A stretch of DNA of 60,359 nt from contig PLLE01000012.1 of the NCBI GenBank assembly GCA_003141245.1, forward strand, positions 1,259-61,617. The letters are read 5' to 3'. The notes under the pieces were generated by a model, which worked only from the letters and a program-made list of their open reading frames with translations, was not told the DNA's origin and searched no databases. Shown one piece after another: positions 1-60,359 of the stretch. The stretch's first letter is position 1, and every line of letters begins with the position of its first letter. Made by a program: the position numbers and the translations under genes. This stretch comes from Chloroflexota bacterium (GTDB taxonomy: Bacteria > Chloroflexota > Limnocylindria > Limnocylindrales > CSP1-4).

Positions 1-1194
1 AAGGGCACGGTCACCGGGTCCGGTGGAACGCCGCTCGCGAACATCTACGTCGAAGCGGACTCGTCCACCTACGACGGCTCTGTGACGACCCACGGGGACG
101 GGACCTACTCTGTTGTCGTGCCGGCCGGCTCCTACACCGTGTGGTTCTCGGACCCGATCGGCACGTACCTCGACGGCTACTACAGCAGTGGGGGCTTCAC
201 CATCGCAGAAAGCTCGGCCACGCCGGTGACGATTGGTTCATCGGACGCGACCGGGATCAACGTGCAGATGACGCCGACGGCCCTCGCTCTATCCGGGTTC
301 CCGAGCCCCGCTGTCGCCGGGATGAGCCATAACATCACCGTCACTGCCCTCGACGCATACGGCAACACCGCCGCCGGCTACACCGGGACCGTCCACTTCA
401 CGAGCTCAGATGCCAAGGCCAAGCTGCCTGCCAACTACAAGTTCACCGCAGCTGACGCCGGCACCCATGTGTTCAGCGTCAGCCTCAAGACGGCCGGGAC
501 GCAGTCCGTGACCGTTACCGACACGGCGACCGCATCGATCAAGGGCTCCCAGGCCGGGATTGTCGTCAATCCCGCCGCGGTGAAGACCCTGGTCGTCTCG
601 GGGCTCACCACGCCGCGGACCGCCGGTTCGTGGGGCAGCATCCGGGTCACAGCAACCGACGCCTACGGCAACCGCGTCCATAGCTATCTGGGCACGGTCA
701 AGTTCACGAGTTCTGACACCAAGGCCAAGCTGCCTGCCAACTACAAGTTCACCGTCGCTGACGCCGGGACGCACGTGTTCTCCGGGGCCGTCATTCTCAA
801 GACCGCCGGCACGCAGTCCGTGACCGCTACCGACAAGGTCACAAGCACCATCAAGGGTGCCCAGGCCGGCATCGTCGTGAATGCCGCGGCCCTCTCCAAG
901 CTCGTCGTCTCAGGGCTGACCACGCCACGGACAAAGGGCGTTGCCGGCAGCATCCGGGTGACGGCAACCGATGCCTACGGCAACCGCATCCATGGCTATC
1001 TGGGCACGGTCCACTTCACGAGCTCCGATGCCAAGGCCAAGCTGCCTGCCAACTACAAGTTCACCGCCGCCGACGCCGGCACTCACGTCTTCACTGTCAC
1101 CCTCAAGACTGCGGGGACTCAATGGGTCCGTGCTATCGACAAGGTGACGGCCACCGTCACCGGCACCCAGTACGGGATCCTCGTCAAGAGCTGA
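1..1194 (+). CDS. Secreted Ig-like repeat protein, 5' partial
   Basis: This is the 3' part of a large extracellular protein; the frame is open from base 1, so the true start lies before the window. The first ~85 residues look like a carboxypeptidase-regulatory (CnaB-like) beta sandwich. Three ~100-residue invasin/filamin-like Ig modules follow (about 289-588, 589-894, 895-1191), each with a DAYGN motif, an FTSSDxKAKLPANYKFT segment and a DAGTHVF turn. No sorting signal, membrane helix or anchor follows the last module. A role in adhesion or surface structure is family inference only. It is the first of three secreted repeat proteins in a row. Confidence 0.75.
   Translation, partial: KGTVTGSGGTPLANIYVEADSSTYDGSVTTHGDGTYSVVVPAGSYTVWFSDPIGTYLDGYYSSGGFTIAESSATPVTIGSSDATGINVQMTPTALALSGFPSPAVAGMSHNITVTALDAYGNTAAGYTGTVHFTSSDAKAKLPANYKFTAADAGTHVFSVSLKTAGTQSVTVTDTATASIKGSQAGIVVNPAAVKTLVVSGLTTPRTAGSWGSIRVTATDAYGNRVHSYLGTVKFTSSDTKAKLPANYKFTVADAGTHVFSGAVILKTAGTQSVTATDKVTSTIKGAQAGIVVNAAALSKLVVSGLTTPRTKGVAGSIRVTATDAYGNRIHGYLGTVHFTSSDAKAKLPANYKFTAADAGTHVFTVTLKTAGTQWVRAIDKVTATVTGTQYGILVKS
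289..1191 (+). repeat. Three tandem Ig-module coding repeats (~306-312 bp period)
   Basis: A 36-bp segment is identical at 413-448, 719-754 and 1031-1066, inside three modules that are otherwise similar but not identical. The spacing is 306 and 312 bp. This indicates recent duplication or gene conversion among modules. Confidence 0.85.
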
Positions 1195-1564
1195 GTTGGA
1201 CGGGGCCACACGGCGGCCGGAACCGCGGCCGAGGCTCGTCGGCTGCGGTTGGCGCAGCACTGGCTGGGACCGAAGCACAGATCCCGGGCTGGGCACGACG
1301 CCTCCATGGCGCCGAGATTCGGCTGCTCGAATGTTGCTCACCAGAGTAGGCTGGCCTGGCATCTCCTCGATGGGCTGAAAGCCCTTCGGAAGTGCGGTGG
1401 GCCGTCGGCGGGGAGCGGAGCCATACATCGCGTGACATCACGCGGCGAATTGGGCGGCGCGGTCAGTCCCGTTCGGCCATCGACTACGTCGGCTCGACGC
1501 GCGAGCACCGCCAGGCCGGGGAGCCCATGGCGCAGGCCTGCTACATCAGGAGGAGCGCGGTTCG
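1195..1564. other. Gene-free gap with a palindrome
   Basis: No convincing gene lies in these 370 bases; open frames here are Arg/Pro-rich and continue into other frames of the neighbours. The stretch holds a palindrome, CGCGTGA-CA-TCACGCG at 1429-1444, which could be an operator or small hairpin, and an AGGAGG-like ribosome binding site for the next gene near 1549-1555. I recognise no riboswitch. Confidence 0.4.
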
Positions 1565-4117
1565 GTGAAGACATTCATATCGGCAGCGGTTCGTTTCCAC
1601 GGCGGTTCGCCGGCTTCGCACTGGCCGTTGGTACGTCTCCTGGGCGTCGTTCCAGCCGCCCTCCTGCTCTCGGGCCTCCTGATCGTCGCGATCGCGCCTG
1701 TCGCGCCCGTGGCGGCGGCGAGTGGCGACTGGCCGCAGTCTCAGAACGGGCCGGCGCACGACGGCTTCAACGGCCAGGAGACCATCATTTCGGCTTCGAA
1801 CGTACATTCGTTGCAGCTGGATTGGACGGCCGACACTGGGCGTACCCACTCCTACACGTCCCCTGTGGTGGCCGACGGGACGGTCTACTACACGGGCAGT
1901 GGCCAACTCGATGCTTACGCCGTCGGCTGTGCAAGCGGTGGTCGGTCGTGCACGCCGCTCTGGCAGAGTGCCGACGTCGACGCCCTCGGCTGGCAAATCC
2001 AGTATTCGCCTGCGGTGGCCAACGGTGTGGTTTACGTCGGGGCCGGGGGAGAATACTCGGGCCGCACTGAACTCGACGCCTTCGCGGTTGGCTGTGCAAG
2101 CGGTGGCGGGAGCTGCATGCCAATCTGGAGGGCCCAGGTCGGCGCATCCTGGGGTGTCCTTGATATTGGTTCGCCCACGGTCGCGAATGGTGTCGTGTAC
2201 GTAGGGTCCAGCGAAGGCGCGGCGGGCAAGCTGTATGCGTTCGCGGCCGACTGTGCCAGCGGCGGCAGGACCTGCACGCCGCTCTGGACCGGAGCAACGT
2301 ACCAGAGGGCCGACTCCACGCCTGCAGTGGCCAACGGAGTGGTCTACATCTCGAGCGGCCGTCGGTTGTATGCATTTGCCGTCGGCTGTGCCAGCGGCGG
2401 CCGAAGCTGCACGCCGCTATGGACCAGTGGATCGCTCAACGACAATGTCGGAGCGCCCGCGGTCGCCAACGGCGTGGTCTACGTCGGGTCCTACGTCCCC
2501 TACGAGGGGTCACTCGGGGATGGCGGCGTGTATGCCTTCGCGGTCGGCTGCGCGAGCGGCGGCCGAACCTGCTCGCCGATATGGACCAGCGGATCGCTCC
2601 ACGACGAGACCCAGGAGCTCACGGTAGCCAACGGCGTCGTCTACGCGGCATCCATGTGGGGCGACGCCAAGGTCTATGCGCTCCAGGTCGGCTGCGCCAG
2701 GGACGGCGGGACCTGCGAGCCCCTCTGGACGGCCGCCGGCGGCTCTGCGCCCGCTGTGGCTAACGGGGTGGTCTATACGGGGAACGCGGACAAGCTATAT
2801 GCCTACGCCGTCGGCTGCAGCAGTGGAGGAAAGACCTGCACCCCGCTATGGACGGGCACCGTGGGCAGCAACACAGGGGTGTCCTATGTCTCGGTCGCCA
2901 ACGGCGAGGTGTACCTCGCATGCGAGGATGGCACGTTGTATGCCTTCGGCCTGCCGGGCGCCACATACCACGCCCTCACGCCTACCCGAGTCCTCGACTC
3001 GCGCACCAAGCTCGGTGGCGGCCTGTTCCACTCACAGGTCAAACAGACTCTGACCGTGGCCACGACCGCCAGCGGCGTGCCCAAGAGCGCTATCGCCGTC
3101 ACAGGCAACCTGACGATCGTGGGTCAGACCCGCGGCGGGTATGTGACAGTCGCTCCGAGCCTCACCAACGGAGTCCAGCCTCCGACCTCCACGATCAACT
3201 TCCCAGCTGGTGACATCCGCGCCAACGGCATCACCGTGCCTCTCGCGTCCGGGGGCAAGCTCGATCTCATGTACTGGAGCTCGAGGACCGCCGACACGAC
3301 CAACGTCATCTTCGATGTGACCGGCTACTTCGCCATCGATGCCACCGGCTCTAGATACCACGCCCTCACGCCTGCCCGAGTCCTGGACTCGCGCAGCCAT
3401 CTTGGGGCGAGTCTCTTCCACTCTCGGGTCAAACAGACCCTGAGCGTGGCCACGGCGGCGTCGGGCGTGCCCAGCAGCGCTGTCGCGGTCACCGGCAACA
3501 TGACGGTCGTTGGCCAGACCCGCAGCGGCTATGTGACCGTCGCTCCGAGCCTGACGAGCGGTGTACAGCCTCCGACCTCGACCATCAACTTCCCAGCTGG
3601 TGACATCCGCGCCAACGGGCTGACCGTGCCTCTGGCGTCCGGCGGCAAGCTCGATCTCATGTACTGGTCGAACAAGACCGCCGACACGGTCAACGTCATC
3701 TTCGATGTGACTGGCTACTTCGCCATCGATGCCACCGGCGCCACATACCACGCCCTCACGCCCGCCCGAGTCCTCGACTCGCGTACCAAGCTCGGTGGCG
3801 GCCTGTTCCACTCACAGGTCAGACAGACCCTGACCGTGGCCACGACCGCCAGCGGCGTGCCCAAGAGCGCTGTCGCCGTCACAGGCAACCTGACGATCGT
3901 GGGTCAGACCCACGGTGGCTACGTTACAGTCGCTCCGCATCTCACCAGCGGCGTACAGCCTCCGATCTCGACGATCAACTTCCCGCTCGGTGACGTCCGC
4001 GCCAACGGCATGACCGTGCCTCTCGCGTCCGGCGGCAAGCTCGATCTCATGTACTGGAGCTCGAGGACCGCCGACACGACCAACGTCATCTTCGATGTGA
4101 CCGGCTACTTCAGCTGA
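1565..4117 (+). CDS. Secreted PQQ-like beta-propeller protein with three C-terminal repeats
   Basis: An 850-residue exported protein. The GTG start follows a good AGGAG site; a basic N-terminus and a hydrophobic stretch at ~24-50 ending in VAAAS form a signal peptide. Residues ~55-465 are PQQ-like propeller blades, recognisable by VANGVVYVG and LYAFAVGC strands. Seven blades carry a C-x6-C hairpin of the type GCASGGRSCTPLW, which I infer forms one disulfide per blade. The last ~385 residues are three 130-residue modules beginning YHALTPxRVLDSR and ending DVTGYF. Such modules occur in secreted proteins of Actinobacteria and Chloroflexota; their function is unknown to me. No PQQ-dehydrogenase active-site residues are evident, so a binding or structural role is likelier than catalysis. 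Confidence 0.8.
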   Translation: MKTFISAAVRFHGGSPASHWPLVRLLGVVPAALLLSGLLIVAIAPVAPVAAASGDWPQSQNGPAHDGFNGQETIISASNVHSLQLDWTADTGRTHSYTSPVVADGTVYYTGSGQLDAYAVGCASGGRSCTPLWQSADVDALGWQIQYSPAVANGVVYVGAGGEYSGRTELDAFAVGCASGGGSCMPIWRAQVGASWGVLDIGSPTVANGVVYVGSSEGAAGKLYAFAADCASGGRTCTPLWTGATYQRADSTPAVANGVVYISSGRRLYAFAVGCASGGRSCTPLWTSGSLNDNVGAPAVANGVVYVGSYVPYEGSLGDGGVYAFAVGCASGGRTCSPIWTSGSLHDETQELTVANGVVYAASMWGDAKVYALQVGCARDGGTCEPLWTAAGGSAPAVANGVVYTGNADKLYAYAVGCSSGGKTCTPLWTGTVGSNTGVSYVSVANGEVYLACEDGTLYAFGLPGATYHALTPTRVLDSRTKLGGGLFHSQVKQTLTVATTASGVPKSAIAVTGNLTIVGQTRGGYVTVAPSLTNGVQPPTSTINFPAGDIRANGITVPLASGGKLDLMYWSSRTADTTNVIFDVTGYFAIDATGSRYHALTPARVLDSRSHLGASLFHSRVKQTLSVATAASGVPSSAVAVTGNMTVVGQTRSGYVTVAPSLTSGVQPPTSTINFPAGDIRANGLTVPLASGGKLDLMYWSNKTADTVNVIFDVTGYFAIDATGATYHALTPARVLDSRTKLGGGLFHSQVRQTLTVATTASGVPKSAVAVTGNLTIVGQTHGGYVTVAPHLTSGVQPPISTINFPLGDVRANGMTVPLASGGKLDLMYWSSRTADTTNVIFDVTGYFS
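2966..4117 (+). repeat. Three 390-bp tandem repeats in the propeller-protein gene
   Basis: Copies begin at 2966, 3356 and 3746, exactly 390 bp apart, and encode the YHALTPxRVLDSR...DVTGYF modules. Copies 1 and 3 are closest to each other over long stretches, including the S/R-K-LGGGLFHSQV and YWSSRTADTTNV segments, while copy 2 differs; this suggests gene conversion or an A-B-A duplication order. Confidence 0.85.
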
Positions 4118-4188
4118 GGACTGCGAGGCCGTCGAGCCGGCGGACGCGACTACGGCCTAGCTGCGGCTGTCCCGAGAGTCCAGAAGAC

Positions 4189-4218
4189 GTGAGACGGCCC
4201 CTCGAGGGGCCGTCTCAC
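4189..4218. terminator. Bidirectional terminator hairpin
   Basis: A perfect 13-bp inverted repeat (GTGAGACGGCCCC / GGGGCCGTCTCAC) with a TCGA loop lies between two convergent genes, 72 bases after one stop and 26 bases beyond the other. There is no T-run on either side, so it may act as a bidirectional or factor-assisted terminator. Confidence 0.8.
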
Positions 4219-4243
4219 AGACGCGACCAGAGAAGTTGAATGG

Positions 4244-5953
4244 CTACGGGGAGACGGCGATCGCCGTCGCACCCGCCAGCGTGGCGCTGAAGTTCGGGGC
4301 AGCCCCGGACTTGTAGTAACCGGGCGTGATGATCCGGACATGCGTCGCGTTGACGGCCGTGCTGCTCGTGTACGCATAGACCTTGTAGCTGCCGGCCGGG
4401 AGGCCCTGAAGCTTGTATGTCCCGGAGCTCGACGTCTGCGCGTACACCACCGTCGATCCCGTGAGGCTGTACGCAGAGATCGAGCAGCTACTGCACGCAC
4501 CGACCCCGGCGATCTTCACGACCCCGGAGATCGAGGCGCCCACCGGAAGGCGCATGTTGATCCCGTTCTTGTCGCCGTTCATGACAAGTGCGAGTGCCGA
4601 CGACGCCGCGGCGGTGAAGTTGTTGGGTGAGCTGTTGCGGTACCAGCCCGTCTGGAGAGACGGGTCGGAGGAATAGAGTGGGTTCGCGTCGATCTTGTAC
4701 GTGCTACCGGCCGGCAGCGGGCCGATGGAGTAGTTGCCGGAGGTGTAGTCGGTGTAAGCGTAGGCTTCCGTGACCGCCGTGCCTGATCCGCCAATCGCCA
4801 TGACCTGGACAAAACCGAGCGGCGAGCCGGAGTTATTCGTGATCTTGCCCTTGATGTAGTAGCCGGTTGCCGGCTCGATTGTCGCCACGGTCGTGACCGC
4901 CGCGGAAATGGTCTTCGAGGAAGCACTCGCGGTCATCTTGGACCAGTAGTAGGGCGCGGTGGCGTTGTAGTAGCCGTCGGGGACGCGCGACGTGCCGGTG
5001 TAGTCGTAAGGACCGTCGACCTTGATCGTGTACGAGCCGGGGTTCAGACCGCCGATCGTGTACCTGCCCGTGGCGTCGGTTTGGGCCGATTCGTAGTCGT
5101 ATCCCTGAACGTAGACCCATGCGCCGACGATCGGGGCCGGTGTCGAGGCTCGGGTCTTGACGAAACCTGTGATCGTGAGGGCATTGGGGATCTTGGGGCT
5201 GATGCCGGTCTTGTTGGCCGTTGTGATGACGACGGCCGTATGCGATACGCAGCTGGTGGAGAACTTCGAGGCCGGCGTCGTGTACCAGCAGCCGCTCTGG
5301 TTGATGGGCGCCGTTGGGCCGTGGCCGAAGCTGACCGCGTAGGACCCGGGCGAGAGACCCATGAGCGTGTAGTTGCCGGCCGAGTTGGTCGTCGTCTCGT
5401 CGCTGCCATACGTGCCGGCAGCACTGACAGGGACGTTCGCAATGACGGTCGTGCCGTTCGAGCGGGTCACCTTGCCGGAGATCTTGTAGCCGGCCGGCAG
5501 CCGGATGTTCTTGCCGGTGAGCGACGCGGTCGTGATCGTGACGGCCACCGGTGTGGAGACGCTGAAGTAAGTCGGCGCGGTACCGCCTCGATACCCGTGC
5601 TGCAGGTTGGTCGCCCTCGGCGGGTCGAACCGCAGGGTGTACGAGCCGGGCAGCAGGGGACTGATCGTGTACGCGCCACTCGCATTGGTGGTTGCCGAAC
5701 CATAAAGGAACGAACCAAAGCCGCTCGTGCTAGACGCGGACACCTCGACGTTCGGCTCGAGGGCCGACGTCGCGTTGGCGCGGACCGTCCCTGAGATTGA
5801 GTAGGTGGTCTTGACGACGGCAGGCAACGTGAAGTTCTTGCCAGTGGCGCTCACCGCAGCTACCGGCGACGCCGCAGCTGCCGGCGACGCCGCAGCCAGA
5901 AGGCTGGCCGCGACCAGCACAAGGATTCCGAAGATGCGACGGAAATGTGACAT
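4244..5953 (-). CDS. Secreted protein with five carboxypeptidase-regulatory-like repeats
   Basis: A 569-residue exported protein. Residues 1-28 form a signal peptide (MSHFRRIFG, then a hydrophobic core ending AAAAS). The rest is five CarboxypepD_reg/SdrD-B-like beta-sandwich modules, each opening with a strand such as YSISGTV, YKISGKV, LTITGFV, YYIKGKI or ASISGVV and closing with a GxYxxxxLxPGSY turn. The protein has no catalytic domain, transmembrane anchor or sorting motif, so it is probably a structural or adhesive extracellular protein. It points toward the preceding gene and shares the terminator at 4189-4218. Its modules resemble the N-terminal part of the partial protein at the window start. 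Confidence 0.75.
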   Translation of the reverse strand: MSHFRRIFGILVLVAASLLAAASPAAAASPVAAVSATGKNFTLPAVVKTTYSISGTVRANATSALEPNVEVSASSTSGFGSFLYGSATTNASGAYTISPLLPGSYTLRFDPPRATNLQHGYRGGTAPTYFSVSTPVAVTITTASLTGKNIRLPAGYKISGKVTRSNGTTVIANVPVSAAGTYGSDETTTNSAGNYTLMGLSPGSYAVSFGHGPTAPINQSGCWYTTPASKFSTSCVSHTAVVITTANKTGISPKIPNALTITGFVKTRASTPAPIVGAWVYVQGYDYESAQTDATGRYTIGGLNPGSYTIKVDGPYDYTGTSRVPDGYYNATAPYYWSKMTASASSKTISAAVTTVATIEPATGYYIKGKITNNSGSPLGFVQVMAIGGSGTAVTEAYAYTDYTSGNYSIGPLPAGSTYKIDANPLYSSDPSLQTGWYRNSSPNNFTAAASSALALVMNGDKNGINMRLPVGASISGVVKIAGVGACSSCSISAYSLTGSTVVYAQTSSSGTYKLQGLPAGSYKVYAYTSSTAVNATHVRIITPGYYKSGAAPNFSATLAGATAIAVSP

Positions 5954-6329
5954 GGGCGACCCCCAAGGATGACGGCGCTAGACCCCCCTTCTCGGGAGTC
6001 AGTATCTAGCACCAAGACGCTACACGATACCGTGGAAAATGGCGAGCGAAGGGCGAGTCCCACGACGTGGGCCGGAATCGAATCGGCATCCGGCGCAGCA
6101 GCGACGCCCACCAGCCCGCCCGTCGAGTTCATGCCGACGCGAGGCAGGGACATTCGAGCCGGTCGGACTGTCGATCTCGATGAATCGTGTACACTTAGCG
6201 CCTTCGTGAACGAATGGGCGCTCCGGTCGGCGTCCCGGTAACGCACCGTCCGATCCCGATCCACTCTCTTGCCCTGACCGGTCCCGCTGGACGAAAACGC
6301 GGGTGGGCCACGTCAGGAGCCTTCTTCTC
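5954..6329. promoter_or_regulatory. Divergent promoter region with possible long helicase leader
   Basis: This 376-base gap separates a minus-strand secreted protein from the plus-strand DEAD-box helicase. It holds no gene. A -10-like TACACT lies at 6190-6195 on the plus strand, which would leave a leader of about 130 nt before the helicase, as is common for RNA-helicase genes under temperature control. I see no convincing -35 element. Confidence 0.35.
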
Positions 6330-8042
6330 ATGCCTACCGATCAGCTCGGCCTTGTGCCCGAGCGTCCTTCAGCGCTCGGCCAGCCCGGGCTCACGTCCGT
6401 GCAGCCTTCCTCGTTCGAACAGCTGGGGCTGACGCCTGAGCTTCTGCGCGCGGTGGTTGCCCAGGGCTACATCGAGCCGACGCCAGTCCAGGCCCAATCG
6501 ATCCCGATCGTGCTTGCCCGCCGCGACCTCCTCGCCAGCGCCCAGACGGGCACGGGCAAGACTGCGGCATTCGTGCTCCCGATCCTCCAGCTCCTCAACG
6601 CCAGCCGGCCGGCGCCGCGCCCGATGTCGCCCGGCCAGCTTCGGCCGCGCGGCTCAACGGGCCTGCCGATCCGCTGCCTGGTGCTGACGCCCACTCGCGA
6701 GCTGGCGCTCCAGATCGAAGAGAGCGTCCGGACTTACGGTGCGGGGCGGCCCATCCGCTCCACCACAATCTACGGCGGAGTCGGCTTCCAGCCGCAGGTC
6801 AACGCGCTGCGTGGCGGCCCGGAAATCGTCGTCGCCACCCCCGGTCGACTCCTCGACCATGCGGGCCAGGGAACGATCGACCTCGGGTCGGTCGAGATCC
6901 TCGTCCTGGACGAGGCCGACCGAATGCTGGACATGGGCTTCATTCGCGACATTCGCCGGATCCTCGCTCTGCTGCCCCCGCGCCGTCAGAACCTCCTCTT
7001 CTCGGCCACCTTCTCGGACGAGATCCGAGAGTTGGCGGACGGCCTCCTGCACCAGCCGGCGCACGTCCAGATCGCGCGCCGCAACTCCGTGATCGAGCTC
7101 GTTCGCCAGGTTGCCTACCCGGTCGATCGCGAACGCAAGCGCGAATTGCTGAGCCACCTCATCAGCAGCGGCCGAATCGACCGGGCGCTCGTCTTCGCTC
7201 GGACCAAGCACGGCGCGAACCGCCTGGCAGAGCAGCTCGGCCACGACGGAATCAGCGCGGCGGCGATCCACGGCAACAAGAGCCAGGCCCAGCGGGTTCG
7301 CGCACTCGGCGACTTCAAGGCAGGACGGGTCGCGATCCTGGTGGCCACCGAAGTCGCGTCGCGCGGTCTCGACATCGAAGGCCTGCCTCATGTCGTGAAC
7401 TTCGAGCTACCGACGGTCGCCCAGGACTATGTCCACCGGATCGGTCGAACGGGTCGCGCCGGCATGGAGGGCGACGCCGTGTCGCTCGTGTGCATCGACG
7501 AGAACACCCTCATGGACGACATCGAGACCCTCCTGCGCCGGCCGGTCCGGCGCGAGGTCGTACCGGGCTTCGAGGTCGATCGCTCGATCCGTCGCGAGCC
7601 GATCCGCCAGCGCAGCGGTGACGTTCGACCGACCGCGGGCCGGCGCGCTCCGGCTCGCCAGGCGGCGCCCGGCGGGTTCCGTCAGCCTGCGCCGAGCGCA
7701 CCGCGTCAGGCGGCGCCGGGTGGGTTCCGTCAGGCTTCGGCGCCTTTGGCCGCGCCGGGCGGGTTCCGTCAGGCCGCGTTCGGTGCTGCCCGTCAGTCCG
7801 CCCCGAGCACGCCGTCGATCGGGTATGCGCCGGCTCGTCGGCCGGCCGGCAACTCCGCGTCCGCAACACGGCACGGCTCCTCGGCGCGGCCGACTGCGAG
7901 CCGCGGCTACTCCCGCCCCATGCCGACAGCCCGCCCTGGCGAGCGCGGTGCGCCACATGCATCGCTGCGCCCGGAGCGCGGAACGGCCTTCGTCTCGCTG
8001 CCGGGAGAGCGCATCGCACGTCAGGGCAACCGCCAGGGCTGA
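6330..8042 (+). CDS. DEAD-box ATP-dependent RNA helicase (RhlE-like)
   Basis: A 570-residue cytoplasmic RNA helicase for ribosome assembly or RNA turnover. The Q motif precedes motif I (AQTGTGKT, ~71-78); [16 protein letters not shown] (~194), [15 protein letters not shown] and HRIGRTGR (~368) follow in canonical order, ending near residue 400. The last ~160 residues are a basic, disordered Arg/Pro/Ala/Gly tail with three [10 protein letters not shown]-like repeats, as in many RhlE-type helicases where tails bind RNA. I chose ATG 6330 because AGGAG lies 10 nt upstream; a GTG at 6303 is in frame but lacks a site. Confidence 0.9.
7665..7772 (+). repeat. Short repeats encoding the helicase tail
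   Basis: A 21-bp element encoding APGGFRQ occurs at 7665-7685, 7713-7733 and 7752-7772, with one or two differences between copies. The uneven spacing (48 and 39 bp) suggests slippage or unequal recombination in the disordered tail. Confidence 0.75.
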
Positions 8043-8160
8043 CTTGTCGCCGCCAGCTGGGACTGCAGGCGCGCATCCATAAGCCGGAGAGAACGGCCGG
8101 CTGATAATCTCCAATCGAGCCCCGCGCCCGCCGGAGACCAGCCCTTCTCGAGGCCTGAGC

Positions 8161-10104
8161 TTGTCCGCCACCGCAGCCCCCGAACGCCTGCTCGAAGACC
8201 TCAACCCCTCGCAGCGCGAGGCCGTCACCGCGACGTCGGGACCTCTCGCGATCATCGCCGGCGCGGGCTCGGGCAAGACGCGGGTCATCAGCCGGCGGGC
8301 GGCGTACGCGATCGAGACCGACGCGGTCCCGGCCGACCAGATTCTGCTCGTGACGTTCACCGACAAGGCGGCGGGCGAGATGGTCGAGCGGATGGCCTCG
8401 CTCGGCCATCGTGGCGTCCTGGCCCGCACGTTTCACGCCGCCGCTCTTGCCCAGCTGCGCCACTTCTGGCCGAGCCGGCACGACGGCGCGCCGCTCCCGG
8501 CCACGCTCGAATCGAAGCTGCGCCTGCTCGTGCCGCTCATTGGCCGGCTGCCGGGCGGGTACCGGTTCACGCAGGCGAAGGACATGGCGGACACGATCGA
8601 ATGGGCCAAGGTCCGCCGCATCCGGCCTGAGCAGTGGGCCCGCGAAGGCGGCGATCGAGCGCCGATACCGGCCGAACTGTTCGCCCGCGTCTATCGCGAC
8701 TATGAGCGGGCGAAGGCAGAGGCGGGCCTGCTCGATTTCGAGGACATGCTCGTCCAGACGGTCGAGCTGCTCGAAGGCGACTCCGAGGCTGCCGCCCTCG
8801 TCCGATCTCGCAAACGCTGGTTCAGCGTCGACGAGTACCAGGACACGAACCCGCTGGCCGAGCGGCTCCTCGAGTTGTGGCTCGGAGAGTCACGCGATCT
8901 GGCGGTCGTCGGCGACCCCGACCAGACGATCTACACTTTCACCGGCGCCACGCCGGAGTTCCTGCTGGGCTTCGCCGAGCGGCATCCAGGCGCGCCCACG
9001 GTCAGGCTCGCCGAGAACTACCGCTCCAGCCCGCAGATCCTCGAGCTCGCCAACCGGATCCTCGCCGGAGGCGGGCGGGGCCCGCTGCGGGCGACGCGGC
9101 CGGAGGGGCCTCCGCCCTCGGTCCGTCGGCTTCCGGACGTAGAGGCGGAACTCGCCGCGATCGTCGCCTGGATTCGCGCCGTTGCCGTGTTGGGGGTGGC
9201 GCCGACGGAGATGGCCGTGCTCGTCCGGATCAACGCCCAGCTGCCGGCCATCGAGGATGCGTTGACCCGCGCCGGAATCGGGTTCACCGTTCGCGGCCAG
9301 CGGTTCTTCGAGCGCCGTGAGATCCGCGAGGCACGGCAGATCCTGCGGCACGTTCGGCCCGCGGAGACTGGCGGTGCTCTCGTCGCCGCAATCGAGCGAC
9401 TATTCGTCGAGCGGCTGGGGTTGGACGACGTGGCCGCCGACGCAGGCCAGGAAGGTCGAGAGCGAGCCGCGTCGCTCGAACTGTTCCTGGGCATCGTCGA
9501 GGACCTCGGGACCGCCGACCCTGAACTCACGATCGACGCCGTCCTCGCCGAGCTCGATCGTCGCCACGCGGCGGAGGCGGCCGCCTCGACCGACGGCGTG
9601 AACCTGCTCACGTACCACCGGGCGAAGGGCCTCGAATGGGACGCCGTCTACCTGCCGGCGCTCGACGAGGGCCTGCTGCCGATCCGCCAGGCGCAGGAGG
9701 ATGAGGAGGTCGCCGAGGAGCGCCGCCTGCTGTATGTAGGGATCACCCGCGCACGGCGGTTCCTGGCCCTGTCCTCATCGTCGCGCCGACCGTCGCGGTT
9801 CCTGGCGGCCATCGAGCCGCCGCGGTCGACGGCGCGCCGCGTCCGCGTTCTGCCCGGGCCGCCCGTGGCCACGGCCGTGATCCCTGACGACAGTCTGCTC
9901 GAGGCGCTCCGCCGCTGGCGCCGCGAGCGCGCATCCACGGACGGCGTGCCGGCGTACGTCGTCGCCCACGACACGACGCTCGCCGAGATCGCCGACGCTC
10001 TCCCACGCTCCCTTCCCGCGCTCCGTCGCATCCGTGGCATGGGCCCGACGAAACTCGAGCGCTATGGCGCGGAGATTCTCGCTGTCATCGAGAGCGCCGG
10101 ATAG
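8161..10104 (+). CDS. UvrD/PcrA-like superfamily 1 DNA helicase with HRDC domain
   Basis: A 647-residue ATP-dependent 3'-5' DNA helicase for repair or fork maintenance. Walker A is GAGSGKT (34-40), Walker B is in DEYQDTNP (~223), then VGDPDQTIYTFTGA, ENYRSS and a C-terminal LTYHRAKGLEWDAVYLP motif and VGITRAR. Residues ~575-647 form an HRDC-like helical domain (LLEALRRWRRERA ... IRGMGPTKLERYG), an arrangement known from actinobacterial UvrD2-type helicases. The start is TTG, with GAGG 7 nt upstream. A -10-like TAATCT at 8104-8109 may be its promoter. I cannot tell UvrD2 from PcrA by function. Confidence 0.88.
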   Translation: MSATAAPERLLEDLNPSQREAVTATSGPLAIIAGAGSGKTRVISRRAAYAIETDAVPADQILLVTFTDKAAGEMVERMASLGHRGVLARTFHAAALAQLRHFWPSRHDGAPLPATLESKLRLLVPLIGRLPGGYRFTQAKDMADTIEWAKVRRIRPEQWAREGGDRAPIPAELFARVYRDYERAKAEAGLLDFEDMLVQTVELLEGDSEAAALVRSRKRWFSVDEYQDTNPLAERLLELWLGESRDLAVVGDPDQTIYTFTGATPEFLLGFAERHPGAPTVRLAENYRSSPQILELANRILAGGGRGPLRATRPEGPPPSVRRLPDVEAELAAIVAWIRAVAVLGVAPTEMAVLVRINAQLPAIEDALTRAGIGFTVRGQRFFERREIREARQILRHVRPAETGGALVAAIERLFVERLGLDDVAADAGQEGRERAASLELFLGIVEDLGTADPELTIDAVLAELDRRHAAEAAASTDGVNLLTYHRAKGLEWDAVYLPALDEGLLPIRQAQEDEEVAEERRLLYVGITRARRFLALSSSSRRPSRFLAAIEPPRSTARRVRVLPGPPVATAVIPDDSLLEALRRWRRERASTDGVPAYVVAHDTTLAEIADALPRSLPALRRIRGMGPTKLERYGAEILAVIESAG

Positions 10105-10366
10105 AGCCCAGGTTGCCATGCCAACCGAGCCGGCCGGGAGCGAGCCGCCTGAGGACGGCTCCGGTCCGTAGCCGGTTGACGCCACATCCATGCCACGGCG
10201 ACGTTCACTATCGGTTCGCCGCGCGGAGCCGGCGGATGGTCCACGCGGAGGCCGCACGCGGCGGAGCGCGCCCTTCTGTCGCCCGAGCAGACCCGCGACC
10301 AGGCGTCCCGGGGTCATGGCTGTCTTGTGGCCAAAGGTCGGATAGCCAAACAGGTCCGCGGTGGAC

Positions 10367-10372
10367 TAGGGT
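10367..10372 (+). promoter_or_regulatory. -10 element (TAGGGT) of a leaderless gene
   Basis: TAGGGT lies exactly 6 nt before the ATG at 10379, and no ribosome binding site precedes that ATG. A poor -35 match (TAGCCA) sits 18 nt upstream. The spacing recurs at five other genes in the window. Confidence 0.5.
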
Positions 10373-10378
10373 GCGCCC

Positions 10379-10852
10379 ATGGACGAGACGAGCCACATAT
10401 GCCTCTGGTGTTCCACCTCCATTCCCACAGGAGCGGCCACGTGCCCCAAATGCGGCGCCGTCGTGGAAGGCGCGATCGCGCCTGAGATCCCCCGCCTGCC
10501 GGTCTTGGATCCGAAGGCAGCGCCCGGCCCCGACGAGGGCAAGATCCCCGACGACGTCGACCGCCCCAGCCAGTTCCACGCCGGCCGCGACGACCTCGTC
10601 ACGAACATGGAGGCGATCCTGCCGCCGAGCGAGGCCGTTCGCCGCGAGATGCGCAAGATGGAGCTCGAGGCAGAGATCGAGAACGCCGGTCGATCGGTCA
10701 TGAGCGCCGCCGGGGGCGTTTCCGACAACGTCGTCAAGCCTTCGCGCGAGGCCCTCGAGGCATTCGAGGCAGGCCTGCTGGACACGACCGGGCCCGCCGG
10801 CGAGACGGACTTCGTCGAACGAGCCAGGGCCCTGAAAGAGGAGAAGGGCTGA
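10379..10852 (+). CDS. Zinc-ribbon protein of unknown function
   Basis: A 157-residue soluble protein. The N-terminus has a zinc-ribbon knuckle pair, CLWC (~9-12) and CPKC (~22-25), about ten residues apart, like the zinc_ribbon_2 family. The remainder is acidic, Pro-rich and then helical (ILPPSEAVRREMRKMELEAEIENA), without a recognisable catalytic motif. The name of the ribbon is family knowledge; the job of the protein is unknown. It stands alone between the helicase and a secreted protein and appears to be transcribed from its own leaderless promoter. Confidence 0.75.
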   Translation: MDETSHICLWCSTSIPTGAATCPKCGAVVEGAIAPEIPRLPVLDPKAAPGPDEGKIPDDVDRPSQFHAGRDDLVTNMEAILPPSEAVRREMRKMELEAEIENAGRSVMSAAGGVSDNVVKPSREALEAFEAGLLDTTGPAGETDFVERARALKEEKG

Positions 10853-10914
10853 CCGGTCGGCCGGGCGCCGTCGGTGGGACGCCCTACGGCACAACGGATG
10901 GAGGTCCGGCCAAC

Positions 10915-10944
10915 TTGACGATTCTTCGTCGACCCGCTTAGCCT
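10915..10944 (+). promoter_or_regulatory. Promoter TTGACG-N18-TAGCCT, leaderless
   Basis: A -35 TTGACG (10915-10920) and -10 TAGCCT (10939-10944) are separated by 18 nt and followed, 6 nt later, by the ATG at 10951. The transcript would begin at or next to the start codon. Confidence 0.6.
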
Positions 10945-10950
10945 GCCCGG

Positions 10951-12231
10951 ATGCGACATCGCCTGGCAGCCGTTTTCATGCTCGGCGTCCTGGTTTGGCT
11001 ACCCACCGTAACGACGCCACAGGTCGCGGAGGCGGCCTCGGTCTGCAGCGGCTGGACGAGCACACGCGTGCCGCCGTCCACGATCCGGGTGCTTCGAACG
11101 GGCGGATCGTCCAGCGGCTACGTCCAGACCGTCGACTTCAAGAAGTACGTCCAGATCGTCCTGACGGCCGAGTGGCCGTCGAGCTGGCCGGCCGAGGCGC
11201 TCAAGACCGGAGCAATCGCCGTCAAGCAATACGGCTGGTACTACACCATGCACTGGCGCGGGGGGACAGCCCACGGCACCTGTTACGACGTGGTCGACAA
11301 CGTGAACGACCAGCTGTACCAGCCGGAGTCGCGGAAGCCCTCGGCAGCGACCCTCGCCGCGATCGAGGCTACCTGGAAGGAGTCGGTCACCAAGAACGGC
11401 TCGTTCTTGGTGACCGGGTACCGTTCCGGCACCTCGAACATCCACTGCGGCGTCGACGCCGACGGGTGGCACCTGTTCCAGCACAGCTCGATCGATTGCG
11501 TCAACCAGGGGATGACGGCGGACCAGATCCTGCACGTCTACTACGGCCCCGGCGTTGCCACCTGGACGCCGGCCACCAAACCCGCTGCCAACTTCCTGGC
11601 GCCGGCGTCTCAGGGCCAGGTGACGGTCGGAACGTCGACAACTGTCAGCTGGGCCGAGGAGACGACCGACGGAACGACGGTCACCGACCGGACTCTGTCG
11701 CTGTTGATGGCCCTGCCGATCAACGGCAAGTGCACCGTCGACCGCTGGGTCCCGGCCGCACCGAGCTGGCGGTCCACGGGCGGCTCACCCCAGACGGTCA
11801 CGGGGCTCAGGGCCGGGTACTGCTACCGCCTCGTCGTGCAGCTGACCGACTCGAACTCCGTCAGGACGCTCTCGCAGTCGGGAACGATGCTGGTCGACCC
11901 GTCGGCTGCCATTGCCGCCTTTACGAGCCCCGCACCGAACGTCGTGACGGCGACCGGTGGTACGACCGCGACGGTGAGCTGGACGGAGACACCAGCCGGC
12001 GGGACGCACATCGTGAGTCGGGTGCTGACCACGGAGCGGGCAGCCCAGCCAGTGGCCGGGACTTGCGCCGGGGCGCAGTGGAGCACGCTCACTTCCACCA
12101 CGGCCGGTTCGCCGGTCTCGGTCAGCGGCCTCCTCAAGCTGTACTGCTACCGCTACAGGCTCACGCTGACGGACAGCGCCGGCCACACGAGCAACACGTA
12201 CTCGGGGGAGTTGCTCGCGCCGTCCGCCTGA
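10951..12231 (+). CDS. Secreted SpoIID/LytB-domain protein
   Basis: A 426-residue exported protein. Residues 1-29 are a signal peptide. The SpoIID domain spans ~50-200; the motif AEWPSSWPAEALKTGAIAVK matches the family core, in which the Glu is the lytic-transglycosylase catalytic residue of SpoIID, and that Glu is present. Residues ~205-425 form two Ig-like or fibronectin-like modules, each with a C...C pair (GKCT...GYC; GTCAG...LYC). A role in peptidoglycan remodelling is family inference; there is no other sporulation gene here, and SpoIID-domain proteins occur in many non-sporulating Chloroflexota. It seems to be translated from a leaderless mRNA. Confidence 0.8.
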   Translation: MRHRLAAVFMLGVLVWLPTVTTPQVAEAASVCSGWTSTRVPPSTIRVLRTGGSSSGYVQTVDFKKYVQIVLTAEWPSSWPAEALKTGAIAVKQYGWYYTMHWRGGTAHGTCYDVVDNVNDQLYQPESRKPSAATLAAIEATWKESVTKNGSFLVTGYRSGTSNIHCGVDADGWHLFQHSSIDCVNQGMTADQILHVYYGPGVATWTPATKPAANFLAPASQGQVTVGTSTTVSWAEETTDGTTVTDRTLSLLMALPINGKCTVDRWVPAAPSWRSTGGSPQTVTGLRAGYCYRLVVQLTDSNSVRTLSQSGTMLVDPSAAIAAFTSPAPNVVTATGGTTATVSWTETPAGGTHIVSRVLTTERAAQPVAGTCAGAQWSTLTSTTAGSPVSVSGLLKLYCYRYRLTLTDSAGHTSNTYSGELLAPSA

Positions 12232-12377
12232 CGAGTCCGAGCGCCATCCGCGCTTGCGGCCCGTGCAATGGCCGCACCATTCCGTCCGGACATTCGACCC
12301 GGATTCGTCCCGGGCGTAGGATTGGCGGCGCCAAGCGTCGAGGGACAACCATCCTCGCCGGAGTTCGAGGTGACGAA

Positions 12378-12761
12378 ATGGGACCGGACGAACAGTCGGG
12401 TCAGGGTTCGGGAACGGGCGGAGGCGGCGAGCAGGGCGGCGGTCCCCGCCGGGAACAGGCCCGGGCGACCGCCGAGAGGATGATCTCGCAGCTCCAGGTG
12501 ATGATCGACCAGGCCACGAAGACGGCCGGGCCGGTTCTGCGAGACGTGGCCGCGAAGGCCGCCGAACTGGCCGCGGTCGCGGCCGAGAACGCGGGACCGG
12601 TCGCTCACAAGGCCGCCAACGTGACCGAGCACGTCGGCGATCGGCTGGCGGCACGAAGTAAGGACCTGGCGGCGGATCTGCGGAAGGCCGCCGAGGTGGC
12701 GCGGACCCGGGCCGGACAGTCTGACGACGAATCGAAGCCGGACGACGCCCCGAAGGCATAG
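12378..12761 (+). CDS. Small alanine-rich helical protein
   Basis: A 127-residue protein with a Gly/Gln-rich N-terminus (~1-25) and a long amphipathic Ala-rich helical stretch (~28-115, with VAAKAAELAAVAAENAGPVA), ending in an acidic, Lys-rich tail. The ATG has GAGG 7 nt upstream. It resembles phasin-like or LEA-like helical proteins only in composition; I recognise no family. The frame is open far upstream, but that part lies inside the SpoIID gene and is a shadow. A -10-like TAGGAT is at ~12317. Confidence 0.6.
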   Translation: MGPDEQSGQGSGTGGGGEQGGGPRREQARATAERMISQLQVMIDQATKTAGPVLRDVAAKAAELAAVAAENAGPVAHKAANVTEHVGDRLAARSKDLAADLRKAAEVARTRAGQSDDESKPDDAPKA

Positions 12762-12864
12762 CAGCTGGACGCAGAGTCTGCGGCGGGCGCTGGCTGCCGC
12801 TCGCGGAGCGCTCCAGCCGCTTGCGGCTTTGTGCGAAGCGACGGCTGGCAGCGTCCGACGCCGG

Positions 12865-13671
12865 CTAAACCAGCCGTTCGATGCGAGCCCGGAATACCTC
12901 GGTGCCGTCCTCGCGGGCCAGACGGTAGGCCCAGCCGCCGCCGTGGGGCCACGTCCGACCGACGAGCCGGTCGTAGCGCGCGGCGGCGTTGGCGAAGTCG
13001 AGCGCGTACCGGCGCGGAGTCGCGCGCAGCAGTTCGCCCTGCCCCGCGGCTTCGAGCGCTTCCTCGAAATAGTCGAGGTAGACGCTGTTGTTGACGTGAT
13101 CCAGCGGGTCCAGATCGCGACGCCGGACCCCGAAGCGCGACTCGGAGGCGTCGGACGGCGCCTTCGGCAGAGCCACCTTCAGCATCTCGAACGTGGCCGA
13201 GCCGTCCACGACGAACTTGTGAAAGTCTTCCGGAATGCGCGTCGGCGCGCCCCGCTCGTTGGTCATGACCCAGTCGATCTCGAGCCGGGCCAGCAGTTCG
13301 CCGCGGGGATCGCGGACCTCGCTCTCGCGTCGAGCGCTGACGCGCCGGTAGCCTAGCACGCGCGTGCTGACCAGCACACCGTCATACGTGTGGATCGGCC
13401 GGAGGACGTCGAGCTGGATCGCCCGTACCAGCCAGAAGAGGCCGCGCTCCGTATACCAGTCGCGCCCGAACCCGAGCAGCGTCGAGTGCTGCCAGGCGAT
13501 GTCGGCGACCCAGGCCAGGTGGATCGCCGTCCGCATCGTCTCGTCGGGCGTGGACTCCTCGAAGCGGACGCGGAACGGCCGAACGATCCGGTAAGGCGGC
13601 CAGTCCTCCAGGACTGCCGGCCCTTCGACCGCCGCGCCGGGCACTCGACCCTCGGGTACCGATTGGCTCAC
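12865..13671 (-). CDS. Acyl-ACP/acyl-CoA thioesterase-like protein (double hotdog)
   Basis: A 268-residue protein. Two hotdog folds are visible: residues ~25-145 (FRVRFEESTPDETMRTAIHL ... LARLEIDWVMTNERGAPTRIP) and ~160-268, beginning with the signature DLDPLDHVNNSVYLDYFEEA. This is the layout of the FatA/FatB-like acyl-ACP thioesterase family; the Asn/His pair DHVNN is the usual active-site segment. It would release fatty acids from ACP or CoA. The GTG start overlaps the stop of the upstream gene by 4 nt (GTGA), which implies coupled translation in a three-gene operon. An in-frame extension upstream is a shadow of that gene. Confidence 0.82.
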   Translation of the reverse strand: MSQSVPEGRVPGAAVEGPAVLEDWPPYRIVRPFRVRFEESTPDETMRTAIHLAWVADIAWQHSTLLGFGRDWYTERGLFWLVRAIQLDVLRPIHTYDGVLVSTRVLGYRRVSARRESEVRDPRGELLARLEIDWVMTNERGAPTRIPEDFHKFVVDGSATFEMLKVALPKAPSDASESRFGVRRRDLDPLDHVNNSVYLDYFEEALEAAGQGELLRATPRRYALDFANAAARYDRLVGRTWPHGGGWAYRLAREDGTEVFRARIERLV

Positions 13672-14336
13672 GCGCCCGCCTCCGCCAGCTCGTCGATGCT
13701 CTCCAGGGCGACCAGCCGAGTCTCGTCGTGCCGGGCCGTCGAGCGATCGAGCCGAAGCTCGGCCGACCGTCGGGCGTCGAAGACGACGATCGCCACCCGC
13801 AGCTCGATCTCTTCCTCGGCGGCGTGCGCCCGCGCGTCGTCGAGCTGGTTCAGGACGTCGGCGTTGATGCCCCGCGCGCCCCACTTGCAGTCATACACCT
13901 CGGGCCGCTCGGCCGACTCGACAGTCACGTCGTAGGGGTGGATTTCGGCCGGAACGCCGTCGAAGAGAACGCGGCGCTCGCGCTTCACCGCCCCGGCGCG
14001 ACGGGCGAGCAGCCGCGCCGTCAACTCCTCCACGACTGCGCCGCGGTACTGGCTGCGAACCTGCTCACCACGGTTGGCGACCTCCAGCGACGCCGCCAGG
14101 ACGCGCTCGGCATGGTCCGCAACCGCGGCCGGGGCCGCCTCGCCAAAGAGCGACGGGAAGATCCGCCGCCACTTCTGCGGATCTGTCCGCTCGCCGTTCA
14201 TGACGGCCCGGGCCATCCACCGTTCCGAGGCCTCGGCTTCGGCGAGCAGAGTCGCCAGCCGGGCTACGAGCGGATCGGCCTGGATCCCGGCGTAGACGAC
14301 GGCCCGGGCGTCGCGCGCGGCGTCCTGGAATCTCAT
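13668..14336 (-). CDS. Unknown protein with possible PD-(D/E)XK nuclease fold
   Basis: A 222-residue soluble protein. The N-terminal half is helical. The C-terminal half has GAVVEELTARLLARR, then HPYDVTVES, then EVYDCKWGARG followed by an amphipathic helix and the strand LRVAIVVFDA. An early Glu, an Asp and a D-x-K across two strands is the layout of PD-(D/E)XK nucleases, but this is my reading, not a recognised family. It overlaps both neighbours by 4 nt (ATGA upstream, GTGA downstream), so it is co-translated with the thioesterase-like gene and the small protein. Confidence 0.7.
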   Translation of the reverse strand: MRFQDAARDARAVVYAGIQADPLVARLATLLAEAEASERWMARAVMNGERTDPQKWRRIFPSLFGEAAPAAVADHAERVLAASLEVANRGEQVRSQYRGAVVEELTARLLARRAGAVKRERRVLFDGVPAEIHPYDVTVESAERPEVYDCKWGARGINADVLNQLDDARAHAAEEEIELRVAIVVFDARRSAELRLDRSTARHDETRLVALESIDELAEAGA

Positions 14337-14731
14337 CGGTCGGGCCGCCGGAGCAGCATCCGGAATGGCGAGTCATCGTCCGGCTCATCCGATTCGGGCT
14401 CGGTTGCGCCCGGCTTTTCGACCCCCGCCGGCTGATCGACGTCACCGCCAAAGGCCAGCGCCACTACGTGCGGGAAGGTGGACAGCCAGTCGATGGCGCG
14501 ATGCGGGTCGGTTATCAGCCCGATCTCCGCGATCGCCTCGTCGACGGCCTCGACCGGCCCGGTGGGGAGGGGCCGACCGGAATCGGTCTTCGCCAGCGCC
14601 TCCAGGCTCGGCAGGTAGGCCTCGGTCAGGTCGGTCACGTACTGCCACTCGTCTTCGATCGTCTCGGCCAGGTCGGCCAGGGCGCGGTATGCCGCGGCGG
14701 CGCGTTCGACTACGTCTGCTCTGGCGGTCAC
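14333..14731 (-). CDS. Small helical protein of unknown function
   Basis: A 132-residue protein, first gene of the operon 14731-12865. It is mainly helical (ADVVERAAAAYRALADLAET, then YLPSLEALAKTD) with a short acidic, disordered C-terminus. I do not recognise the family. The GTG start lies 6 nt after a TAGGCT hexamer and has no ribosome binding site, so it looks leaderless. The stop overlaps the next start (ATGA). The neighbouring nuclease-like gene suggests it may be a partner of that protein, but that is a guess. Confidence 0.6.
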   Translation of the reverse strand: MTARADVVERAAAAYRALADLAETIEDEWQYVTDLTEAYLPSLEALAKTDSGRPLPTGPVEAVDEAIAEIGLITDPHRAIDWLSTFPHVVALAFGGDVDQPAGVEKPGATEPESDEPDDDSPFRMLLRRPDR

Positions 14732-14737
14732 ACCCGT

Positions 14738-14743
14738 AGCCTA
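14738..14743 (-). promoter_or_regulatory. -10 element (TAGGCT) of a leaderless operon
   Basis: On the minus strand TAGGCT is followed by ACGGGT and then the GTG start at 14731. The 6-nt gap and the lack of a ribosome binding site match the other leaderless genes of this window. Confidence 0.5.
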
Positions 14744-14799
14744 GCGGCGGCGGCGCCGCCGTGGGAGGATTGGCCGGCAGTCGAACGGAGGAGCGAGCG

Positions 14800-15591
14800 A
14801 TGGACCTGGGTCTCAAGGGGCGAACCGCCCTTGTCGGTGGCGCGTCGGCAGGGCTCGGGCGGGCGTGCGCGGAGCGACTCGCCGCCGAGGGTTGCCGGCT
14901 CGCCATGTGGTCGCGCGGCGGGGAGGCGCTGGAGCGCGCGGCGGAGGAGATCCGCGGTGCTCATTCGGTCGAGGTGACGACGATCGCCGGCGATGCCACC
15001 GATCCTTCGACCGCGGCGCTGGTTGCCGCAGCCGCGCAAGAAGCTCTCGGCCAGGTCGAGATCGTCGTCCTCAACGCCGGCGGGCCGCCGGTTTCCGAAG
15101 CAACGAAGACCGACCCGAACGAATGGCGGCGCTCATTCCAGCTTCTGGCGATCACGCCGATCGAGCTGGCGACGCTCCTGCTGCCGGGGATGCGGGCGCA
15201 CGGCTGGGGACGCATCGTCTCGATCATGTCGTCGGGGATCCGCCAGCCGATCCCCGAACTCGCGTACTCGAACGCCTGTCGCAGTGCTCTGGCGGCATGG
15301 CTCAAGACGATCGCGGGCGACGTCATGGCCGACGGGGTGACGGTCAACGGCGTCCTGCCCGGTCGGCTCGACACGGCGCGGGTCGCCTCACTCGACCGGA
15401 CGCGGGCCGAACGATCGGGCACGACTACCGACGAGATCCGGGCCCGGTTCGAGCGGGCGATCCCGGCCGGCCGATACGGCGACCCCGACGAACTGGGCGC
15501 CTACGTCGCCTGGCTTTGCTCCGATCTGGCCCGCTACCAGACCGGCACGTTCGTCCCGATCGACGGCGGAAGCCTGCGCGCCCTGCCCTAG
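14800..15591 (+). CDS. SDR-family oxidoreductase with atypical active site
   Basis: A 263-residue Rossmann-fold protein of the short-chain dehydrogenase/reductase superfamily. The nucleotide loop is GGASAGLG (13-20) rather than TGxxxGxG; NAGGPP replaces NNAG (~90-95). The catalytic region reads SIMSSG...AYSNACRSAL: Ser and Tyr (Y156) are present, but the Lys four residues after the Tyr is Cys (C160). The C-terminus ends PIDGGSLRAL, as in FabG-like SDRs. NAGGPP-type SDRs with QPIP and SNAxR segments form a divergent family; the substrate is unknown. The ATG at 14800 has GGAGGAG 6 nt upstream, so it is preferred to the in-frame GTG at 14761. Confidence 0.82.
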   Translation: MDLGLKGRTALVGGASAGLGRACAERLAAEGCRLAMWSRGGEALERAAEEIRGAHSVEVTTIAGDATDPSTAALVAAAAQEALGQVEIVVLNAGGPPVSEATKTDPNEWRRSFQLLAITPIELATLLLPGMRAHGWGRIVSIMSSGIRQPIPELAYSNACRSALAAWLKTIAGDVMADGVTVNGVLPGRLDTARVASLDRTRAERSGTTTDEIRARFERAIPAGRYGDPDELGAYVAWLCSDLARYQTGTFVPIDGGSLRALP

Positions 15592-15605
15592 CTGCTTCCG
15601 ATTGG

Positions 15606-15917
15606 CTAGTCGCCGCGGTGGCCGGAGGATCGGATGCCGAAGGTGCCCCAGTGGCCGGTGTACGGCAGCCACTCCTCGAGGACGCGTTCGACGATCGAGG
15701 AAGCCGGGCCCTCGCGCAGCATCTCCAGCAGTTCTTCCAGATCGGCGCGCGGGCCCTCGGCGACGCAGTGGACACTGCCGTCCTGCTCGTTGGCAACCCA
15801 GCCGGTCAGACCCAGGTGCATGGCTCGCGTGACCACGAAATAGCGGAAGCCGACGCCGTGGACGCGACCCCAGGCGCTCGCGTCGAGGCGGGCCAGTTCG
15901 CTGACGGGCTTGTTCAT
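15606..15917 (-). CDS. Acylphosphatase
   Basis: A 103-residue enzyme that hydrolyses acyl phosphates such as acetyl or carbamoyl phosphate. The motif GRVHGVGFRYFV contains the catalytic Arg, and GWVANEQDGSV contains the catalytic Asn. Length is typical of the family (~90-100). The start is ATG 15917; the frame continues upstream, but that extension overlaps holB in another frame. It follows holB by 43 bp on the same strand and may share its transcript. Confidence 0.88.
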   Translation of the reverse strand: MNKPVSELARLDASAWGRVHGVGFRYFVVTRAMHLGLTGWVANEQDGSVHCVAEGPRADLEELLEMLREGPASSIVERVLEEWLPYTGHWGTFGIRSSGHRGD

Positions 15918-15960
15918 AGGCGGTCCGGGCGGCCGGTGATGCGGCCGTTGATGCGGCCGG

Positions 15961-17199
15961 TCATGCCGCGCGACCGGGCCGCGGCCAGGCGAGCGCGAGG
16001 ACGTCGAGGGCCAGCTCCGGGTTGACGTTTTCATCGAGCTGGACTTCGATTGCGGCGAGCCGGGCGATGAAAGTCGGCAGGGTGCTGGGCGCAATCGTGG
16101 GAGCGACGGCGGCCAGCTCGTCCATCAGCTCCGGGTCATGGAGCTGGCGACGGCCGCCGAGGGCCGCGACGGCGAGATCGCGCGCGATGGAGGCCCAGAT
16201 GCTCATGAGCGTCGACGCGGCTGCGCGACGCTCTGAAGCCGAGACCTTGGGCGCGGCAGCTGTCTCAGCGGGCGCGTCGGCGTCGGCCTCGTCGGAAGAA
16301 TCCGCGTCACCGGCGGGCCTGACGACCGCCACAGCCTTCCGCCCGCGCCGCCCTTTGGGTTGGGTGCCCTCCTTTTCGGCGTTGGCGTCTCCAGGCGCCA
16401 CCTGCTTCCGTCCCTCGGCCAGCGCCGCCTCGAGCGCCGCCGCCGACCGCATCAGGCTCCGCACCGAGGTCAGCCGTTCGTGCCGGCTCGCGGCAAGCAG
16501 ATCGATCAGCCCGCGTGCGACTTCGCCGCGCAGACGGGCCGCTTCCGGAGCGCGGGCGTAGGCCAGGGCAAGGCCAGGGCAGCCACCGGCCAGTCGAGCG
16601 AACCGTGAGGCCGCGGGCGCGTCGGCGGCGCCGAGCTCACCCAGCCAGCGTTCGATTTCGCGACCGGCGACCGGACCGAGTCGAATCCGCACGCAGCGCG
16701 ACCGAACGGTCGGCAGCAGGCACTCCTCGTCGTCGGCGCAGAGGACGATCGTGACGCCGGCGGGCGGTTCCTCGAGCATCTTGAGGAGCGCGTTCTGGGC
16801 GTCGTCGTTGATGCGGTGGGCCTGCTCCACGATTGCCACGCGCGACCCGCCCTCTGCCGGCAGGAGTGCCAGCTCGGAGATCAGGCGGCGAATCGTGCCC
16901 GACTCGGGGTCGCCGGCCTTGCCGATGCGAACCTGCCCGCCCGGACCCTCCGGAGCGAGCCGATGCAGGTCGGGGTGATTGCCCGAAGCCACGAGCCGGC
17001 AACCTCGACAAAGGCGGCACGGACGTGCCGTCGGATCGGGGTCGCTGCACAGCAGGCCGGCGGCCAGGTCCAGCGCGAGCGTCGTCTTGCCGCTCGAGGC
17101 CGGCCCGACGAGCAGGACGGCATGCGGAACGGAGCCAGTCACCATCGAGCCGATCGCGGCCAGCGCTCGAGGCTGGCCGCGCGTCGCTGCTTTCTCCAT
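15961..17199 (-). CDS. holB: DNA polymerase III subunit delta' (clamp loader)
   Basis: A 412-residue AAA+ clamp-loader subunit that helps load the sliding clamp. Walker A is GPASSGKT (32-39), with a zinc module CxxxxxxxxxxCxxCxxC at ~51-67 and the family motif AHRINDDAQNALLKMLEEPP (Walker B/sensor region). Sensor 1 is TVRSRC. Residues ~285-330 are an Ala/Lys/acidic low-complexity insertion absent from shorter homologues, and the C-terminal collar domain follows. It lies just after the NYN-domain gene and before the acylphosphatase gene, all on the minus strand. A HolB homologue is expected once per genome. Confidence 0.88.
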   Translation of the reverse strand: MEKAATRGQPRALAAIGSMVTGSVPHAVLLVGPASSGKTTLALDLAAGLLCSDPDPTARPCRLCRGCRLVASGNHPDLHRLAPEGPGGQVRIGKAGDPESGTIRRLISELALLPAEGGSRVAIVEQAHRINDDAQNALLKMLEEPPAGVTIVLCADDEECLLPTVRSRCVRIRLGPVAGREIERWLGELGAADAPAASRFARLAGGCPGLALAYARAPEAARLRGEVARGLIDLLAASRHERLTSVRSLMRSAAALEAALAEGRKQVAPGDANAEKEGTQPKGRRGRKAVAVVRPAGDADSSDEADADAPAETAAAPKVSASERRAAASTLMSIWASIARDLAVAALGGRRQLHDPELMDELAAVAPTIAPSTLPTFIARLAAIEVQLDENVNPELALDVLALAWPRPGRAA

Positions 17200-17225
17200 C
17201 GGCCGCGGATGCGCGCCGGGAGCGG

Positions 17226-19013
17226 CTACTCGCCGGCCGGTTCGCCGGAGCCGGCGGATTCGGCAGCGGCTGCCTTGCGGCGGGCCGGGGCGCGTCGCTT
17301 GGGCGCGGCCTCGACCGGAGCCTCACCGATCGCATCGGCGGCCGCGTCCGTCGCGGCAGGCTTACGCCGGCTGCGGCTGGCGGGCTTGGCTGCGGCTTCG
17401 GGCTGAGCTTCGGAAGAAGTCGCGGAACCTTCGGCCGGGACGGACTCCGCCTTGCGGCGGACGCCACGTCGAGCGCCGGTCTTGGGCGCGGCGACCTCGG
17501 CGGGCGCGGCGACATCCGCCGGCGCGTCGTCCTTGGGGGCAGCCGCTTCCGCTTGGGCACCCATCGGGCGACTCAGCTTTGTGGAGAGCTGCGCTCGCAG
17601 AAGCTCCTCGAGCTCCGGCGGAACCTCGCTCCACGGCTCGGACGAGTCGCGGCCGCTGCTGCGGGGAGCTCCACCGCCGCCCCGATGTTGCTGCGGCTGG
17701 GGCTGGCGTTGCGGGCGGTCATCCCGCCGGCGCGGCGGCTGCGACTGGCGAGCCGGCTCCGGATAGCGCGTCGAGGATCGTCCGTATCGCTCGCGCTCCA
17801 CCGCGGAAGCGTAGGAGCTACGAACGCCGCGGCCGCCTCCACCCTGGCCTCCGCCACGACCTTGCCCTTGCCCTCGGCCGGCGCGGCGCCGCTCGGCGAG
17901 CAGGTACTCGGGGATCTCCGGCTCGGCGTAGTCCTCGTCGTCCGGCGCGATCGGCGCGAGGCGCTCGGGACGACCGGCCATCCCGATCTGAGAGTCCCAG
18001 ACCGAGCCGAACTGGTTGGGACGGACTGCCGGCACGGAGGCCGGGCCCGCCTGTTCGAGGTCTTCGCCATCCTCGCCGCCGATCGCATCGACGCCCAACG
18101 CCTCCGAGGCCACGGCTCGGCCACCGTGGCCGCGGCCGCGACCACCGCGGCGCCGACGACGATGGCCGGCTTCCGTCGGCTCGCCTTCGGCCTCCTGACC
18201 ATCGCCGAGATCCTCGGCGTGCTCCTCGGCGTGCTCCTCGGCGTGCTCCTCGATCACCTCGGAGCCGGCATCGGCCGGCCGGGCACGCGACAGCTTCTCG
18301 CCGGGCAGAGCGACCAGCGAGCCGCCTGGAGCGGCGCGTACCGGCGTCCGACCGATTGCTCGGCTGGGCCGCTCGTCTGCGCCGGCGGCCACCGCCTCTT
18401 CGCCGTCTCGAGGTCCGGGCCGGCGGCCACCGCGGCCGCGGCGTCCGCCCCGACCCTCGGTCTGCTTGTCCGGAACTTCCGTCATCGAGAGGTCTTCGTC
18501 GTCACCGGCGACCCGGCGTCCCGACCGCGACGAATCGCGATCGACTCGGGCAACCTGCGTGATGTCGTAGAAGGCGTCGGCAACCTCGATCAGGTCGGAG
18601 CTGGTGTTGCCGCGGAAGCTGATGACCTCGACGCGGACTCCCATTTCCTGAACCGCGCGGATGGCGGGAGCGAAGTCTCCGTCGCCGCTGACGACGATCG
18701 CGACGTCGAGATTGCGAGCCGTCTTCATCATGTCGACGACGAGCTCGATGTCGAGGTTCGCCTTGACCTTGCCATCGCCGTACTTGCGGATGTCCTTGCT
18801 CACGACTTTGTAGCCGTGACGCGCCAGGAAACTGTGGAAATTGCGCTGGTTCTCGTTCTCGGGATCGAGGCCCGTATATGCGTATGCGCGGACGAAATCG
18901 CGTCCGGCCACCGCGGCCTTCAACAGCGTGACGTAGTCGATGTCCGCGCCTGCCGCCTTCGCCGCATAGAAAATGTTCGCCACGTCCACGAAGACGGCGA
19001 CGTTCTTGCTCAC
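17226..19013 (-). CDS. NYN-domain (LabA/DUF88) ribonuclease-like protein with long disordered tail
   Basis: A 595-residue protein. Residues 1-160 are a NYN (PIN-like) domain with the acidic metal-binding set at D10 (VFVDVANIF), D88/D94 (LDIELVVDM) and D111/D113 (SGDGDF), so RNase activity is plausible. The rest is disordered: Arg/Gly-rich (GRGQGQGRGGGQGGGGRG), Ala/Lys/Glu-rich, plus an EEHA repeat. RGG-type tails bind RNA, so the domain probably acts on RNA held by the tail. GTG start, with AAGGAG 6 nt upstream. It precedes holB by 26 bp. Confidence 0.8.
   Translation of the reverse strand: MSKNVAVFVDVANIFYAAKAAGADIDYVTLLKAAVAGRDFVRAYAYTGLDPENENQRNFHSFLARHGYKVVSKDIRKYGDGKVKANLDIELVVDMMKTARNLDVAIVVSGDGDFAPAIRAVQEMGVRVEVISFRGNTSSDLIEVADAFYDITQVARVDRDSSRSGRRVAGDDEDLSMTEVPDKQTEGRGGRRGRGGRRPGPRDGEEAVAAGADERPSRAIGRTPVRAAPGGSLVALPGEKLSRARPADAGSEVIEEHAEEHAEEHAEDLGDGQEAEGEPTEAGHRRRRRGGRGRGHGGRAVASEALGVDAIGGEDGEDLEQAGPASVPAVRPNQFGSVWDSQIGMAGRPERLAPIAPDDEDYAEPEIPEYLLAERRRAGRGQGQGRGGGQGGGGRGVRSSYASAVERERYGRSSTRYPEPARQSQPPRRRDDRPQRQPQPQQHRGGGGAPRSSGRDSSEPWSEVPPELEELLRAQLSTKLSRPMGAQAEAAAPKDDAPADVAAPAEVAAPKTGARRGVRRKAESVPAEGSATSSEAQPEAAAKPASRSRRKPAATDAAADAIGEAPVEAAPKRRAPARRKAAAAESAGSGEPAGE
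18216..18251 (-). repeat. 12-bp tandem repeat encoding EEHA
   Basis: Three perfect 12-bp units (18216-18227, 18228-18239, 18240-18251) encode EEHA-EEHA-EEHA in the tail of the NYN-domain protein. Confidence 0.85.
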
Positions 19014-19109
19014 AAGTGACTCCTTGGTGTGCCAGGTCTGACGGCTCGGCCGTCGACCCTTGGATCCGTTGCGCCGGCGCTCCCTGGCTGCTCGGCTGCG
19101 ACGGTATTG

Positions 19110-19571
19110 CTAGTGGGTAGCCGGTGCCCTGACCGGGACTCCCACGCGATAGATGGTGGACGTGGCCGGAGCGAAGCCATGACGGATCCAGCTCTCGCGC
19201 AATGCGGCTTCTTCCGTGAGCATGACCTCGACTATGGCGCAGCCCTTTCTTCGTGCCGAACTCAGGATCTCTTCGATCAGCCCGTCGGCGACCTTTTCGA
19301 CGTTGTGGCCCCGGGCGACGACCAGCACGTCAACCGTGCCTACGAACCCTCCGACCTGGACCGATGGCCTCAGGCCGAGAACCGCACCGCCGACTATCTG
19401 ACGACCCGCCTCGGCTACCATGACGCTCGCGCTGGGAAGGTAGACGAGCTGGCGAAGCAGGCCGATTACGTCCAATGGAGTGCCAGCGCTGGGCGCGGCC
19501 CCCATCTCCACGCAGAGCGCATACAACCGATCCACATCGGTGATGCGGGCCTGCCTGACCAGATAATCCAC
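19110..19571 (-). CDS. GNAT-family N-acetyltransferase
   Basis: A 153-residue acetyl-CoA-dependent acyltransferase. It begins VRQARITDVDRLYALCVEMG and has VMVAEAGRQIVGGAVLG and VDVLVVARGHNVEKVADGLI as the acetyl-CoA-binding strand-loop-helix; the usual RGxGxG/A loop is replaced by RGHNVEKV. The frame is open up to an ATG at 19763, but those extra 64 residues are Arg-rich and carry a -10-like TATAGT at 19752-19757 on this strand, so I take GTG 19571; it has no good ribosome binding site. Substrate unknown. Confidence 0.65.
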   Translation of the reverse strand: MDYLVRQARITDVDRLYALCVEMGAAPSAGTPLDVIGLLRQLVYLPSASVMVAEAGRQIVGGAVLGLRPSVQVGGFVGTVDVLVVARGHNVEKVADGLIEEILSSARRKGCAIVEVMLTEEAALRESWIRHGFAPATSTIYRVGVPVRAPATH

Positions 19572-19815
19572 TCGAATGCACGAACCTCGTGCCGAGATGG
19601 CAATCGCACTGCCGCTGCCGCCACGGTGGCCTCGTCGGCCTACGGCCGCGCGCTTTCGTGCGAACTCTCGGGTGGCGAGCATCTTTCGGAATCGACAGCC
19701 ACGCCAGGTGGAGTCGACGGCCACGCACATGCGTACGGCTCGCCGCCACCTACTATACGCCATCCCGGAAACGCGCCGGCGAACCCTATGTCGCGTCCCG
19801 GGCCCCGGCCGGAGC

Positions 19816-20262
19816 CTAGAAACGGTGGCGAGCCTCCCAGAGCTCGAAGACGCCGCGGGCGAAGACGATCAGGCCGACTGCGGCAAGCCAGAAGCCGGGA
19901 CCGCGGAGCGGCTGGATCGGCGGCGTCTGACCCGTATACAACAGCAGCCCTTGCTGCAGCATCGATACGATCCGCGCGCAGTAGGCGAGGAACGCCACGG
20001 CGAGCAGCAGCACGTACGAAATAGGCCTATCGATCGCGATCGGCGCTTCGGCAGCATATGGCAGCGAGATCAACAGCAGCGTCGCCACGGCCGCCAGAAA
20101 CAGCAGGAAGCCGAAGCCGTCGGAGATGCCGACGTCGCTCTGGGCGCTGAGCTCGCCCGGCCCGCCCCCGAGCCGCCACCATTGCAGCACGCTCGCCCCG
20201 AGGAGGATGACGGCGCCGACGGTGACGACCCATCGACCCCGTTGAATGGGACTGTTGTTCAT
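19816..20262 (-). CDS. Small four-helix membrane protein
   Basis: A 148-residue membrane protein with four predicted helices (~10-28, ~43-62, ~72-92, ~115-135). No family recognised. The ATG at 20262 lies 10 nt after the hpt stop, with AAGGGG just upstream, so it is co-transcribed with hpt. The frame extends upstream into hpt in a different frame; that part is a shadow. Confidence 0.7.
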   Translation of the reverse strand: MNNSPIQRGRWVVTVGAVILLGASVLQWWRLGGGPGELSAQSDVGISDGFGFLLFLAAVATLLLISLPYAAEAPIAIDRPISYVLLLAVAFLAYCARIVSMLQQGLLLYTGQTPPIQPLRGPGFWLAAVGLIVFARGVFELWEARHRF

Positions 20263-20272
20263 CGACGACCCC

Positions 20273-20833
20273 TTAGGACTCGTAGGCCTCGGGGCGAAGG
20301 ACGCCCACGAAGCGAAGGTTTCGATACACCTCGCCGAAGTCGAGACCGTAGCCGACGACGAAGGCGTCGGGGATCTCGAACCCGACATAGTCGATCGGAA
20401 TCTCCACCAGCCTGCGGGCTGGCTTGTCGAGCAGCGAACACACCTTGATCGACCGCGGATTCTTGCCACGAAGGTAGCGAAGCAGGTAGTTGAGCGTCAG
20501 GCCCGTGTCGATGATGTCCTCGACAAGGAGAACATCTCGGCCGTCGATCGGCGCGCTCAGGTCCTTGAGGATTCGAACCAGCCCGGAAGACTCCGTGGCC
20601 GTCCCGCCGTAGCTCGAGACCTCCATGAGGTCGATCCGGAGCGGAAGATCGATCTGCCTCATGAGATCGGCCATGAACGGAAGCGAGCCCTTCAGGACGC
20701 TGACGAGCGTCAACTCGCGGCCGGCATAGTCGGCACTGATCCGCTTTCCCAGTTCGGTCACCTTGACTCGAATCTGGTCCTCGGACAGCAGTACCTCGGC
20801 GACGTCCTCGTTCAGGTCCTGAGAGTGCTTCAT
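20273..20833 (-). CDS. hpt: Hypoxanthine phosphoribosyltransferase
   Basis: A 186-residue purine-salvage enzyme that makes IMP (and GMP) from hypoxanthine (guanine) and PRPP. The PRPP-binding loop is VLLVEDIIDTGLT, and the flexible-loop segment is MEVSSYGG; the base-binding end is VGFEIPDAFVVGYGLDFGE. Length and motifs are typical. It follows a nuclease-like unknown gene by 14 bp and precedes the small membrane protein. It is the salvage counterpart of purH elsewhere in the window. Confidence 0.95.
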   Translation of the reverse strand: MKHSQDLNEDVAEVLLSEDQIRVKVTELGKRISADYAGRELTLVSVLKGSLPFMADLMRQIDLPLRIDLMEVSSYGGTATESSGLVRILKDLSAPIDGRDVLLVEDIIDTGLTLNYLLRYLRGKNPRSIKVCSLLDKPARRLVEIPIDYVGFEIPDAFVVGYGLDFGEVYRNLRFVGVLRPEAYES

Positions 20834-20847
20834 CGCTACCTCTTACA

Positions 20848-21441
20848 TCACGTGACGGGCGAGTTGGGAGCGTGCGCGGCCGCGGCCCGGCGCACAGCGC
20901 GGCGGCGCGCCCCACGAGAGCGGCCTTCGTGCGAGGCGCCCTGGTAGATCGCCGCGCCGGAAGGATTGGACGAGAGATCGAGCGGCCGAGCCGCCGGCTT
21001 GCGTTCCCCGACCGAGATCGCATCTCCTTCCGGCTCGGGGTTCTGGCGCGGGCCCACCTGTCCGAGGGTACCGCTCAGCTCGGAAACGAGCGCCGACCGT
21101 CCGTACTTGAGCATCAGCGCCCGGAAGTCGCGGGCGTAGAAGAGCTTGATCTTGAGGCCGGGATAGAGCTCGCGCAGACGGCGGACCTTGCGGTTCTTCT
21201 TGCGAACGAGCCGCTGCTGGAGGGTTGTCAGTTCGACGAAGAGCTCGAGATCCGGCAGGAAGAAGTCCGGGGCGAAGCTCTCCAGAACGTTCCCGTCCAG
21301 GTCCCACAGGATCGGGAAGACCTGCGGTTCGTACTCGAAGGCGACCTGGTAGAAGTCGAGGATGCGCGCGAATTCGGCCTCGCTGGCGTGGGCGAAGGCG
21401 TATTCGGGCCTGGCGCCGCGCTGCGCGCCGACCTCGCTCAT
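20848..21441 (-). CDS. Unknown protein with possible nuclease-like core
   Basis: A 197-residue soluble protein. Residues ~25-115 read as a restriction-endonuclease-like core: FARILDFYQVAFEYEPQ, then SFAPDFFLPDLELFVELTTL, then KNRKVRRLRELYP and a strand IKLFYARDF. The PD...ExT arrangement resembles PD-(D/E)XK proteins, but the final Lys is Thr. The last ~80 residues are basic and disordered (RSRGARRRAVRRAAAA). The ATG overlaps the upstream stop by 4 nt and hpt follows 14 bp later. No function can be assigned. Confidence 0.7.
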   Translation of the reverse strand: MSEVGAQRGARPEYAFAHASEAEFARILDFYQVAFEYEPQVFPILWDLDGNVLESFAPDFFLPDLELFVELTTLQQRLVRKKNRKVRRLRELYPGLKIKLFYARDFRALMLKYGRSALVSELSGTLGQVGPRQNPEPEGDAISVGERKPAARPLDLSSNPSGAAIYQGASHEGRSRGARRRAVRRAAAAHAPNSPVT

Positions 21442-21827
21442 TCGGCCCGGTCCGTCTCATCGTCCGGCTGGGTCCTCAGCAGGCCGTGAATGTCGCCCTC
21501 GAACTCGGCCAGGAAGGCATGCATATCCAGGACGTCCGCCTCGCCGATCGGGCGGCCGGCGCGGTGGGACGCTCCGAGGTCGTCGCGGTCGGCCGCAAGG
21601 AGGTCGCCCGGGACTCCCTCTCCGGGCATGCCCGAGTCTTCCTCGGCAGTGGGCGCACCCGTCACCAGCGCCAGCGTCTTCGACTGACAGGCGAAGCAGA
21701 CGAGCTGGACGAAGGCGATTCCCTCGCGTTGCGCAAGCATGCTGATGCCGTGGGCGGCATACGGTTGACCGCACCGCGTGCAGCCGGCACCCAGCAGAGC
21801 CATGCGCAGTCGCTCTTGCGGATCCAC
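21438..21827 (-). CDS. Zinc-ribbon-like protein of unknown function
   Basis: A 129-residue protein with two CxxC knuckles (CTRC ~16-19 and CFAC ~44-47) and an acidic C-terminus. Likely a small zinc protein; no family recognised. GTG start lies 6 nt after TAGACT with no ribosome binding site. It overlaps the next gene by 4 nt (ATGA), and starts 86 nt from the operator of the divergent csoR gene, so copper or metal control of this operon is possible but unproven. Confidence 0.65.
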   Translation of the reverse strand: MDPQERLRMALLGAGCTRCGQPYAAHGISMLAQREGIAFVQLVCFACQSKTLALVTGAPTAEEDSGMPGEGVPGDLLAADRDDLGASHRAGRPIGEADVLDMHAFLAEFEGDIHGLLRTQPDDETDRAE

Positions 21828-21833
21828 CTCGCA

Positions 21834-21839
21834 AGTCTA
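21834..21839 (-). promoter_or_regulatory. -10 element (TAGACT) of a leaderless gene
   Basis: On the minus strand TAGACT is followed by 6 nt and the GTG at 21827. It belongs to the set of leaderless starts in this window. Confidence 0.5.
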
Positions 21840-21904
21840 GCGGAGCGGCGCTCTCGAGGCCGCACTCGGAGCGGCTTCGGGTGAGATGCGAACCGGCCAC
21901 AGCA

Positions 21905-21933
21905 TTGCCTCACATACTCCCCGGGAGTATGAT
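21905..21933 (+). promoter_or_regulatory. csoR promoter with embedded palindromic operator
   Basis: -35 TTGCCT (21905-21910) and -10 TATGAT (21928-21933) are 17 nt apart. A perfect 19-bp palindrome, CATACTCCC-C-GGGAGTATG (21913-21931), fills the spacer and overlaps the -10. It resembles the GC-rich inverted repeats flanked by ATA/TAT that CsoR/RcnR repressors bind, so autoregulation by steric block is likely. Confidence 0.75.
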
Positions 21934-21952
21934 CATCGGCCTGGAGGTCCAG

Positions 21953-22414
21953 TTGGCGATAGACGACACCGACAAGTCGGGCGGATCGCGCCCGGCGCAG
22001 CGTACCGAGAGGAACGGACCCGGAATCGATGGTCCGGCCCGCGCGGTTGGAGTGGTCCGCCCTGCCCCAGAGATCGCGCTCGAGCCGGTGGACGATTCGG
22101 GCGAGCTCGATGGGACCTTCCGCCACGCCTACTCGCGCGACCAGGCGACGCTGATCCGGCGGCTTCGCCGGATCGAGGGCCAGGTGCGCGGCATCGAGCG
22201 GATGATCGAGCGCCGCGAATACTGCGTCGACATCCTCCAGCAAACGGCTGCCCTCAGGGCCGCGATCGACTCCGTCGCGCTGCTCATCCTCGAGGACCAC
22301 GTCCAGGGCTGCGTCAGGACCGCCGCCGAGCAGGGCGACGCCGATCGCTACATCGAGGAGGTGCTCGATGTCGTCCGCCGGACGCTCGGCAAGCCCGTCC
22401 GACCCCGCGTCTGA
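21953..22414 (+). CDS. csoR: CsoR-family copper-sensing transcriptional repressor
   Basis: A 153-residue all-helical repressor. The DUF156 domain covers ~58-148 (LIRRLRRIEGQVRGIERMIE). The Cu(I) ligand set C91, H116 and C120 (EYCVDIL...EDHVQGC) matches the C-x-H-x3-C pattern of copper-sensing CsoR rather than the nickel or formaldehyde members. The ~55 N-terminal residues are an acidic, disordered extension. I chose TTG 21953 because GGAGG lies 5 nt upstream and the promoter's -10 ends at 21933; earlier in-frame starts would lie inside the promoter. No copper pump or chaperone is next to it. Confidence 0.82.
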   Translation: MAIDDTDKSGGSRPAQRTERNGPGIDGPARAVGVVRPAPEIALEPVDDSGELDGTFRHAYSRDQATLIRRLRRIEGQVRGIERMIERREYCVDILQQTAALRAAIDSVALLILEDHVQGCVRTAAEQGDADRYIEEVLDVVRRTLGKPVRPRV

Positions 22415-22788
22415 TAGGCACCGGGCCGTTCTCTCCACTTCTTCCACCGCGTCGATGCGCCTGAGCCACTTATCCACGATCGTGGATGAATGGCTTCGTT
22501 TCGTGGATAACGACGTTGACTCCGCCTCGGGCCCGGCCTACTGTCCGACATCCGCACCGCTGCTGCGGCCCGTCAATGGGTAACCGCGTTCGCGAGGGGT
22601 CTGGGGAAACCCGACCGACGACCGGACTGGCGCGGGAAGACCTGGGGACGCCGGGTGCGAGAAGAGTCGACGTCGGGAGCGGCGCGGCCCAGAGAGACGG
22701 GGAGATTGAGACGGCCCCGCCTCCGGTCCGCGATCCGCTCCCGACGCGCGTTTCGGGGCTTCCGCCACTCCCCGAGGAGTACGGCGAG
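22415..22788. other. Gap before rsmG with DnaA-box-like repeats
   Basis: This 374-base stretch is open in the rsmG frame from 22486, but its third-position GC is visibly lower than in true genes here and the product is Arg/Pro/Gly-rich, so I regard it as non-coding. It contains the TTATCCACG repeats listed separately. Confidence 0.45.
22470..22510. repeat. DnaA-box-like cluster with 16-bp palindrome
   Basis: TTATCCACG occurs at 22470-22478 (plus) and 22502-22510 (minus), with a third related 9-mer TCATCCACG at 22481-22489 (minus). The first and third boxes form the perfect palindrome ATCCACGATCGTGGAT (22472-22487). TTATCCACG differs from the DnaA box TTATCCACA only at the last base. Confidence 0.55.
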
Positions 22789-23514
22789 GTGCTGCGCGCC
22801 GGCCTGCCCGCTATCACGGGGCCGGGCCTGACGCCGGAGGCGCGGGCCGCGATCGACGACCACGTCCGGCTGCTACTGGCCTGGAACGTGGCCGTCAACC
22901 TGAGCGGCATCCGAGCGCCGGAGAAGATCGCCCGAGAGCATGTTCTCGACAGCCTGACTGCCCTGCCTCTACTGCGTCGGGCCGGCGTGACCGAGTTCCT
23001 CGACCTCGGGAGCGGGAGCGGATACCCGGGCCTGCCGCTGGCCGTAGCCCTGCCGGCCGAGCGAGCCCTGCTCGTCGAGTCGATCGGCAAGAAGGCCCGT
23101 TTCCTGGAGGCGGCGGTCGCCGCCCTCGGAGTGGCGGACCGGGTCGGCGTGGCCGCGACCCGGGCGGAGAGCCTCGCGGCCGATCCACGCCACCGGGGCC
23201 GCTGGCAGGCGGCGGTCTCCCGCGCCGTGGCCGACCTGACGGAGCTGGCCGAGCTGGCTCTGCCGCTGCTGGCCACCGGCGGGCTGCTCGTGGCCTGGAA
23301 GCGGCGGCCGCTGGACGACGAGTTGAGCCGCGCCGAGGGCGCGGTATGGTGTCTCGGCGGCCGCGTGGCGGCGTGCGAGGCGGTGACGGTACCGGGGTTG
23401 GAGGACCACGTTCTGGTGGTCGTCGAGAAGGTCGCGCCTACCCCGCCGGAGTTCCCGCGCGACCCGGCCGCCCGCCGGCGCCGGCCGCTGTGGTCGGGGG
23501 AGTGGCGATGCTAG
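22789..23514 (+). CDS. rsmG: 16S rRNA (guanine-527-N7)-methyltransferase
   Basis: A ~241-residue SAM-dependent methyltransferase (RsmG/GidB) that methylates G527 of 16S rRNA. Core motifs are LLLAWNVAVNLSGI, EHVLDSL, the SAM loop FLDLGSGSGYPGLPLA, VESIGKKARFLE and VSRAVADL. I place the start at GTG 22789, with GAGGAG 9 nt upstream; the domain begins right there and the length then fits the family. In-frame ATGs at 22486 and 22576 are alternatives that would add a Pro/Arg-rich extension. Its last 7 nt overlap the phosphoesterase gene. Confidence 0.85.
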   Translation: MLRAGLPAITGPGLTPEARAAIDDHVRLLLAWNVAVNLSGIRAPEKIAREHVLDSLTALPLLRRAGVTEFLDLGSGSGYPGLPLAVALPAERALLVESIGKKARFLEAAVAALGVADRVGVAATRAESLAADPRHRGRWQAAVSRAVADLTELAELALPLLATGGLLVAWKRRPLDDELSRAEGAVWCLGGRVAACEAVTVPGLEDHVLVVVEKVAPTPPEFPRDPAARRRRPLWSGEWRC

Positions 23515-24236
23515 TAGCGGTTCTCTCGGACATCCACTCCAATCTGCGGGCGCTGGAGGCGGTGCTCGTTTCGATAGGTTCCGTGGACGCGATCTGGCAG
23601 CTCGGCGACGTCGTCGGCTACGGGCCGGATCCCGAGGCGGTGGTGCAGCGTTTGCGCGAGGCCGGCGCGATCGGGGTCAGGGGCAACCACGACGCAGCGG
23701 CGGTCGGCGACCTCTCCACCGAGGACTTCAACGCCGACGCCCGCGTCGCGGTGGAGTGGACGCGCACGCACCTGAGCGAAGAGACGCGCGCCTACCTGGC
23801 GGCCCTGCCGGAGGTGCTCGTCCCCGACGGCTTCGACTTCACCCTCGCCCACGGCAGCCCGCGCGATCCCATCTGGGAGTACCTCACCGACACACGCGCG
23901 GCCCGCGAGAACCTCTCCGCCTTCGCGACGTCCCGCTGCCTCGTGGGACACACCCACGTCCCGCTGATCCTGCGGCAGAAGGGCATCCACATGGAGGGCC
24001 TGGACGTGGACGCAGAGGACCGCCTCCAGCTCGACGAGCGGCGCGCGATCCTCAACCCCGGCAGCGTCGGCCAGCCCCGAGACCGGGATCCCAGGGCGAG
24101 CTACCTGCTCGTCGACACGGCCGCCGGGCACGCCACGTGGCAGCGGGTCCGCTACGACGTCGAGGCCACGCAGGAGGCGATGCTGGTGGCGGGACTGCCT
24201 CCGCGACTGGCCAGACGGCTCAGCTTCGGAGTCTGA
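23508..24236 (+). CDS. Metallophosphoesterase (YfcE/MJ0936-like)
   Basis: A 242-residue calcineurin-like phosphoesterase. It begins MLVAVLSDIHSN (first metal motif D-x-H), then LGDVVGYGPDP (GD-x-V), GVRGNHD (GNHD), LAHGSP and VGHTHVP (GHxH), the full dimetal set. Likely a phosphodiesterase of small nucleotides; substrate unknown. The ATG has a GGGGGAG site and overlaps the end of rsmG by 7 nt, so the two are translationally coupled. Confidence 0.88.
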   Translation: MLVAVLSDIHSNLRALEAVLVSIGSVDAIWQLGDVVGYGPDPEAVVQRLREAGAIGVRGNHDAAAVGDLSTEDFNADARVAVEWTRTHLSEETRAYLAALPEVLVPDGFDFTLAHGSPRDPIWEYLTDTRAARENLSAFATSRCLVGHTHVPLILRQKGIHMEGLDVDAEDRLQLDERRAILNPGSVGQPRDRDPRASYLLVDTAAGHATWQRVRYDVEATQEAMLVAGLPPRLARRLSFGV

Positions 24237-24295
24237 CCGCGCTCTGAATGGCCGATGTACGGCATGCACGGGAACCGCGAGGTGGGGCGTCGTGC

Positions 24296-24301
24296 TAGCC
24301 T
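24296..24301 (+). promoter_or_regulatory. Candidate -10 (TAGCCT) of the potassium cluster
   Basis: TAGCCT at 24296-24301 resembles the -10 hexamers of this window and would start a ~138-nt leader before the permease. The leader contains a 6-bp stem CGGCGA/TCGCCG and two copies of GGCGCGAGGCCG (24373-24396). No good -35 is seen. Confidence 0.35.
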
Positions 24302-24445
24302 TGCCCGGTTCGGCGACGCGCTGCGCTCGCTCGCCGGGCCGGGCGCTCAACGGGGGTAGCCGAGGCGGACCCGGCGCGAGGCCGGCGCGAGGCCGGGTTG
24401 GGCACCACAGCGCAGCAGGGCCCTCATCAGAGGAATCGCCGGTCG

Positions 24446-26527
24446 ATGACCGCTCCTAACTCACCGCTCCGGGGCCGCAAGCTAGGCGACCGGCGCGTGG
24501 TGGTCGATCGGCCGCACTCAGCCTACTTTCGGTACGCCGGCCCTGGCGTGATGATCGCGAAGGCCGCCGCGAGCGCACCCACGACCGCCCAGGGCCGGCG
24601 CCTGGCTCGCGTTCGAGCCTTCGTTTTCGGCAAGCCCCTTTCGAGCGCTCAGGAGATCGAGGAGAGACTCTCCAAGAAGCTGGCCCTGCCGATCTTCAGC
24701 TCGGACGCGATCTCGTCCTCCGCCTACGCGACCGACGAGATCCTGCGGGTGCTCGTGCTGGCCGGCCTGGCCTGGATGACCTGGTCCATCTGGGTCGCGG
24801 CCGCGATCGCCCTGATGCTGACGATCGTGGCCTTCAGCTACCGGCAGGTTTGCCGCGGCTACCCGTCGGGAGGCGGCGCGTACGTAGTCGCCCGAGAGAA
24901 CCTCGGGCCCAACTTTGGTCTGATCGCCGCCGCGGCGCTGATGGTCGACTACGTCATGACCGTCGCCGTCTCGAGCGCCTCGGCTCTCGCCAACCTGGCG
25001 ACGGCCTTCACCGTGATCCAGCCCTACAAGGTCGAACTGGGTGCGCTGGTCATCATCCTGGTGACGGCGGCCAACCTCCGGGGCATCCGGGAGTCGGGCA
25101 ACATCTTCGCCATTCCCACGTACCTCTTCGTGGGCATGGCTCTGCTCGCCATCGGCGTCGGCCTGATGAACACGGCCACCGGCGCCGCACACCACCTCGA
25201 TGCGCCGCTACTCGCCGAGACGCCTGGCGTGCAGGCATTCACGATGTTGCTGCTCCTCAAGGCATTCGCCGGCGGGTCCGTCGCGCTCACCGGTGTCGAG
25301 GCAATAGCCAACGGCGTGCCCGCATTCAAGCCACCCGAGGCCAAGAACGCCGCCAATACGCTGATCATCATGGCCGTCTTGCTCGGCGTCATATTCATCG
25401 GGCTGACGTTCGTCGGCCTTCAGTACGGTGTCGAGGCCACCAAGCCCGGGGGCCCGACCGTGCTGGGCCAGGTAGGCCACGCCGTCTTCGGCGGAGGCTT
25501 CCTGTTCATCCTGTTGCAGATAAGCGCCGCCCTGATCCTCTTCCTGGCCTGCAACACGAGCTTCAACGCCTTCCCGCGCCTGGCCGCGATTCTGGCCAAG
25601 GACGACTGTATGCCGCGCCAGTTCGCCTTCCGGGGCGACCGGCTGGCCTTCTCCTGGGGCATCGTCATCCTGGCGGCGGTCTCCATCGCGATGCTCTGGG
25701 CCTTTGATGCGTCGGTCGACGCCTTGATCCCGCTCTACTCGGTCGGCGTCTTCATCTGCTTCACGCTGTCGCAGGCCGGCATGGTCGTCCACTGGCGTAA
25801 GGAGCGAAGCTCCGGGTGGGCCTGGCGGAGCCTGGTGAACGGTTTTGGCGCGATCCTGACCGGCGTCGTATTCCTGGTCGTGGCCTACGAGAAGTTCGAC
25901 GCCGGGGCCAAGTTGGTCCTGGTCTTCATCCCGTTCCTGATCGCCATGATGATGTTCATCCGCCACCAGTACGCCGCCTCGGCCCGGCAGCTGGAGATGA
26001 AGCCGGGTGCCGCAGTCCCGCAGCCCCACCGCCACAACCGTGTGGTGATCCCGATCTCGGGCGTCAACCGCGCCGTCGTCCAGGCGCTCAACGTGGCCCG
26101 CTCCATTACCACGGACATCCGGGCGGTCTACGTCTCGGACGACCCCGCCCGCAGCGATGCCGTTCGCGAGCAGTGGACGCAGACGGTTCCAGACGTGCCG
26201 CTGGTTCTGGTGGAGTCGCCCTACCGCGCCCTGATCGCCCCGGTGGTGGCCTATCTGGACGTGCTCGGCCGCTCCTGGCCCGACGAGCGAGAGAAGCCGA
26301 TCACCTTCGTTCTGATCCCCGAGTACGTCGCCCGGCACTGGTGGGAGCGGATGCTCTACAACCAGGCCGCCAAGCAGCTTCGGGCGGCCCTGCTGGGCCG
26401 ACCGCACACGGTCGTGATCAACGTCCCGTACCGGCGCGACGAGGCCCGGGCGCAGGCCGCCGCGCAGGCGTCGCAGCCGGCCGGTACGCTCGTGGCCGCG
26501 GACAACGGCCGGCCCCCTGAACCCTAG
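24446..26527 (+). CDS. APC-superfamily permease, KimA-like (likely potassium uptake)
   Basis: A 693-residue membrane transporter. After a basic ~70-residue N-terminus, the conserved LPIFSSDAISSSAYATDEIL motif begins about 12 membrane helices; YPSGGGAYVVARENLG and FAGGSVALTGVEAIANGVPAF follow. These motifs are characteristic of the KimA/YdaO potassium importer group within APC/KUP. A ~165-residue soluble C-terminal domain (RHNRVVIPISGVNRAVVQAL ...) follows, as in KimA. ATG 24446 has AGAGGA 11 nt upstream. The USP and two TrkA-N proteins that follow support potassium transport, but an amino-acid substrate cannot be excluded. Confidence 0.82.
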   Translation: MTAPNSPLRGRKLGDRRVVVDRPHSAYFRYAGPGVMIAKAAASAPTTAQGRRLARVRAFVFGKPLSSAQEIEERLSKKLALPIFSSDAISSSAYATDEILRVLVLAGLAWMTWSIWVAAAIALMLTIVAFSYRQVCRGYPSGGGAYVVARENLGPNFGLIAAAALMVDYVMTVAVSSASALANLATAFTVIQPYKVELGALVIILVTAANLRGIRESGNIFAIPTYLFVGMALLAIGVGLMNTATGAAHHLDAPLLAETPGVQAFTMLLLLKAFAGGSVALTGVEAIANGVPAFKPPEAKNAANTLIIMAVLLGVIFIGLTFVGLQYGVEATKPGGPTVLGQVGHAVFGGGFLFILLQISAALILFLACNTSFNAFPRLAAILAKDDCMPRQFAFRGDRLAFSWGIVILAAVSIAMLWAFDASVDALIPLYSVGVFICFTLSQAGMVVHWRKERSSGWAWRSLVNGFGAILTGVVFLVVAYEKFDAGAKLVLVFIPFLIAMMMFIRHQYAASARQLEMKPGAAVPQPHRHNRVVIPISGVNRAVVQALNVARSITTDIRAVYVSDDPARSDAVREQWTQTVPDVPLVLVESPYRALIAPVVAYLDVLGRSWPDEREKPITFVLIPEYVARHWWERMLYNQAAKQLRAALLGRPHTVVINVPYRRDEARAQAAAQASQPAGTLVAADNGRPPEP

Positions 26528-26728
26528 GCCGCCGGACGCGGTTGAACGCAGCGCGGTCGAGGCGTCGGGCCGAACGGCAGGGCCGCTACGCCGACCGGCC
26601 GAGAGCTGAGGCTTCCGAGAGCGGCCTCCATGCTGACCTTCGGCCCCTGCGTGCTGGGCGGGCGGTGGTATCGTTCCGGGGCAGATGTGGCCCAACCGCC
26701 ACCACGTGAGACCAAGATCGGAGGCCAG

Positions 26729-27187
26729 GTGCCCGAGGCGAATGCTGCCGTCTTCCGGCGCGCCGTCCTTGCGCTCAGCGGCGGACCAACCGACGAGATG
26801 ATCGTCCGGCTCGCCTGCGAGCTGGCCCGTCCCACTCATGCCGAGCTGATCGCCGTCCACGTGGTCGAGCTCGACTGGACGAAGCCGCTGGACGCCGACG
26901 TCGCAGAACGGTCGGAAGAGGCGCAGCGCGTCCTCGACGCGGCCGAGGGAATCGCGGACCTGGTCCACGGCAAGATAGAGGCGGTGCTCGTCCAGGCCCG
27001 CGACCTGGGGGCGGCGATCGTCGATGAGGCGGCCGCGCGCGACGCCGACCTGCTCATCCTCGGTCTCCCCTACAAGACCCGCTTCGGCGGCGACTTCGCC
27101 GTCGGCCGGGCAGTCCCGTACGCATTCAAGAACGCCCCCTGCGCGGTGTGGGTGGTGCGTGAGCCGATGGGCGAGGAGTCTCGATGA
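26729..27187 (+). CDS. Universal stress protein (UspA family)
   Basis: A 152-residue single-domain USP: AVLALSGGPTDEMIVRLACELA at the start, DADLLILGLPYK in the middle and AFKNAPCAVWVVRE at the end. The G-x2-G-x9-G(S/T) ATP loop is altered (GLPYKTRFGGDFAVGRA), so ATP binding is uncertain. The GTG start has GGAGG 4 nt upstream. Its stop overlaps the next ATG by 4 nt, tying it to the TrkA-like genes. A ligand-sensing role in potassium transport is inference. Confidence 0.82.
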   Translation: MPEANAAVFRRAVLALSGGPTDEMIVRLACELARPTHAELIAVHVVELDWTKPLDADVAERSEEAQRVLDAAEGIADLVHGKIEAVLVQARDLGAAIVDEAAARDADLLILGLPYKTRFGGDFAVGRAVPYAFKNAPCAVWVVREPMGEESR

Positions 27188-27855
27188 AGATCGTGATCGT
27201 GGGCTGCGGCCGCGTCGGTTCGACACTGGCCGAGAACCTCGACGCGGACGGCCACGACGTGATCATCTTCGACATCCGGACGGTCGCATTCGAGCGGCTG
27301 CCCGAGACGTTCAAGGGCACGACGATCCGCGGCGATGGGACCGACGAAGAGGTCCTCCGGAAGGCCGGAGCGCACGGGGCCGACATCTTCCTGTCGCTCA
27401 CCGAGGGCGACAACCGCAATGTCATGGCCGCCCAGGTTGCTACCGAATCGCTGGCCATCCCGCAGGTGCTCGCCAAGATCAACGACCCGGTCCGCGCCGC
27501 GGCCTACGCCGAGCTTGGCGTGGCGACCCTGTGCCGGACGAACCTGATGGTCGATGCTGTGGCGCAGTTCCTGAAGCTGCCGATGTCCATCGGTCCTGGC
27601 ATCGACATCCCCGAAACCCCGGGGCGCGAACATCCGCATCCCAGGGCGGGCGGTCTGCCCGTGGGGGGGGAGCAATCGAAGATCGACGCGGCACCGACTT
27701 CCGCCCCGGCAAACCCCGCCGGGACTCGCGGCGCGGCCGGCGGTTCGACCGGTCACATCGCCGCTGGAACCGAGGCCAAGGCTGGAACCGAGGCCAAGGC
27801 CGGAACCGAGGCCGTCAAGGCTCAACGCCTCGGCTTCCGCCGGTGGCGCGGCTGA
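27184..27855 (+). CDS. TrkA-N (RCK) potassium-transport regulator lacking RCK-C
   Basis: A 223-residue protein. Residues 1-135 form a Rossmann RCK-N domain with GCGRVGSTLAENL (nucleotide loop), an acidic residue closing strand 2 (FDI), GDGTDEEVLRKAG and TNLMVDAVAQF. RCK-N domains bind NAD(H) or ATP and gate Trk/Ktr-type channels. The RCK-C domain is missing; the last ~85 residues are Pro/Ala/Gly-rich with an AGTEAK repeat. An 8-G run at 27663-27670 lies at the start of this tail. It resembles CeoB/TrkA of Mycobacterium in context. Confidence 0.82.
   Translation: MKIVIVGCGRVGSTLAENLDADGHDVIIFDIRTVAFERLPETFKGTTIRGDGTDEEVLRKAGAHGADIFLSLTEGDNRNVMAAQVATESLAIPQVLAKINDPVRAAAYAELGVATLCRTNLMVDAVAQFLKLPMSIGPGIDIPETPGREHPHPRAGGLPVGGEQSKIDAAPTSAPANPAGTRGAAGGSTGHIAAGTEAKAGTEAKAGTEAVKAQRLGFRRWRG
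27763..27816 (+). repeat. 18-bp tandem repeat encoding AGTEAK
   Basis: Two perfect 18-bp units (27763-27780, 27781-27798) and a diverged third (27799-27816) encode AGTEAK-AGTEAK-AGTEAV in the tail of the RCK-N protein. Confidence 0.85.
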
Positions 27856-27874
27856 GCGCGGGTAGGAGGTCGAC

Positions 27875-28552
27875 GTGTTCGTCATCGTCGTAGGCGGCGG
27901 CAAGGTCGGGTACTTCCTGGCCCGTGAGCTCATTCAGTCGGGCCACGAGGTCGCCCTCATGGAGCGCGACCGCGTCCACGCCGCTCAGATCACGGAAGCG
28001 ATCGGCTCGATCGTCATTGCGCACGACGGGTGCGAGGGGAAGTATCTCGGCCAGGCCGGGGCCAACCGGGCCGACATCGTAGCCGCGGTCACTGGCGACG
28101 ACGAGGACAACCTCGTCATCTGCCAGATGGCAAAGCATCACTTCGATGTGCCGCGGACGATCGCCCGGGTCAACAACCCGAAGAACGAAGGCCTGTTCAA
28201 GCACCTCGGCGTCGACGAGATCGTCTCGCCGACGCGCATGATCCTGGGCTCGATCGAGGCCGACATCCCCGTCCATGAGCTGCTCCACCTCGCCGTCCTC
28301 GGCGGCGGTGAGCTGGAGCTGGTCGAGGCTCAGCTACGGTCGGGCTCGCCCGCCGTGGGCCGTCCGGCCGGGAGCCTGGAGCTTCCCGAAGGTTGCTCGA
28401 TCTTCGCCGTGATCCGCGAAGAGCGGGCATTGTCGGTGCGCCCCGACACGGAGCTTCGCGTGGGCGACAAGGTCATCGGCATCTGCCGCACGGAGTGCGA
28501 AGGCGAGCTGCATCGGCTCCTCATGGGCGAGGAGACCGACGTTTCGGCCTAG
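27875..28552 (+). CDS. TrkA-family potassium regulator (RCK-N plus RCK-C)
   Basis: A 225-residue protein with an RCK-N domain (MFVIVVGGGKVGYFLAREL; acidic residue in LMERD; DGCEGKYLGQAG) and, from ~145, an RCK-C domain (LVEAQLRSGSPAVGRPAGSL ... RVGDKVIGICR). The GTG start has AGGAGG 5 nt upstream. It is the complete partner of the preceding, truncated RCK protein; the pair resembles mycobacterial CeoB/CeoC, which likewise adjoin an APC-like membrane protein gene. No TrkH/KtrB channel lies in the window, so the KimA-like permease is the probable target. Confidence 0.88.
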   Translation: MFVIVVGGGKVGYFLARELIQSGHEVALMERDRVHAAQITEAIGSIVIAHDGCEGKYLGQAGANRADIVAAVTGDDEDNLVICQMAKHHFDVPRTIARVNNPKNEGLFKHLGVDEIVSPTRMILGSIEADIPVHELLHLAVLGGGELELVEAQLRSGSPAVGRPAGSLELPEGCSIFAVIREERALSVRPDTELRVGDKVIGICRTECEGELHRLLMGEETDVSA

Positions 28553-28693
28553 CCGAGCGGTTCGGGGTCAGGCCGGATCGTCGCCTGCGCGCACCCGGAT
28601 CGGGTAACCCGTTGGGAGCCGGCTGGAGATCGAAGAACGGACGGGGCAGCGCAATCCGATGGCCGACGGCTAGGAATCCGGTGGCCCCGGCCG

Positions 28694-29620
28694 CTATCCG
28701 ACCAGGTTGACCCCCACGAGCCCGACGATCGCCACGGCCGCCCCCACGTAGAACAGGCGCGGCGGGCGGTGGCCGTCGAGCCACATTGCGAACGGCACGC
28801 TGATGAGCGGCGCCATGGCGGCGATCGACTGGACGACGCCGGGATTCATCGACTGCTGGGCCCAAACCGTGCAGGTCACTCCGAGGATGGGACCGAAGAG
28901 GGCGTTGAGCCCGGCCCAGTAGAGAGGCCGGCTGGTGGCCCTGCCTTCCGAGACGAGGATGGCTCGCGTCTGCCCATCGGCGCCGGCGAAACCCCACCGC
29001 CTCCGCCAGACCCATCGGGCGACGAGGAAGACGGCCAGGGCGACGAGGAATCCGCCGGCCAGCCTCTGGAAGGCGACGGTGATGGTGTCCGGCGGAGTAT
29101 GGGCCGCCTTCATCAGGAGCAGGCCCTGGCGCGTCATCGCGAAGCTGATCCCCTGGGCGGTCGCCGCCACCAGGGCCAGGACGACGCCGGCGGCGACTCC
29201 CCTGGCCGCGACGCCGCGGATGTAGGGCAGGAGCCCGACGAAGACGCCGAGCAGGATGACCGAGCAGAACGCGATCTGCGTCGTGGTCAGCTCGTCTGAG
29301 TACCACAGCCAGGCCACTATCGCGGCGACCGGCGCGGCGGCGCTCTCCTCGATCAGAGACGCGAGCGGCGCGCCCAGTCGGGGCAGGGCCATCAACAGCG
29401 TCAGGCCCCCGATACCGAACCCTATGGCCCCGGCCGTGGCGAACAGCAGGCTCTGCCCGCGCAGGCCCTGCCCGAACGTGAAGGCCCAGATCCCCATCAC
29501 CACGATGGCGAAGAGCAGGCGCAACAGGTTCGCGCGCACGAAGCCGATGAGCTTGATGGCGCGGCTAGCGCAGACCGGCGTGATGCCGAAGAAGACGGCG
29601 GTCAGGACGGCGCCGATCAT
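28694..29620 (-). CDS. EamA/DMT-family transporter
   Basis: A 308-residue membrane protein with about ten helices in two EamA repeats (~1-140 and ~150-308), the usual drug/metabolite transporter layout. Motifs such as LIEESAAAPVAAIVAWLWYSDELT and VQSIAAMAPLISVPFAMWL sit at the equivalent helices of the two halves. Substrate unknown. ATG 29620 has AAGGAG about 9 nt upstream. It is convergent with the potassium cluster. Confidence 0.85.
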   Translation of the reverse strand: MIGAVLTAVFFGITPVCASRAIKLIGFVRANLLRLLFAIVVMGIWAFTFGQGLRGQSLLFATAGAIGFGIGGLTLLMALPRLGAPLASLIEESAAAPVAAIVAWLWYSDELTTTQIAFCSVILLGVFVGLLPYIRGVAARGVAAGVVLALVAATAQGISFAMTRQGLLLMKAAHTPPDTITVAFQRLAGGFLVALAVFLVARWVWRRRWGFAGADGQTRAILVSEGRATSRPLYWAGLNALFGPILGVTCTVWAQQSMNPGVVQSIAAMAPLISVPFAMWLDGHRPPRLFYVGAAVAIVGLVGVNLVG

Positions 29621-29777
29621 CGGGCCGCTCCTTCCGACGGGCGCGCCGCTCGAAGGTCGTTGATAACCAAGGCTCGTTCTCCAAGTTCAATGTTCGGGCG
29701 ACCAAATCTACACGGACTTGCCCGCTGCTTGTAACTGCCCAGCTGTCCCGCCCCTCGGACGCTCCACCCGCAACAAA

Positions 29778-29808
29778 CTTGACAATGTCATTGTCAAGGT
29801 TCTATGGT
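29778..29808 (+). promoter_or_regulatory. Heat-shock promoter with HAIR-type HspR operator
   Basis: CTTGACA-N7-TGTCAAG (29778-29798) is a perfect 21-bp inverted repeat with the exact geometry of the HAIR element, CTTGAGT-N7-ACTCAAG, bound by HspR. Its left arm contains the -35 TTGACA (29779-29784); an 18-nt spacer leads to TATGGT (29803-29808). Binding would cover the -35 and block transcription of the cluster that encodes HspR itself. Confidence 0.85.
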
Positions 29809-29889
29809 CCGGGTGCGTCATTCGGTCGGTCGGTCAGGCCCGCCGTGAGCCGCCAGACAGTCAGGACCCGACCGGTTGGAGGTGCAGAG

Positions 29890-30375
29890 ATGACCACGAT
29901 CATTCGACATACGTCCCCGTTCGGCGACCTGCTTTCGCTGCGGCAGGCGATGGATCGCCTCTTCGAGGAGAGCTTCGTAAACCCGCGGACGTGGAGTTGG
30001 GGCGAGGGCGCCCTGGTTCCGCTGGATGTCTACGCCACGGACGAGGAGCTCGTCGTGGAGGCCAACCTGCCCGGCGTTAAGCCGGAAGAGGTGGAGATCA
30101 CCGTCGAGGGCAACACCCTGACGATCGCAGGCGAGACCCGTTCGTCCCGCAAGGACGACGAGGGCTCGACGATCCTCTCGGAGATCCGCCGCGGCGCGTT
30201 CTCCCGAACGCTCGCCCTACCCGCCGGTCTGGAGCCAGACCGGGCCACAGCCACCTTCGAGGACGGCGTTCTCACCCTCCGCATCCCGAAGGCCGAGCAG
30301 GTCAAGCCGCGACAGATCAAGGTCACTTCCGTCGATGGCGAGCATACGCAGCTCGCCACGGCCGAGGCGAAGTAG
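29890..30375 (+). CDS. hsp20: Hsp20/alpha-crystallin small heat-shock protein
   Basis: A 161-residue holdase chaperone. Residues ~45-140 are the alpha-crystallin domain: VPLDVYATDEELVVEANLPG, then GNTLTIAGE, then AFSRTLALPAGLEPDRATA and the GVLTLRIPKAE strand. The ATG has GGAGG 7 nt upstream; an upstream in-frame start lies inside the operator and is discarded. First gene of the HspR-controlled cluster. Confidence 0.92.
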   Translation: MTTIIRHTSPFGDLLSLRQAMDRLFEESFVNPRTWSWGEGALVPLDVYATDEELVVEANLPGVKPEEVEITVEGNTLTIAGETRSSRKDDEGSTILSEIRRGAFSRTLALPAGLEPDRATATFEDGVLTLRIPKAEQVKPRQIKVTSVDGEHTQLATAEAK

Positions 30376-30382
30376 GCAGACG

Positions 30383-30916
30383 GTGTCGGATCGACGTTTC
30401 CCGCGGGATCCCGAACGCCCCTGCTTCGTTATCAGCGTCGCGGCCGGCCTGGTCCAGGCCCATCCGCGAACCCTGCGGATCTACGAAGACGAGGGCCTGC
30501 TCGCGCCTGCCCGAACGCCGACGAACATCCGGCTCTACTCCGAGAACGACATCCGCCGCATCCTGTGGATCAGGCGACTGACCCAGGAGCGAGGCGTCAA
30601 CCTGGCGGGCGTCCGCCTGCTCTTCGAGCTCGAGGAACGGCTTGGGACGCGACTCCTGGAGGCGCTCTTCGACGAGACGATGGCCCGCGAGGCCGGCGCG
30701 GCAGCCGCCGCACAACAGCCTCAGACGGGTGAATCCGCCGACACACCTAACCATCGCGCCGCCGAAACCTCTCCGGAGGGAGATCGAATCGGTGGCTCGG
30801 AGAGCGGCCGGTCCGCCGGTCAGACCGAATGGTCGGCTCTGCCGACCGCTCGGCCCATCACCCGTATAGTGGCCACTCGCGTGACCACGACTCGATCAGG
30901 AGACTCCAATGACTGA
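30383..30916 (+). CDS. hspR: HspR-like MerR-family heat-shock repressor
   Basis: A 177-residue regulator. Residues ~15-85 form a MerR winged helix: CFVISVAAGLVQAHPRTLRI, YEDEGLLAPARTPTNIRLYS and ERGVNLAGVRLLFELEERLG are characteristic of HspR. The final ~90 residues are disordered and hydrophilic, longer than in actinobacterial HspR. It starts at GTG 30383, 8 nt after hsp20, and its stop overlaps lon by 8 nt. HspR normally binds HAIR sites with DnaK as corepressor; dnaK is not in the window. Confidence 0.88.
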   Translation: MSDRRFPRDPERPCFVISVAAGLVQAHPRTLRIYEDEGLLAPARTPTNIRLYSENDIRRILWIRRLTQERGVNLAGVRLLFELEERLGTRLLEALFDETMAREAGAAAAAQQPQTGESADTPNHRAAETSPEGDRIGGSESGRSAGQTEWSALPTARPITRIVATRVTTTRSGDSND

Positions 30917-33446
30917 CCGGCCGGCCGAGAAGGACGACGAGCGCGTCCAGAGCGGCGAGGACGCCCAGAAGAACGAGCAGCAAGTCCACGTGCCGGGCAT
31001 CCGGGAACTCCCCCTCGTCGCCCTGCGCGAGACGGTCATCTTCCCCGAGATGATCGTGCCGCTCCAGGTGGGGCGCGACAAGAGCGTGGCCGCGCTCAAC
31101 GCGGCCGTGGCCGCCAACGGCCCGATCGCGCTGGTGACCCAGCGCCAGGCCGAGCGCGAAGAGATCGAGGACCCGTCGGAGCTGTACACCGTCGGGACGC
31201 TGGCCAAGATCGCCCAGGTCGTGCAGCTCCAGGACGGGACCGTCCGAGCCATCGTCCAGGGTCAGGGCCGGTTGCGAGTCGTGGATTTCGTCCAGACCAG
31301 CCCGTACATCATCGTGCGCGTCGAAGAGCTGCCGGACGTGACGCCCGAAGGCATCGAAGTTCAGGCCATGATGCGGACGGTTCAGGCCCAGATCGAGCAG
31401 TACGTCGCCAACGGCGCGCCCGTGCCGCCGGAAGCGGCCGTGGCCGCCCGCAATATCAGCGAGCCCGGGCTCCTGGCCGACATGGTGGCCTACAGCCCGG
31501 ACCTCTCCACCGAGCAGCGGATGCAGCTCCTCGAGACGGCCGACGTCGTCGAACGGCTCAAGACCGTCTCCGCCTTCCTGGGTCGCCAGATCGAGATTCT
31601 CGAGCTCAAGGGCAAGATTCAGTCCGAGGTCAAGTCCGAGATGGACAAGACCCAGCGCGAGTACATCCTGCGCGAGCAGCTGAAGGCCATTCAGCGCGAG
31701 CTCGGCGAGGACGACCCGCAGCAGGCGGAAATCAACGAGCTGCGCGAGAAGGTCGAGGCGGCCGGGATGCCCGAGGAGGTCAAGGCCCGGGCGCTCAAGG
31801 AGATCGACCGCATGAGCCGGATCCCGTCGGCCTCGCCCGAGGTGGGCGTCATCCGGACCTATGTCGACTGGCTGATCGCCCTGCCCTGGAACGTCTCGAC
31901 TATCGACAACCTGGACATCAAGGCCGCGGCCATAATCCTCGACGAGGACCACTACGGCCTGGAGAAGATCAAGGACCGCATCCTCGAGTACCTGGCCGTT
32001 CGAAGCCTGGCCGAGACGCTGCGCAGTCCCATCCTCGCCTTCGTCGGACCACCCGGCGTCGGCAAGACCTCGCTCGGCAAGAGCATCGCCCGCGCGATGG
32101 GCCGCAAGTTCGTTCGGATGAGCCTGGGCGGCATCCACGACGAGGCCGAGATCCGCGGTCACCGGCGCACGTACATCGGCGCGCTGCCCGGCCGGATCAT
32201 CCAGAACATCAAGACGGGCGGTTCGAACAACCCGGTCTTCATGCTCGACGAGGTCGACAAGATCGGCATGGACTTCCGGGGTGACCCGAGCTCGGCGCTT
32301 CTCGAGGTCCTCGATCCGGAGCAGAACAACACCTTCCAGGACAACTACCTGGAGGTGCCCTTCGACCTCACGAAGGTGCTCTTCATCACGACCGCCAACC
32401 TGCTGGACCCGATCCCGGCGCCGCTGCGCGATCGCATGGAGATCATCCAGCTGCCGGGATACACAGAGACCGAGAAGATCGGGATCGGCAAGCGGTTCCT
32501 CATCCCCAAGCAGATGAAGAACCACGGCCTGACCGAGAAGACGATCGCCATCACGGACGAGGCGATGGTCGAGCTGGTCCGCTCCTACACCCATGAGGCC
32601 GGCGTCCGCAATCTCGAGCGCGAGATCGCCAACGTCATGCGCAAGGTCGCCCGGGCGGTGGCCGAAGGCCGCAAGCGAAAGACCGTGGTAGACGTCAAGA
32701 AGCTCGTCGAGTACCTGGGGCCGCAGCGCTTCGAGTACGGCGAGCTCGAGTCGGAGGACCAGACGGGCGCGGCGACGGGCCTGGTGGTGACCGAGGTCGG
32801 CGGCGACGTGATCGCCATCGAAGTAACGCTCATGGAAGGCAAGGAGGACTTCATCCTCACCGGCCAGCTCGGCGAGGTCATGCGCGAGTCGGCCCGGGCC
32901 GGGCTGTCCTGGATCCGCGCCCATGCCGCCCAGCTCGGCATCAAGCGCGAAGTCTTCGAACGGAACACGCTCCACATCCACGTTCCGGCCGGCGGCATCC
33001 CCAAGGACGGCCCGTCGGCAGGCATCACGATGACCCTGGCCATGGTCAGCGCCTTCACCTGCATCCCGGTCCGCAAGGACGTGGCCATGACCGGCGAGAT
33101 CACCCTCCGCGGCAGGGTTCTGCCGATCGGCGGGCTGAAGAGCAAGATCCTGGCCGCCCACCTCTCCGGCGCGAAGATGGTCATCCTCCCGCGCAAGAAC
33201 GAGAAGGATCTGCGGGACATCCCCGAGGAGATCCGCAAGCAGATCAAGCTCGTTCTCGTCGACAACATGGACCAGGTCCTCGAGACGGCCCTCCGGGCCA
33301 AGCCGACGCCGCTCACCGCCGAACCGGTCAAGACCGCCGGGGGCGGCAAGGAGCCCGAGACCGAGGCCAGCCCCGAGGGCCGGACCCGACCGGGGTTCCC
33401 GCCACCTCCCGGGGAACAGCCACCCGCTATGGCGAATTCACGATGA
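30909..33446 (+). CDS. lon: ATP-dependent Lon protease
   Basis: An 845-residue AAA+ serine protease that degrades misfolded and regulatory proteins. It has the Lon N-domain ([19 protein letters not shown]), coiled linker, Walker A GPPGVGKT (~380), Walker [10 protein letters not shown], and the protease domain with the catalytic Ser in PKDGPSAG (~703) and Lys in GGLKSK (~745). The C-terminal ~40 residues are a Pro/Gly-rich tail. In the heat-shock cluster; a weak internal -10 TATAGT (30865-30870) may add transcription. Confidence 0.96.
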
Positions 33447-33513
33447 TCGCGAACTGAACCACTGGCACGGTTGGCCAGTCTCATCCCTGAGACCTTCACC
33501 GCCAAGGAGGGAG

Positions 33514-33759
33514 ATGGATCACCAGGGCAACGACCACAGGTCGGGGGATCATGAGCGGCCGCACGCGTTCGTGGAAAGGTTGAACGTCCCGTTCGCGGTT
33601 CCAAAGGCGACCGGCGGTGTCGTGGGATCGGCCGCTCCGGAGTACCCGTTCCTCAGAGCTGGCACCGCGGAGCAATGCGCGGTCTGCCGCAAGATTCGGT
33701 CGAATCACATCCACCAGGCCAGCGAGCGGGCAGCCGACCCGGAACACTGGCCCATCTGA
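33514..33759 (+). CDS. Small CxxC protein in heat-shock cluster
   Basis: An 81-residue open frame between lon and the J-protein gene. It has a strong AAGGAGGG site just before the ATG, and a [13 protein letters not shown] segment (CxxC with two His) that could bind zinc. The N-terminus is His/Asp-rich. I recognise no family. Same strand and spacing as its neighbours support a real gene, but the length is short, so confidence is modest. Confidence 0.45.
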
Positions 33760-33790
33760 GGCCGCTGCCGGGGGCACCGAGAGGGTCCGG

Positions 33791-34939
33791 ATGGAATACA
33801 AGGACTACTACAACACATTGGGAGTGCCGAGGACAGCCACGCCGGCGGAAGTCAAGAAGGCATACCGGCGGCTGGCCCGAGAGCTTCATCCTGACCGCAA
33901 CCCCGGCAACAAGGTTGCGGAGAGCCGGTTCAAGGAAGTCAACGAGGCGCATGAGGTCCTGGCCGACCCGAAGAAGCGCCAGCAGTACGACATGCTCGGG
34001 TCCAACTGGGACCAGTTCTCGCGCGCGGGCGGGGCGGGCGGGGCGGGCGCGGGAGGTGCCGCCGGGAACGCGTACTCCGGAGACCCCTTCGGGCCGGGCG
34101 GTCCGTTCGCCGGGTATGCGGCTGCGGGCGGGGGCGGCAACGTTCGATACGAGTTCCACAGTGCTGGCGGATCGGAGGACTTCTCCGACTTCTTCCGGAC
34201 GTTCTTCGGCGGAGCCGGCGCGGCCGACGCCACACAGACGGCCACCGCGACCCGCAGGGGCGGCGCAACCGGCGGCGGCCGCCGCTCCGGCAACCCTCTC
34301 GACGATCTGTTCTCGCGGCTCCGGACGGACGGAGCGGGCACGGCCACGGGCTCGCCGACGGGGAGTGGCGCCGGCACGAGGACGAGTGGCCCAACGCCGC
34401 GCAGTCGTGGCCCCCGTCACGGTGACGACGTGGAAGTCGAGGTCGACCTGAGCCTGGAGGAGGCATTCCACGGCTCCACCCGACTCGTCCAGGTCGGCGA
34501 TCGTCGCCTCGAGGTGAAGCTTCCTGCCGGCGTGGAGACCGGCAGCAAGATCCGCCTGAGTGGCAAGGCCGGCTCGGGCGCCGACGCGGGCGATCTGTAT
34601 CTGATCACCAGGATTCGACCTCACGCCGTCTTCACGCGCAACGGCGCGGACCTCACCCGCGACCTGCCTATCACCCTGGGAGAGGCGCTGCTCGGCGGCG
34701 AGGTGGAGGTGGAAACGCTTCGCGGCCGCGTCCTGCTGAAGGTCCCCGCCGGTACGCAGACAGGTCAAACCTTCAGGCTGGCCGGCCAGGGGATGCCGCA
34801 CCTCAAGGGCGACGGCGCTGGCGATCTGTTCGCTCGAACCAGGGTCGTGATGCCGGGCAAGCTGGAGGGCAAGCAGCGCAAGGCCGCGGAGGAGTTCCTG
34901 CGCGGGGTCGTCCAACCGAATCCACGCAGCAAGGCATGA
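33791..34939 (+). CDS. J-domain co-chaperone (CbpA-type DnaJ, no zinc finger)
   Basis: A 382-residue Hsp40. The J domain covers 1-70 ([23 protein letters not shown] at ~33-36), followed by a long Gly/Ala-rich linker (~78-215) and two C-terminal peptide-binding domains ([35 protein letters not shown]). The CxxCxGxG zinc repeats of DnaJ are absent, so it is a class B, CbpA-like protein. ATG 33791 begins the J domain directly; an upstream in-frame extension is a shadow. It stimulates DnaK and works with ClpB, encoded 13 bp later. Confidence 0.9.
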
Positions 34940-34952
34940 CAATGGAAACGCA

Positions 34953-37706
<2,754 letters not shown>

Positions 37707-37717
37707 GGCGCCAGCCG

Positions 37718-38275
37718 TCAGGCTCGCGCCCGGACCAGCACGTAGAAGATGACGTCGATCGGCTTGCCGTCGCGGCCGATGTCCCAGGCGCGGCGGATCC
37801 CCTCGCGCACGAAGCCGGCTCTCTCGGCTACGCGGCCGGACGCCGGGTTGTCGAGGTCCGTGTAGAGGTCGAGGCGGATCGCGTCGGTCGTGGCCAGGGT
37901 CCAGTCCGCGATGAGACGGAGGGCTCGTGTGGCGACGCCGCGGCCGCGAGCCTCTGGTGCCAGCCAGTAGCCGAAGCTCGCCCGATGGCCCTCGAGCCGG
38001 GAGCGCGACATGGAGCCAAGGACCTGGCCCGTGGCGGCGGCGGTGATGGCGAACCCGGCCGCGGTAGAACCGGTCGTCAGAGCCTCCGTGCAGTGGGCGA
38101 TGAAGCGCTGGGCGTGCTCGATCGTGTACGGAACCGGCACATAGGTGTGAAGAGCGATCAGCCGGTCCTGGCACGCGTCGAAGACTGCCCTCGCGTCTTC
38201 GGGCCGCCACGGCCGCAGAGTGACGACGCCGTCCGACAGAACGAGAGCATTCATCGCCGTCTTGGATGGTTCCAT
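37718..38275 (-). CDS. GNAT-family acetyltransferase (RimJ/RimL-like)
   Basis: A 185-residue acyltransferase. VVTLRPWRPEDARAVFDACQ opens the domain; FGYWLAPEARGRGVATRALR is the acetyl-CoA site (RGRGVA) and YTDLDNPASGRVAERAGF follows, as in RimJ/RimL relatives that acetylate N-termini. The ATG at 38275 stands 6 nt after TAGCCT and lacks a ribosome binding site, so it is likely leaderless; ATG 38254 is an alternative. Divergent from the Nudix-GNAT gene. Confidence 0.85.
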   Translation of the reverse strand: MEPSKTAMNALVLSDGVVTLRPWRPEDARAVFDACQDRLIALHTYVPVPYTIEHAQRFIAHCTEALTTGSTAAGFAITAAATGQVLGSMSRSRLEGHRASFGYWLAPEARGRGVATRALRLIADWTLATTDAIRLDLYTDLDNPASGRVAERAGFVREGIRRAWDIGRDGKPIDVIFYVLVRARA

Positions 38276-38281
38276 TGCGAG

Positions 38282-38287
38282 AGGCTA
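38282..38287 (-). promoter_or_regulatory. -10 element (TAGCCT) of a leaderless gene
   Basis: On the minus strand TAGCCT is followed by CTCGCA and the ATG at 38275, again a 6-nt gap. Confidence 0.5.
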
Positions 38288-38337
38288 GCATCAGATTAGC
38301 CTGACATTTCGACGCGCCGTCCCGGAGCGAGGTCGTC

Positions 38338-39522
38338 ATGAGGTTCGAACTGGTTCGCGAGAGGCTGGCCTCGCTGCCACGCGAGATGCCCGAGGCGCCG
38401 GCGATCCTGACGCCGATCCGGCTCGACTCGCCGGAGGCGCTCTTTCCGGCGGAGGCCCACCGGCGCGGCAGAGCGGCCGCCGTGCTGGTCCTCCTCTTCC
38501 CCGACGACGAGGGCCAGGCGCGTGTCCTGCTGACTGCCCGCGTGGCCCACGGCATCCAGCACGCCGGTGAGGTCAGCTTCCCCGGCGGCCACGCCGAGCC
38601 GGAGGACGTGGATCCTGTCGCCACGGCGCTGCGCGAGGCGACCGAAGAGGTCGCGCTGGACCCGTCAGCGTGCGGGCTGAGCGTCGTCGGCGCCCTGGAG
38701 CGGGTCACCATTCCGGTTTCGGGGTATCGGATTACGCCTGTCGTGGCGCTGGCGGAGCGACGACCGCAATGCCGCCCGTCGCCGGACGAAGTGGCCCGGA
38801 TCCTGGAGCCGCCCGTCGAGGCGTTCCTCCCCGCCGCCCCCGTCGAGCTCGAAGAGCGCGTCATCAGGGAGCGCCTGATCCGCTATGGCGTCTACCCGGT
38901 CGCAGGCGAGCGGGTCTGGGGCGCGACGGCCCGAATGCTCGGGCAGCTCGGCGCGCTTCTGGCGGCCGAACCGACCTCCGAACGCACGCCCAAACGCGCA
39001 TCCGAGCCGACCGCGGCTTCCGACGGCGTCGAGCCAAGCGTGCGCCCGGCAAGACTCGACGACCGGGAGGCCGTCCGCGAATTCGTCGAGGCGCTCGCTC
39101 CCGAGCTCGCCCATGCCCTGCCGCCCGCATCCGGACAGCTGATCGCCGAAGTCTCGGACCGCATCGTCGGGCTGGCGAGTTGGGCGCCGTGGGAGCGGGT
39201 CCGCGCCGACGACGATCCGCGCGGCTTCGACGGCCTGGCCTTCCCCGACGAGGAGCCCGCCGAGCTCACCCTGCTGGCCGTGGCACCGCACGTGCGCGGC
39301 CAGGGAATCGGCCGGCGGCTCACCACCGAGATCGCCGCGGCTGCGGGTTCGGCCGGCCATCACCGCCTACTGGCCTGGACCCTCGCCGACACGGCGATCC
39401 ACCCCTCGTCGGTCGCCGCGCGGGCCTTCTTCCGCGTGAACGGCTTCGAGGACGTGGCGGTGGATCGCCACTACCTCGCCCGCGGCGAGGATCGGCTGCT
39501 GCTGAGCCGCGCGCTCGGCTGA
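38338..39522 (+). CDS. Nudix CoA pyrophosphatase-GNAT acetyltransferase fusion
   Basis: A 394-residue two-domain protein. Residues ~1-205 are a Nudix domain: the CoA-pyrophosphatase signature VLLTARVAHGIQHAGEVSF-PGG (63-84) and the box REATEE (99-104) are clear; the Gly ending the box is Ala. Residues ~225-394 are a GNAT domain starting SVRPARLDDREAV, with VAPHVRGQGIGRRL (~316) as acetyl-CoA loop. The Nudix half would cleave CoA or acyl-CoA; the GNAT half uses acetyl-CoA. ATG start with GAGG 7 nt upstream. Linker ~206-224 is Thr/Ser/Pro-rich. Substrates unknown. Confidence 0.85.
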   Translation: MRFELVRERLASLPREMPEAPAILTPIRLDSPEALFPAEAHRRGRAAAVLVLLFPDDEGQARVLLTARVAHGIQHAGEVSFPGGHAEPEDVDPVATALREATEEVALDPSACGLSVVGALERVTIPVSGYRITPVVALAERRPQCRPSPDEVARILEPPVEAFLPAAPVELEERVIRERLIRYGVYPVAGERVWGATARMLGQLGALLAAEPTSERTPKRASEPTAASDGVEPSVRPARLDDREAVREFVEALAPELAHALPPASGQLIAEVSDRIVGLASWAPWERVRADDDPRGFDGLAFPDEEPAELTLLAVAPHVRGQGIGRRLTTEIAAAAGSAGHHRLLAWTLADTAIHPSSVAARAFFRVNGFEDVAVDRHYLARGEDRLLLSRALG

Positions 39523-39690
39523 CTCGGCTGCTGCCCGATCACGGTCGGCCGCCGCCCTCAACGATTCGCGAGTTTCGGACCGCCTGGCGCCACGAACTAC
39601 CCGTTTGGCTGGCGGCCGTTATGGTTGGCTTGCCGCCGTCCTCGCAACGCCGGGAAGGTTGGGGGAAGCGCGCTCAGAAGGAGATGACCG

Positions 39691-40479
39691 GTGGATTTCT
39701 TGGTGCGCAAGTTCAGCGGCACAACGGGCCCTGTGAAGAACGGCGTGCCCAGTGATGCGATCATCGAAAGCATCGCCGACACCGGCATGACCATCACGTC
39801 GGGGTCCGTCGGGCCCGACGCGCCGGTCTACAAGCTTGGTCTGCAGGTCACGCCAGTCGGTGGCCTCGGTGCGCCGTACCCGGTTGAGATCAAGGAAGCG
39901 ATCCCGCGGCTGTACATCCCGATGGTTCTGCCCGGTGCCCGCATCGGCGTCATGGTCGATCCGCTGAACCCGATGAAGGTTTCACCCGACTTCAGCCGCA
40001 TCAACGCGCCCTCCGCGGCGGGGGCCGCTGCGGGCGGTGTCAGCATGTCCCCGGCAGGCCCCGGCGGCTTTGCGATGGACTTCGATGCGAGCGGCCAGCC
40101 CGCGGCCGGCGACGTGGCGGCGCTGGCGGGCGGCGTCCGGAGCGGCTCGGTCAACACGATCAAGGGAAGCGCGGATCAACTCCTGGCAACCGGCACGCAC
40201 GGCACCGCGGTCATCACCACGGCCATGCCCCTGGGCAAGACGGTCCGTGACATCAATCCCGCGGCCGATCCTTCGCGCCTGAACGACCCGGTGTGGATCT
40301 TCACGGTCGAAGTAACGCTGGCGGGGCAGGCCCCGTTCCCGGCCGTCTTCGGCCATCGGGTTCCGCTGGCGAAGCTCGCCATCGTTGCGCCCGGCGTGAA
40401 GGTCGCGGTCGCAGTCGACGAGGCCAACAAGAACCAGGAAGTCGCCATCGACTGGGACAAGTCACCTCTCGCCGGTTAG
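39691..40479 (+). CDS. Two-domain protein of unknown function (paralogue 1)
   Basis: A 262-residue protein, apparently soluble. It contains two copies of a ~90-residue domain: ~15-108 (NGVPSDAIIESIADTGMTI ... RIGVMVDPLNPMKVSPDF) and ~160-260 (GTHGTAVITTAMPLGKTVRD ... KVAVAVDEANKNQEVAIDW). Each copy has G-x-A-x-I, a strand VYKLGLQV or VWIFTVEV, a PF/PY segment, an RLYIPM/HRVPLAK segment and a PGxxxxVxVD turn. No family recognised. The GTG has AAGGAGA upstream. The next gene is a paralogue. Confidence 0.72.
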   Translation: MDFLVRKFSGTTGPVKNGVPSDAIIESIADTGMTITSGSVGPDAPVYKLGLQVTPVGGLGAPYPVEIKEAIPRLYIPMVLPGARIGVMVDPLNPMKVSPDFSRINAPSAAGAAAGGVSMSPAGPGGFAMDFDASGQPAAGDVAALAGGVRSGSVNTIKGSADQLLATGTHGTAVITTAMPLGKTVRDINPAADPSRLNDPVWIFTVEVTLAGQAPFPAVFGHRVPLAKLAIVAPGVKVAVAVDEANKNQEVAIDWDKSPLAG

Positions 40480-40669
40480 CCGGCGACGCATCGCCCTCCT
40501 GCCGAGCGAACCCTGACGCCCCGGCCAGCGGATCCATGGCGGGGGCTTCGGCCCATCTGTTTCGGCAGGTGGCGCATTTGCCTCCCGACGCTCCCGGGCC
40601 GGGGCAGCGCGCGCAAGCTGTGCGCCTGCCGGTGCCGTTGGCTGCCCGGCCCAATGAGGAATCGATGCC

Positions 40670-41596
40670 GTGGATCAGTCCGCCATCGCAATCATCGCCC
40701 TGACCGTCGGCCTGCCCCTGGTGATCATGGTCTGGGCACTTGGCCAGTTCCGGAAGGACAGTGCGGGCATCAAGAACGGTATCCCTGCCGATGCGGTCGT
40801 CGAGAGCATCGCCGAGACCGGGACGACGATCTCGTCGCCGTCGGTCGGCCCCGAGGCCCCGGTCTACCGCTTCGGGCTGCTCGTTACCCCGCCCGGCGGC
40901 GGCGCTCCGTATCGGGCCGAGACCACGCACGCGGTGCCGCGCCTGTACGTGCCGATGGTCATGCCGGGGACGCGACTGGGCGTCAAGGTCGATCCGACGA
41001 ACCCGATGCGGGTCGTACCCGACTGGAATCGCCTCAATGCCCCGGCGTTGGATGCGACAGGTGACGCGGCCGGGGCCGGAGCGGGCGCCAGAACGGTAAC
41101 GATGACCTTCGACGGAGCGCCCGCTGGAGGCGGTGGCCTGCTTGCGGCCGGAGCGGGCGGCTGGGCGGGGGCAGCGCCGACCCTATCGTTCGACACCAAC
41201 GGAGTTCCATCTGCAGGCGGCGTGGAGTCGCTGGTCGGGGCCGTCCGGGGCGGAACGGTGCCTACCATCCGGGGCAGCGCCGCCACGACATTGGCGACGG
41301 GCACTCACGGAACCGCGGTCATCACCACCGCCATGCCGTTGGGCAAGACCGCTGGCGAGATCAACCCTGCGATCGACCCGTCGCAGGCTCATGACCCGGT
41401 CTGGATCTTCACCGTGGAAGTCGCTCTGGCCGGCCAGGCGCCGTTCCCCGCCGTATTCGGCCATCGCGTGCCGTCAGCCAAAGTCGGCCAGATCGCGCCC
41501 GGTGTGAAGCTCTCCGTCGCGGTCGACCCGGAGAATCAATACCAGGACGTAGCTATCGACTGGGACAAGTCGCCGCTCGTCGGTGTTCCGGCCTGA
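40670..41596 (+). CDS. Two-domain protein of unknown function, membrane-anchored (paralogue 2)
   Basis: A 308-residue paralogue of the preceding product. It adds an N-terminal membrane helix (~5-24, AIIALTVGLPLVIMVWAL). Two ~90-residue domains follow: KNGIPADAVVESIAETGTTI ... GVKVDPTNPMRVVPDW and GTHGTAVITTAMPLGKTAGE ... LSVAVDPENQYQDVAIDW, separated by a Gly/Ala-rich linker (~128-190). Several 10-20-residue segments are identical to the first paralogue, so the pair is a tandem gene duplication. Function unknown; the anchor suggests a role at the membrane. Confidence 0.72.
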   Translation: MDQSAIAIIALTVGLPLVIMVWALGQFRKDSAGIKNGIPADAVVESIAETGTTISSPSVGPEAPVYRFGLLVTPPGGGAPYRAETTHAVPRLYVPMVMPGTRLGVKVDPTNPMRVVPDWNRLNAPALDATGDAAGAGAGARTVTMTFDGAPAGGGGLLAAGAGGWAGAAPTLSFDTNGVPSAGGVESLVGAVRGGTVPTIRGSAATTLATGTHGTAVITTAMPLGKTAGEINPAIDPSQAHDPVWIFTVEVALAGQAPFPAVFGHRVPSAKVGQIAPGVKLSVAVDPENQYQDVAIDWDKSPLVGVPA

Positions 41597-41623
41597 CGGC
41601 CGGCCGCGGGCGCGCTGGCCCGA

Positions 41624-42106
41624 CTACCAGGGCTCCTTCTCGGTCGATTCGCGGTCGGGCGGCAGGATGACGGGCTCGAGCGCGAGTTCACCTTCGGTAG
41701 GCCCTGGCTCAGCCGCCGGCTCAACTGGCTGCCCGGCCGGGTCGACGATCGCGCCGTCTTCGAGCAGCAATGGGTCGGCTCCCTCTGCGGCGAACTCCAC
41801 CACGAGAGCCCGCATCGGGGTCAGCTCCGTCCACGCGGCGTGGACGACGTCCGGGGGCCAGACGACCGCCTCCCCGGCGGCGACTCGGGCGCGTTCCTCG
41901 CCGACCTTGACGAAGCCACCGCCCTCGACTACCACGAAGTAGACCAGGTTCGGATTCGAGTGCGGCGCCAGCGCCGCGTTCGGCCGAAAGGCGAGCTCGG
42001 CGATCACGCCACGGTCGTCGGCGTGGATGGACTGCCCGTCCACGCCGCGCGAACCCGCGGGGCCTTCATGGCGCCGGTATCCGATGCCGAACCGGCGGAT
42101 CTCCAT
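41624..42106 (-). CDS. Cupin-domain protein
   Basis: A 160-residue small beta-barrel protein. The cupin core is FRPNAALAPHSNPNLVYFVV (motif 1, with His) and VAAGEAVVWPPDVVHAAW (motif 2, with His); the second His and the Glu of motif 1 are partly altered. The ~35-residue tail is acidic and Pro-rich. Cupins of this type bind a metal and often a small ligand; a function cannot be assigned. Convergent with the paralogue gene upstream. Confidence 0.78.
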   Translation of the reverse strand: MEIRRFGIGYRRHEGPAGSRGVDGQSIHADDRGVIAELAFRPNAALAPHSNPNLVYFVVVEGGGFVKVGEERARVAAGEAVVWPPDVVHAAWTELTPMRALVVEFAAEGADPLLLEDGAIVDPAGQPVEPAAEPGPTEGELALEPVILPPDRESTEKEPW

Positions 42107-42168
42107 GGCCGCTCAGGGCCGCCTGTCGCGGGGAGCCCCGGTGGGACGCATCGCGGTCTGGCCGAGAC

Positions 42169-42603
42169 CTACCGGCGGCGCTTCGACTTGGCCGTCGCGC
42201 GGCTGCGGATCGTGGCCTCAGGGTGCGCCGTCTTGGAGCGCTGGAAGTAGCGCTGCCGGGCCAGCCGCTCCTCGTAAGCCTGGATGAGCGGCGGGAAGTG
42301 GATGAAGCGGATCCAGACGAAGAGGATCGCGCCGCCGAGCATCGTGGGCAGGACGAAGATGAAGTCGAAGCCGAAGACCGCGTACATGAGCAGCATGCTG
42401 AAGACTCCGATCGAAGTCCAGAGCAGCCACTCGTTCAGGTCGAGGAAGACGGCGTAGTTGCGCATGCGCCGACCCTGGAAGTTGTAGAAGACGATCGACA
42501 GGATGAGCATGGCGAGAGCGAATCGCCATGTCATGTCGAAGATCGGCGCGAAGTTGACGTTATTGAAACCGATGAACAGGTATTCCCACGGCGCGCGATT
42601 CAC
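42169..42603 (-). CDS. Small membrane protein with basic tail
   Basis: A 144-residue protein with about three membrane helices (~18-38, ~52-75, ~80-100) and a basic C-terminal tail (RSRATAKSKRRR). GTG 42603 has GGAGG upstream; the longer frame overlaps the gap in which purH's promoter lies. No family recognised. Confidence 0.65.
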   Translation of the reverse strand: MNRAPWEYLFIGFNNVNFAPIFDMTWRFALAMLILSIVFYNFQGRRMRNYAVFLDLNEWLLWTSIGVFSMLLMYAVFGFDFIFVLPTMLGGAILFVWIRFIHFPPLIQAYEERLARQRYFQRSKTAHPEATIRSRATAKSKRRR

Positions 42604-42913
42604 GCGGACCTCCGTGCGTGAGCGATGTGGTCGTGCGATGCAGTCGTGCGACCTGGATATTCGCCGATCGGCCAGGGCCGGCTTCGAGCGGCGGCGGCGA
42701 GGGCGGGCCCGGCTGCCGACGCTGGCGACCGGGCGCCTGCGATCTTTGCGTCGCTGAGTATGCCATGACCGGGCGCTATACTCGGTCCAATCCGGCAAGC
42801 TGAGCCATCGCCCTGCCCGGTGCGCGGCTCGCAAACCCGCTCGAGCGCCTCCGGGAGCGCGGTCTTGCGGCGCCGGGGAGCTCTGGATCGCCGGCATTTG
42901 GGAGGTAGGCCTG
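42604..42913. promoter_or_regulatory. Gap with candidate purH promoter
   Basis: 310 bases between divergent genes. A -10-like TATACT lies at 42777-42782, which would start purH transcription with a ~125-nt leader; no good -35 precedes it. I recognise no purine riboswitch or gene here. Confidence 0.4.
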
Positions 42914-44461
42914 GTGCGAGCCCTGCTCTCGGTGGCCAACCGCGAGGGCATCGGCCCGTTCGCCCGCGACCTCCTTTCGCTCGGCGTCGAGGTCTTCGCC
43001 ACCGAGGGAACGCGCGAATTCCTGGCCGGCGAGGGGGTCGAAGTCCGCTCCGTCTCCGAGTTGACCGGGACCGAGCCGATCGCCGGCGGTCAGGTCAAGA
43101 CTCTCCACCCCGCCATCTACGCCGGCATCCTGGCGCGCCGCGACCGACCCGACCAGCTGGCCGAGCTGGACGAGCAGGGGATCGGCCTGATCGATCTCGT
43201 GGCCGTCAACGTCAGCCGCTTCGCGCCGCAGGTCGGGGCGCGTCTCGTCCCGATCGACGAAGCCATCGAGATGATCGACGTGGGCGGCGCCGCTCTCCTG
43301 GCCGCGGCGGCGCGCAACTACGCCGGCGTGGCCGCCGTCGCGAACCCGACCCGCTACCCCGCGGTCATCGGCGAGATCCGGCAGCGCGGCGCCGTCTCAC
43401 CAGAGCTCCGCCAGCATCTCGCTGCCGAGGTGTACGGCCTCGTCGCCGCCTACCACGCCGAAGTGGCGGCGTACCTCTCCAACGCCTGCGGCGACATCTT
43501 CCCAAGCCGCCTCGCAATGGTCCTCGAGAAGGTGGACGACCTCCGCTACGGCGAGAACCCCACTCAGCACGGCGCCTTCTACCGCGAGACGACGCATCGT
43601 GCCGGCACGCTGGCCGACGCCACTCAGATCCAGGGTTCGCGGCCGTCGTTCAACGACCTGCTCGACCTGGACTCCGCCTACGCCTTCGCGACCGACTTCA
43701 CCGCGCCGACGGCGGTCCTCGTCAAGCACACCGATCCGGTCGGCCTGGCCTCGGCGGACGAGCTGGTCGAGGCCTATCGCAAGGCCCTCGAGACCGACTC
43801 GGTTTCGTGCTTCGGCGGCATCGTCGGGGTGAACCGCGAGCTGGACGGCGCCACCGCGCGCGAGATCGCGGCTAATTCCTACGAGGCGGTCGTGGCTCCG
43901 TCGTTCAGCCAGGCGGCCGTCGGCATCCTCGCCCAGAAGCCGCAACTTCGGCTGCTGGCCGTTCCGCCCAACCCGATTGAGGGCCCGCGCGACTACGGCA
44001 TCGCCAACCTCGACTTCAAACGCATCGCCGGCGGGCTGCTGGTCGAGACCAAGGACGAGCTGGGGCTCGACAAGACGCAACTCCACGTCGTCACCAAGCG
44101 GCGACCCACGCTCGAAGAGCTGACCGATCTGTTGTTCGCCTGGCGGACCGTCCGCCACGTCCGCTCGAACGCGATCGTGCTTGCCCGCAACGCCGGGACG
44201 GTCGGGATCGGCGCGGCCCAGGCGAGCCGCCAGACGGCCGTGGAGATCGCCCTGCACCGAGCCGGCGATCGGGCCAAGCTGGCGGTCATGGCCAGCGACG
44301 CGTACTTCCCGTTCCCCGACGGGATCCAGGTCGCGGCCCAGGCCGGGGTGACGGCGATCATCCAGCCGGGCGGCTCGATCCGCGACGAGATGGCGATCGA
44401 GGTCGCCGACCGCCACCACCTGGCGATGGTCTTCACGGGGCGGCGCCACTTCCGCCACTAG
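42914..44461 (+). CDS. purH: Bifunctional AICAR transformylase/IMP cyclohydrolase
   Basis: A 515-residue enzyme for the last two steps of IMP synthesis. The N-terminal MGS-like cyclohydrolase covers ~1-190 (KTLHPAIYAGILARRD). The transformylase follows: RYGENPTQ (usually RYGENPHQ) and VKHTDPVGLA (usually VKHANPCG) keep the catalytic Lys-His but change the next residues; SNAIVLA and GIGAAQASR are present. Length is normal (~510-530). GTG start, GGAGG about 10 nt upstream. With hpt it covers synthesis and salvage of IMP. Confidence 0.93.
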   Translation: MRALLSVANREGIGPFARDLLSLGVEVFATEGTREFLAGEGVEVRSVSELTGTEPIAGGQVKTLHPAIYAGILARRDRPDQLAELDEQGIGLIDLVAVNVSRFAPQVGARLVPIDEAIEMIDVGGAALLAAAARNYAGVAAVANPTRYPAVIGEIRQRGAVSPELRQHLAAEVYGLVAAYHAEVAAYLSNACGDIFPSRLAMVLEKVDDLRYGENPTQHGAFYRETTHRAGTLADATQIQGSRPSFNDLLDLDSAYAFATDFTAPTAVLVKHTDPVGLASADELVEAYRKALETDSVSCFGGIVGVNRELDGATAREIAANSYEAVVAPSFSQAAVGILAQKPQLRLLAVPPNPIEGPRDYGIANLDFKRIAGGLLVETKDELGLDKTQLHVVTKRRPTLEELTDLLFAWRTVRHVRSNAIVLARNAGTVGIGAAQASRQTAVEIALHRAGDRAKLAVMASDAYFPFPDGIQVAAQAGVTAIIQPGGSIRDEMAIEVADRHHLAMVFTGRRHFRH

Positions 44462-44829
44462 CCCGCGAGGGCGCGGCGGTGGCGCCCCAATCGAAGCCGC
44501 GATCGAGGGAGGGACCGCCTCCGTGCCTTCCGGGCAATTCTCGCGGACTTCGAAGATCGAGTGATCCGCCAAGCCTCCCTTTCCGAATCAGTTGGTGACA
44601 GCCGATCGGAACCTGACGGGCCGGTCGGTCGGTCGGAGGAAGGGAAGCCCGGTCCTCCGGGCGTAGGGGACGGAGCGGGCGACAGGTCGGTGCCCAGACA
44701 GCCGACGAGGGATCTGTCGCCCGTTTCGCATTTCTCCGACACTTGCGGCGGCGCTCTGCGGCTACTCTTCGAACAACCGGCCGGGGCAACAGGCAATCCC
44801 CGGGCGCGGTCGGTCGCGAGAGGTGGGAT
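44462..44829. other. Gene-free gap with a hairpin
   Basis: 368 bases without a supportable gene. A hairpin GCCCGG-TCCT-CCGGGC lies at 44647-44662, about 185 nt after purH; it lacks a T-run. A -10-like TACTCT at 44763-44768 precedes the lipoprotein gene by ~60 nt. Confidence 0.35.
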
Positions 44830-45630
44830 ATGAGACGTTTCGGCGCTCGGCTCGCAGGCATGGCGTTGATGCTGGGCCTCTTGCCGTTCACCGTGAGTGG
44901 ATGCAACGTAACCTGCGCCTGCGCCTCGACGCCCGACCCGAACTGGACGCCGCCACCGGTCTCGGCCCAGGAAGCCGCGGCGGCGGCCGCGAAGTTCGCC
45001 GCCGGAAGCACCGGGGCGCAGCCGAGCGGTCTGGTGGCCTCGCTCAGTTACTCGGGCCAGGACCATCCCCTGTATGCGGTGCTGGGGCCGACCGTCGGCG
45101 CCGTCGTCGATGCGCACTCGGGTCTCGTGCTCGGGTTCGTGCAGGTGGACGCGCTGCCGGAGTCGAGCGAGGTCGCGATCTCGAGTGCCGTAGCGCAGGC
45201 TCGGGCGACGTCGTTCCTCAGCGATCGCGGATATGACACGGGCGCACTCGTCGCCACGACTACCCTCCGGAACGGCGCCTCATCCGCATACGTCGCGACG
45301 TGGGCCGCTCAGGGGAGCGGCGTGGAGCAAATCTCCGTCTCGGTCGATCCGTCGAACGGCACGCCGTTTGCGTTCGTCGACCAGCGGTTCGGGGTTCGCC
45401 TGGTTCCACCTTCCATCGGCGCGGCCACGGCCGCCAGGCTGGCGCTCGCCTCGATTTCCACACCGGGCGAGCGGGTACTCGCGAACGACTTCTCGTTCGG
45501 GTTCGACGATTCGACCTGGGGAGTGAGCCTGGGCGTGCCCAGCGCCACCGCGAGTGACGTCTACGAGCACGGGGCGTTCGTCGAGGTCGACGCGGTCACG
45601 GGCGTCGTGACCGTCCGCAAGAGCGACTGA
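44830..45630 (+). CDS. PepSY-like lipoprotein
   Basis: A 266-residue exported protein. Residues 1-23 are a lipoprotein signal peptide with lipobox VSGC (Cys ~24), followed by NVTCACAS. The mature part has two PepSY/YPEB-like halves (ATSFLSDRGY ... YVATWAAQ... ISVSVDPSNGTPFAFVDQ and ... FVEVDAVTGVVTVRKS). A role as a chaperone-like or protease-inhibiting surface lipoprotein is family inference. ATG has a GAGAGGTGGG site upstream. Confidence 0.72.
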   Translation: MRRFGARLAGMALMLGLLPFTVSGCNVTCACASTPDPNWTPPPVSAQEAAAAAAKFAAGSTGAQPSGLVASLSYSGQDHPLYAVLGPTVGAVVDAHSGLVLGFVQVDALPESSEVAISSAVAQARATSFLSDRGYDTGALVATTTLRNGASSAYVATWAAQGSGVEQISVSVDPSNGTPFAFVDQRFGVRLVPPSIGAATAARLALASISTPGERVLANDFSFGFDDSTWGVSLGVPSATASDVYEHGAFVEVDAVTGVVTVRKSD

Positions 45631-45923
45631 CCAGCGACTGACCAGCGACTGACCGGGCCGCCCGCCGTCTCACCAACGCCGAAGTTTCCCAATTCCCACC
45701 ACGACGACATTGGGCAAAGGCGATCGGTTTGCCGGCGCCGAAAGCTGGGCCTCTTGCGCCGAAACGAGCCTCCGCGCGGCCGAATCACCCCGAATCAGGC
45801 TCCCCGGAGCCCGGATTTGGCTCGAGCTCGCAACCGGCGTGCCCGCAGGCGGACTCGTTCTCGCTCAATGTCGTCCTCATGGGAATTCGGCAAGAACGCG
45901 TCGGCCGCCGATGCGGAGTGGGT

Positions 45924-46535
45924 CTACGACTCGGGTCCTGCCCACGCCCCCGAGCCCGAGTCCCAGCGGGCGATCGGGCGGACGGCCGAGGCGCCCTCGA
46001 TCGATTCCTGGCGGGCGCGGGCCTGCTCGACCGATTCGGTCCAGCCGGGCGGGACAAGGTCCGGGGCCAGATCCGACAGAGGCGCGAGGACGAAGAGCCG
46101 GCGGCCGGCTTCCGAATGTGGGACCTCCAGCAGGCGCGTGGCCTTGGCCGGGTCGGGCGAGCGGCCCTCCTCCGGCCGCTCCACTGCAATCCGCTCCTCA
46201 CCGAAGAGGAGCAGGTCCAGGTCCAGCTCGCGCGGGCCGTAGCGGAATCGATCCTGCCGGCCGAAGGTGCGCTCGATCGACTTGAGGGCGAGCAGCAGCG
46301 CGATCGGGCCGGTTGCCCCCGGGCCGCCTGGACCGGCCGGCACGTTCAGCGCGACGACCGCATTGTGGAAGTCGGGCTGATCCGCGACTTCGACCGGCGT
46401 CGTCACGTACAGGCGCGAGACGCCCGCCAGAGAGGCCCCGGGCAGAACCGCCAGGGCGTGGACGGCCGCGGTCAGCGTCGCCTTCGCGTCGCCGACGTTC
46501 GCTCCCAACCCGATGTACGCCCGAACCATTGCCAT
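45924..46535 (-). CDS. folK: 6-hydroxymethyl-7,8-dihydropterin pyrophosphokinase
   Basis: A 203-residue folate-pathway enzyme transferring pyrophosphate from ATP to 6-hydroxymethyldihydropterin. AYIGLGANVGD opens the fold, then SRLYVTTPVEVADQPDFHNAV, and RFRYGPRELDLDLLLFGEE carries the Asp pair that binds magnesium; EVPHSEAGRRLFVLAPL follows. The C-terminal ~40 residues exceed the usual length. No other folate gene is adjacent; it is divergent from the next gene. Confidence 0.92.
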   Translation of the reverse strand: MAMVRAYIGLGANVGDAKATLTAAVHALAVLPGASLAGVSRLYVTTPVEVADQPDFHNAVVALNVPAGPGGPGATGPIALLLALKSIERTFGRQDRFRYGPRELDLDLLLFGEERIAVERPEEGRSPDPAKATRLLEVPHSEAGRRLFVLAPLSDLAPDLVPPGWTESVEQARARQESIEGASAVRPIARWDSGSGAWAGPES

Positions 46536-46602
46536 CGACTGGCTCCCGAAGTGCCGGCGGGGGCGCGAGGATCGCGACTGCCGCGCGGCCGGGCGCCGCG
46601 GC

Positions 46603-46608
46603 TAGACT
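46603..46608 (+). promoter_or_regulatory. -10 element (TAGACT) of a leaderless gene
   Basis: TAGACT is followed by CCGCTC and the GTG at 46615, a 6-nt gap without a ribosome binding site. Confidence 0.5.
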
Positions 46609-46614
46609 CCGCTC

Positions 46615-47817
46615 GTGCGCCCGGTGCTAGTGCTCATTTTCCACCCCGCGGCCCCGCCCGATGCCGGGCCGCTGGTACGTGCCCTGGCGGGGGCGCGCCG
46701 CTCCCTGGCGGAGCGGCAACGGGTCGCGTTTCTGGCGGCCGGCGCCGACGAAGTGAAGGTGGTGGCGGGGCCGCCGGACGGGCTGTCGTTCGGCGAGCGG
46801 CTGGGGGCGGAGGTGCGAGCATGGGCGGCGGCCCGGGGCGCCCGGGCGGCGGAAGCGGGCGGCGGCGGCCCGGGTGGCGTGGTCGTCCTCGGTTCGGGGA
46901 GCATCCCCCTGGCGCGGGCCGCGGATCTGCGGCGCTTCGTGGAGGTGGCCGCGGGGCCGGGCGGGCACGCCCTGGCGAACAACCGCTATTCGGCAGACGT
47001 GGTGGCGGTCTCGCGGGCGGCCGATCTGGCGGAGCTGCCGCCACTCCCCGCCGACAACGCCCTTCCCCGATGGCTGGAGGAGCGGGCCGGAGTGGCCGTC
47101 GCGGATCTTCGCTCGCGCTGGCGGCTGGGCGTCGACATCGACACGCCGCTCGATCTGCTGATACTCGGTGCGGGTGGCGCAGGGACCGGCTCGGGGCGTG
47201 CAGGGCGCGGCGGGACCGGGACCGGCGCTTTCCACGGAACGGCGCCACTCGTCGGCGAGCGACTGGCGGCACTCTCCGAGGTTCTGACGGATCGCCGTGC
47301 CGAGCTGCTCGTCGCGGGGCGCGTCTCCGCGACCACTCTCCGCTGGCTCGAGAGCGGCGTGGCCTGCCGCGTTCGGGCCCTCGTCGAGGAGCGCGGCCTC
47401 CGGGCCGCTAGCAGGCTCGCCCAGACGGGCGCCACGACCGGCTCCCGGCCTCCGCGCTCCGTCCTTGGGGAGCTGCTCGACCGCGACGGCCCCGAATCGC
47501 TGGCCCGCACCGTCGCCATGCTGGCCGACGCCGCAGTCATCGACACGCGTGTCCTGCTCGCCCATCGCCACGGCGCCGAAGAGTCGGCCTGGCCGCCAGC
47601 CGAGGATCGCTTCGCATCGGACCTCCTGCTGCCCGCGTCCATCGCCGATCCGTGGCTGCGTGCCCTCACGGCCTCGGCCGCGGGGCTCTCCCCGATTGCG
47701 GCGCCCGACATCGCCGCCACCTCCCCCTCCGACCGCCCGATCCTGCTCGGCGGCCACACCCTGATGAACGGCGGGCTGCGCCTGCTCGCGCAGCGAGCTC
47801 GTGCGGGGGCCCGATGA
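46615..47817 (+). CDS. CofC/MobA-like nucleotidyltransferase-fold protein of unknown function
   Basis: A 400-residue protein. The N-terminal ~190 residues look like a GT-A nucleotidyltransferase fold: VLGSGSIPLARAADLRRFVE, ALANNRYSADVVAV and the closing LGVDIDTPLDLLIL motif, as in CofC/MobA-type enzymes. A ~25-residue Gly-rich linker (AGGAGTGSGRAG) joins a second helical domain (~205-400: VLTDRRAELLVAGRVSA ... VAMLADAAVIDTRVLLAH) I cannot name. A leaderless start is likely. The stop overlaps the MidA-like start (ATGA), so the two are co-translated. Confidence 0.68.
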   Translation: MRPVLVLIFHPAAPPDAGPLVRALAGARRSLAERQRVAFLAAGADEVKVVAGPPDGLSFGERLGAEVRAWAAARGARAAEAGGGGPGGVVVLGSGSIPLARAADLRRFVEVAAGPGGHALANNRYSADVVAVSRAADLAELPPLPADNALPRWLEERAGVAVADLRSRWRLGVDIDTPLDLLILGAGGAGTGSGRAGRGGTGTGAFHGTAPLVGERLAALSEVLTDRRAELLVAGRVSATTLRWLESGVACRVRALVEERGLRAASRLAQTGATTGSRPPRSVLGELLDRDGPESLARTVAMLADAAVIDTRVLLAHRHGAEESAWPPAEDRFASDLLLPASIADPWLRALTASAAGLSPIAAPDIAATSPSDRPILLGGHTLMNGGLRLLAQRARAGAR

Positions 47818-49088
47818 CGCCCGACCGTCTGCCTCCGCCGACCGAGCTCCCGTCGCCGGCCGACCCCCGGCCTCCGTCCGACCCTTCAACCGCCGGTTCG
47901 TCGGACCGTTCGTCGGACCGTTCGTCCGACCGTTCGTCCGACCGTTCGACCGAACTCGCCGGCCGGATCCGCGCCGAGATCGAAGGGAAACCCGACCGCC
48001 GGATCACCTTCGCCCGCTTCATGGAGCGCGCCCTCTACGAGCCGGACCTCGGCTACTACCGCCAGTCCGCCGACCGCCCCACCGATGCCGGCGACTTCCT
48101 GACCGCACCCGAGACGCATCCGATCTTCGGTTGGACGATCGCGCGCCGGATCGAGCAGATTTGGGACAAGCTGGGGCGCCCGCGACCATTCACCCTGATC
48201 GAGTATGGTGCCGGGTCGGGGACCCTGGGGCTGTCGATCCTCGAAGGCCTGCGCCGTCACGACTCGACCGACTTGCTCGCGGCGATCCGCTACGAGCCGG
48301 TCGAATCGAACCCGAACCGCCTGTCCGACCTCCGTGAAAGGTTCGAAAGGGCCGGCCTTGCCGAGCTCCTGGCGCTTGCCGGCTCTCCATCGAACGGACC
48401 CGTGCCCGTCATCGGCGTCCTCCTTGCCAACGAGTTCCTCGACGCCCTGCCGGTCCACCGCGTCGTCGCCCGAGACGGCAGGCTACTCGAGCTCTACGTC
48501 GGCTGGCGCGATCGGTTCGTCCAGGAAGCGGCCGAGCCATCGACTCCAGAACTCGCCCGACGCCTGGCGGACGACGGCCTCGACCCGGGCCAGCTCGCCG
48601 AGGGCCAGGTCGCCGAGATCTGCCTGGATCTGGAGCCCTGGCTCGACGAAGTTGGTCGGCGCCTCGCCCGCGGCTTCGTCCTCGCTATCGACTACGGCTA
48701 CCCCGCCGCCGAGATGTACGGCCCGCGCCGCCTCGCCGGCACGTTGCTCGGCTACCGCGGCCACCGCGTGCAGGAGGACCCGTTCGCGGATCCGGGCCTG
48801 ACCGACCTGACCGCCCACGTCGACTTCACCGCGGTCCAGGTACTCGCGGAGCGGCGCGGTCTCCATTCCGTGGCTCTGACCACGCAGTCGGAGTTTCTGA
48901 TCGCCGCCGGCCTGGAGTCGGAGCTGCAGGCTCTCCAGTCGTCGCCCGAAACCACGGCCGAGGCCTATCTGCGCGCCCGCTCCGGCGTCGTCCGCATGCT
49001 CGACCCGCGCCACATGGGCCGTTTCCGCGTCTTGACGCTGGAGCGACGAGGATCCGCGGCTGCCTCCGACTCGCCGGCGGCGCGATAG
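47814..49088 (+). CDS. MidA/NDUFAF7-family SAM-dependent methyltransferase
   Basis: A 424-residue protein. After a disordered N-terminus with an SSDR repeat, the DUF185 domain starts at ~50: ITFARFMERALYEPDLGYY, TAPETHPIFG, the SAM loop IEYGAGSGTLGLSIL, then VIGVLLANEFLDALPVHRV and FVLAIDYGYP. These are hallmarks of the NDUFAF7/MidA family, whose mitochondrial member methylates an Arg of complex I subunit NDUFS2 (the NuoD homologue). The gene lies upstream of the complex I operon on the same strand. Starts at ATG 47814, overlapping the previous stop. Confidence 0.88.
   Translation: MTPDRLPPPTELPSPADPRPPSDPSTAGSSDRSSDRSSDRSSDRSTELAGRIRAEIEGKPDRRITFARFMERALYEPDLGYYRQSADRPTDAGDFLTAPETHPIFGWTIARRIEQIWDKLGRPRPFTLIEYGAGSGTLGLSILEGLRRHDSTDLLAAIRYEPVESNPNRLSDLRERFERAGLAELLALAGSPSNGPVPVIGVLLANEFLDALPVHRVVARDGRLLELYVGWRDRFVQEAAEPSTPELARRLADDGLDPGQLAEGQVAEICLDLEPWLDEVGRRLARGFVLAIDYGYPAAEMYGPRRLAGTLLGYRGHRVQEDPFADPGLTDLTAHVDFTAVQVLAERRGLHSVALTTQSEFLIAAGLESELQALQSSPETTAEAYLRARSGVVRMLDPRHMGRFRVLTLERRGSAAASDSPAAR
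47898..47948 (+). repeat. 12-bp tandem repeat encoding SSDR
   Basis: Four 12-bp units (47898-47909, 47910-47921, 47922-47933, 47934-47945) plus a partial fifth encode SSDR repeats in the disordered N-terminus of the methyltransferase. Units 3 and 4 share a single silent G-to-C change. Confidence 0.85.
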
Positions 49089-49327
49089 GCCACTTCCCGT
49101 ATTGCCGCGGACGGGCGCGGCCGGGCAATCTTCGCTGCGGAGCGAGGGGGAAACGCGGCGGGAGCCGGCAGAGTCGAGGCAGGCCGATCCGACCCCGCGG
49201 CGCGCCAACGCTCCACAATACCGAACTTCCGTGTGCAGCCGCCAGTCGCTACCCCGCTGGCGGTCAAGCCGGTGACGCGGGCGGCACGACCAGCCTCGAG
49301 CCGCCCGCGCCGGCTGTCTGGGGCCAG

Positions 49328-49394
49328 CGCGAACGCCGTATGGGGCCCGACGCGAACGCCGTATGGGCAGCTCGCGTCTCCGACCGCCGTATGG
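49328..49394. repeat. Three copies of an AACGCCGTATGGG-like motif
   Basis: GCGAACGCCGTATGGG occurs at 49328-49343 and 49351-49366; a shorter copy, ACCGCCGTATGGG, is at 49382-49394. Spacing is 23 and about 28 bp. Confidence 0.7.
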
Positions 49395-49688
49395 GCCGCC
49401 CGCGCCTCCGACGGCCGCCCTCCCCCGATTCCCGGGCTCTCCCAGACCTGGCCGTCCCGGCTTTGGCCGCCCAGCGTCGCAGGACCTGTCGGGCACTCGC
49501 CCGGGGAGTGATATCGAGCGACGGCGGGCGCGGAGCCGGCGCGCTGCCGCTCCATGTCGAATTTCCGGAGGCCCGATGAGCGTGGCCCACGGCCTAAGCC
49601 ACCCGCCTCGAGCCGGCCGGTGGCGCGCCCGGCGGGCCAGTCTCTCAACGCCACACCCCCCCCGGGCGAGTAGGCGAGAAAATCGCCG

Positions 49689-49799
49689 CCATGCTCCCGC
49701 GCTCCGCGTGCCCCGCCGTCGCGCGCAAGCTCCCGCGCCGCGCGCCCCACGCCGCCGCGCGCCCACGCCGTCGCGCGCCATGCTCCCGCGCTCCGCGTG
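49689..49799. repeat. 22-bp direct repeat 89 bp apart
   Basis: Bases 49689-49710 and 49778-49799 are identical over 22 bp (starting CCATGCTCCCGCGC). The intervening DNA is rich in GCCGTCGCGCGC-type near-repeats. Confidence 0.75.
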
Positions 49800-49840
49800 G
49801 GAGAGGCGCCCGCGATTCCCGGGCCCCACGGCCCTGCTGG

Positions 49841-49846
49841 TAGACT
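49841..49846 (+). promoter_or_regulatory. Candidate -10 (TAGACT) of the nuo operon
   Basis: TAGACT matches the -10 hexamers of other genes in the window and would start a ~117-nt leader before nuoA. A stem ACGGG-CATCGAA-CCCGT-like hairpin (~49867-49883) would lie in that leader. No good -35 is visible. Confidence 0.4.
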
Positions 49847-49969
49847 TGCCGGCGGAAAGCGAGGGAACGGGCATCGAACCCGTCCCCGCCACCGCCACCG
49901 CCCGAGAGCAATGCTCGCGCCCGACGCCGCGGAAGCCTCGCCGCGAACGACAGGCACGGCTGGAGAGTG

Positions 49970-50326
49970 ATGACCGGCATCTGGTACGTGCTTGGCTTGG
50001 CCGCCGCGGGAGTCGGCTTCGTATTCCTCGTAATCGGCCTGGCCTGGCTCATCTCGCACCGCAACCACGGCGACCGCCACAAGGGCATGCCGTATGAAAG
50101 CGGCATCGACACCTTCGGCGACACCTGGGGCCGGTTCGGTGTCTCCTTCTACGTCTACGCCCTTCTCTTCGTTGCCTTCGACGTGGAGGTGGTCTTTCTC
50201 TTCCTGTGGGCGATCGTGTTCCGAAGCCTGCTGCTGGGCGGCCTCGTGAGCATGGGCACCTTCGTGCTCGTGCTCCTGCTCGGCCTGGCCTACGCCTGGC
50301 GGAAGGGAGTCCTGACGTGGCGGTAG
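49970..50326 (+). CDS. nuoA: NADH-quinone oxidoreductase subunit A
   Basis: A 118-residue membrane subunit of complex I with three helices (~5-28, ~60-80, ~88-108). The conserved loop is MPYESGIDTFGDTW, followed by FYVYALLFVAFDVEVVFLFLWA with the Asp/Glu pair in the second helix. ATG 49970 has GGAG 4 nt upstream; GTG 49967 would lie too close. First gene of the operon; overlaps nuoB by 10 nt. Confidence 0.93.
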   Translation: MTGIWYVLGLAAAGVGFVFLVIGLAWLISHRNHGDRHKGMPYESGIDTFGDTWGRFGVSFYVYALLFVAFDVEVVFLFLWAIVFRSLLLGGLVSMGTFVLVLLLGLAYAWRKGVLTWR

Positions 50327-51051
50327 GCGATCGTGACCCGAGGGGCGGCAAGGCGGCGCGGGCTGCCGGAGAAGCGGCCGGGAGCCGGCTCGCACCCCTC
50401 GCTCCGGGCGATCTGACCGCGCCGATAGTCGTCCCGAACACGCTCTGGCAGGCGACCAACCCGCTCGCATACGACGGCGGACGTCCGACCGAGATCACCC
50501 ACCTGCGCGAGTTCGGCCAGACGGAAGCCGGGCGTCGCGACGACCTTCGTTGGGGAGCGCTCCAGATCGTACCCACCAAGGCCGACTACATACTCGATCT
50601 CATCCGGGCGAACAGCCTCTGGCCGCTCCTTTCGGGCCTGGCCTGCTGCGCCTTCGAGATGATGTCGGGCGCCACCAGCAAATTCGACATGGACCGCTGG
50701 GGCATGTTCCCGTTCAGGGCCTCGCCCCGCCAGTCGGACGTGCTAATCGTCGCCGGGACGCTCACGACCAAGATGTCCGGGCCGCTTCTCCGGCTGTGGG
50801 AGCAGATGCCCGAACCCAAATGGTGCGTCGCCCTGGGTGACTGCACCGTTTCGGGCGGCCGCTACAAGCGCAGCTACTCCACGGTCCAGGGGATCGACCG
50901 GATCATGCCCGTAGACGTGTACATTCCCGGCTGCCCGCCCCGGCCCGAAGGGCTGATCTACGGCATGCTTCAGCTCGGTCAGCTCGTCAAGGACCGCCGC
51001 GGCCACTGGGACGAGCGCGAGATCGGCCCCACGGTACCGGACAAGATCTGA
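50317..51051 (+). CDS. nuoB: NADH-quinone oxidoreductase subunit B
   Basis: A 244-residue peripheral-arm subunit carrying terminal cluster N2. Ligands are the tandem Cys 110-111 (LACCAFEMM), Cys 176 (GDCTVSGG) and Cys 206 (PGCPPRPE), all present. The first ~75 residues are an extension beyond the usual ~160-180-residue protein. GTG 50317 has GGGAG 7 nt upstream and overlaps the end of nuoA. Intact N2 means the Q module should work. Confidence 0.93.
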   Translation: MAVGDRDPRGGKAARAAGEAAGSRLAPLAPGDLTAPIVVPNTLWQATNPLAYDGGRPTEITHLREFGQTEAGRRDDLRWGALQIVPTKADYILDLIRANSLWPLLSGLACCAFEMMSGATSKFDMDRWGMFPFRASPRQSDVLIVAGTLTTKMSGPLLRLWEQMPEPKWCVALGDCTVSGGRYKRSYSTVQGIDRIMPVDVYIPGCPPRPEGLIYGMLQLGQLVKDRRGHWDEREIGPTVPDKI

Positions 51052-51054
51052 CCG

Positions 51055-51612
51055 ATGGATCGTTCGCTCAAGCGCCGACTCGAAGCGCGCCTCAGCTCGC
51101 AGCTGCGCGGGCCGGTTCGCCAGCGCCACGATCAGACCGAGATTCGGATCGGGCCGGGCGACGTGCCGGACGTGCTCCGCACCCTGCACGACGCCGTCGA
51201 TCTCCGCTTCGAGATCCTGGCCGACCTGGCCGGCGTCGACACGGGCCAGGAAATGCAGGTCGTGTACCACCTCTGGAGCGAAACCGCCTCGGACTGGCTG
51301 CGTGTGATCGTCGAGGGGATCTCGCGCGACGACCCGCGCTGCCCATCCGCAACCTTCCTATGGATCGGGGCGGAATGGCCCGAGCGCGAGGCCTACGACA
51401 TGTTCGGCATCGTCTTCGAGGGCAACCGCGACCTGCGCCGCATCTTCATGCCGCCCGACTACACCAGCTTCCCGCTCCGCAAGGACTTCCTGCTGCCCGA
51501 CGACGCGGCCCGATCCCCGGGAGCCGGGGTTCGGCACGTCGAGCGACCCCACGCCCCGGCCGTCGTGGCCGGAGATCCCGCGGCCGGCATCCGCCGGGCG
51601 CCGGCGAGCTGA
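51055..51612 (+). CDS. nuoC: NADH-quinone oxidoreductase subunit C
   Basis: A 185-residue 30-kDa-type subunit. The signature is ATFLWIGAEWPEREAYDMFG, then LRRIFMPPDYTSFPLRKDF. The C-terminal ~40 residues (GVRHVERPHAPAVVAG...) are a low-complexity extension. It is a separate gene from nuoD, 3 bp after nuoB. Confidence 0.92.
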   Translation: MDRSLKRRLEARLSSQLRGPVRQRHDQTEIRIGPGDVPDVLRTLHDAVDLRFEILADLAGVDTGQEMQVVYHLWSETASDWLRVIVEGISRDDPRCPSATFLWIGAEWPEREAYDMFGIVFEGNRDLRRIFMPPDYTSFPLRKDFLLPDDAARSPGAGVRHVERPHAPAVVAGDPAAGIRRAPAS

Positions 51613-51620
51613 GGACGGAG

Positions 51621-52979
51621 ATGCCGACCCGCCAGCGTGCCACGCAACCCGACGGTGCCACGCAACCCGACGGTGCCACGCAACCCGCCCACGCCGCCCG
51701 GACCTCGCAGGCTGCCAGAGCCTCGCAAGCCGCCACGGCCAAGGCGCAGCGGCAGAGGCCGCCCGAGCAGTACCGGTCCGACGACGACCCTCGGATCATG
51801 CTCGATCGCGAGGTCGGCGCCGACCTGTTCGAGCCGATCCCTCCGTATCCGGTTCGGACCGAGCGCGAAGCCGAGTTTTACACCCGCGGCGACGGCGAGA
51901 TGTTCCTCAACGTCGGCCCGCACCACCCGGCCACGCACGGCGTCCTGCGCCTCGTCCTCAAGCTCTCCGGCGAGCAGGTCGTGGACGTCGACCCGGTCCT
52001 GGGCTACCTCCACCGCGGCGTCGAGAAGATCTGCGAGAACTCGGACTACTACCACGTCATCGACCAGGTGGATCCGCTCGAGTACGTCAGCTCGCTCTTC
52101 CAGGAGTGGGCGGCCGTGCTCGCGTTCGAGCAGCTCATGGACGTGGAGGTCCCGCCCCGCGCCGAGTACATCCGCGTTCTCACCTCGGAGCTTCTGCGCG
52201 TCTCCAGCCACACCCTCTTCATGGGCTTCCTGGCCCTGGACCTGGGCGGCCTGGCACCCATCCTGTACAGCTTCATCGAGCGCGACGAGATCGTGGAGAT
52301 GCTCGCCGCCCTCACCGGCGCGCGGATGCTCTTCAACTACTTCCGCATCGGCGGCGTCAACGGCGACCTGAACCACGAGTTCCTGAGCCGCCTGGGCGAC
52401 TGGATGAGCCGCGCGGCCAAGCAGACCGAGGCCAACACCGGGCTGCTCAACGAGAACGAGATCTTCGTCCGACGAGCCCGCGGCGTCGGCATCCTGGATC
52501 GGGAGATGGCGCTCCGGTTCGGAGTCACCGGCGGCAACCTGCGCGCCTCGGGCGTGCCCTTCGACGTCCGCCGAGCCCATCCGTACAGCGTCTACCCGCA
52601 GCTCGACTTCAACGTCCCGACTCGTCTGGAAGGGGACTCGCTGGCTCGCTACCTGATCCGCATGGACGAGGTCCGCGAGTCGATCAGGATCATCGACCAG
52701 TGCCTCCACAACATGCCCGACGGGCCGGTCATGGCCAAGCTGCCGCGACTGCTGCGGCCGCGTCCGGGCCGAGCCTGGGGCGCGGTCGAGGGCCCGCGCG
52801 GGATGCTCGGCGTCTACGCCATCAGCGACGGCAGCGACCAGCCGTTCCGCTTCCGCATCCACGACCCGAGCTTCCTGAACCTCGCCGTCGTCCCGTACCT
52901 GCTGCCCGGCAACCTGCTCGCCGACACCATGGCGATCGTCTCATCCCTCGACCCGGTCCTGGGCGGGATCGATAAGTGA
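51621..52979 (+). CDS. nuoD: NADH-quinone oxidoreductase subunit D
   Basis: A 452-residue 49-kDa-type subunit forming the quinone site with NuoB. It has NVGPHHPATHGVLRLVLKLS (the quinone-binding His in GPHHPATHG), the LHRGVEK segment (Arg 132) and a C-terminal SLDPVLGGIDK. The first ~45 residues are a Gln/Ala/Thr-rich extension with an ATQPDG repeat. Arg 132 corresponds to the Arg methylated by NDUFAF7 in mitochondria, and a MidA-like gene lies upstream. Confidence 0.95.
   Translation: MPTRQRATQPDGATQPDGATQPAHAARTSQAARASQAATAKAQRQRPPEQYRSDDDPRIMLDREVGADLFEPIPPYPVRTEREAEFYTRGDGEMFLNVGPHHPATHGVLRLVLKLSGEQVVDVDPVLGYLHRGVEKICENSDYYHVIDQVDPLEYVSSLFQEWAAVLAFEQLMDVEVPPRAEYIRVLTSELLRVSSHTLFMGFLALDLGGLAPILYSFIERDEIVEMLAALTGARMLFNYFRIGGVNGDLNHEFLSRLGDWMSRAAKQTEANTGLLNENEIFVRRARGVGILDREMALRFGVTGGNLRASGVPFDVRRAHPYSVYPQLDFNVPTRLEGDSLARYLIRMDEVRESIRIIDQCLHNMPDGPVMAKLPRLLRPRPGRAWGAVEGPRGMLGVYAISDGSDQPFRFRIHDPSFLNLAVVPYLLPGNLLADTMAIVSSLDPVLGGIDK
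51639..51692 (+). repeat. 18-bp tandem repeat encoding ATQPDG
   Basis: Two perfect 18-bp units (51639-51656, 51657-51674) and a third diverging in its last part (51675-51692) encode the N-terminal extension of NuoD. Confidence 0.88.
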
Positions 52980-52989
52980 GGGCCATCCG

Positions 52990-54336
52990 ATGACCTTCGC
53001 GACCCGCACCTGGGACCGTATGTCCCTGACCTCGCGGCTCGTCGCCATTCTGGTGCCGCTGGCCTTGATCCTGGCGGTGGGTAGCGTCGTCGGGATCCTC
53101 GTGATCCTGCCGGCGACGATGGACTTCCTGCGGGCGAACCTGCCGCTGGTGCGTTTCGCCGTCGCGGTCGTGGGGATCCTGGTCCTGACGATCCCGACGG
53201 CCTTCGTCCTGATCTATCTGGAACTCAAGATCATCGCCCGCATGAACCTGCGGGTCGGCCCCAATCGGATCGGGCCGTGGGGCGCGGCGATGAGCCTGAT
53301 CCACGGCTTCAAGGTCCTCTCCAAGGAGGACTTCACCCCGACCGGCGCCGATCTGCCGGTCTTCACCCTGGCCCCGGTCGTGACCTTCCTGGCGAGCGTC
53401 ATGACCCTGCTGGTCATTCCGTTCGCGCCCGGGCTCTTCGGCCAGGACTTGAACATCGGCCTGCTCTACTTCTTCGCCATGGGCGGCCTCTCGGTCCTGG
53501 GCCTGCTGATGGCCGGCTGGGCGAGCTTCAACAAGTACTCGCTCCTGGGCGGGCTCCGCGCGGCGGCGCAGATCGTCAGCTACGAGATCCCGCTGACCCT
53601 CTCCGTCGTGGGCGTGGTCATCCTGGCCGGCACGATGAGCATGAACCGCCTGGTCCTGGCCCAGTCCGGCTCGGCCCTCGACTGGTTCGCGTTCAAGCAG
53701 CCCCTGGCGGTGCTCATCTTCTTCATCGCCGCCACGGCCGAGGCGAACCGCACCCCGTTCGACATGACGGAGGCCGACTCGGAGATCGTGGCGGGCTTCG
53801 CCACCGAGTACTCGGGGATGCGCTTCGGATTCTTCTTCTTCGCCGAGTACGTGAACGTCTTCATCGTCTCGGCGCTGCTGGCGACGCTCTTCTTCGGCGG
53901 CTGGACGGCCCCCTTCAACTGGCCCTGGCCGTACAACCTCAACTGGCTGGACGCGTCGGGGATCGGCGTGCTCTGGATCCCCATCGCCATCATCGCCACG
54001 GTCGTCGTGGCCGACGTCGTCGCGGTCGCCGTCCGCCTGGTCGGCGGCAGGAGCTGGTCCGCCCCGAGCGCCTTCGGTCTGGGCTTCCTCGCCGCCGGAG
54101 TCGGCATCGCGGCCGTGGTCGGCCTGGCCTGCTTCATCGCCTTCGACTGGGTCCAGGGCATCTTCTGGTTCATGACCAAGACCTACGTCTTCGTCTTCAC
54201 CTTCGTCTGGATGCGCGGAACGCTGCCGCGCGTCCGGGTCGACCAGCTGATGGGCTTCGCCTGGAAATGGCTGCTGCCCGCTTCGCTTCTCAACCTGTTC
54301 GTGACGGCTACCGCCGTCGTCCTTCTCAACCAGTGA
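52990..54336 (+). CDS. nuoH: NADH-quinone oxidoreductase subunit H
   Basis: A 448-residue membrane subunit that couples the quinone site to proton pumping. It has LIYLELKIIARMNLRVGPNR (helix 1 end and loop), ANRTPFDMTEADSEIVAGF (acidic loop) and MRGTLPRVRVDQLM near the C-terminus. About 9-10 helices. The N-terminal ~60 residues hold an extra helix. Intact, so quinone reduction and coupling are expected. Confidence 0.95.
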   Translation: MTFATRTWDRMSLTSRLVAILVPLALILAVGSVVGILVILPATMDFLRANLPLVRFAVAVVGILVLTIPTAFVLIYLELKIIARMNLRVGPNRIGPWGAAMSLIHGFKVLSKEDFTPTGADLPVFTLAPVVTFLASVMTLLVIPFAPGLFGQDLNIGLLYFFAMGGLSVLGLLMAGWASFNKYSLLGGLRAAAQIVSYEIPLTLSVVGVVILAGTMSMNRLVLAQSGSALDWFAFKQPLAVLIFFIAATAEANRTPFDMTEADSEIVAGFATEYSGMRFGFFFFAEYVNVFIVSALLATLFFGGWTAPFNWPWPYNLNWLDASGIGVLWIPIAIIATVVVADVVAVAVRLVGGRSWSAPSAFGLGFLAAGVGIAAVVGLACFIAFDWVQGIFWFMTKTYVFVFTFVWMRGTLPRVRVDQLMGFAWKWLLPASLLNLFVTATAVVLLNQ

Positions 54337-54343
54337 GAGCGCG

Positions 54344-55159
54344 ATGAGCTTCATTCCGGGCCTGGGCATCGCAAAGGGGATGGCGCTGACGCTGCGCCGT
54401 TTCTTCCAGCCGAAGGCCACCATCCAGTACCCCGAAACGACCCCGGACATCGCGGTTCGCTTCCGCGGCCGGCTCCAGCTCCTTTACGACGAGTTCGGCA
54501 ACCTCAAGTGCGAGACCTGCTTCCAGTGCGCGCAGGCCTGCCCGGTCGAGTGCATCGACATGGGCGGGCACGACACGAAGAACCGCTTCTACACCCACTG
54601 GGGCCCGGCCGAGACGTATGGCGAGCGACGCGAAGAGTCCGCCCTGCGGCGCTCGGGCCGGCCGGTGCCCGATCAGGCCTTCGTCCACTTCGAGCCGATC
54701 GACCTGGTCGCGGTCGAGCAGATCCTGGAGCGGCGCGACTACGACCCGGGCGAGATGCTGCCGATCCTCGAGGAGGTCCAGGCCGCGTACGGCTACCTCC
54801 CGGTCGCCGCGATCAAGCACATCAGCCATGTGACCGGCGCCTCGTACGCCCTGGTCTACGGCACGGCGACCTGCTACGGCCACCTGAGCTTCGAGCGCCG
54901 GGCCCGAACGATCGGCGTCTGCCGCTGCACCAGCTGTCTGCTGGCCGGGTCCGGCCGGATCGCGACCGCCATCGGCGAGGGCCTGGGGACGAAGCTCGAC
55001 GGCGCGCCCGTCGGCGGCGTCGCCCTCCAGCAGCTCCCCGCCCACCTCCCCGGCGCGGCGTCGCCGCTCGTGACGCTGGACGGCAAGCCGCAGACCGACG
55101 TGACCGAGAGATCCGCCGCCGTATGGAGCCGCTCCCTGGCACGGAAGACCGTGGCATGA
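54344..55159 (+). CDS. Fused NuoI-like and NuoE-like subunit with missing cluster motifs
   Basis: A 271-residue fusion. Residues 1-110 are NuoI-like (ALTLRRFFQPKATIQYPE), with one 4Fe-4S motif C56-C59-C62-C66 (CETCFQCAQACP). The second motif expected after it is absent; sequence jumps to the post-motif tail (ERREESALRRSGRPVP). Residues ~118-250 are NuoE-like (thioredoxin fold): EILPILEEVQ-type helix, VYGTATCYGH and VCRCTSCLLAGS (C193, C198; C195 extra), but the second C-x3-C pair is replaced by LPAHLPGAAS. So at most part of the usual FeS set can form. It overlaps nuoF by 4 nt. Confidence 0.82.
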   Translation: MSFIPGLGIAKGMALTLRRFFQPKATIQYPETTPDIAVRFRGRLQLLYDEFGNLKCETCFQCAQACPVECIDMGGHDTKNRFYTHWGPAETYGERREESALRRSGRPVPDQAFVHFEPIDLVAVEQILERRDYDPGEMLPILEEVQAAYGYLPVAAIKHISHVTGASYALVYGTATCYGHLSFERRARTIGVCRCTSCLLAGSGRIATAIGEGLGTKLDGAPVGGVALQQLPAHLPGAASPLVTLDGKPQTDVTERSAAVWSRSLARKTVA

Positions 55160-56529
55160 CCAACGCGAACCTCCTCCCAACGCCCGAGAAGTGGCCGCAC
55201 CTGCTGCTGCCCGCGGCCAGCGCCGAGCTGGCGGCCGGGGCGGCGGCTGGGGCTGGGGCGGCGAATCCCGCCGACCTGGACGCCGCCGTCAAGGCGGGCG
55301 CCTTCGCCGGCCTGACCGAGGCCATCCGCGGCATGACCGCCGGCGAGATCGTGGCGGCGCTGGCCAGGTCCGAGCTGCGCGGCCGCGGCGGAGCGGGCTT
55401 CCCCACGAGCGAGAAGTGGCGCGCCTGCGCCCTGGCCCAGGCCGACCGCCACTACGTCGTCGTCCACGCCTACCAGGCCGATCCGGCCGTCTTTACCGAT
55501 CGCGTGCTGCTGGAGCGCAATCCTTTCGCGGTTCTCGAGGGAGCGGCCATCGCCGCCGTCGCTGTCAGCGCGTCTGAGATCGTCGTGGCGATCCGGGCCG
55601 AGGCCACGGCAGCCATCGCCGTGCTGGAGGCCGCGATCGCCGCGGCCGAGCACGCGGGCTACCTCGGCGAAGACGTCCTGGGCAGCGGCCGCGAGATCCA
55701 CGTCGAGGTCAAGCCGCTCCAGGGCGCGTACATGCTCGGCGAGGAAACGGTGCTGCTCAAGGGCATCGAGGGCAAGCGCGGCCAGCCCGAGCAGCAGCCC
55801 CCGTACCCCACGACCCGCGGCCTGTACGGCCGGCCGACGCTCGTCCACAACCCGCAGACCCTGGCCGTCATCCCGGGCATCATCACCGGCGGCCCCGGCA
55901 CGCACTCCGCCGCCGGATCGGCGCACGGCCAGGGCACCGTCCTGGTGCAGATCTCCGGCTCGGTCGCCAATCCGGGCCTGGCCGAGGTGCCGCTGGGCAC
56001 GCCGCTGGGTGAGATCGTGGCCCTGGCCGGCGGCGTTCCCGCGCCGCATACCCTCAAGGCCCTGCTCGTGGGCGGACCCTCGGGCGGAATCCTGCCGCCT
56101 GACGCCGAGAAGATCGCCTACCAATTCGAAGCGCTCGAGGCGGCCGGCGCCCACATGGGCTCCGGGTCGATCGTCGTGATCGACGAGCGCAGCTGCCTCG
56201 TCGATCTCGCCTCCGTGCTGACTCGTTTCTGCGCCGATCAGGCTTGCGGCAAGACGATCCCGTGCCGGATCGGGCTGCGCCGCCTGGCGGAGATCGGGGC
56301 GCGGATCTGCGAGGGCCAGCCCCGAGACGACGAGATCGTCCGCCTGACGGATCTCTCCGCCGACATCGTGGCCAGCCGCCTGTGCGACCACGAAGGCCGC
56401 TCCACCCTGCCTCTCCTGAGCATCGTCCGGTACTTCCGCGACGAGCTCGACGCCCACATTCTCCGCAGCACCTGCCCCGCCGGGATCTGCCATCCGATGG
56501 CAACCTCCCGTCCCGGGGCCGTCTCCTGA
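55156..56529 (+). CDS. nuoF: NuoF-like subunit with degenerate NADH site and N3 cluster
   Basis: A 457-residue 51-kDa-type subunit. The FMN loop LRGRGGAGFPTSEKW (74-88) is kept. The NADE-x-EPG motif is replaced by HAYQADPA (104-111); YICGEETAL is YMLGEET (193-198); NNVET is HNPQT (231-235). The N3 cluster motif CGKCTPC reads CGKTIPC: C364 and C370 remain, the middle Cys is Thr 367, and the distant Cys is C410. The fold (SLBB region ~265-330) is preserved. NADH oxidation here is doubtful; it may be structural or altered in specificity. Overlaps the fused gene before it by 4 nt. Confidence 0.85.
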   Translation: MTNANLLPTPEKWPHLLLPAASAELAAGAAAGAGAANPADLDAAVKAGAFAGLTEAIRGMTAGEIVAALARSELRGRGGAGFPTSEKWRACALAQADRHYVVVHAYQADPAVFTDRVLLERNPFAVLEGAAIAAVAVSASEIVVAIRAEATAAIAVLEAAIAAAEHAGYLGEDVLGSGREIHVEVKPLQGAYMLGEETVLLKGIEGKRGQPEQQPPYPTTRGLYGRPTLVHNPQTLAVIPGIITGGPGTHSAAGSAHGQGTVLVQISGSVANPGLAEVPLGTPLGEIVALAGGVPAPHTLKALLVGGPSGGILPPDAEKIAYQFEALEAAGAHMGSGSIVVIDERSCLVDLASVLTRFCADQACGKTIPCRIGLRRLAEIGARICEGQPRDDEIVRLTDLSADIVASRLCDHEGRSTLPLLSIVRYFRDELDAHILRSTCPAGICHPMATSRPGAVS

Positions 56530-56537
56530 GGCATCCG

Positions 56538-59234
56538 ATGCGAGAAGCGACCCGCCGCCCCAGCCCGAGCGCTCCGCCCGCTCTTCCGAGCCCGTCCGCG
56601 AGCGCGTCGATGACGCCGCCGGCCGTCGTTCCCGGACCCCTGCCGGTCCAGGCACCTGCTCCGTCCGTGACTGGCCTCAAACCCGCCGCCAACGAGAAAC
56701 CGGTCTGGAACCGCAAGGCCGGCCGGGTCGACAGCCGCCCCGACTCGAAGGCGCCGCGCGACACGGTCACGCCGATCGACGACTCGCCCGAAGAGCGGCT
56801 CATCACGACGCAGAGCCCGCAGCGCCCGCTCTCGACGCCGACCATCAAGCTCCAGATCGACGGCCGCGAGGTCATCGGCATTGAGGGCCAGACGATCCTG
56901 GAGGTCTGCCGCGACAACGGCATCGACGTCCCGACGCTCTGCTACGAGCCCAAGCTGCCCGGCTTCGGGGCGTGCCGCATGTGCGTCGTCGAGATCGCGG
57001 GTGAGGACCGCCCGGCGATCTCGTGCGCCCGCGCCGCCGCCACGGGAATGGTCGTCCAGACCCAGACCGAGGAGGTGCGCCGGCTGCGGCGCACGAACCT
57101 CGAGCTGATCTTCAGCGACCACAACGCCTACTGCCTGCCGCCCTGCCAGAACAAGTGCCCGAGCCACATCGACATCCCCGGCTTCCTCAAAGCCAACGCC
57201 GAGGGCAAATTCCGCGAGTCGGCGCGAATCTTCAAGCGTACGATTCCGTTCCCCTCCATCCTGGGGCGTGTCTGCCCGGCGCCGTGCGAGGAGCACTGCC
57301 GCCGCGACGAGGTGGACGAGGCGATCGCCATCCGCGACAGCCACCGCTACGCCGGCGACATCGTCCTGGCGGCCCAGGAAGACGGCATCGAGCCGCCGCT
57401 GCCCTTCGAGGCGCAGCCCGCGACGGGCAAGCGCGTGGCCATCGTCGGCTCCGGCCCCGCCGGCATGGCCGCGGCCTACTACCTGCTCCTGTCCGGCCAC
57501 CACGTGACCGTCTTCGAGCGCGACGCCGCCCCCGGCGGGATGCTCCGCTACGGCATCCCGGAGTACCGCCTGCCCAAGGCCGAGGTGCTCGAGCCCGAAT
57601 ACGAGGCCGTCTGGCGGCTGGGCGCGAAGCTGGAGCTCAACCAGGAGCTGGGCCGCGACTTCAGCCTCGACGACCTGCGCGACCGGGGCTTCGACGCCAC
57701 GATCGTCGCGACCGGCTGCTACGAGACGAACAAGATCGGCGTCCCCAACGACACCGCCGAGGGCGTCATCGAAGGCCTGGACTACCTGCGCATCGCCACG
57801 TTGGGCCTGCCCTACCCGGGCCACGCCGGCAGCCGGGTCGTCGTCATCGGCGGCGGCTTCACCGCCATGGACTGCACGCGCACCTCGATCCGCCAGGGGG
57901 CGAGGGAAGTCACCCTCGTCTACCGCCGTGACATGAAGGACATGCCCGCGGCCAGCGAGACTCACGAGGCCATGGAAGAGGGCGCGAAGATGATCTTCCA
58001 GGCAGGCCCGACACGCGTCCTGGTCGACGCCCGCAACCGTGTCGCCGGCGTCGAGTTCATTCGCATGCGCCCCGGCGCTCCGGACGCCTCCGGCCGGCGC
58101 CGCCCCGAGCCGGCGCCCGGAACCGAATTCGTCGTCGAATGCGATCGCGTCCTGCTCGCCATCGGCCAGGGCCCCGACCTGTCGTGGATCGGCCCCGGCA
58201 ACGAGGACGTCGAGGCCGTCAAGTGGAAGCTCAAGGCCGACGCGGTGACCTTCGAGACCGGCCGGCCCGGCGTCTTCGGCGCCGGCGACGTCCGCATCGG
58301 CGCCGCGACCGTGGTCCAGGCGATCGCCGAGGGCCGCCGCTGCGCCTACGCCGCGGACGCCTACCTGCGCGGCATGGACCTCTCCGAGCTGCGATCCCGC
58401 GAGCCGCTGGTCGAATGGGACCCTGGCTTCCTCTCGATCGTCCCCTATACGGACGAGGTCAAGGAGCCTCGCCATCGCCTGCAGGCGATGCCGGCGGAGG
58501 AACGCACCAGGAGCTACGTCGAGTACGAGATCCCCTACACCCAATCCGAGGTGATGGCCGAGTCGAGCCGCTGCCTGCAATGCACCTGCGAGGCGATCGG
58601 CTACTGCGACCTGCGCAACCTGGGGATCGAGTACGGAACCACGCTCAAGACCCTGGAGCCGGGCCATGACGAGGGTGCCGGCTTCCGCAGCGTCACCGAG
58701 AACCGCTTCACCGGCACCAATCACGACTACGTCCGCGACGACAGCCACGCCTTCATCCTGCGCGAGCCGTCGCGCTGCATCGACTGCGGGCGTTGCGCCG
58801 CGGTCTGCGCCGACGTCGTCGGCGCGGCCTGCTACGACTTCATGCGCATCGGCTTCGACACGCTGGTGACGACGCCGCTCGACATGAGCCTCAACGACAC
58901 GCCGTGCGTCTCCTGCGGCCGCTGCGCCGAGACGTGCCCGACGGGCGCGCTCATGCTCAAGCCGCGCGTCCTGGAGAAGTACGACGTCGACGAGAGCCGC
59001 TGCATCCTGTGCGGCATCTGCGTGGACGCGTGCCCGTACGACGCGCTCCGCGGCGGCCCGGACAACGAGCTCGCCCACACCGACCGGTCCGAGCCGATGA
59101 TCGATCTCATCGGCCTGGCGGCGATGGCCGGCGAAACCGAAGTCACCTACATAGCGCGCGAGCGCGACTGGATGGCGCACGCCGTGGCCGACGGTCGACT
59201 CGCGGCCGTCGCCACCCCCGGCGACGGAAAGTGA
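56538..59234 (+). CDS. 2Fe-2S/GltD-type flavoprotein/polyferredoxin in place of NuoG
   Basis: An 898-residue protein. Residues 1-100 are a disordered extension. A 2Fe-2S domain follows (C135, C146, C149, C163: LCYEPKLPGFGACRMC). Then a GltD-type FeS segment (C199, C203, C207, C246, C250, C254: GRVCPAPCEEHC) and two Rossmann folds: FAD loop GSGPAG (304-309) and NAD(P) loop VVIGGGFTAMD (~436). The C-terminus has CLQCTC (~678), CIDCGRCAAVC (~747), CVSCGRCAETCP (~790) and CILCGICVDACP (~822). The molybdopterin-like domain of NuoG is missing. It resembles NuoG/FdhA-like or StnC/NfnB-like oxidoreductases and is likely the NAD(P)H entry point. Confidence 0.85.
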   Translation: MREATRRPSPSAPPALPSPSASASMTPPAVVPGPLPVQAPAPSVTGLKPAANEKPVWNRKAGRVDSRPDSKAPRDTVTPIDDSPEERLITTQSPQRPLSTPTIKLQIDGREVIGIEGQTILEVCRDNGIDVPTLCYEPKLPGFGACRMCVVEIAGEDRPAISCARAAATGMVVQTQTEEVRRLRRTNLELIFSDHNAYCLPPCQNKCPSHIDIPGFLKANAEGKFRESARIFKRTIPFPSILGRVCPAPCEEHCRRDEVDEAIAIRDSHRYAGDIVLAAQEDGIEPPLPFEAQPATGKRVAIVGSGPAGMAAAYYLLLSGHHVTVFERDAAPGGMLRYGIPEYRLPKAEVLEPEYEAVWRLGAKLELNQELGRDFSLDDLRDRGFDATIVATGCYETNKIGVPNDTAEGVIEGLDYLRIATLGLPYPGHAGSRVVVIGGGFTAMDCTRTSIRQGAREVTLVYRRDMKDMPAASETHEAMEEGAKMIFQAGPTRVLVDARNRVAGVEFIRMRPGAPDASGRRRPEPAPGTEFVVECDRVLLAIGQGPDLSWIGPGNEDVEAVKWKLKADAVTFETGRPGVFGAGDVRIGAATVVQAIAEGRRCAYAADAYLRGMDLSELRSREPLVEWDPGFLSIVPYTDEVKEPRHRLQAMPAEERTRSYVEYEIPYTQSEVMAESSRCLQCTCEAIGYCDLRNLGIEYGTTLKTLEPGHDEGAGFRSVTENRFTGTNHDYVRDDSHAFILREPSRCIDCGRCAAVCADVVGAACYDFMRIGFDTLVTTPLDMSLNDTPCVSCGRCAETCPTGALMLKPRVLEKYDVDESRCILCGICVDACPYDALRGGPDNELAHTDRSEPMIDLIGLAAMAGETEVTYIARERDWMAHAVADGRLAAVATPGDGK

Positions 59235-59274
59235 GCCCGGCACCAGTGATCCACGGCGAGAAGGGCGGCGAGGC

Positions 59275-59823
59275 ATGCCGATAGGCGACACGGTCCCGCT
59301 TACGGCGATCCGCTGGGACGACATCTTGTTCGTCGTGCTGGCGGCGATGCTCCTGGGTTCGGCGCTGCTGGTCGTGACCATGCGCGACATCATTCGCTGC
59401 GGTCTGGCGATGATCGCCGCGTTCGCGTCCCTGGCCGGCATATACGTCCTGCTCGGCAATCCGCTAATAGCGGCCACCCAGGTCCTGGTCTACATCGGCG
59501 CGATCAGCGTCCTGGTCCTGTTCGCGATCATGCTGACCCAGACCAAGAACGCCCCCGCTCGACTGGTCTTCCAGACTCAGGCCTGGGCGGCGGCCCTGGC
59601 CGCGGTCGTGATCGCGGCGGTCATCGCCATCAGCGTCACAGCCACGACCTGGCCCTCCGCCGGCGCCGTGGCCTGGACCGACACCACCAGGGTCGCCGAG
59701 CTGCTCTTCAGCGACTATCTCCTGCCGTTCGAGGTCGTGAGCGTGCTGCTCACCGCCGCCGTCGTGGGTGGGGTTCTGCTGGCCAGGCGCGATCCCGATG
59801 AGAACGAGGAGGATCGACCGTGA
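59275..59823 (+). CDS. nuoJ: NADH-quinone oxidoreductase subunit J
   Basis: A 182-residue membrane subunit with five helices. [20 protein letters not shown] and [20 protein letters not shown] carry the helix-3 Gly/Tyr features of NuoJ. It begins 40 bp after the NuoG-like gene and overlaps nuoK by 4 nt. Membrane module appears intact. Confidence 0.92.
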
Positions 59824-60131
59824 GCGGTTCGCTCGACTCCTACCTGGTCCTCTCCGGCCTGCTCTTTGCGATCGGCACCTTCGGCTTCCTGGGCCGCCGC
59901 AACGCGATCAGCATGCTCATGTCGATCGAACTGATGCTCAACGCGGTGAACCTGACCGTCGTCGCGTTCGGGGCCTTCGTGAAGCCGCTCCAGACGCACG
60001 CCGCGGTGATCGCCCTGCTCGTGATCGCCGTGGCGGCCGCCGAGGCCACGGTCGGTCTGGCGATCGTCATCGCGATCTATCGGAACCGCAAGACGCCTCT
60101 CGTCGACGAATACGACTCGATGAGCGAATGA
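59820..60131 (+). CDS. nuoK: NADH-quinone oxidoreductase subunit K
   Basis: A 103-residue membrane subunit with three helices. Conserved acidic residues lie in [14 protein letters not shown] (Glu of helix 2) and [14 protein letters not shown] (Glu of helix 3), both needed for proton pumping. GTG start, overlapping nuoJ by 4 nt. Confidence 0.95.
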
Positions 60132-60138
60132 ACCGACG

Positions 60139-60359
60139 ATGACAGCCCTGCTTCCTCTCATCCCGCTCCTCCCGCTCGGCGGGTTCGTCCTGACCGGCCT
60201 GGTCGGCCGGCAGTTCCCCAAGGAAGCGCATCGGATCGCCGTCTGGGCCGTCGTCGGGTCGTGGCTCGTGGCCTCTGTCGTGGCCGCGATGACCCTCATC
60301 CACGTCTCCCCGTTCGGCCCGGAGGGCGCCGGCATCACCCTCTGGACGTGGATCCCGGC
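60139..60359 (+). CDS. nuoL: NADH-quinone oxidoreductase subunit L, 3' truncated by window
   Basis: The first 73 codons of an antiporter-like subunit: MTALLPLIPLLPLGGFVLTG and a second helix (IAVWAVVGSWLVASVVAAMT), typical of NuoL. The start lies 7 bp after nuoK. The gene continues beyond the window, with nuoM and nuoN expected after it. Confidence 0.85.
   Translation, partial: MTALLPLIPLLPLGGFVLTGLVGRQFPKEAHRIAVWAVVGSWLVASVVAAMTLIHVSPFGPEGAGITLWTWIP

Follow-up and report, generated by a model that had tools for sequence, protein, structure and literature searches.

Complex I is among the best-studied of enzymes. In its canonical 14-subunit form (NuoA-N / Nqo1-14) the NuoI subunit, which carries both N6 clusters, is normally a single polypeptide. 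Exchanges of the complex I head are known, and include Nuo-Bfu and the 11-subunit forms. The 11-subunit complex I and the NDH-1 of cyanobacteria and chloroplasts have no canonical NADH module; they lack E, F and G, and the donor is ferredoxin or unknown. In Nuo-Bfu, a complex I with the bifurcating BfuABC found for example in Geobacter sulfurreducens, the NADH module has been exchanged for a Hyd-like one that keeps the FMN and the bifurcating clusters and has no GltD; a division of NuoI is not mentioned in the accessible part of that account (PMC9304861). A survey of complex I variants from 2025 treats CD and BCD fusions along with split gene clusters; Chloroflexota are not mentioned in it (PMC12361115). 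We found no published split NuoI or GltD-type complex I head in the open-access literature searched.

Related subunits are found in the Sporomusa-type Nfn transhydrogenase StnABC (PDB 8oh5; relatives 9bov and 9n5u). This soluble enzyme comprises NuoE-like, NuoF-like and 2Fe-2S/GltD/NuoG-like subunits, and bifurcates at the FMN in StnB. The electron path in StnC runs from NADPH to the FAD, and then by way of C7, C6, C5, C4 and C3 to StnB (PMC10482914).

We have analyzed a stretch of 60,359 nucleotides (the window) that forms the end of a contig (C7:1259-61617) in a Chloroflexota genome of 2.54 Mb that is 92% complete. From position 49970 to the contig end the gene order is A-B-C-D-H-[I/E]-F-[GG]-J-K-start of L, where GG is our shorthand for the large 2Fe-2S/GltD/polyferredoxin gene of the nuo operon. 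All of these genes lie where a preliminary description of this DNA had placed them. The features are as follows.

49970..50326, + strand: nuoA (PF00507, 3.7e-32)
50323..51051, + strand: nuoB (PF01058, 2.1e-25; start codon inferred)
51055..51612, + strand: nuoC (PF00329, 5.5e-36)
51621..52979, + strand: nuoD (PF00346, 2e-82; start codon inferred)
52990..54336, + strand: nuoH (PF00146, 1.2e-105)
54344..55159, + strand: nuoI/E fusion, N-terminal NuoI half followed by a NuoE-like domain (PF01257, 1e-16, at residues 124-256)
54509..54544, + strand: NuoI motif 1, CETCFQCAQACP
55156..56529, + strand: nuoF of Stn/HydB type with altered FMN/NADH site (PF01512, 2.4e-35)
55465..55485, + strand: HAYQADP replacing NADExEP in NuoF, by comparison with canonical NuoF/HydB controls
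56245..56265, + strand: CGKTIPC replacing CGKCxPC in NuoF, with N3 ligand 2 now Thr, by comparison across variant rows
56538..59234, + strand: GG, containing 2Fe-2S, GltD, 2x4Fe-4S and the C-terminal half of NuoI (Pfam; alignment to 9bov_A and StnC)
57138..58373, + strand: GltD/NfnL-like FAD and NAD(P)H domain of GG (PRK12814, 1e-160; NfnL and GltD structures)
58776..58955, + strand: HydA/NuoG-type 4Fe-4S motif pair of GG, CIDCGRC.. and CVSCGRC.. (alignment; TIGR02512 at residues 740-812)
58959..59117, + strand: C-terminal half of NuoI in GG, with motif RCILCGICVDACP at 58998-59036
59275..59823, + strand: nuoJ (PF00499, 2.1e-32)
59820..60131, + strand: nuoK (PF00420, 1.6e-25)
60139..60359, + strand: start of nuoL, cut by the contig end (translation)

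The membrane and quinone-reducing core of the enzyme is present. As had been described, NuoA, B, C, D, H, J, K and the start of L are there, and the translated NuoB has all of its N2 ligands (CC, GDC and PGCP); the quinone-site sequence GPHHPATHG is likewise intact in NuoD. Antiporter-type nuoL/M/N genes stand at the start of contig C35 (PF00361 matches at C35:211-4738). The locus thus shares with canonical complex I the A-D, H and J-N core with its N2 and quinone-site motifs, but differs from it in that NuoI is divided in two, NuoE is joined to NuoI, another protein stands in for NuoG, and NuoF has lost the NADE sequence and usually one N3 ligand too. Like the 11-subunit forms it has no canonical NADH module, but counterparts of E, F and G are present; it has a dedicated flavoprotein, and its NuoI is not whole. 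The reading that we prefer, with a probability of about 0.7, is that the genes encode a complete proton-pumping complex I in which a Stn/Nfn-type module takes the place of the NuoEFG head, NuoI is split, and NAD(P)H, most likely NADPH, enters at the FAD of GltD. The architecture is well supported: the genes, the lost motifs, the move of the NuoI half, its conservation, the purifying selection and the kinship with Stn can all be read from sequence. The function we infer, and with it the electron path, the preference for NADPH and proton pumping.

The arrangement is shared by relatives. Close relatives lie in the Chloroflexota class Limnocylindria (Ca. Limnocylindrus, Ca. Aquidulcis, Chloroflexi CSP1-4, GWC2_73_18 and many MAGs), and in a sample of 400 Chloroflexota genomes the fused I/E was found in 57 of the 61 in-class genomes. 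A shorter version occurs in about 37 genomes of the same sample belonging to five other families (f11, f19, f29, f33 and f36), with genomes of up to 13.7 Mb; these are probably Ktedonobacteria and their kin, and we refer to them as Ktedonobacteria-like. Families f1, f2 and f4 all keep the order A-B-C-D-H-IE-F-GG-J-K. In f3 and f5 there are two loci, one made up of B-D-IE-F-GG and the other containing C, H, J and K (in f5, A was also seen). Most of the five other families have a canonical nuo operon with full-length NuoI, together with a variant that is split into A-C-D-H and B-IE-F-GG; f29 has its variant in one place, as A-B-C-D-H-IE-F-GG. Canonical and variant enzymes side by side in these genomes offer a natural controlled comparison. 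In a NuoD tree the variant copies cluster with those of Limnocylindria and away from canonical NuoD, with support of 96/94 for the clade of the variant with f3 and f5, and 91/84 for the wider grouping. The variant is the only complex I found in Limnocylindria, notably in Limnocylindrus-type genomes; in f2, which has genomes of 0.8-1.2 Mb and is probably Limnocylindrus, the variant NuoF is the only NuoF. Three relatives (G022, G241 and G372) lack the I/E fusion, and G022 also lacks nuoH; its complex I may have been lost, or may be missing from the assembly.

Judged from the alignments, a break separates the two ferredoxin motifs of NuoI, each half being fused to a different neighbour, and the subunit has not decayed. 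Residues 12-79 of I/E match the NuoI model TIGR01971 at positions 1-67 of 121, where the match ends. Positions 71-116, with the second motif, are matched by the C-terminus of GG (3.9e-11), and in the profile search this tail scores higher with NuoI models than with generic ferredoxin models. On Thermus Nqo9 the I/E half aligns to 6-68 and the GG half to 86-128. The complementary division of the profile recurs in every genome of the wider set in which both halves were scored, and the canonical full-length NuoI (model positions 1-121) of the same Ktedonobacteria-like genomes provides an internal control. There is exactly one CxxCxxCxxxC motif in 80 of 80 I/E homologues, and there are three in 51 of the 52 GG proteins. 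Since two of the three are the usual HydA/NuoG pair, one orphan motif is left in GG and one in I/E, in place of the canonical single chain with two CxxCxxCxxxCP motifs. The fusion of NuoI to NuoE noted in the preliminary description is correct (NuoI 1-67, then the NuoE domain), but the second motif, taken there to be lost, is at the end of GG. Similarly, NuoG has indeed been replaced by a 2Fe-2S/GltD protein with three ferredoxin motifs, but what was called its polyferredoxin tail ends in the second half of NuoI. A conserved linker, GPAETYGERREESALRRSGRP, occupies I/E residues 80-120 (window 54581-54703), replacing the second half of NuoI ahead of the NuoE part.

In Nqo9 the N6a cluster is held by three motif-1 cysteines and the last cysteine of motif 2, and N6b by the reverse arrangement. 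Motif 1 of I/E presumably supplies three ligands of N6a and one of N6b. With this pattern of ligation a split NuoI would have N6a and N6b each held by two chains, and we infer that the halves reassemble in the complex, I/E and GG ligating the two clusters jointly. Could the motifs in I/E and the GG tail instead be generic ferredoxin pieces, each binding a cluster of its own, with no reassembly of NuoI? AlphaFold2 gave low confidence for both regions. For I/E alone residues 23-115 had pLDDT <50 while the NuoE part was confident, and for GG alone the mean pLDDT was 53.5 with a poor tail, using an MSA that was too uniform; the low score of the NuoI half of I/E is perhaps weakly compatible with a missing partner. 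Against this, the resemblance of the GG tail to NuoI is specific and extends past the cysteines, as is clearest from the Ktedonobacteria-like copies (FELSFFNRFG..LEKEDLA compared with YELAAYYPEN..HKEQLLE), and the complementary coverage of the NuoI profile holds in every family examined. Moreover, if the second motif were missing, N6b would be left with a single ligand and the cluster chain would no longer reach N2. We consider independent ferredoxin pieces unlikely.

Among solved structures, GG is best matched by 9bov_A, StnC (8oh5_C) and NfnA (9n5u_A). Residues 103-832 align to 9bov_A (2.4e-163), and residues 103-833 to StnC 4-700 (4.3e-143); where StnC runs on into its FdhF-like domain, GG runs on into the NuoI half. 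By homology with StnC, GG corresponds to the subunit with 2Fe-2S, GltD and NuoG-like clusters, and is predicted to bind NADPH. The GltD domain, its nucleotide motifs and the sequence YRR..MPA are near-invariant among GG proteins, and YRR..MPA is common to the NADPH enzymes StnC, NfnL and GltD. K170 of StnC, a ligand of the FAD-proximal cluster, aligns with an invariant histidine, H269, in GG. Two tandem GG genes were seen in one Ktedonobacteria-like genome (L149:3421-5838 and 6064-8490), and a second GG-type tail match at G322:C1:10337774.

Motifs have been lost in the remaining parts of the head. The loss of NADE-x-EPG from NuoF had been recognized before and is confirmed here: the aspartate of NADE is D in eight of eight canonical NuoF/HydB controls, whereas every variant row has Y, F, I, C, V or M at this position. 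Thr or Ser replaces the second N3 cysteine in 72 of the 76 Limnocylindria rows that have a residue at that site (T59 S13 C3), f4 has Ala, and Ktedonobacteria-like copies retain the cysteine; all four N3 cysteines are kept in some relatives. The NuoF of the window thus has neither the NADExEPG FMN/NADH site nor the four N3 cysteines of the canonical subunit. It does keep the Gly-rich loop and GEE, so that weak FMN binding may be possible. At 457 aa it has no N- or C-terminal ferredoxin domains, and its nearest solved relatives are 9bov_B, HydB and StnB. In the NuoE-like part, whose best solved relatives are bifurcating hydrogenase and Nfn gamma subunits, the 2Fe-2S ligands are partly or wholly lost, with one Cys pair or none left.

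The likeness to StnABC pointed out previously is thereby upheld for E, F and GG, all of which have best solved relatives of Stn/Nfn/Hyd type. The view of these genes as an altered nuoEFG is not: to judge by its motifs, this is a module of Stn type whose bifurcating FMN site has been lost. Unlike StnABC, the module sits in a nuo operon, lacks the 2Fe-2S cluster of E and the B2-B5 clusters of an FMN-binding, NAD-reducing NuoF-like subunit, and carries half of NuoI in place of the FdhF domain. The same losses bear on the idea of a bifurcating or confurcating complex I that takes electrons from NADH and ferredoxin to menaquinone. E and F are of Hyd/Stn type, and Nuo-Bfu has been proposed for Geobacter and others (PMC9304861); but Bfu requires FMN, a 2Fe-2S in BfuC and the B2-B5 clusters in BfuB, whereas the present module has an altered FMN site, has lost the 2Fe-2S and carries no extra ferredoxin domains in F. 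The operon does not contain a complete BfuBC core (FMN and six clusters), and we have rejected this reading as highly improbable, there being no FMN motif or extra clusters in NuoF.

So many lost motifs in E, F and I might indicate decaying remnants, one of the outcomes that could have overturned the earlier interpretation. However, I/E, F and GG have dN/dS values of 0.12-0.28 when compared with close relatives, similar to nuoB, C and H, and consistent with purifying selection. Because of these values, the conservation across the class and beyond, and a NuoI motif that has merely been relocated, decay is rejected, and we give it next to no credence.

We propose the following mechanism for a complex I with a Stn/Nfn-type head. 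The canonical NuoEFG head would have been replaced by a module from a transhydrogenase of this type, with the first half of NuoI on the NuoE-like scaffold and the second on the end of GG, in place of the FdhF-like domain of StnC. The donor, NAD(P)H and most likely NADPH, would deliver a hydride to the GltD FAD. From there electrons would cross the Fe-S clusters of the GltD and NuoG-like parts, reach N6a/N6b between the two chains, and go on by way of N2 to quinone; this flow would drive the usual antiporter arm. NuoF, without productive FMN and NADH binding, would act mainly as a scaffold.

The GltD FAD remains the likeliest point of entry, as first suggested, but NADH and NADPH, left equal at that stage, can be told apart to some extent: the YRR motif and the genome context favor NADPH. 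PntB, a subunit of the proton-translocating transhydrogenase, is present in 11 of 11 Limnocylindria tested, and absent from both Ktedonobacteria-like genomes tested, which also have canonical complex I. The same architecture might nevertheless use NADH at the GltD site. NADH is the usual substrate of complex I, and it needs some oxidizer, NDH-2 having gone undetected in most Limnocylindria with the PF22366 profile, an insensitive one that also misses E. coli Ndh. With YRR..MPA common to NADPH enzymes and PntB universal among the Limnocylindria tested, we hold NADH to be the less likely donor, if a credible one. Reverse operation in vivo, with quinol and the proton motive force reducing NADP+, is conceivable as the Stn module is in principle reversible and complex I can run backwards; but the variant is the sole complex I found in Limnocylindrus-type genomes and PntB already makes NADPH, making this distinctly unlikely.

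By textbook potentials NADPH provides more driving force than NADH for the reduction of menaquinone, so that PntAB paired with an NADPH-dependent complex I could help pumping against a low-potential quinone. This is speculation; it parallels an argument made for Nuo-Bfu (PMC9304861). For the fullest version of our preferred reading the odds appear slightly better than even: an NADPH-dedicated enzyme, the sole complex I of Limnocylindria, with a split NuoI whose two [4Fe-4S] clusters would each be held by two polypeptides, one of them the new flavoprotein, fed by a transhydrogenase that raises electrons from NADH to NADPH, perhaps so that pumping with menaquinone has sufficient driving force. 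A class-wide split of NuoI with fused halves and a changed donor would illustrate how far complex I can be re-plugged, and the split offers a direct test of how its modules dock. If NADPH is the donor, this would be a novel mode of driving a proton pump, and Limnocylindrus-type freshwater plankton would depend on it.

No second complete nuoEFG, the other finding that might have counted against the earlier interpretation, is present in the source genome, where nuoH is found once. The two other NuoF genes were considered for this role and rejected, both being hydrogenase-associated. One is the HydB of a HydABC-like FeFe hydrogenase of group A6 (L004:1808-5718, on contig C21). The other is a NuoF-GltD fusion of 1051 aa (L005:10608-13763, on C14) that adjoins a HoxU-like gene and a NiFe hydrogenase large subunit; this locus possibly encodes another NADP(H)-linked bifurcating hydrogenase.

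Follow-up and report, generated by a model that had tools for sequence, protein, structure and literature searches.

The canonical 14-subunit Nuo complex is encoded in one operon with NuoA-D, NuoH and NuoJ-N, and NuoI, a core complex I subunit, is one undivided polypeptide in the complex I structures that the searches matched, as well as in the majority of the other Chloroflexota examined. In the 11-subunit complex I that lacks NuoEFG, NuoI is, as usually defined, still whole. This form, known for example from Desulfitobacterium, also has a non-standard electron input and is without the NADH-oxidising module (PMC11238625). Stn (StnABC of Sporomusa ovata) and NfnABC are soluble enzymes with a large subunit composed of a 2Fe-2S domain, a GltD module and a chain of [4Fe-4S] clusters, accompanied by NuoF- and NuoE-like partners. 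In Stn the GltD domain oxidises NADPH, bifurcation requires the 2Fe-2S cluster of StnA, and the C-terminal ferredoxin domain of StnB is the putative ferredoxin site (PMC10482914).

The window studied here, that is, the whole stretch of 60,359 nucleotides that was analysed, holds a nuo operon resembling canonical Nuo in its gene set, N2 ligands, quinone-site motifs and recognisable NuoF. Unlike canonical Nuo, the Limnocylindria operon has a split NuoI, a GltD-bearing protein in place of NuoG, and NuoE and NuoF with decayed motifs. That GltD-bearing large subunit shares its architecture with those of Stn and NfnABC, but StnC ends in an FdhF-like domain, no Stn or NfnABC enzyme was seen with a NuoI half or inside a nuo operon, and the parts used in bifurcation (the NuoE 2Fe-2S site and the C-terminal ferredoxin domain of NuoF) are missing from the Limnocylindria complex. 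Compared with the 11-subunit enzyme, there is a new input module besides the split NuoI. Our interpretation, to which we give a probability of about 0.7, is that the locus encodes a variant complex I in which an NADPH-accepting large subunit of the Nfn/Stn type takes the place of NuoG and NuoI is made in two halves. No description of such an enzyme appeared in the literature searched, subscription papers and preprints being outside its coverage, and in papers on the class Limnocylindria a term search found neither complex I nor NADH nor nuo.

Gene content of the operon and its large subunit

The features of the operon, all on the + strand, are as follows.

49967..50326, +, NuoA (Pfam Oxidored_q4, 3.8e-32)
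50206..51051 (ORF as listed), +, NuoB, with the four N2 cysteines (Pfam Oxidored_q6; alignment)
51055..51612, +, NuoC (Pfam Complex1_30kDa, 5.5e-36)
51687..52979 (start approximate), +, NuoD (Pfam Complex1_49kDa, 9.2e-83)
52990..54336, +, NuoH (Pfam NADHdh, 1.2e-105)
54344-55159, +, ORF of the NuoI-NuoE fusion
54344..54658, +, first half of NuoI, fused to NuoE: N-terminal helix, YPE region and CETCFQCAQACP (C56, C59, C62, C66)
54713..55159, +, NuoE-like part with an incomplete [2Fe-2S] ligand set (Pfam 2Fe-2S_thioredx, 1e-16)
55156..56529, +, NuoF, its NADE loop altered to HAYQADPA and its N3 motif reading CGKTIPC (TIGR01959, 3.5e-104)
56538-59234, +, ORF of the large subunit (P), 898 residues
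56841..57068, +, 2Fe-2S domain of P, residues 102-177 (Pfam Fer2_4, 3e-18)
57132..57368, +, Fer4_20 domain of P with two [4Fe-4S] sites of GltD/DPD type, residues 199-277 (Pfam, 2.2e-18)
57432..58334, +, FAD- and NAD(P)H-binding GltD module of P, residues 299-599 (Pfam Pyr_redox_2, 2.3e-24)
58572..58607, +, Cys-rich segment CLQCTCEAIGYC of P (C679, C682, C684, C690; invariant in 89/89 loci)
58776..58940, +, HydA/NuoG-type pair of [4Fe-4S] motifs of P, C747-C757 and C790-C800 (Fer4_Nqo3 and Fer4 matches)
58974..59234, +, second half of NuoI in P: motif CILCGICVDACP (C822, C825, C828, C832) and post-cluster tail NELAHTDRSEPMIDLI (TIGR01971 positions 71-116)
59275..60131, +, NuoJ and NuoK (nuoJ from 59275, nuoK from 59820; Pfam Oxidored_q3, 2.1e-32, and Oxidored_q2, 1.6e-25)

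The true start of NuoB is probably downstream of 50206, since the listed ORF overlaps nuoA. The quinone-site motifs of NuoD, HPATHG and the Tyr of LEYVS, were read from the sequence. The window reaches the contig end after nuoK, and in relatives the operon continues with nuoL, nuoM and nuoN, whose identity was confirmed; with these three taken from relatives, the membrane and Q-module genes A, B, C, D, H and J-N are present together. Many independent contigs of families f1, f2 and f4 show the same 13 genes arranged A B C D H I'E' F P J K L M N, where I'E' is the NuoI-NuoE fusion, and the block of family f3 reads B D I'E' F P. In f3 (loci L048 and L050) the split block is accompanied by nuoD, with nuoC, nuoH and the membrane genes not nearby, so that the rest of that complex must be encoded elsewhere. 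The possibility that the NuoD of f3 is instead the large subunit of a [NiFe]-hydrogenase was rejected, as it reads as a true NuoD.

The limits of the large-subunit ORF, already given by an earlier note made from the sequence alone, were confirmed. Its first 90 residues or so are of low complexity and poorly conserved, for which reason translation may in fact begin downstream of 56538. The same note had read P as a NuoG-like 2Fe-2S domain followed by the Fer4_20/FAD/NAD(P) module of GltD and dihydropyrimidine dehydrogenase, and the Pfam matches listed above bear this out, Fer2_4 being of NuoG/HydA type. The 2Fe-2S ligands (C135, C146, C149, C163) are invariant in all 85-87 loci with residues at those positions, as are the Fer4_20 cysteines (C199, C203, C207, C246, C250, C254) in 89 of 89. 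The GltD module, in which YRRDMKDMPA sits after the second Rossmann motif, could be aligned with StnC and NfnA. Further on, Pfam rendered Fer4_Nqo3 at residues 740-805 and pairs of Fer4 at 786-838, and the HydA chain 7p5h_A aligns continuously with the HydA/NuoG-type pair.

The best PDB relatives of the whole protein are the large subunits of NfnABC, from Caldicellulosiruptor and Thermococcus, and of Stn (9bov, 8oh5, 9n5u; E 1e-136 to 1e-163), query residues 103-833 aligning with StnC 4-700. The best NCBIfam match was NF009454 (PRK12814-type NADPH-dependent GltD; residues 102-755, 1e-160; 536 bits against a cut-off of 916), a model of presumably SfrB-like proteins which, unlike the large subunit, stops before the NuoI part. 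The NuoG profile TIGR01973 gave only 95 bits against a cut-off of 470, with its best stretch in the 2Fe-2S region. In the AlphaFold models of the large subunit (44 relatives) the GltD part was folded best, and most of the C-terminal third had a pLDDT of 20-40.

Division of NuoI between two polypeptides

In NuoI structures, the first of the two cysteine motifs provides three ligands of cluster N6a and one of N6b, and the second motif the reverse. The NuoI profile TIGR01971 matched the fusion ORF at positions 1-67 (4.3e-14) and the large subunit at positions 71-116 (2.3e-10 in the genome search, and 3.3e-11 when the tail was scanned alone). A profile search of the whole source genome found no intact NuoI above the NuoI cut-off. 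The sole other near-full match to the profile in that genome, on contig C37, is HdrA and was rejected as a second NuoI. Halves joined in silico, in five families, rendered an uninterrupted NuoI match covering positions 1-116 of 121 (84-95 bits). The eight NuoI-type cysteines, arranged in two CxxCxxCxxxCP motifs, and the tail are present only jointly, across both proteins; the four of the second half are invariant in 88 of 88 loci and the four of the first half in 73-74. The loci counted belong mostly to families f1 and f2 and are therefore related, not independent samples.

The earlier note had pointed out that the end of the large subunit resembles the C-terminal half of NuoI, tail included, and had proposed that it may supply the cluster which the fusion lacks. 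When the tails of nine members from five families were scanned singly, NuoI models matched all nine, the best being TIGR01971 (to 2e-14), and the likeness extends past the cysteine motif. The bacterial NuoI of 8qby, which we take to be that of Paracoccus, aligned with the C-terminal part of the large subunit in a single stretch (query 113-168) of 49 bits, whereas polyferredoxins, whose scores sum many motifs, did not exceed 34 bits per stretch in the printed alignments; a profile search of the tail rendered the same pattern. A GltD-linked ferredoxin motif from contig C1 of the same genome scored 26 bits against the NuoI profile, compared with 41 bits for the large-subunit tail. A better match of the tail to GltD-linked polyferredoxins, which would have refuted the proposal, was thus not found, and the complementary coverage of the profile, the rejoining of the halves, the near-invariance of the cysteines and the lack of an intact NuoI all agree with the second half making good what is missing from the fusion. 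As far as homology at the sequence level can establish it, the division of NuoI between the NuoI-NuoE fusion and the large subunit is near certain.

Structure prediction adds little here, since single-chain AlphaFold models have a pLDDT mostly below 50 at both NuoI halves and are too weak to test the split. In the model of the fusion the NuoE part was folded and the NuoI half was not, and Foldseek identified a NuoE-like fold, with FDH gamma/HydC/NfnC-type chains as the nearest.

The fourth cysteine is kept in both motifs, which fits shared ligation of N6a and N6b. By analogy with the NuoI structures, the fusion misses half of a two-cluster domain, so that both clusters would be shared; ligation of N6a and N6b by two polypeptides each is thus an inference from that analogy.

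The NADH module and the proposed route of electrons

Judged from its motifs, the NADH module of Limnocylindria looks decayed. The second cysteine pair of NuoE is missing in most loci, and in about half of them the thioredoxin-like domain is gone. In the NuoF of nuo operons most loci have N-G-Y-x where NADE is normal, with Tyr in place of Asp in 68 of 75 (column counts), and in 76 of 81 the second N3 cysteine has given way to T, S or A. The other three N3 cysteines are kept in 81/81, all four are found in five loci, and the glycine-rich FMN loop (GRGGAGF) and GEE persist in nearly all; residual NADH chemistry is therefore not excluded. The loss of motifs is not a habit of the lineage, because both are retained in two further NuoF proteins that this genome encodes (NADEGDPG/NGDEGDPG and SCGKC.PCR). 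The NuoF of cassettes outside Limnocylindria (see below) keeps all N3 cysteines with a loop that is already N-A-Y-D-A-D-P, which suggests that the loop changed before N3 was lost.

A CPAGIC motif near the end of NuoF (window 56460-56529) resembles a HydB/StnB-type linker, as though NuoF had once carried a ferredoxin domain at its C-terminus and lost it. In a second, Nfn-like locus (L002, contig C14 of the source genome), an intact NuoF is joined to GltD, and a 2Fe-2S/[4Fe-4S] protein is encoded separately.

The variant complex I that we favour could work as follows. The two NuoI halves would meet in the assembled enzyme as one ferredoxin fold, joint assembly being inferred, with the membrane-facing helix supplied by the N-terminal half in the NuoI-NuoE fusion. 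NADPH would be oxidised at the GltD FAD of the large subunit, and electrons would pass from there through the GltD-type clusters and the HydA/NuoG-type pair to N6a/N6b, and then by way of N2 in NuoB to quinone, a flow that NuoH and NuoLMN would use to pump protons; NuoE and NuoF would persist mostly as structure. The direction of flow is inferred, as are the specificity for NADPH, its oxidation at this FAD and its role as main donor; the NAD(P)H-binding motifs of the GltD module are conserved, and the module is related to those of the NADPH-using StnC and NfnA. Of 51 relatives, 47 have PntB, 1.1-Mb genomes included, and NADH could therefore reach the enzyme as NADPH, which is compatible with the model and no proof of it. 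For the full version, a proton-pumping NADPH:quinone complex I with both [4Fe-4S] clusters cross-ligated, a structural NADH module and a cassette that in other Chloroflexota accompanies an ordinary complex I and possibly swaps into it, we see even odds.

The retention of GRGGAGF, GEE and three N3 cysteines, together with the complete N3 sets of five loci and of the cassettes outside the class, would also suit a split complex with dual entry, in which NADH is oxidised at the FMN of NuoF and NADPH at the GltD FAD. This is possible but rather unlikely, given the replacement of the NADE-loop Asp and of one N3 ligand in the great majority of loci and a NuoE that has lost its second cysteine pair or the whole domain. 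A different objection concerns cross-ligation itself: the tail motif is spaced normally from the motif that precedes it and could pair with it. In that case the last two motifs would form a dicluster ferredoxin, and the NuoI half of the fusion would be a clusterless anchor or bind a cluster on its own. Their spacing is indeed that of a bacterial ferredoxin, and Pfam Fer4_7/Fer4_21 span residues 786-837. We nevertheless doubt this arrangement more than dual entry, since the preceding motif already pairs with C747-C757 in HydA/NuoG fashion, the tail stays NuoI-like beyond its motif, the fusion's NuoI half keeps all four cysteines, and without the tail the genome would have no NuoI.

That the closest solved relatives of the large subunit are bifurcating raises the question of whether an electron-bifurcating or confurcating enzyme of the Stn/Nfn kind has been attached to membrane subunits. 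With no complete site in NuoE and no ferredoxin domain in NuoF, this is very improbable. The source is a draft genome, and an assembly artefact, a frameshift or a pseudogene could also be invoked. Over 70 contigs, drawn from many genomes and families, share the arrangement, and this recurrence refutes the explanation; its conservation in about 88 loci makes the large subunit neither a chance product nor an artefact of assembly.

If the preferred reading of an NADPH-accepting, split-NuoI complex I is true, nature would have a complex I driven by NADPH. The decay of its NADH module would make the role of that module testable, and such an enzyme would explain how the respiratory chain is fed in abundant, genome-reduced freshwater bacteria (Limnocylindrus).

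Distribution of the split set in Chloroflexota

The relatives are placed in Ca. Limnocylindria (Limnocylindrus, Aquidulcis, Limnocylindrales). In this class 99 of 101 genomes have no NuoI above the cut-off, and most of those listed show both pieces. The only class genomes sampled with an intact NuoI are G112 and G118 (f3, g43), and G118, which has the split set too, probably possesses a second complex I. That NuoI is divided throughout a class, one part on a protein for electron input and the other on a NuoE-like one, shows that the hydrophilic arm allows rebuilding around another donor. Annotation pipelines would probably call these genomes nuoG- and nuoI-less.

The survey was confined to the phylum Chloroflexota, with the C-terminal part of the large subunit as the phylum-wide query; NuoI was detected at 1e-20 in 238 of 301 genomes. 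Beyond Limnocylindria, a cassette of four genes, nuoB-I'E'-F-P, occurs in families f13, f21, f35 and f38, and family f33 has a nuo operon containing the split set. Both NuoI halves lie close together in all 12 loci fetched outside the class, and such genomes, where checked, possess in addition a canonical complex I, in which NuoF is normal, NuoI is intact and a gene occupies the NuoG position. The large-subunit tree has one clade of f1, f2 and f4 and another of f33, f3, f5 and the cassettes, with long outgroup branches; the split therefore appears to be older than the class, or to have moved between lineages.

A Phocaeicola-labelled plasmid record that matched the fusion was rejected, as it has an ordinary NuoI (a 154-residue ORF) followed by NuoJ and is not split. 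In loci L149-L160 (for example L150:8851-14121) the cassette stands alone beside a complete canonical complex I, and its extra NuoB keeps the N2 cysteines. Such a cassette may swap into complex I or may be a soluble enzyme. In two genomes of f21 the large subunit is tandemly duplicated (L149:9422-14491 and L159:9806-14847), with the NuoI tail on both copies.
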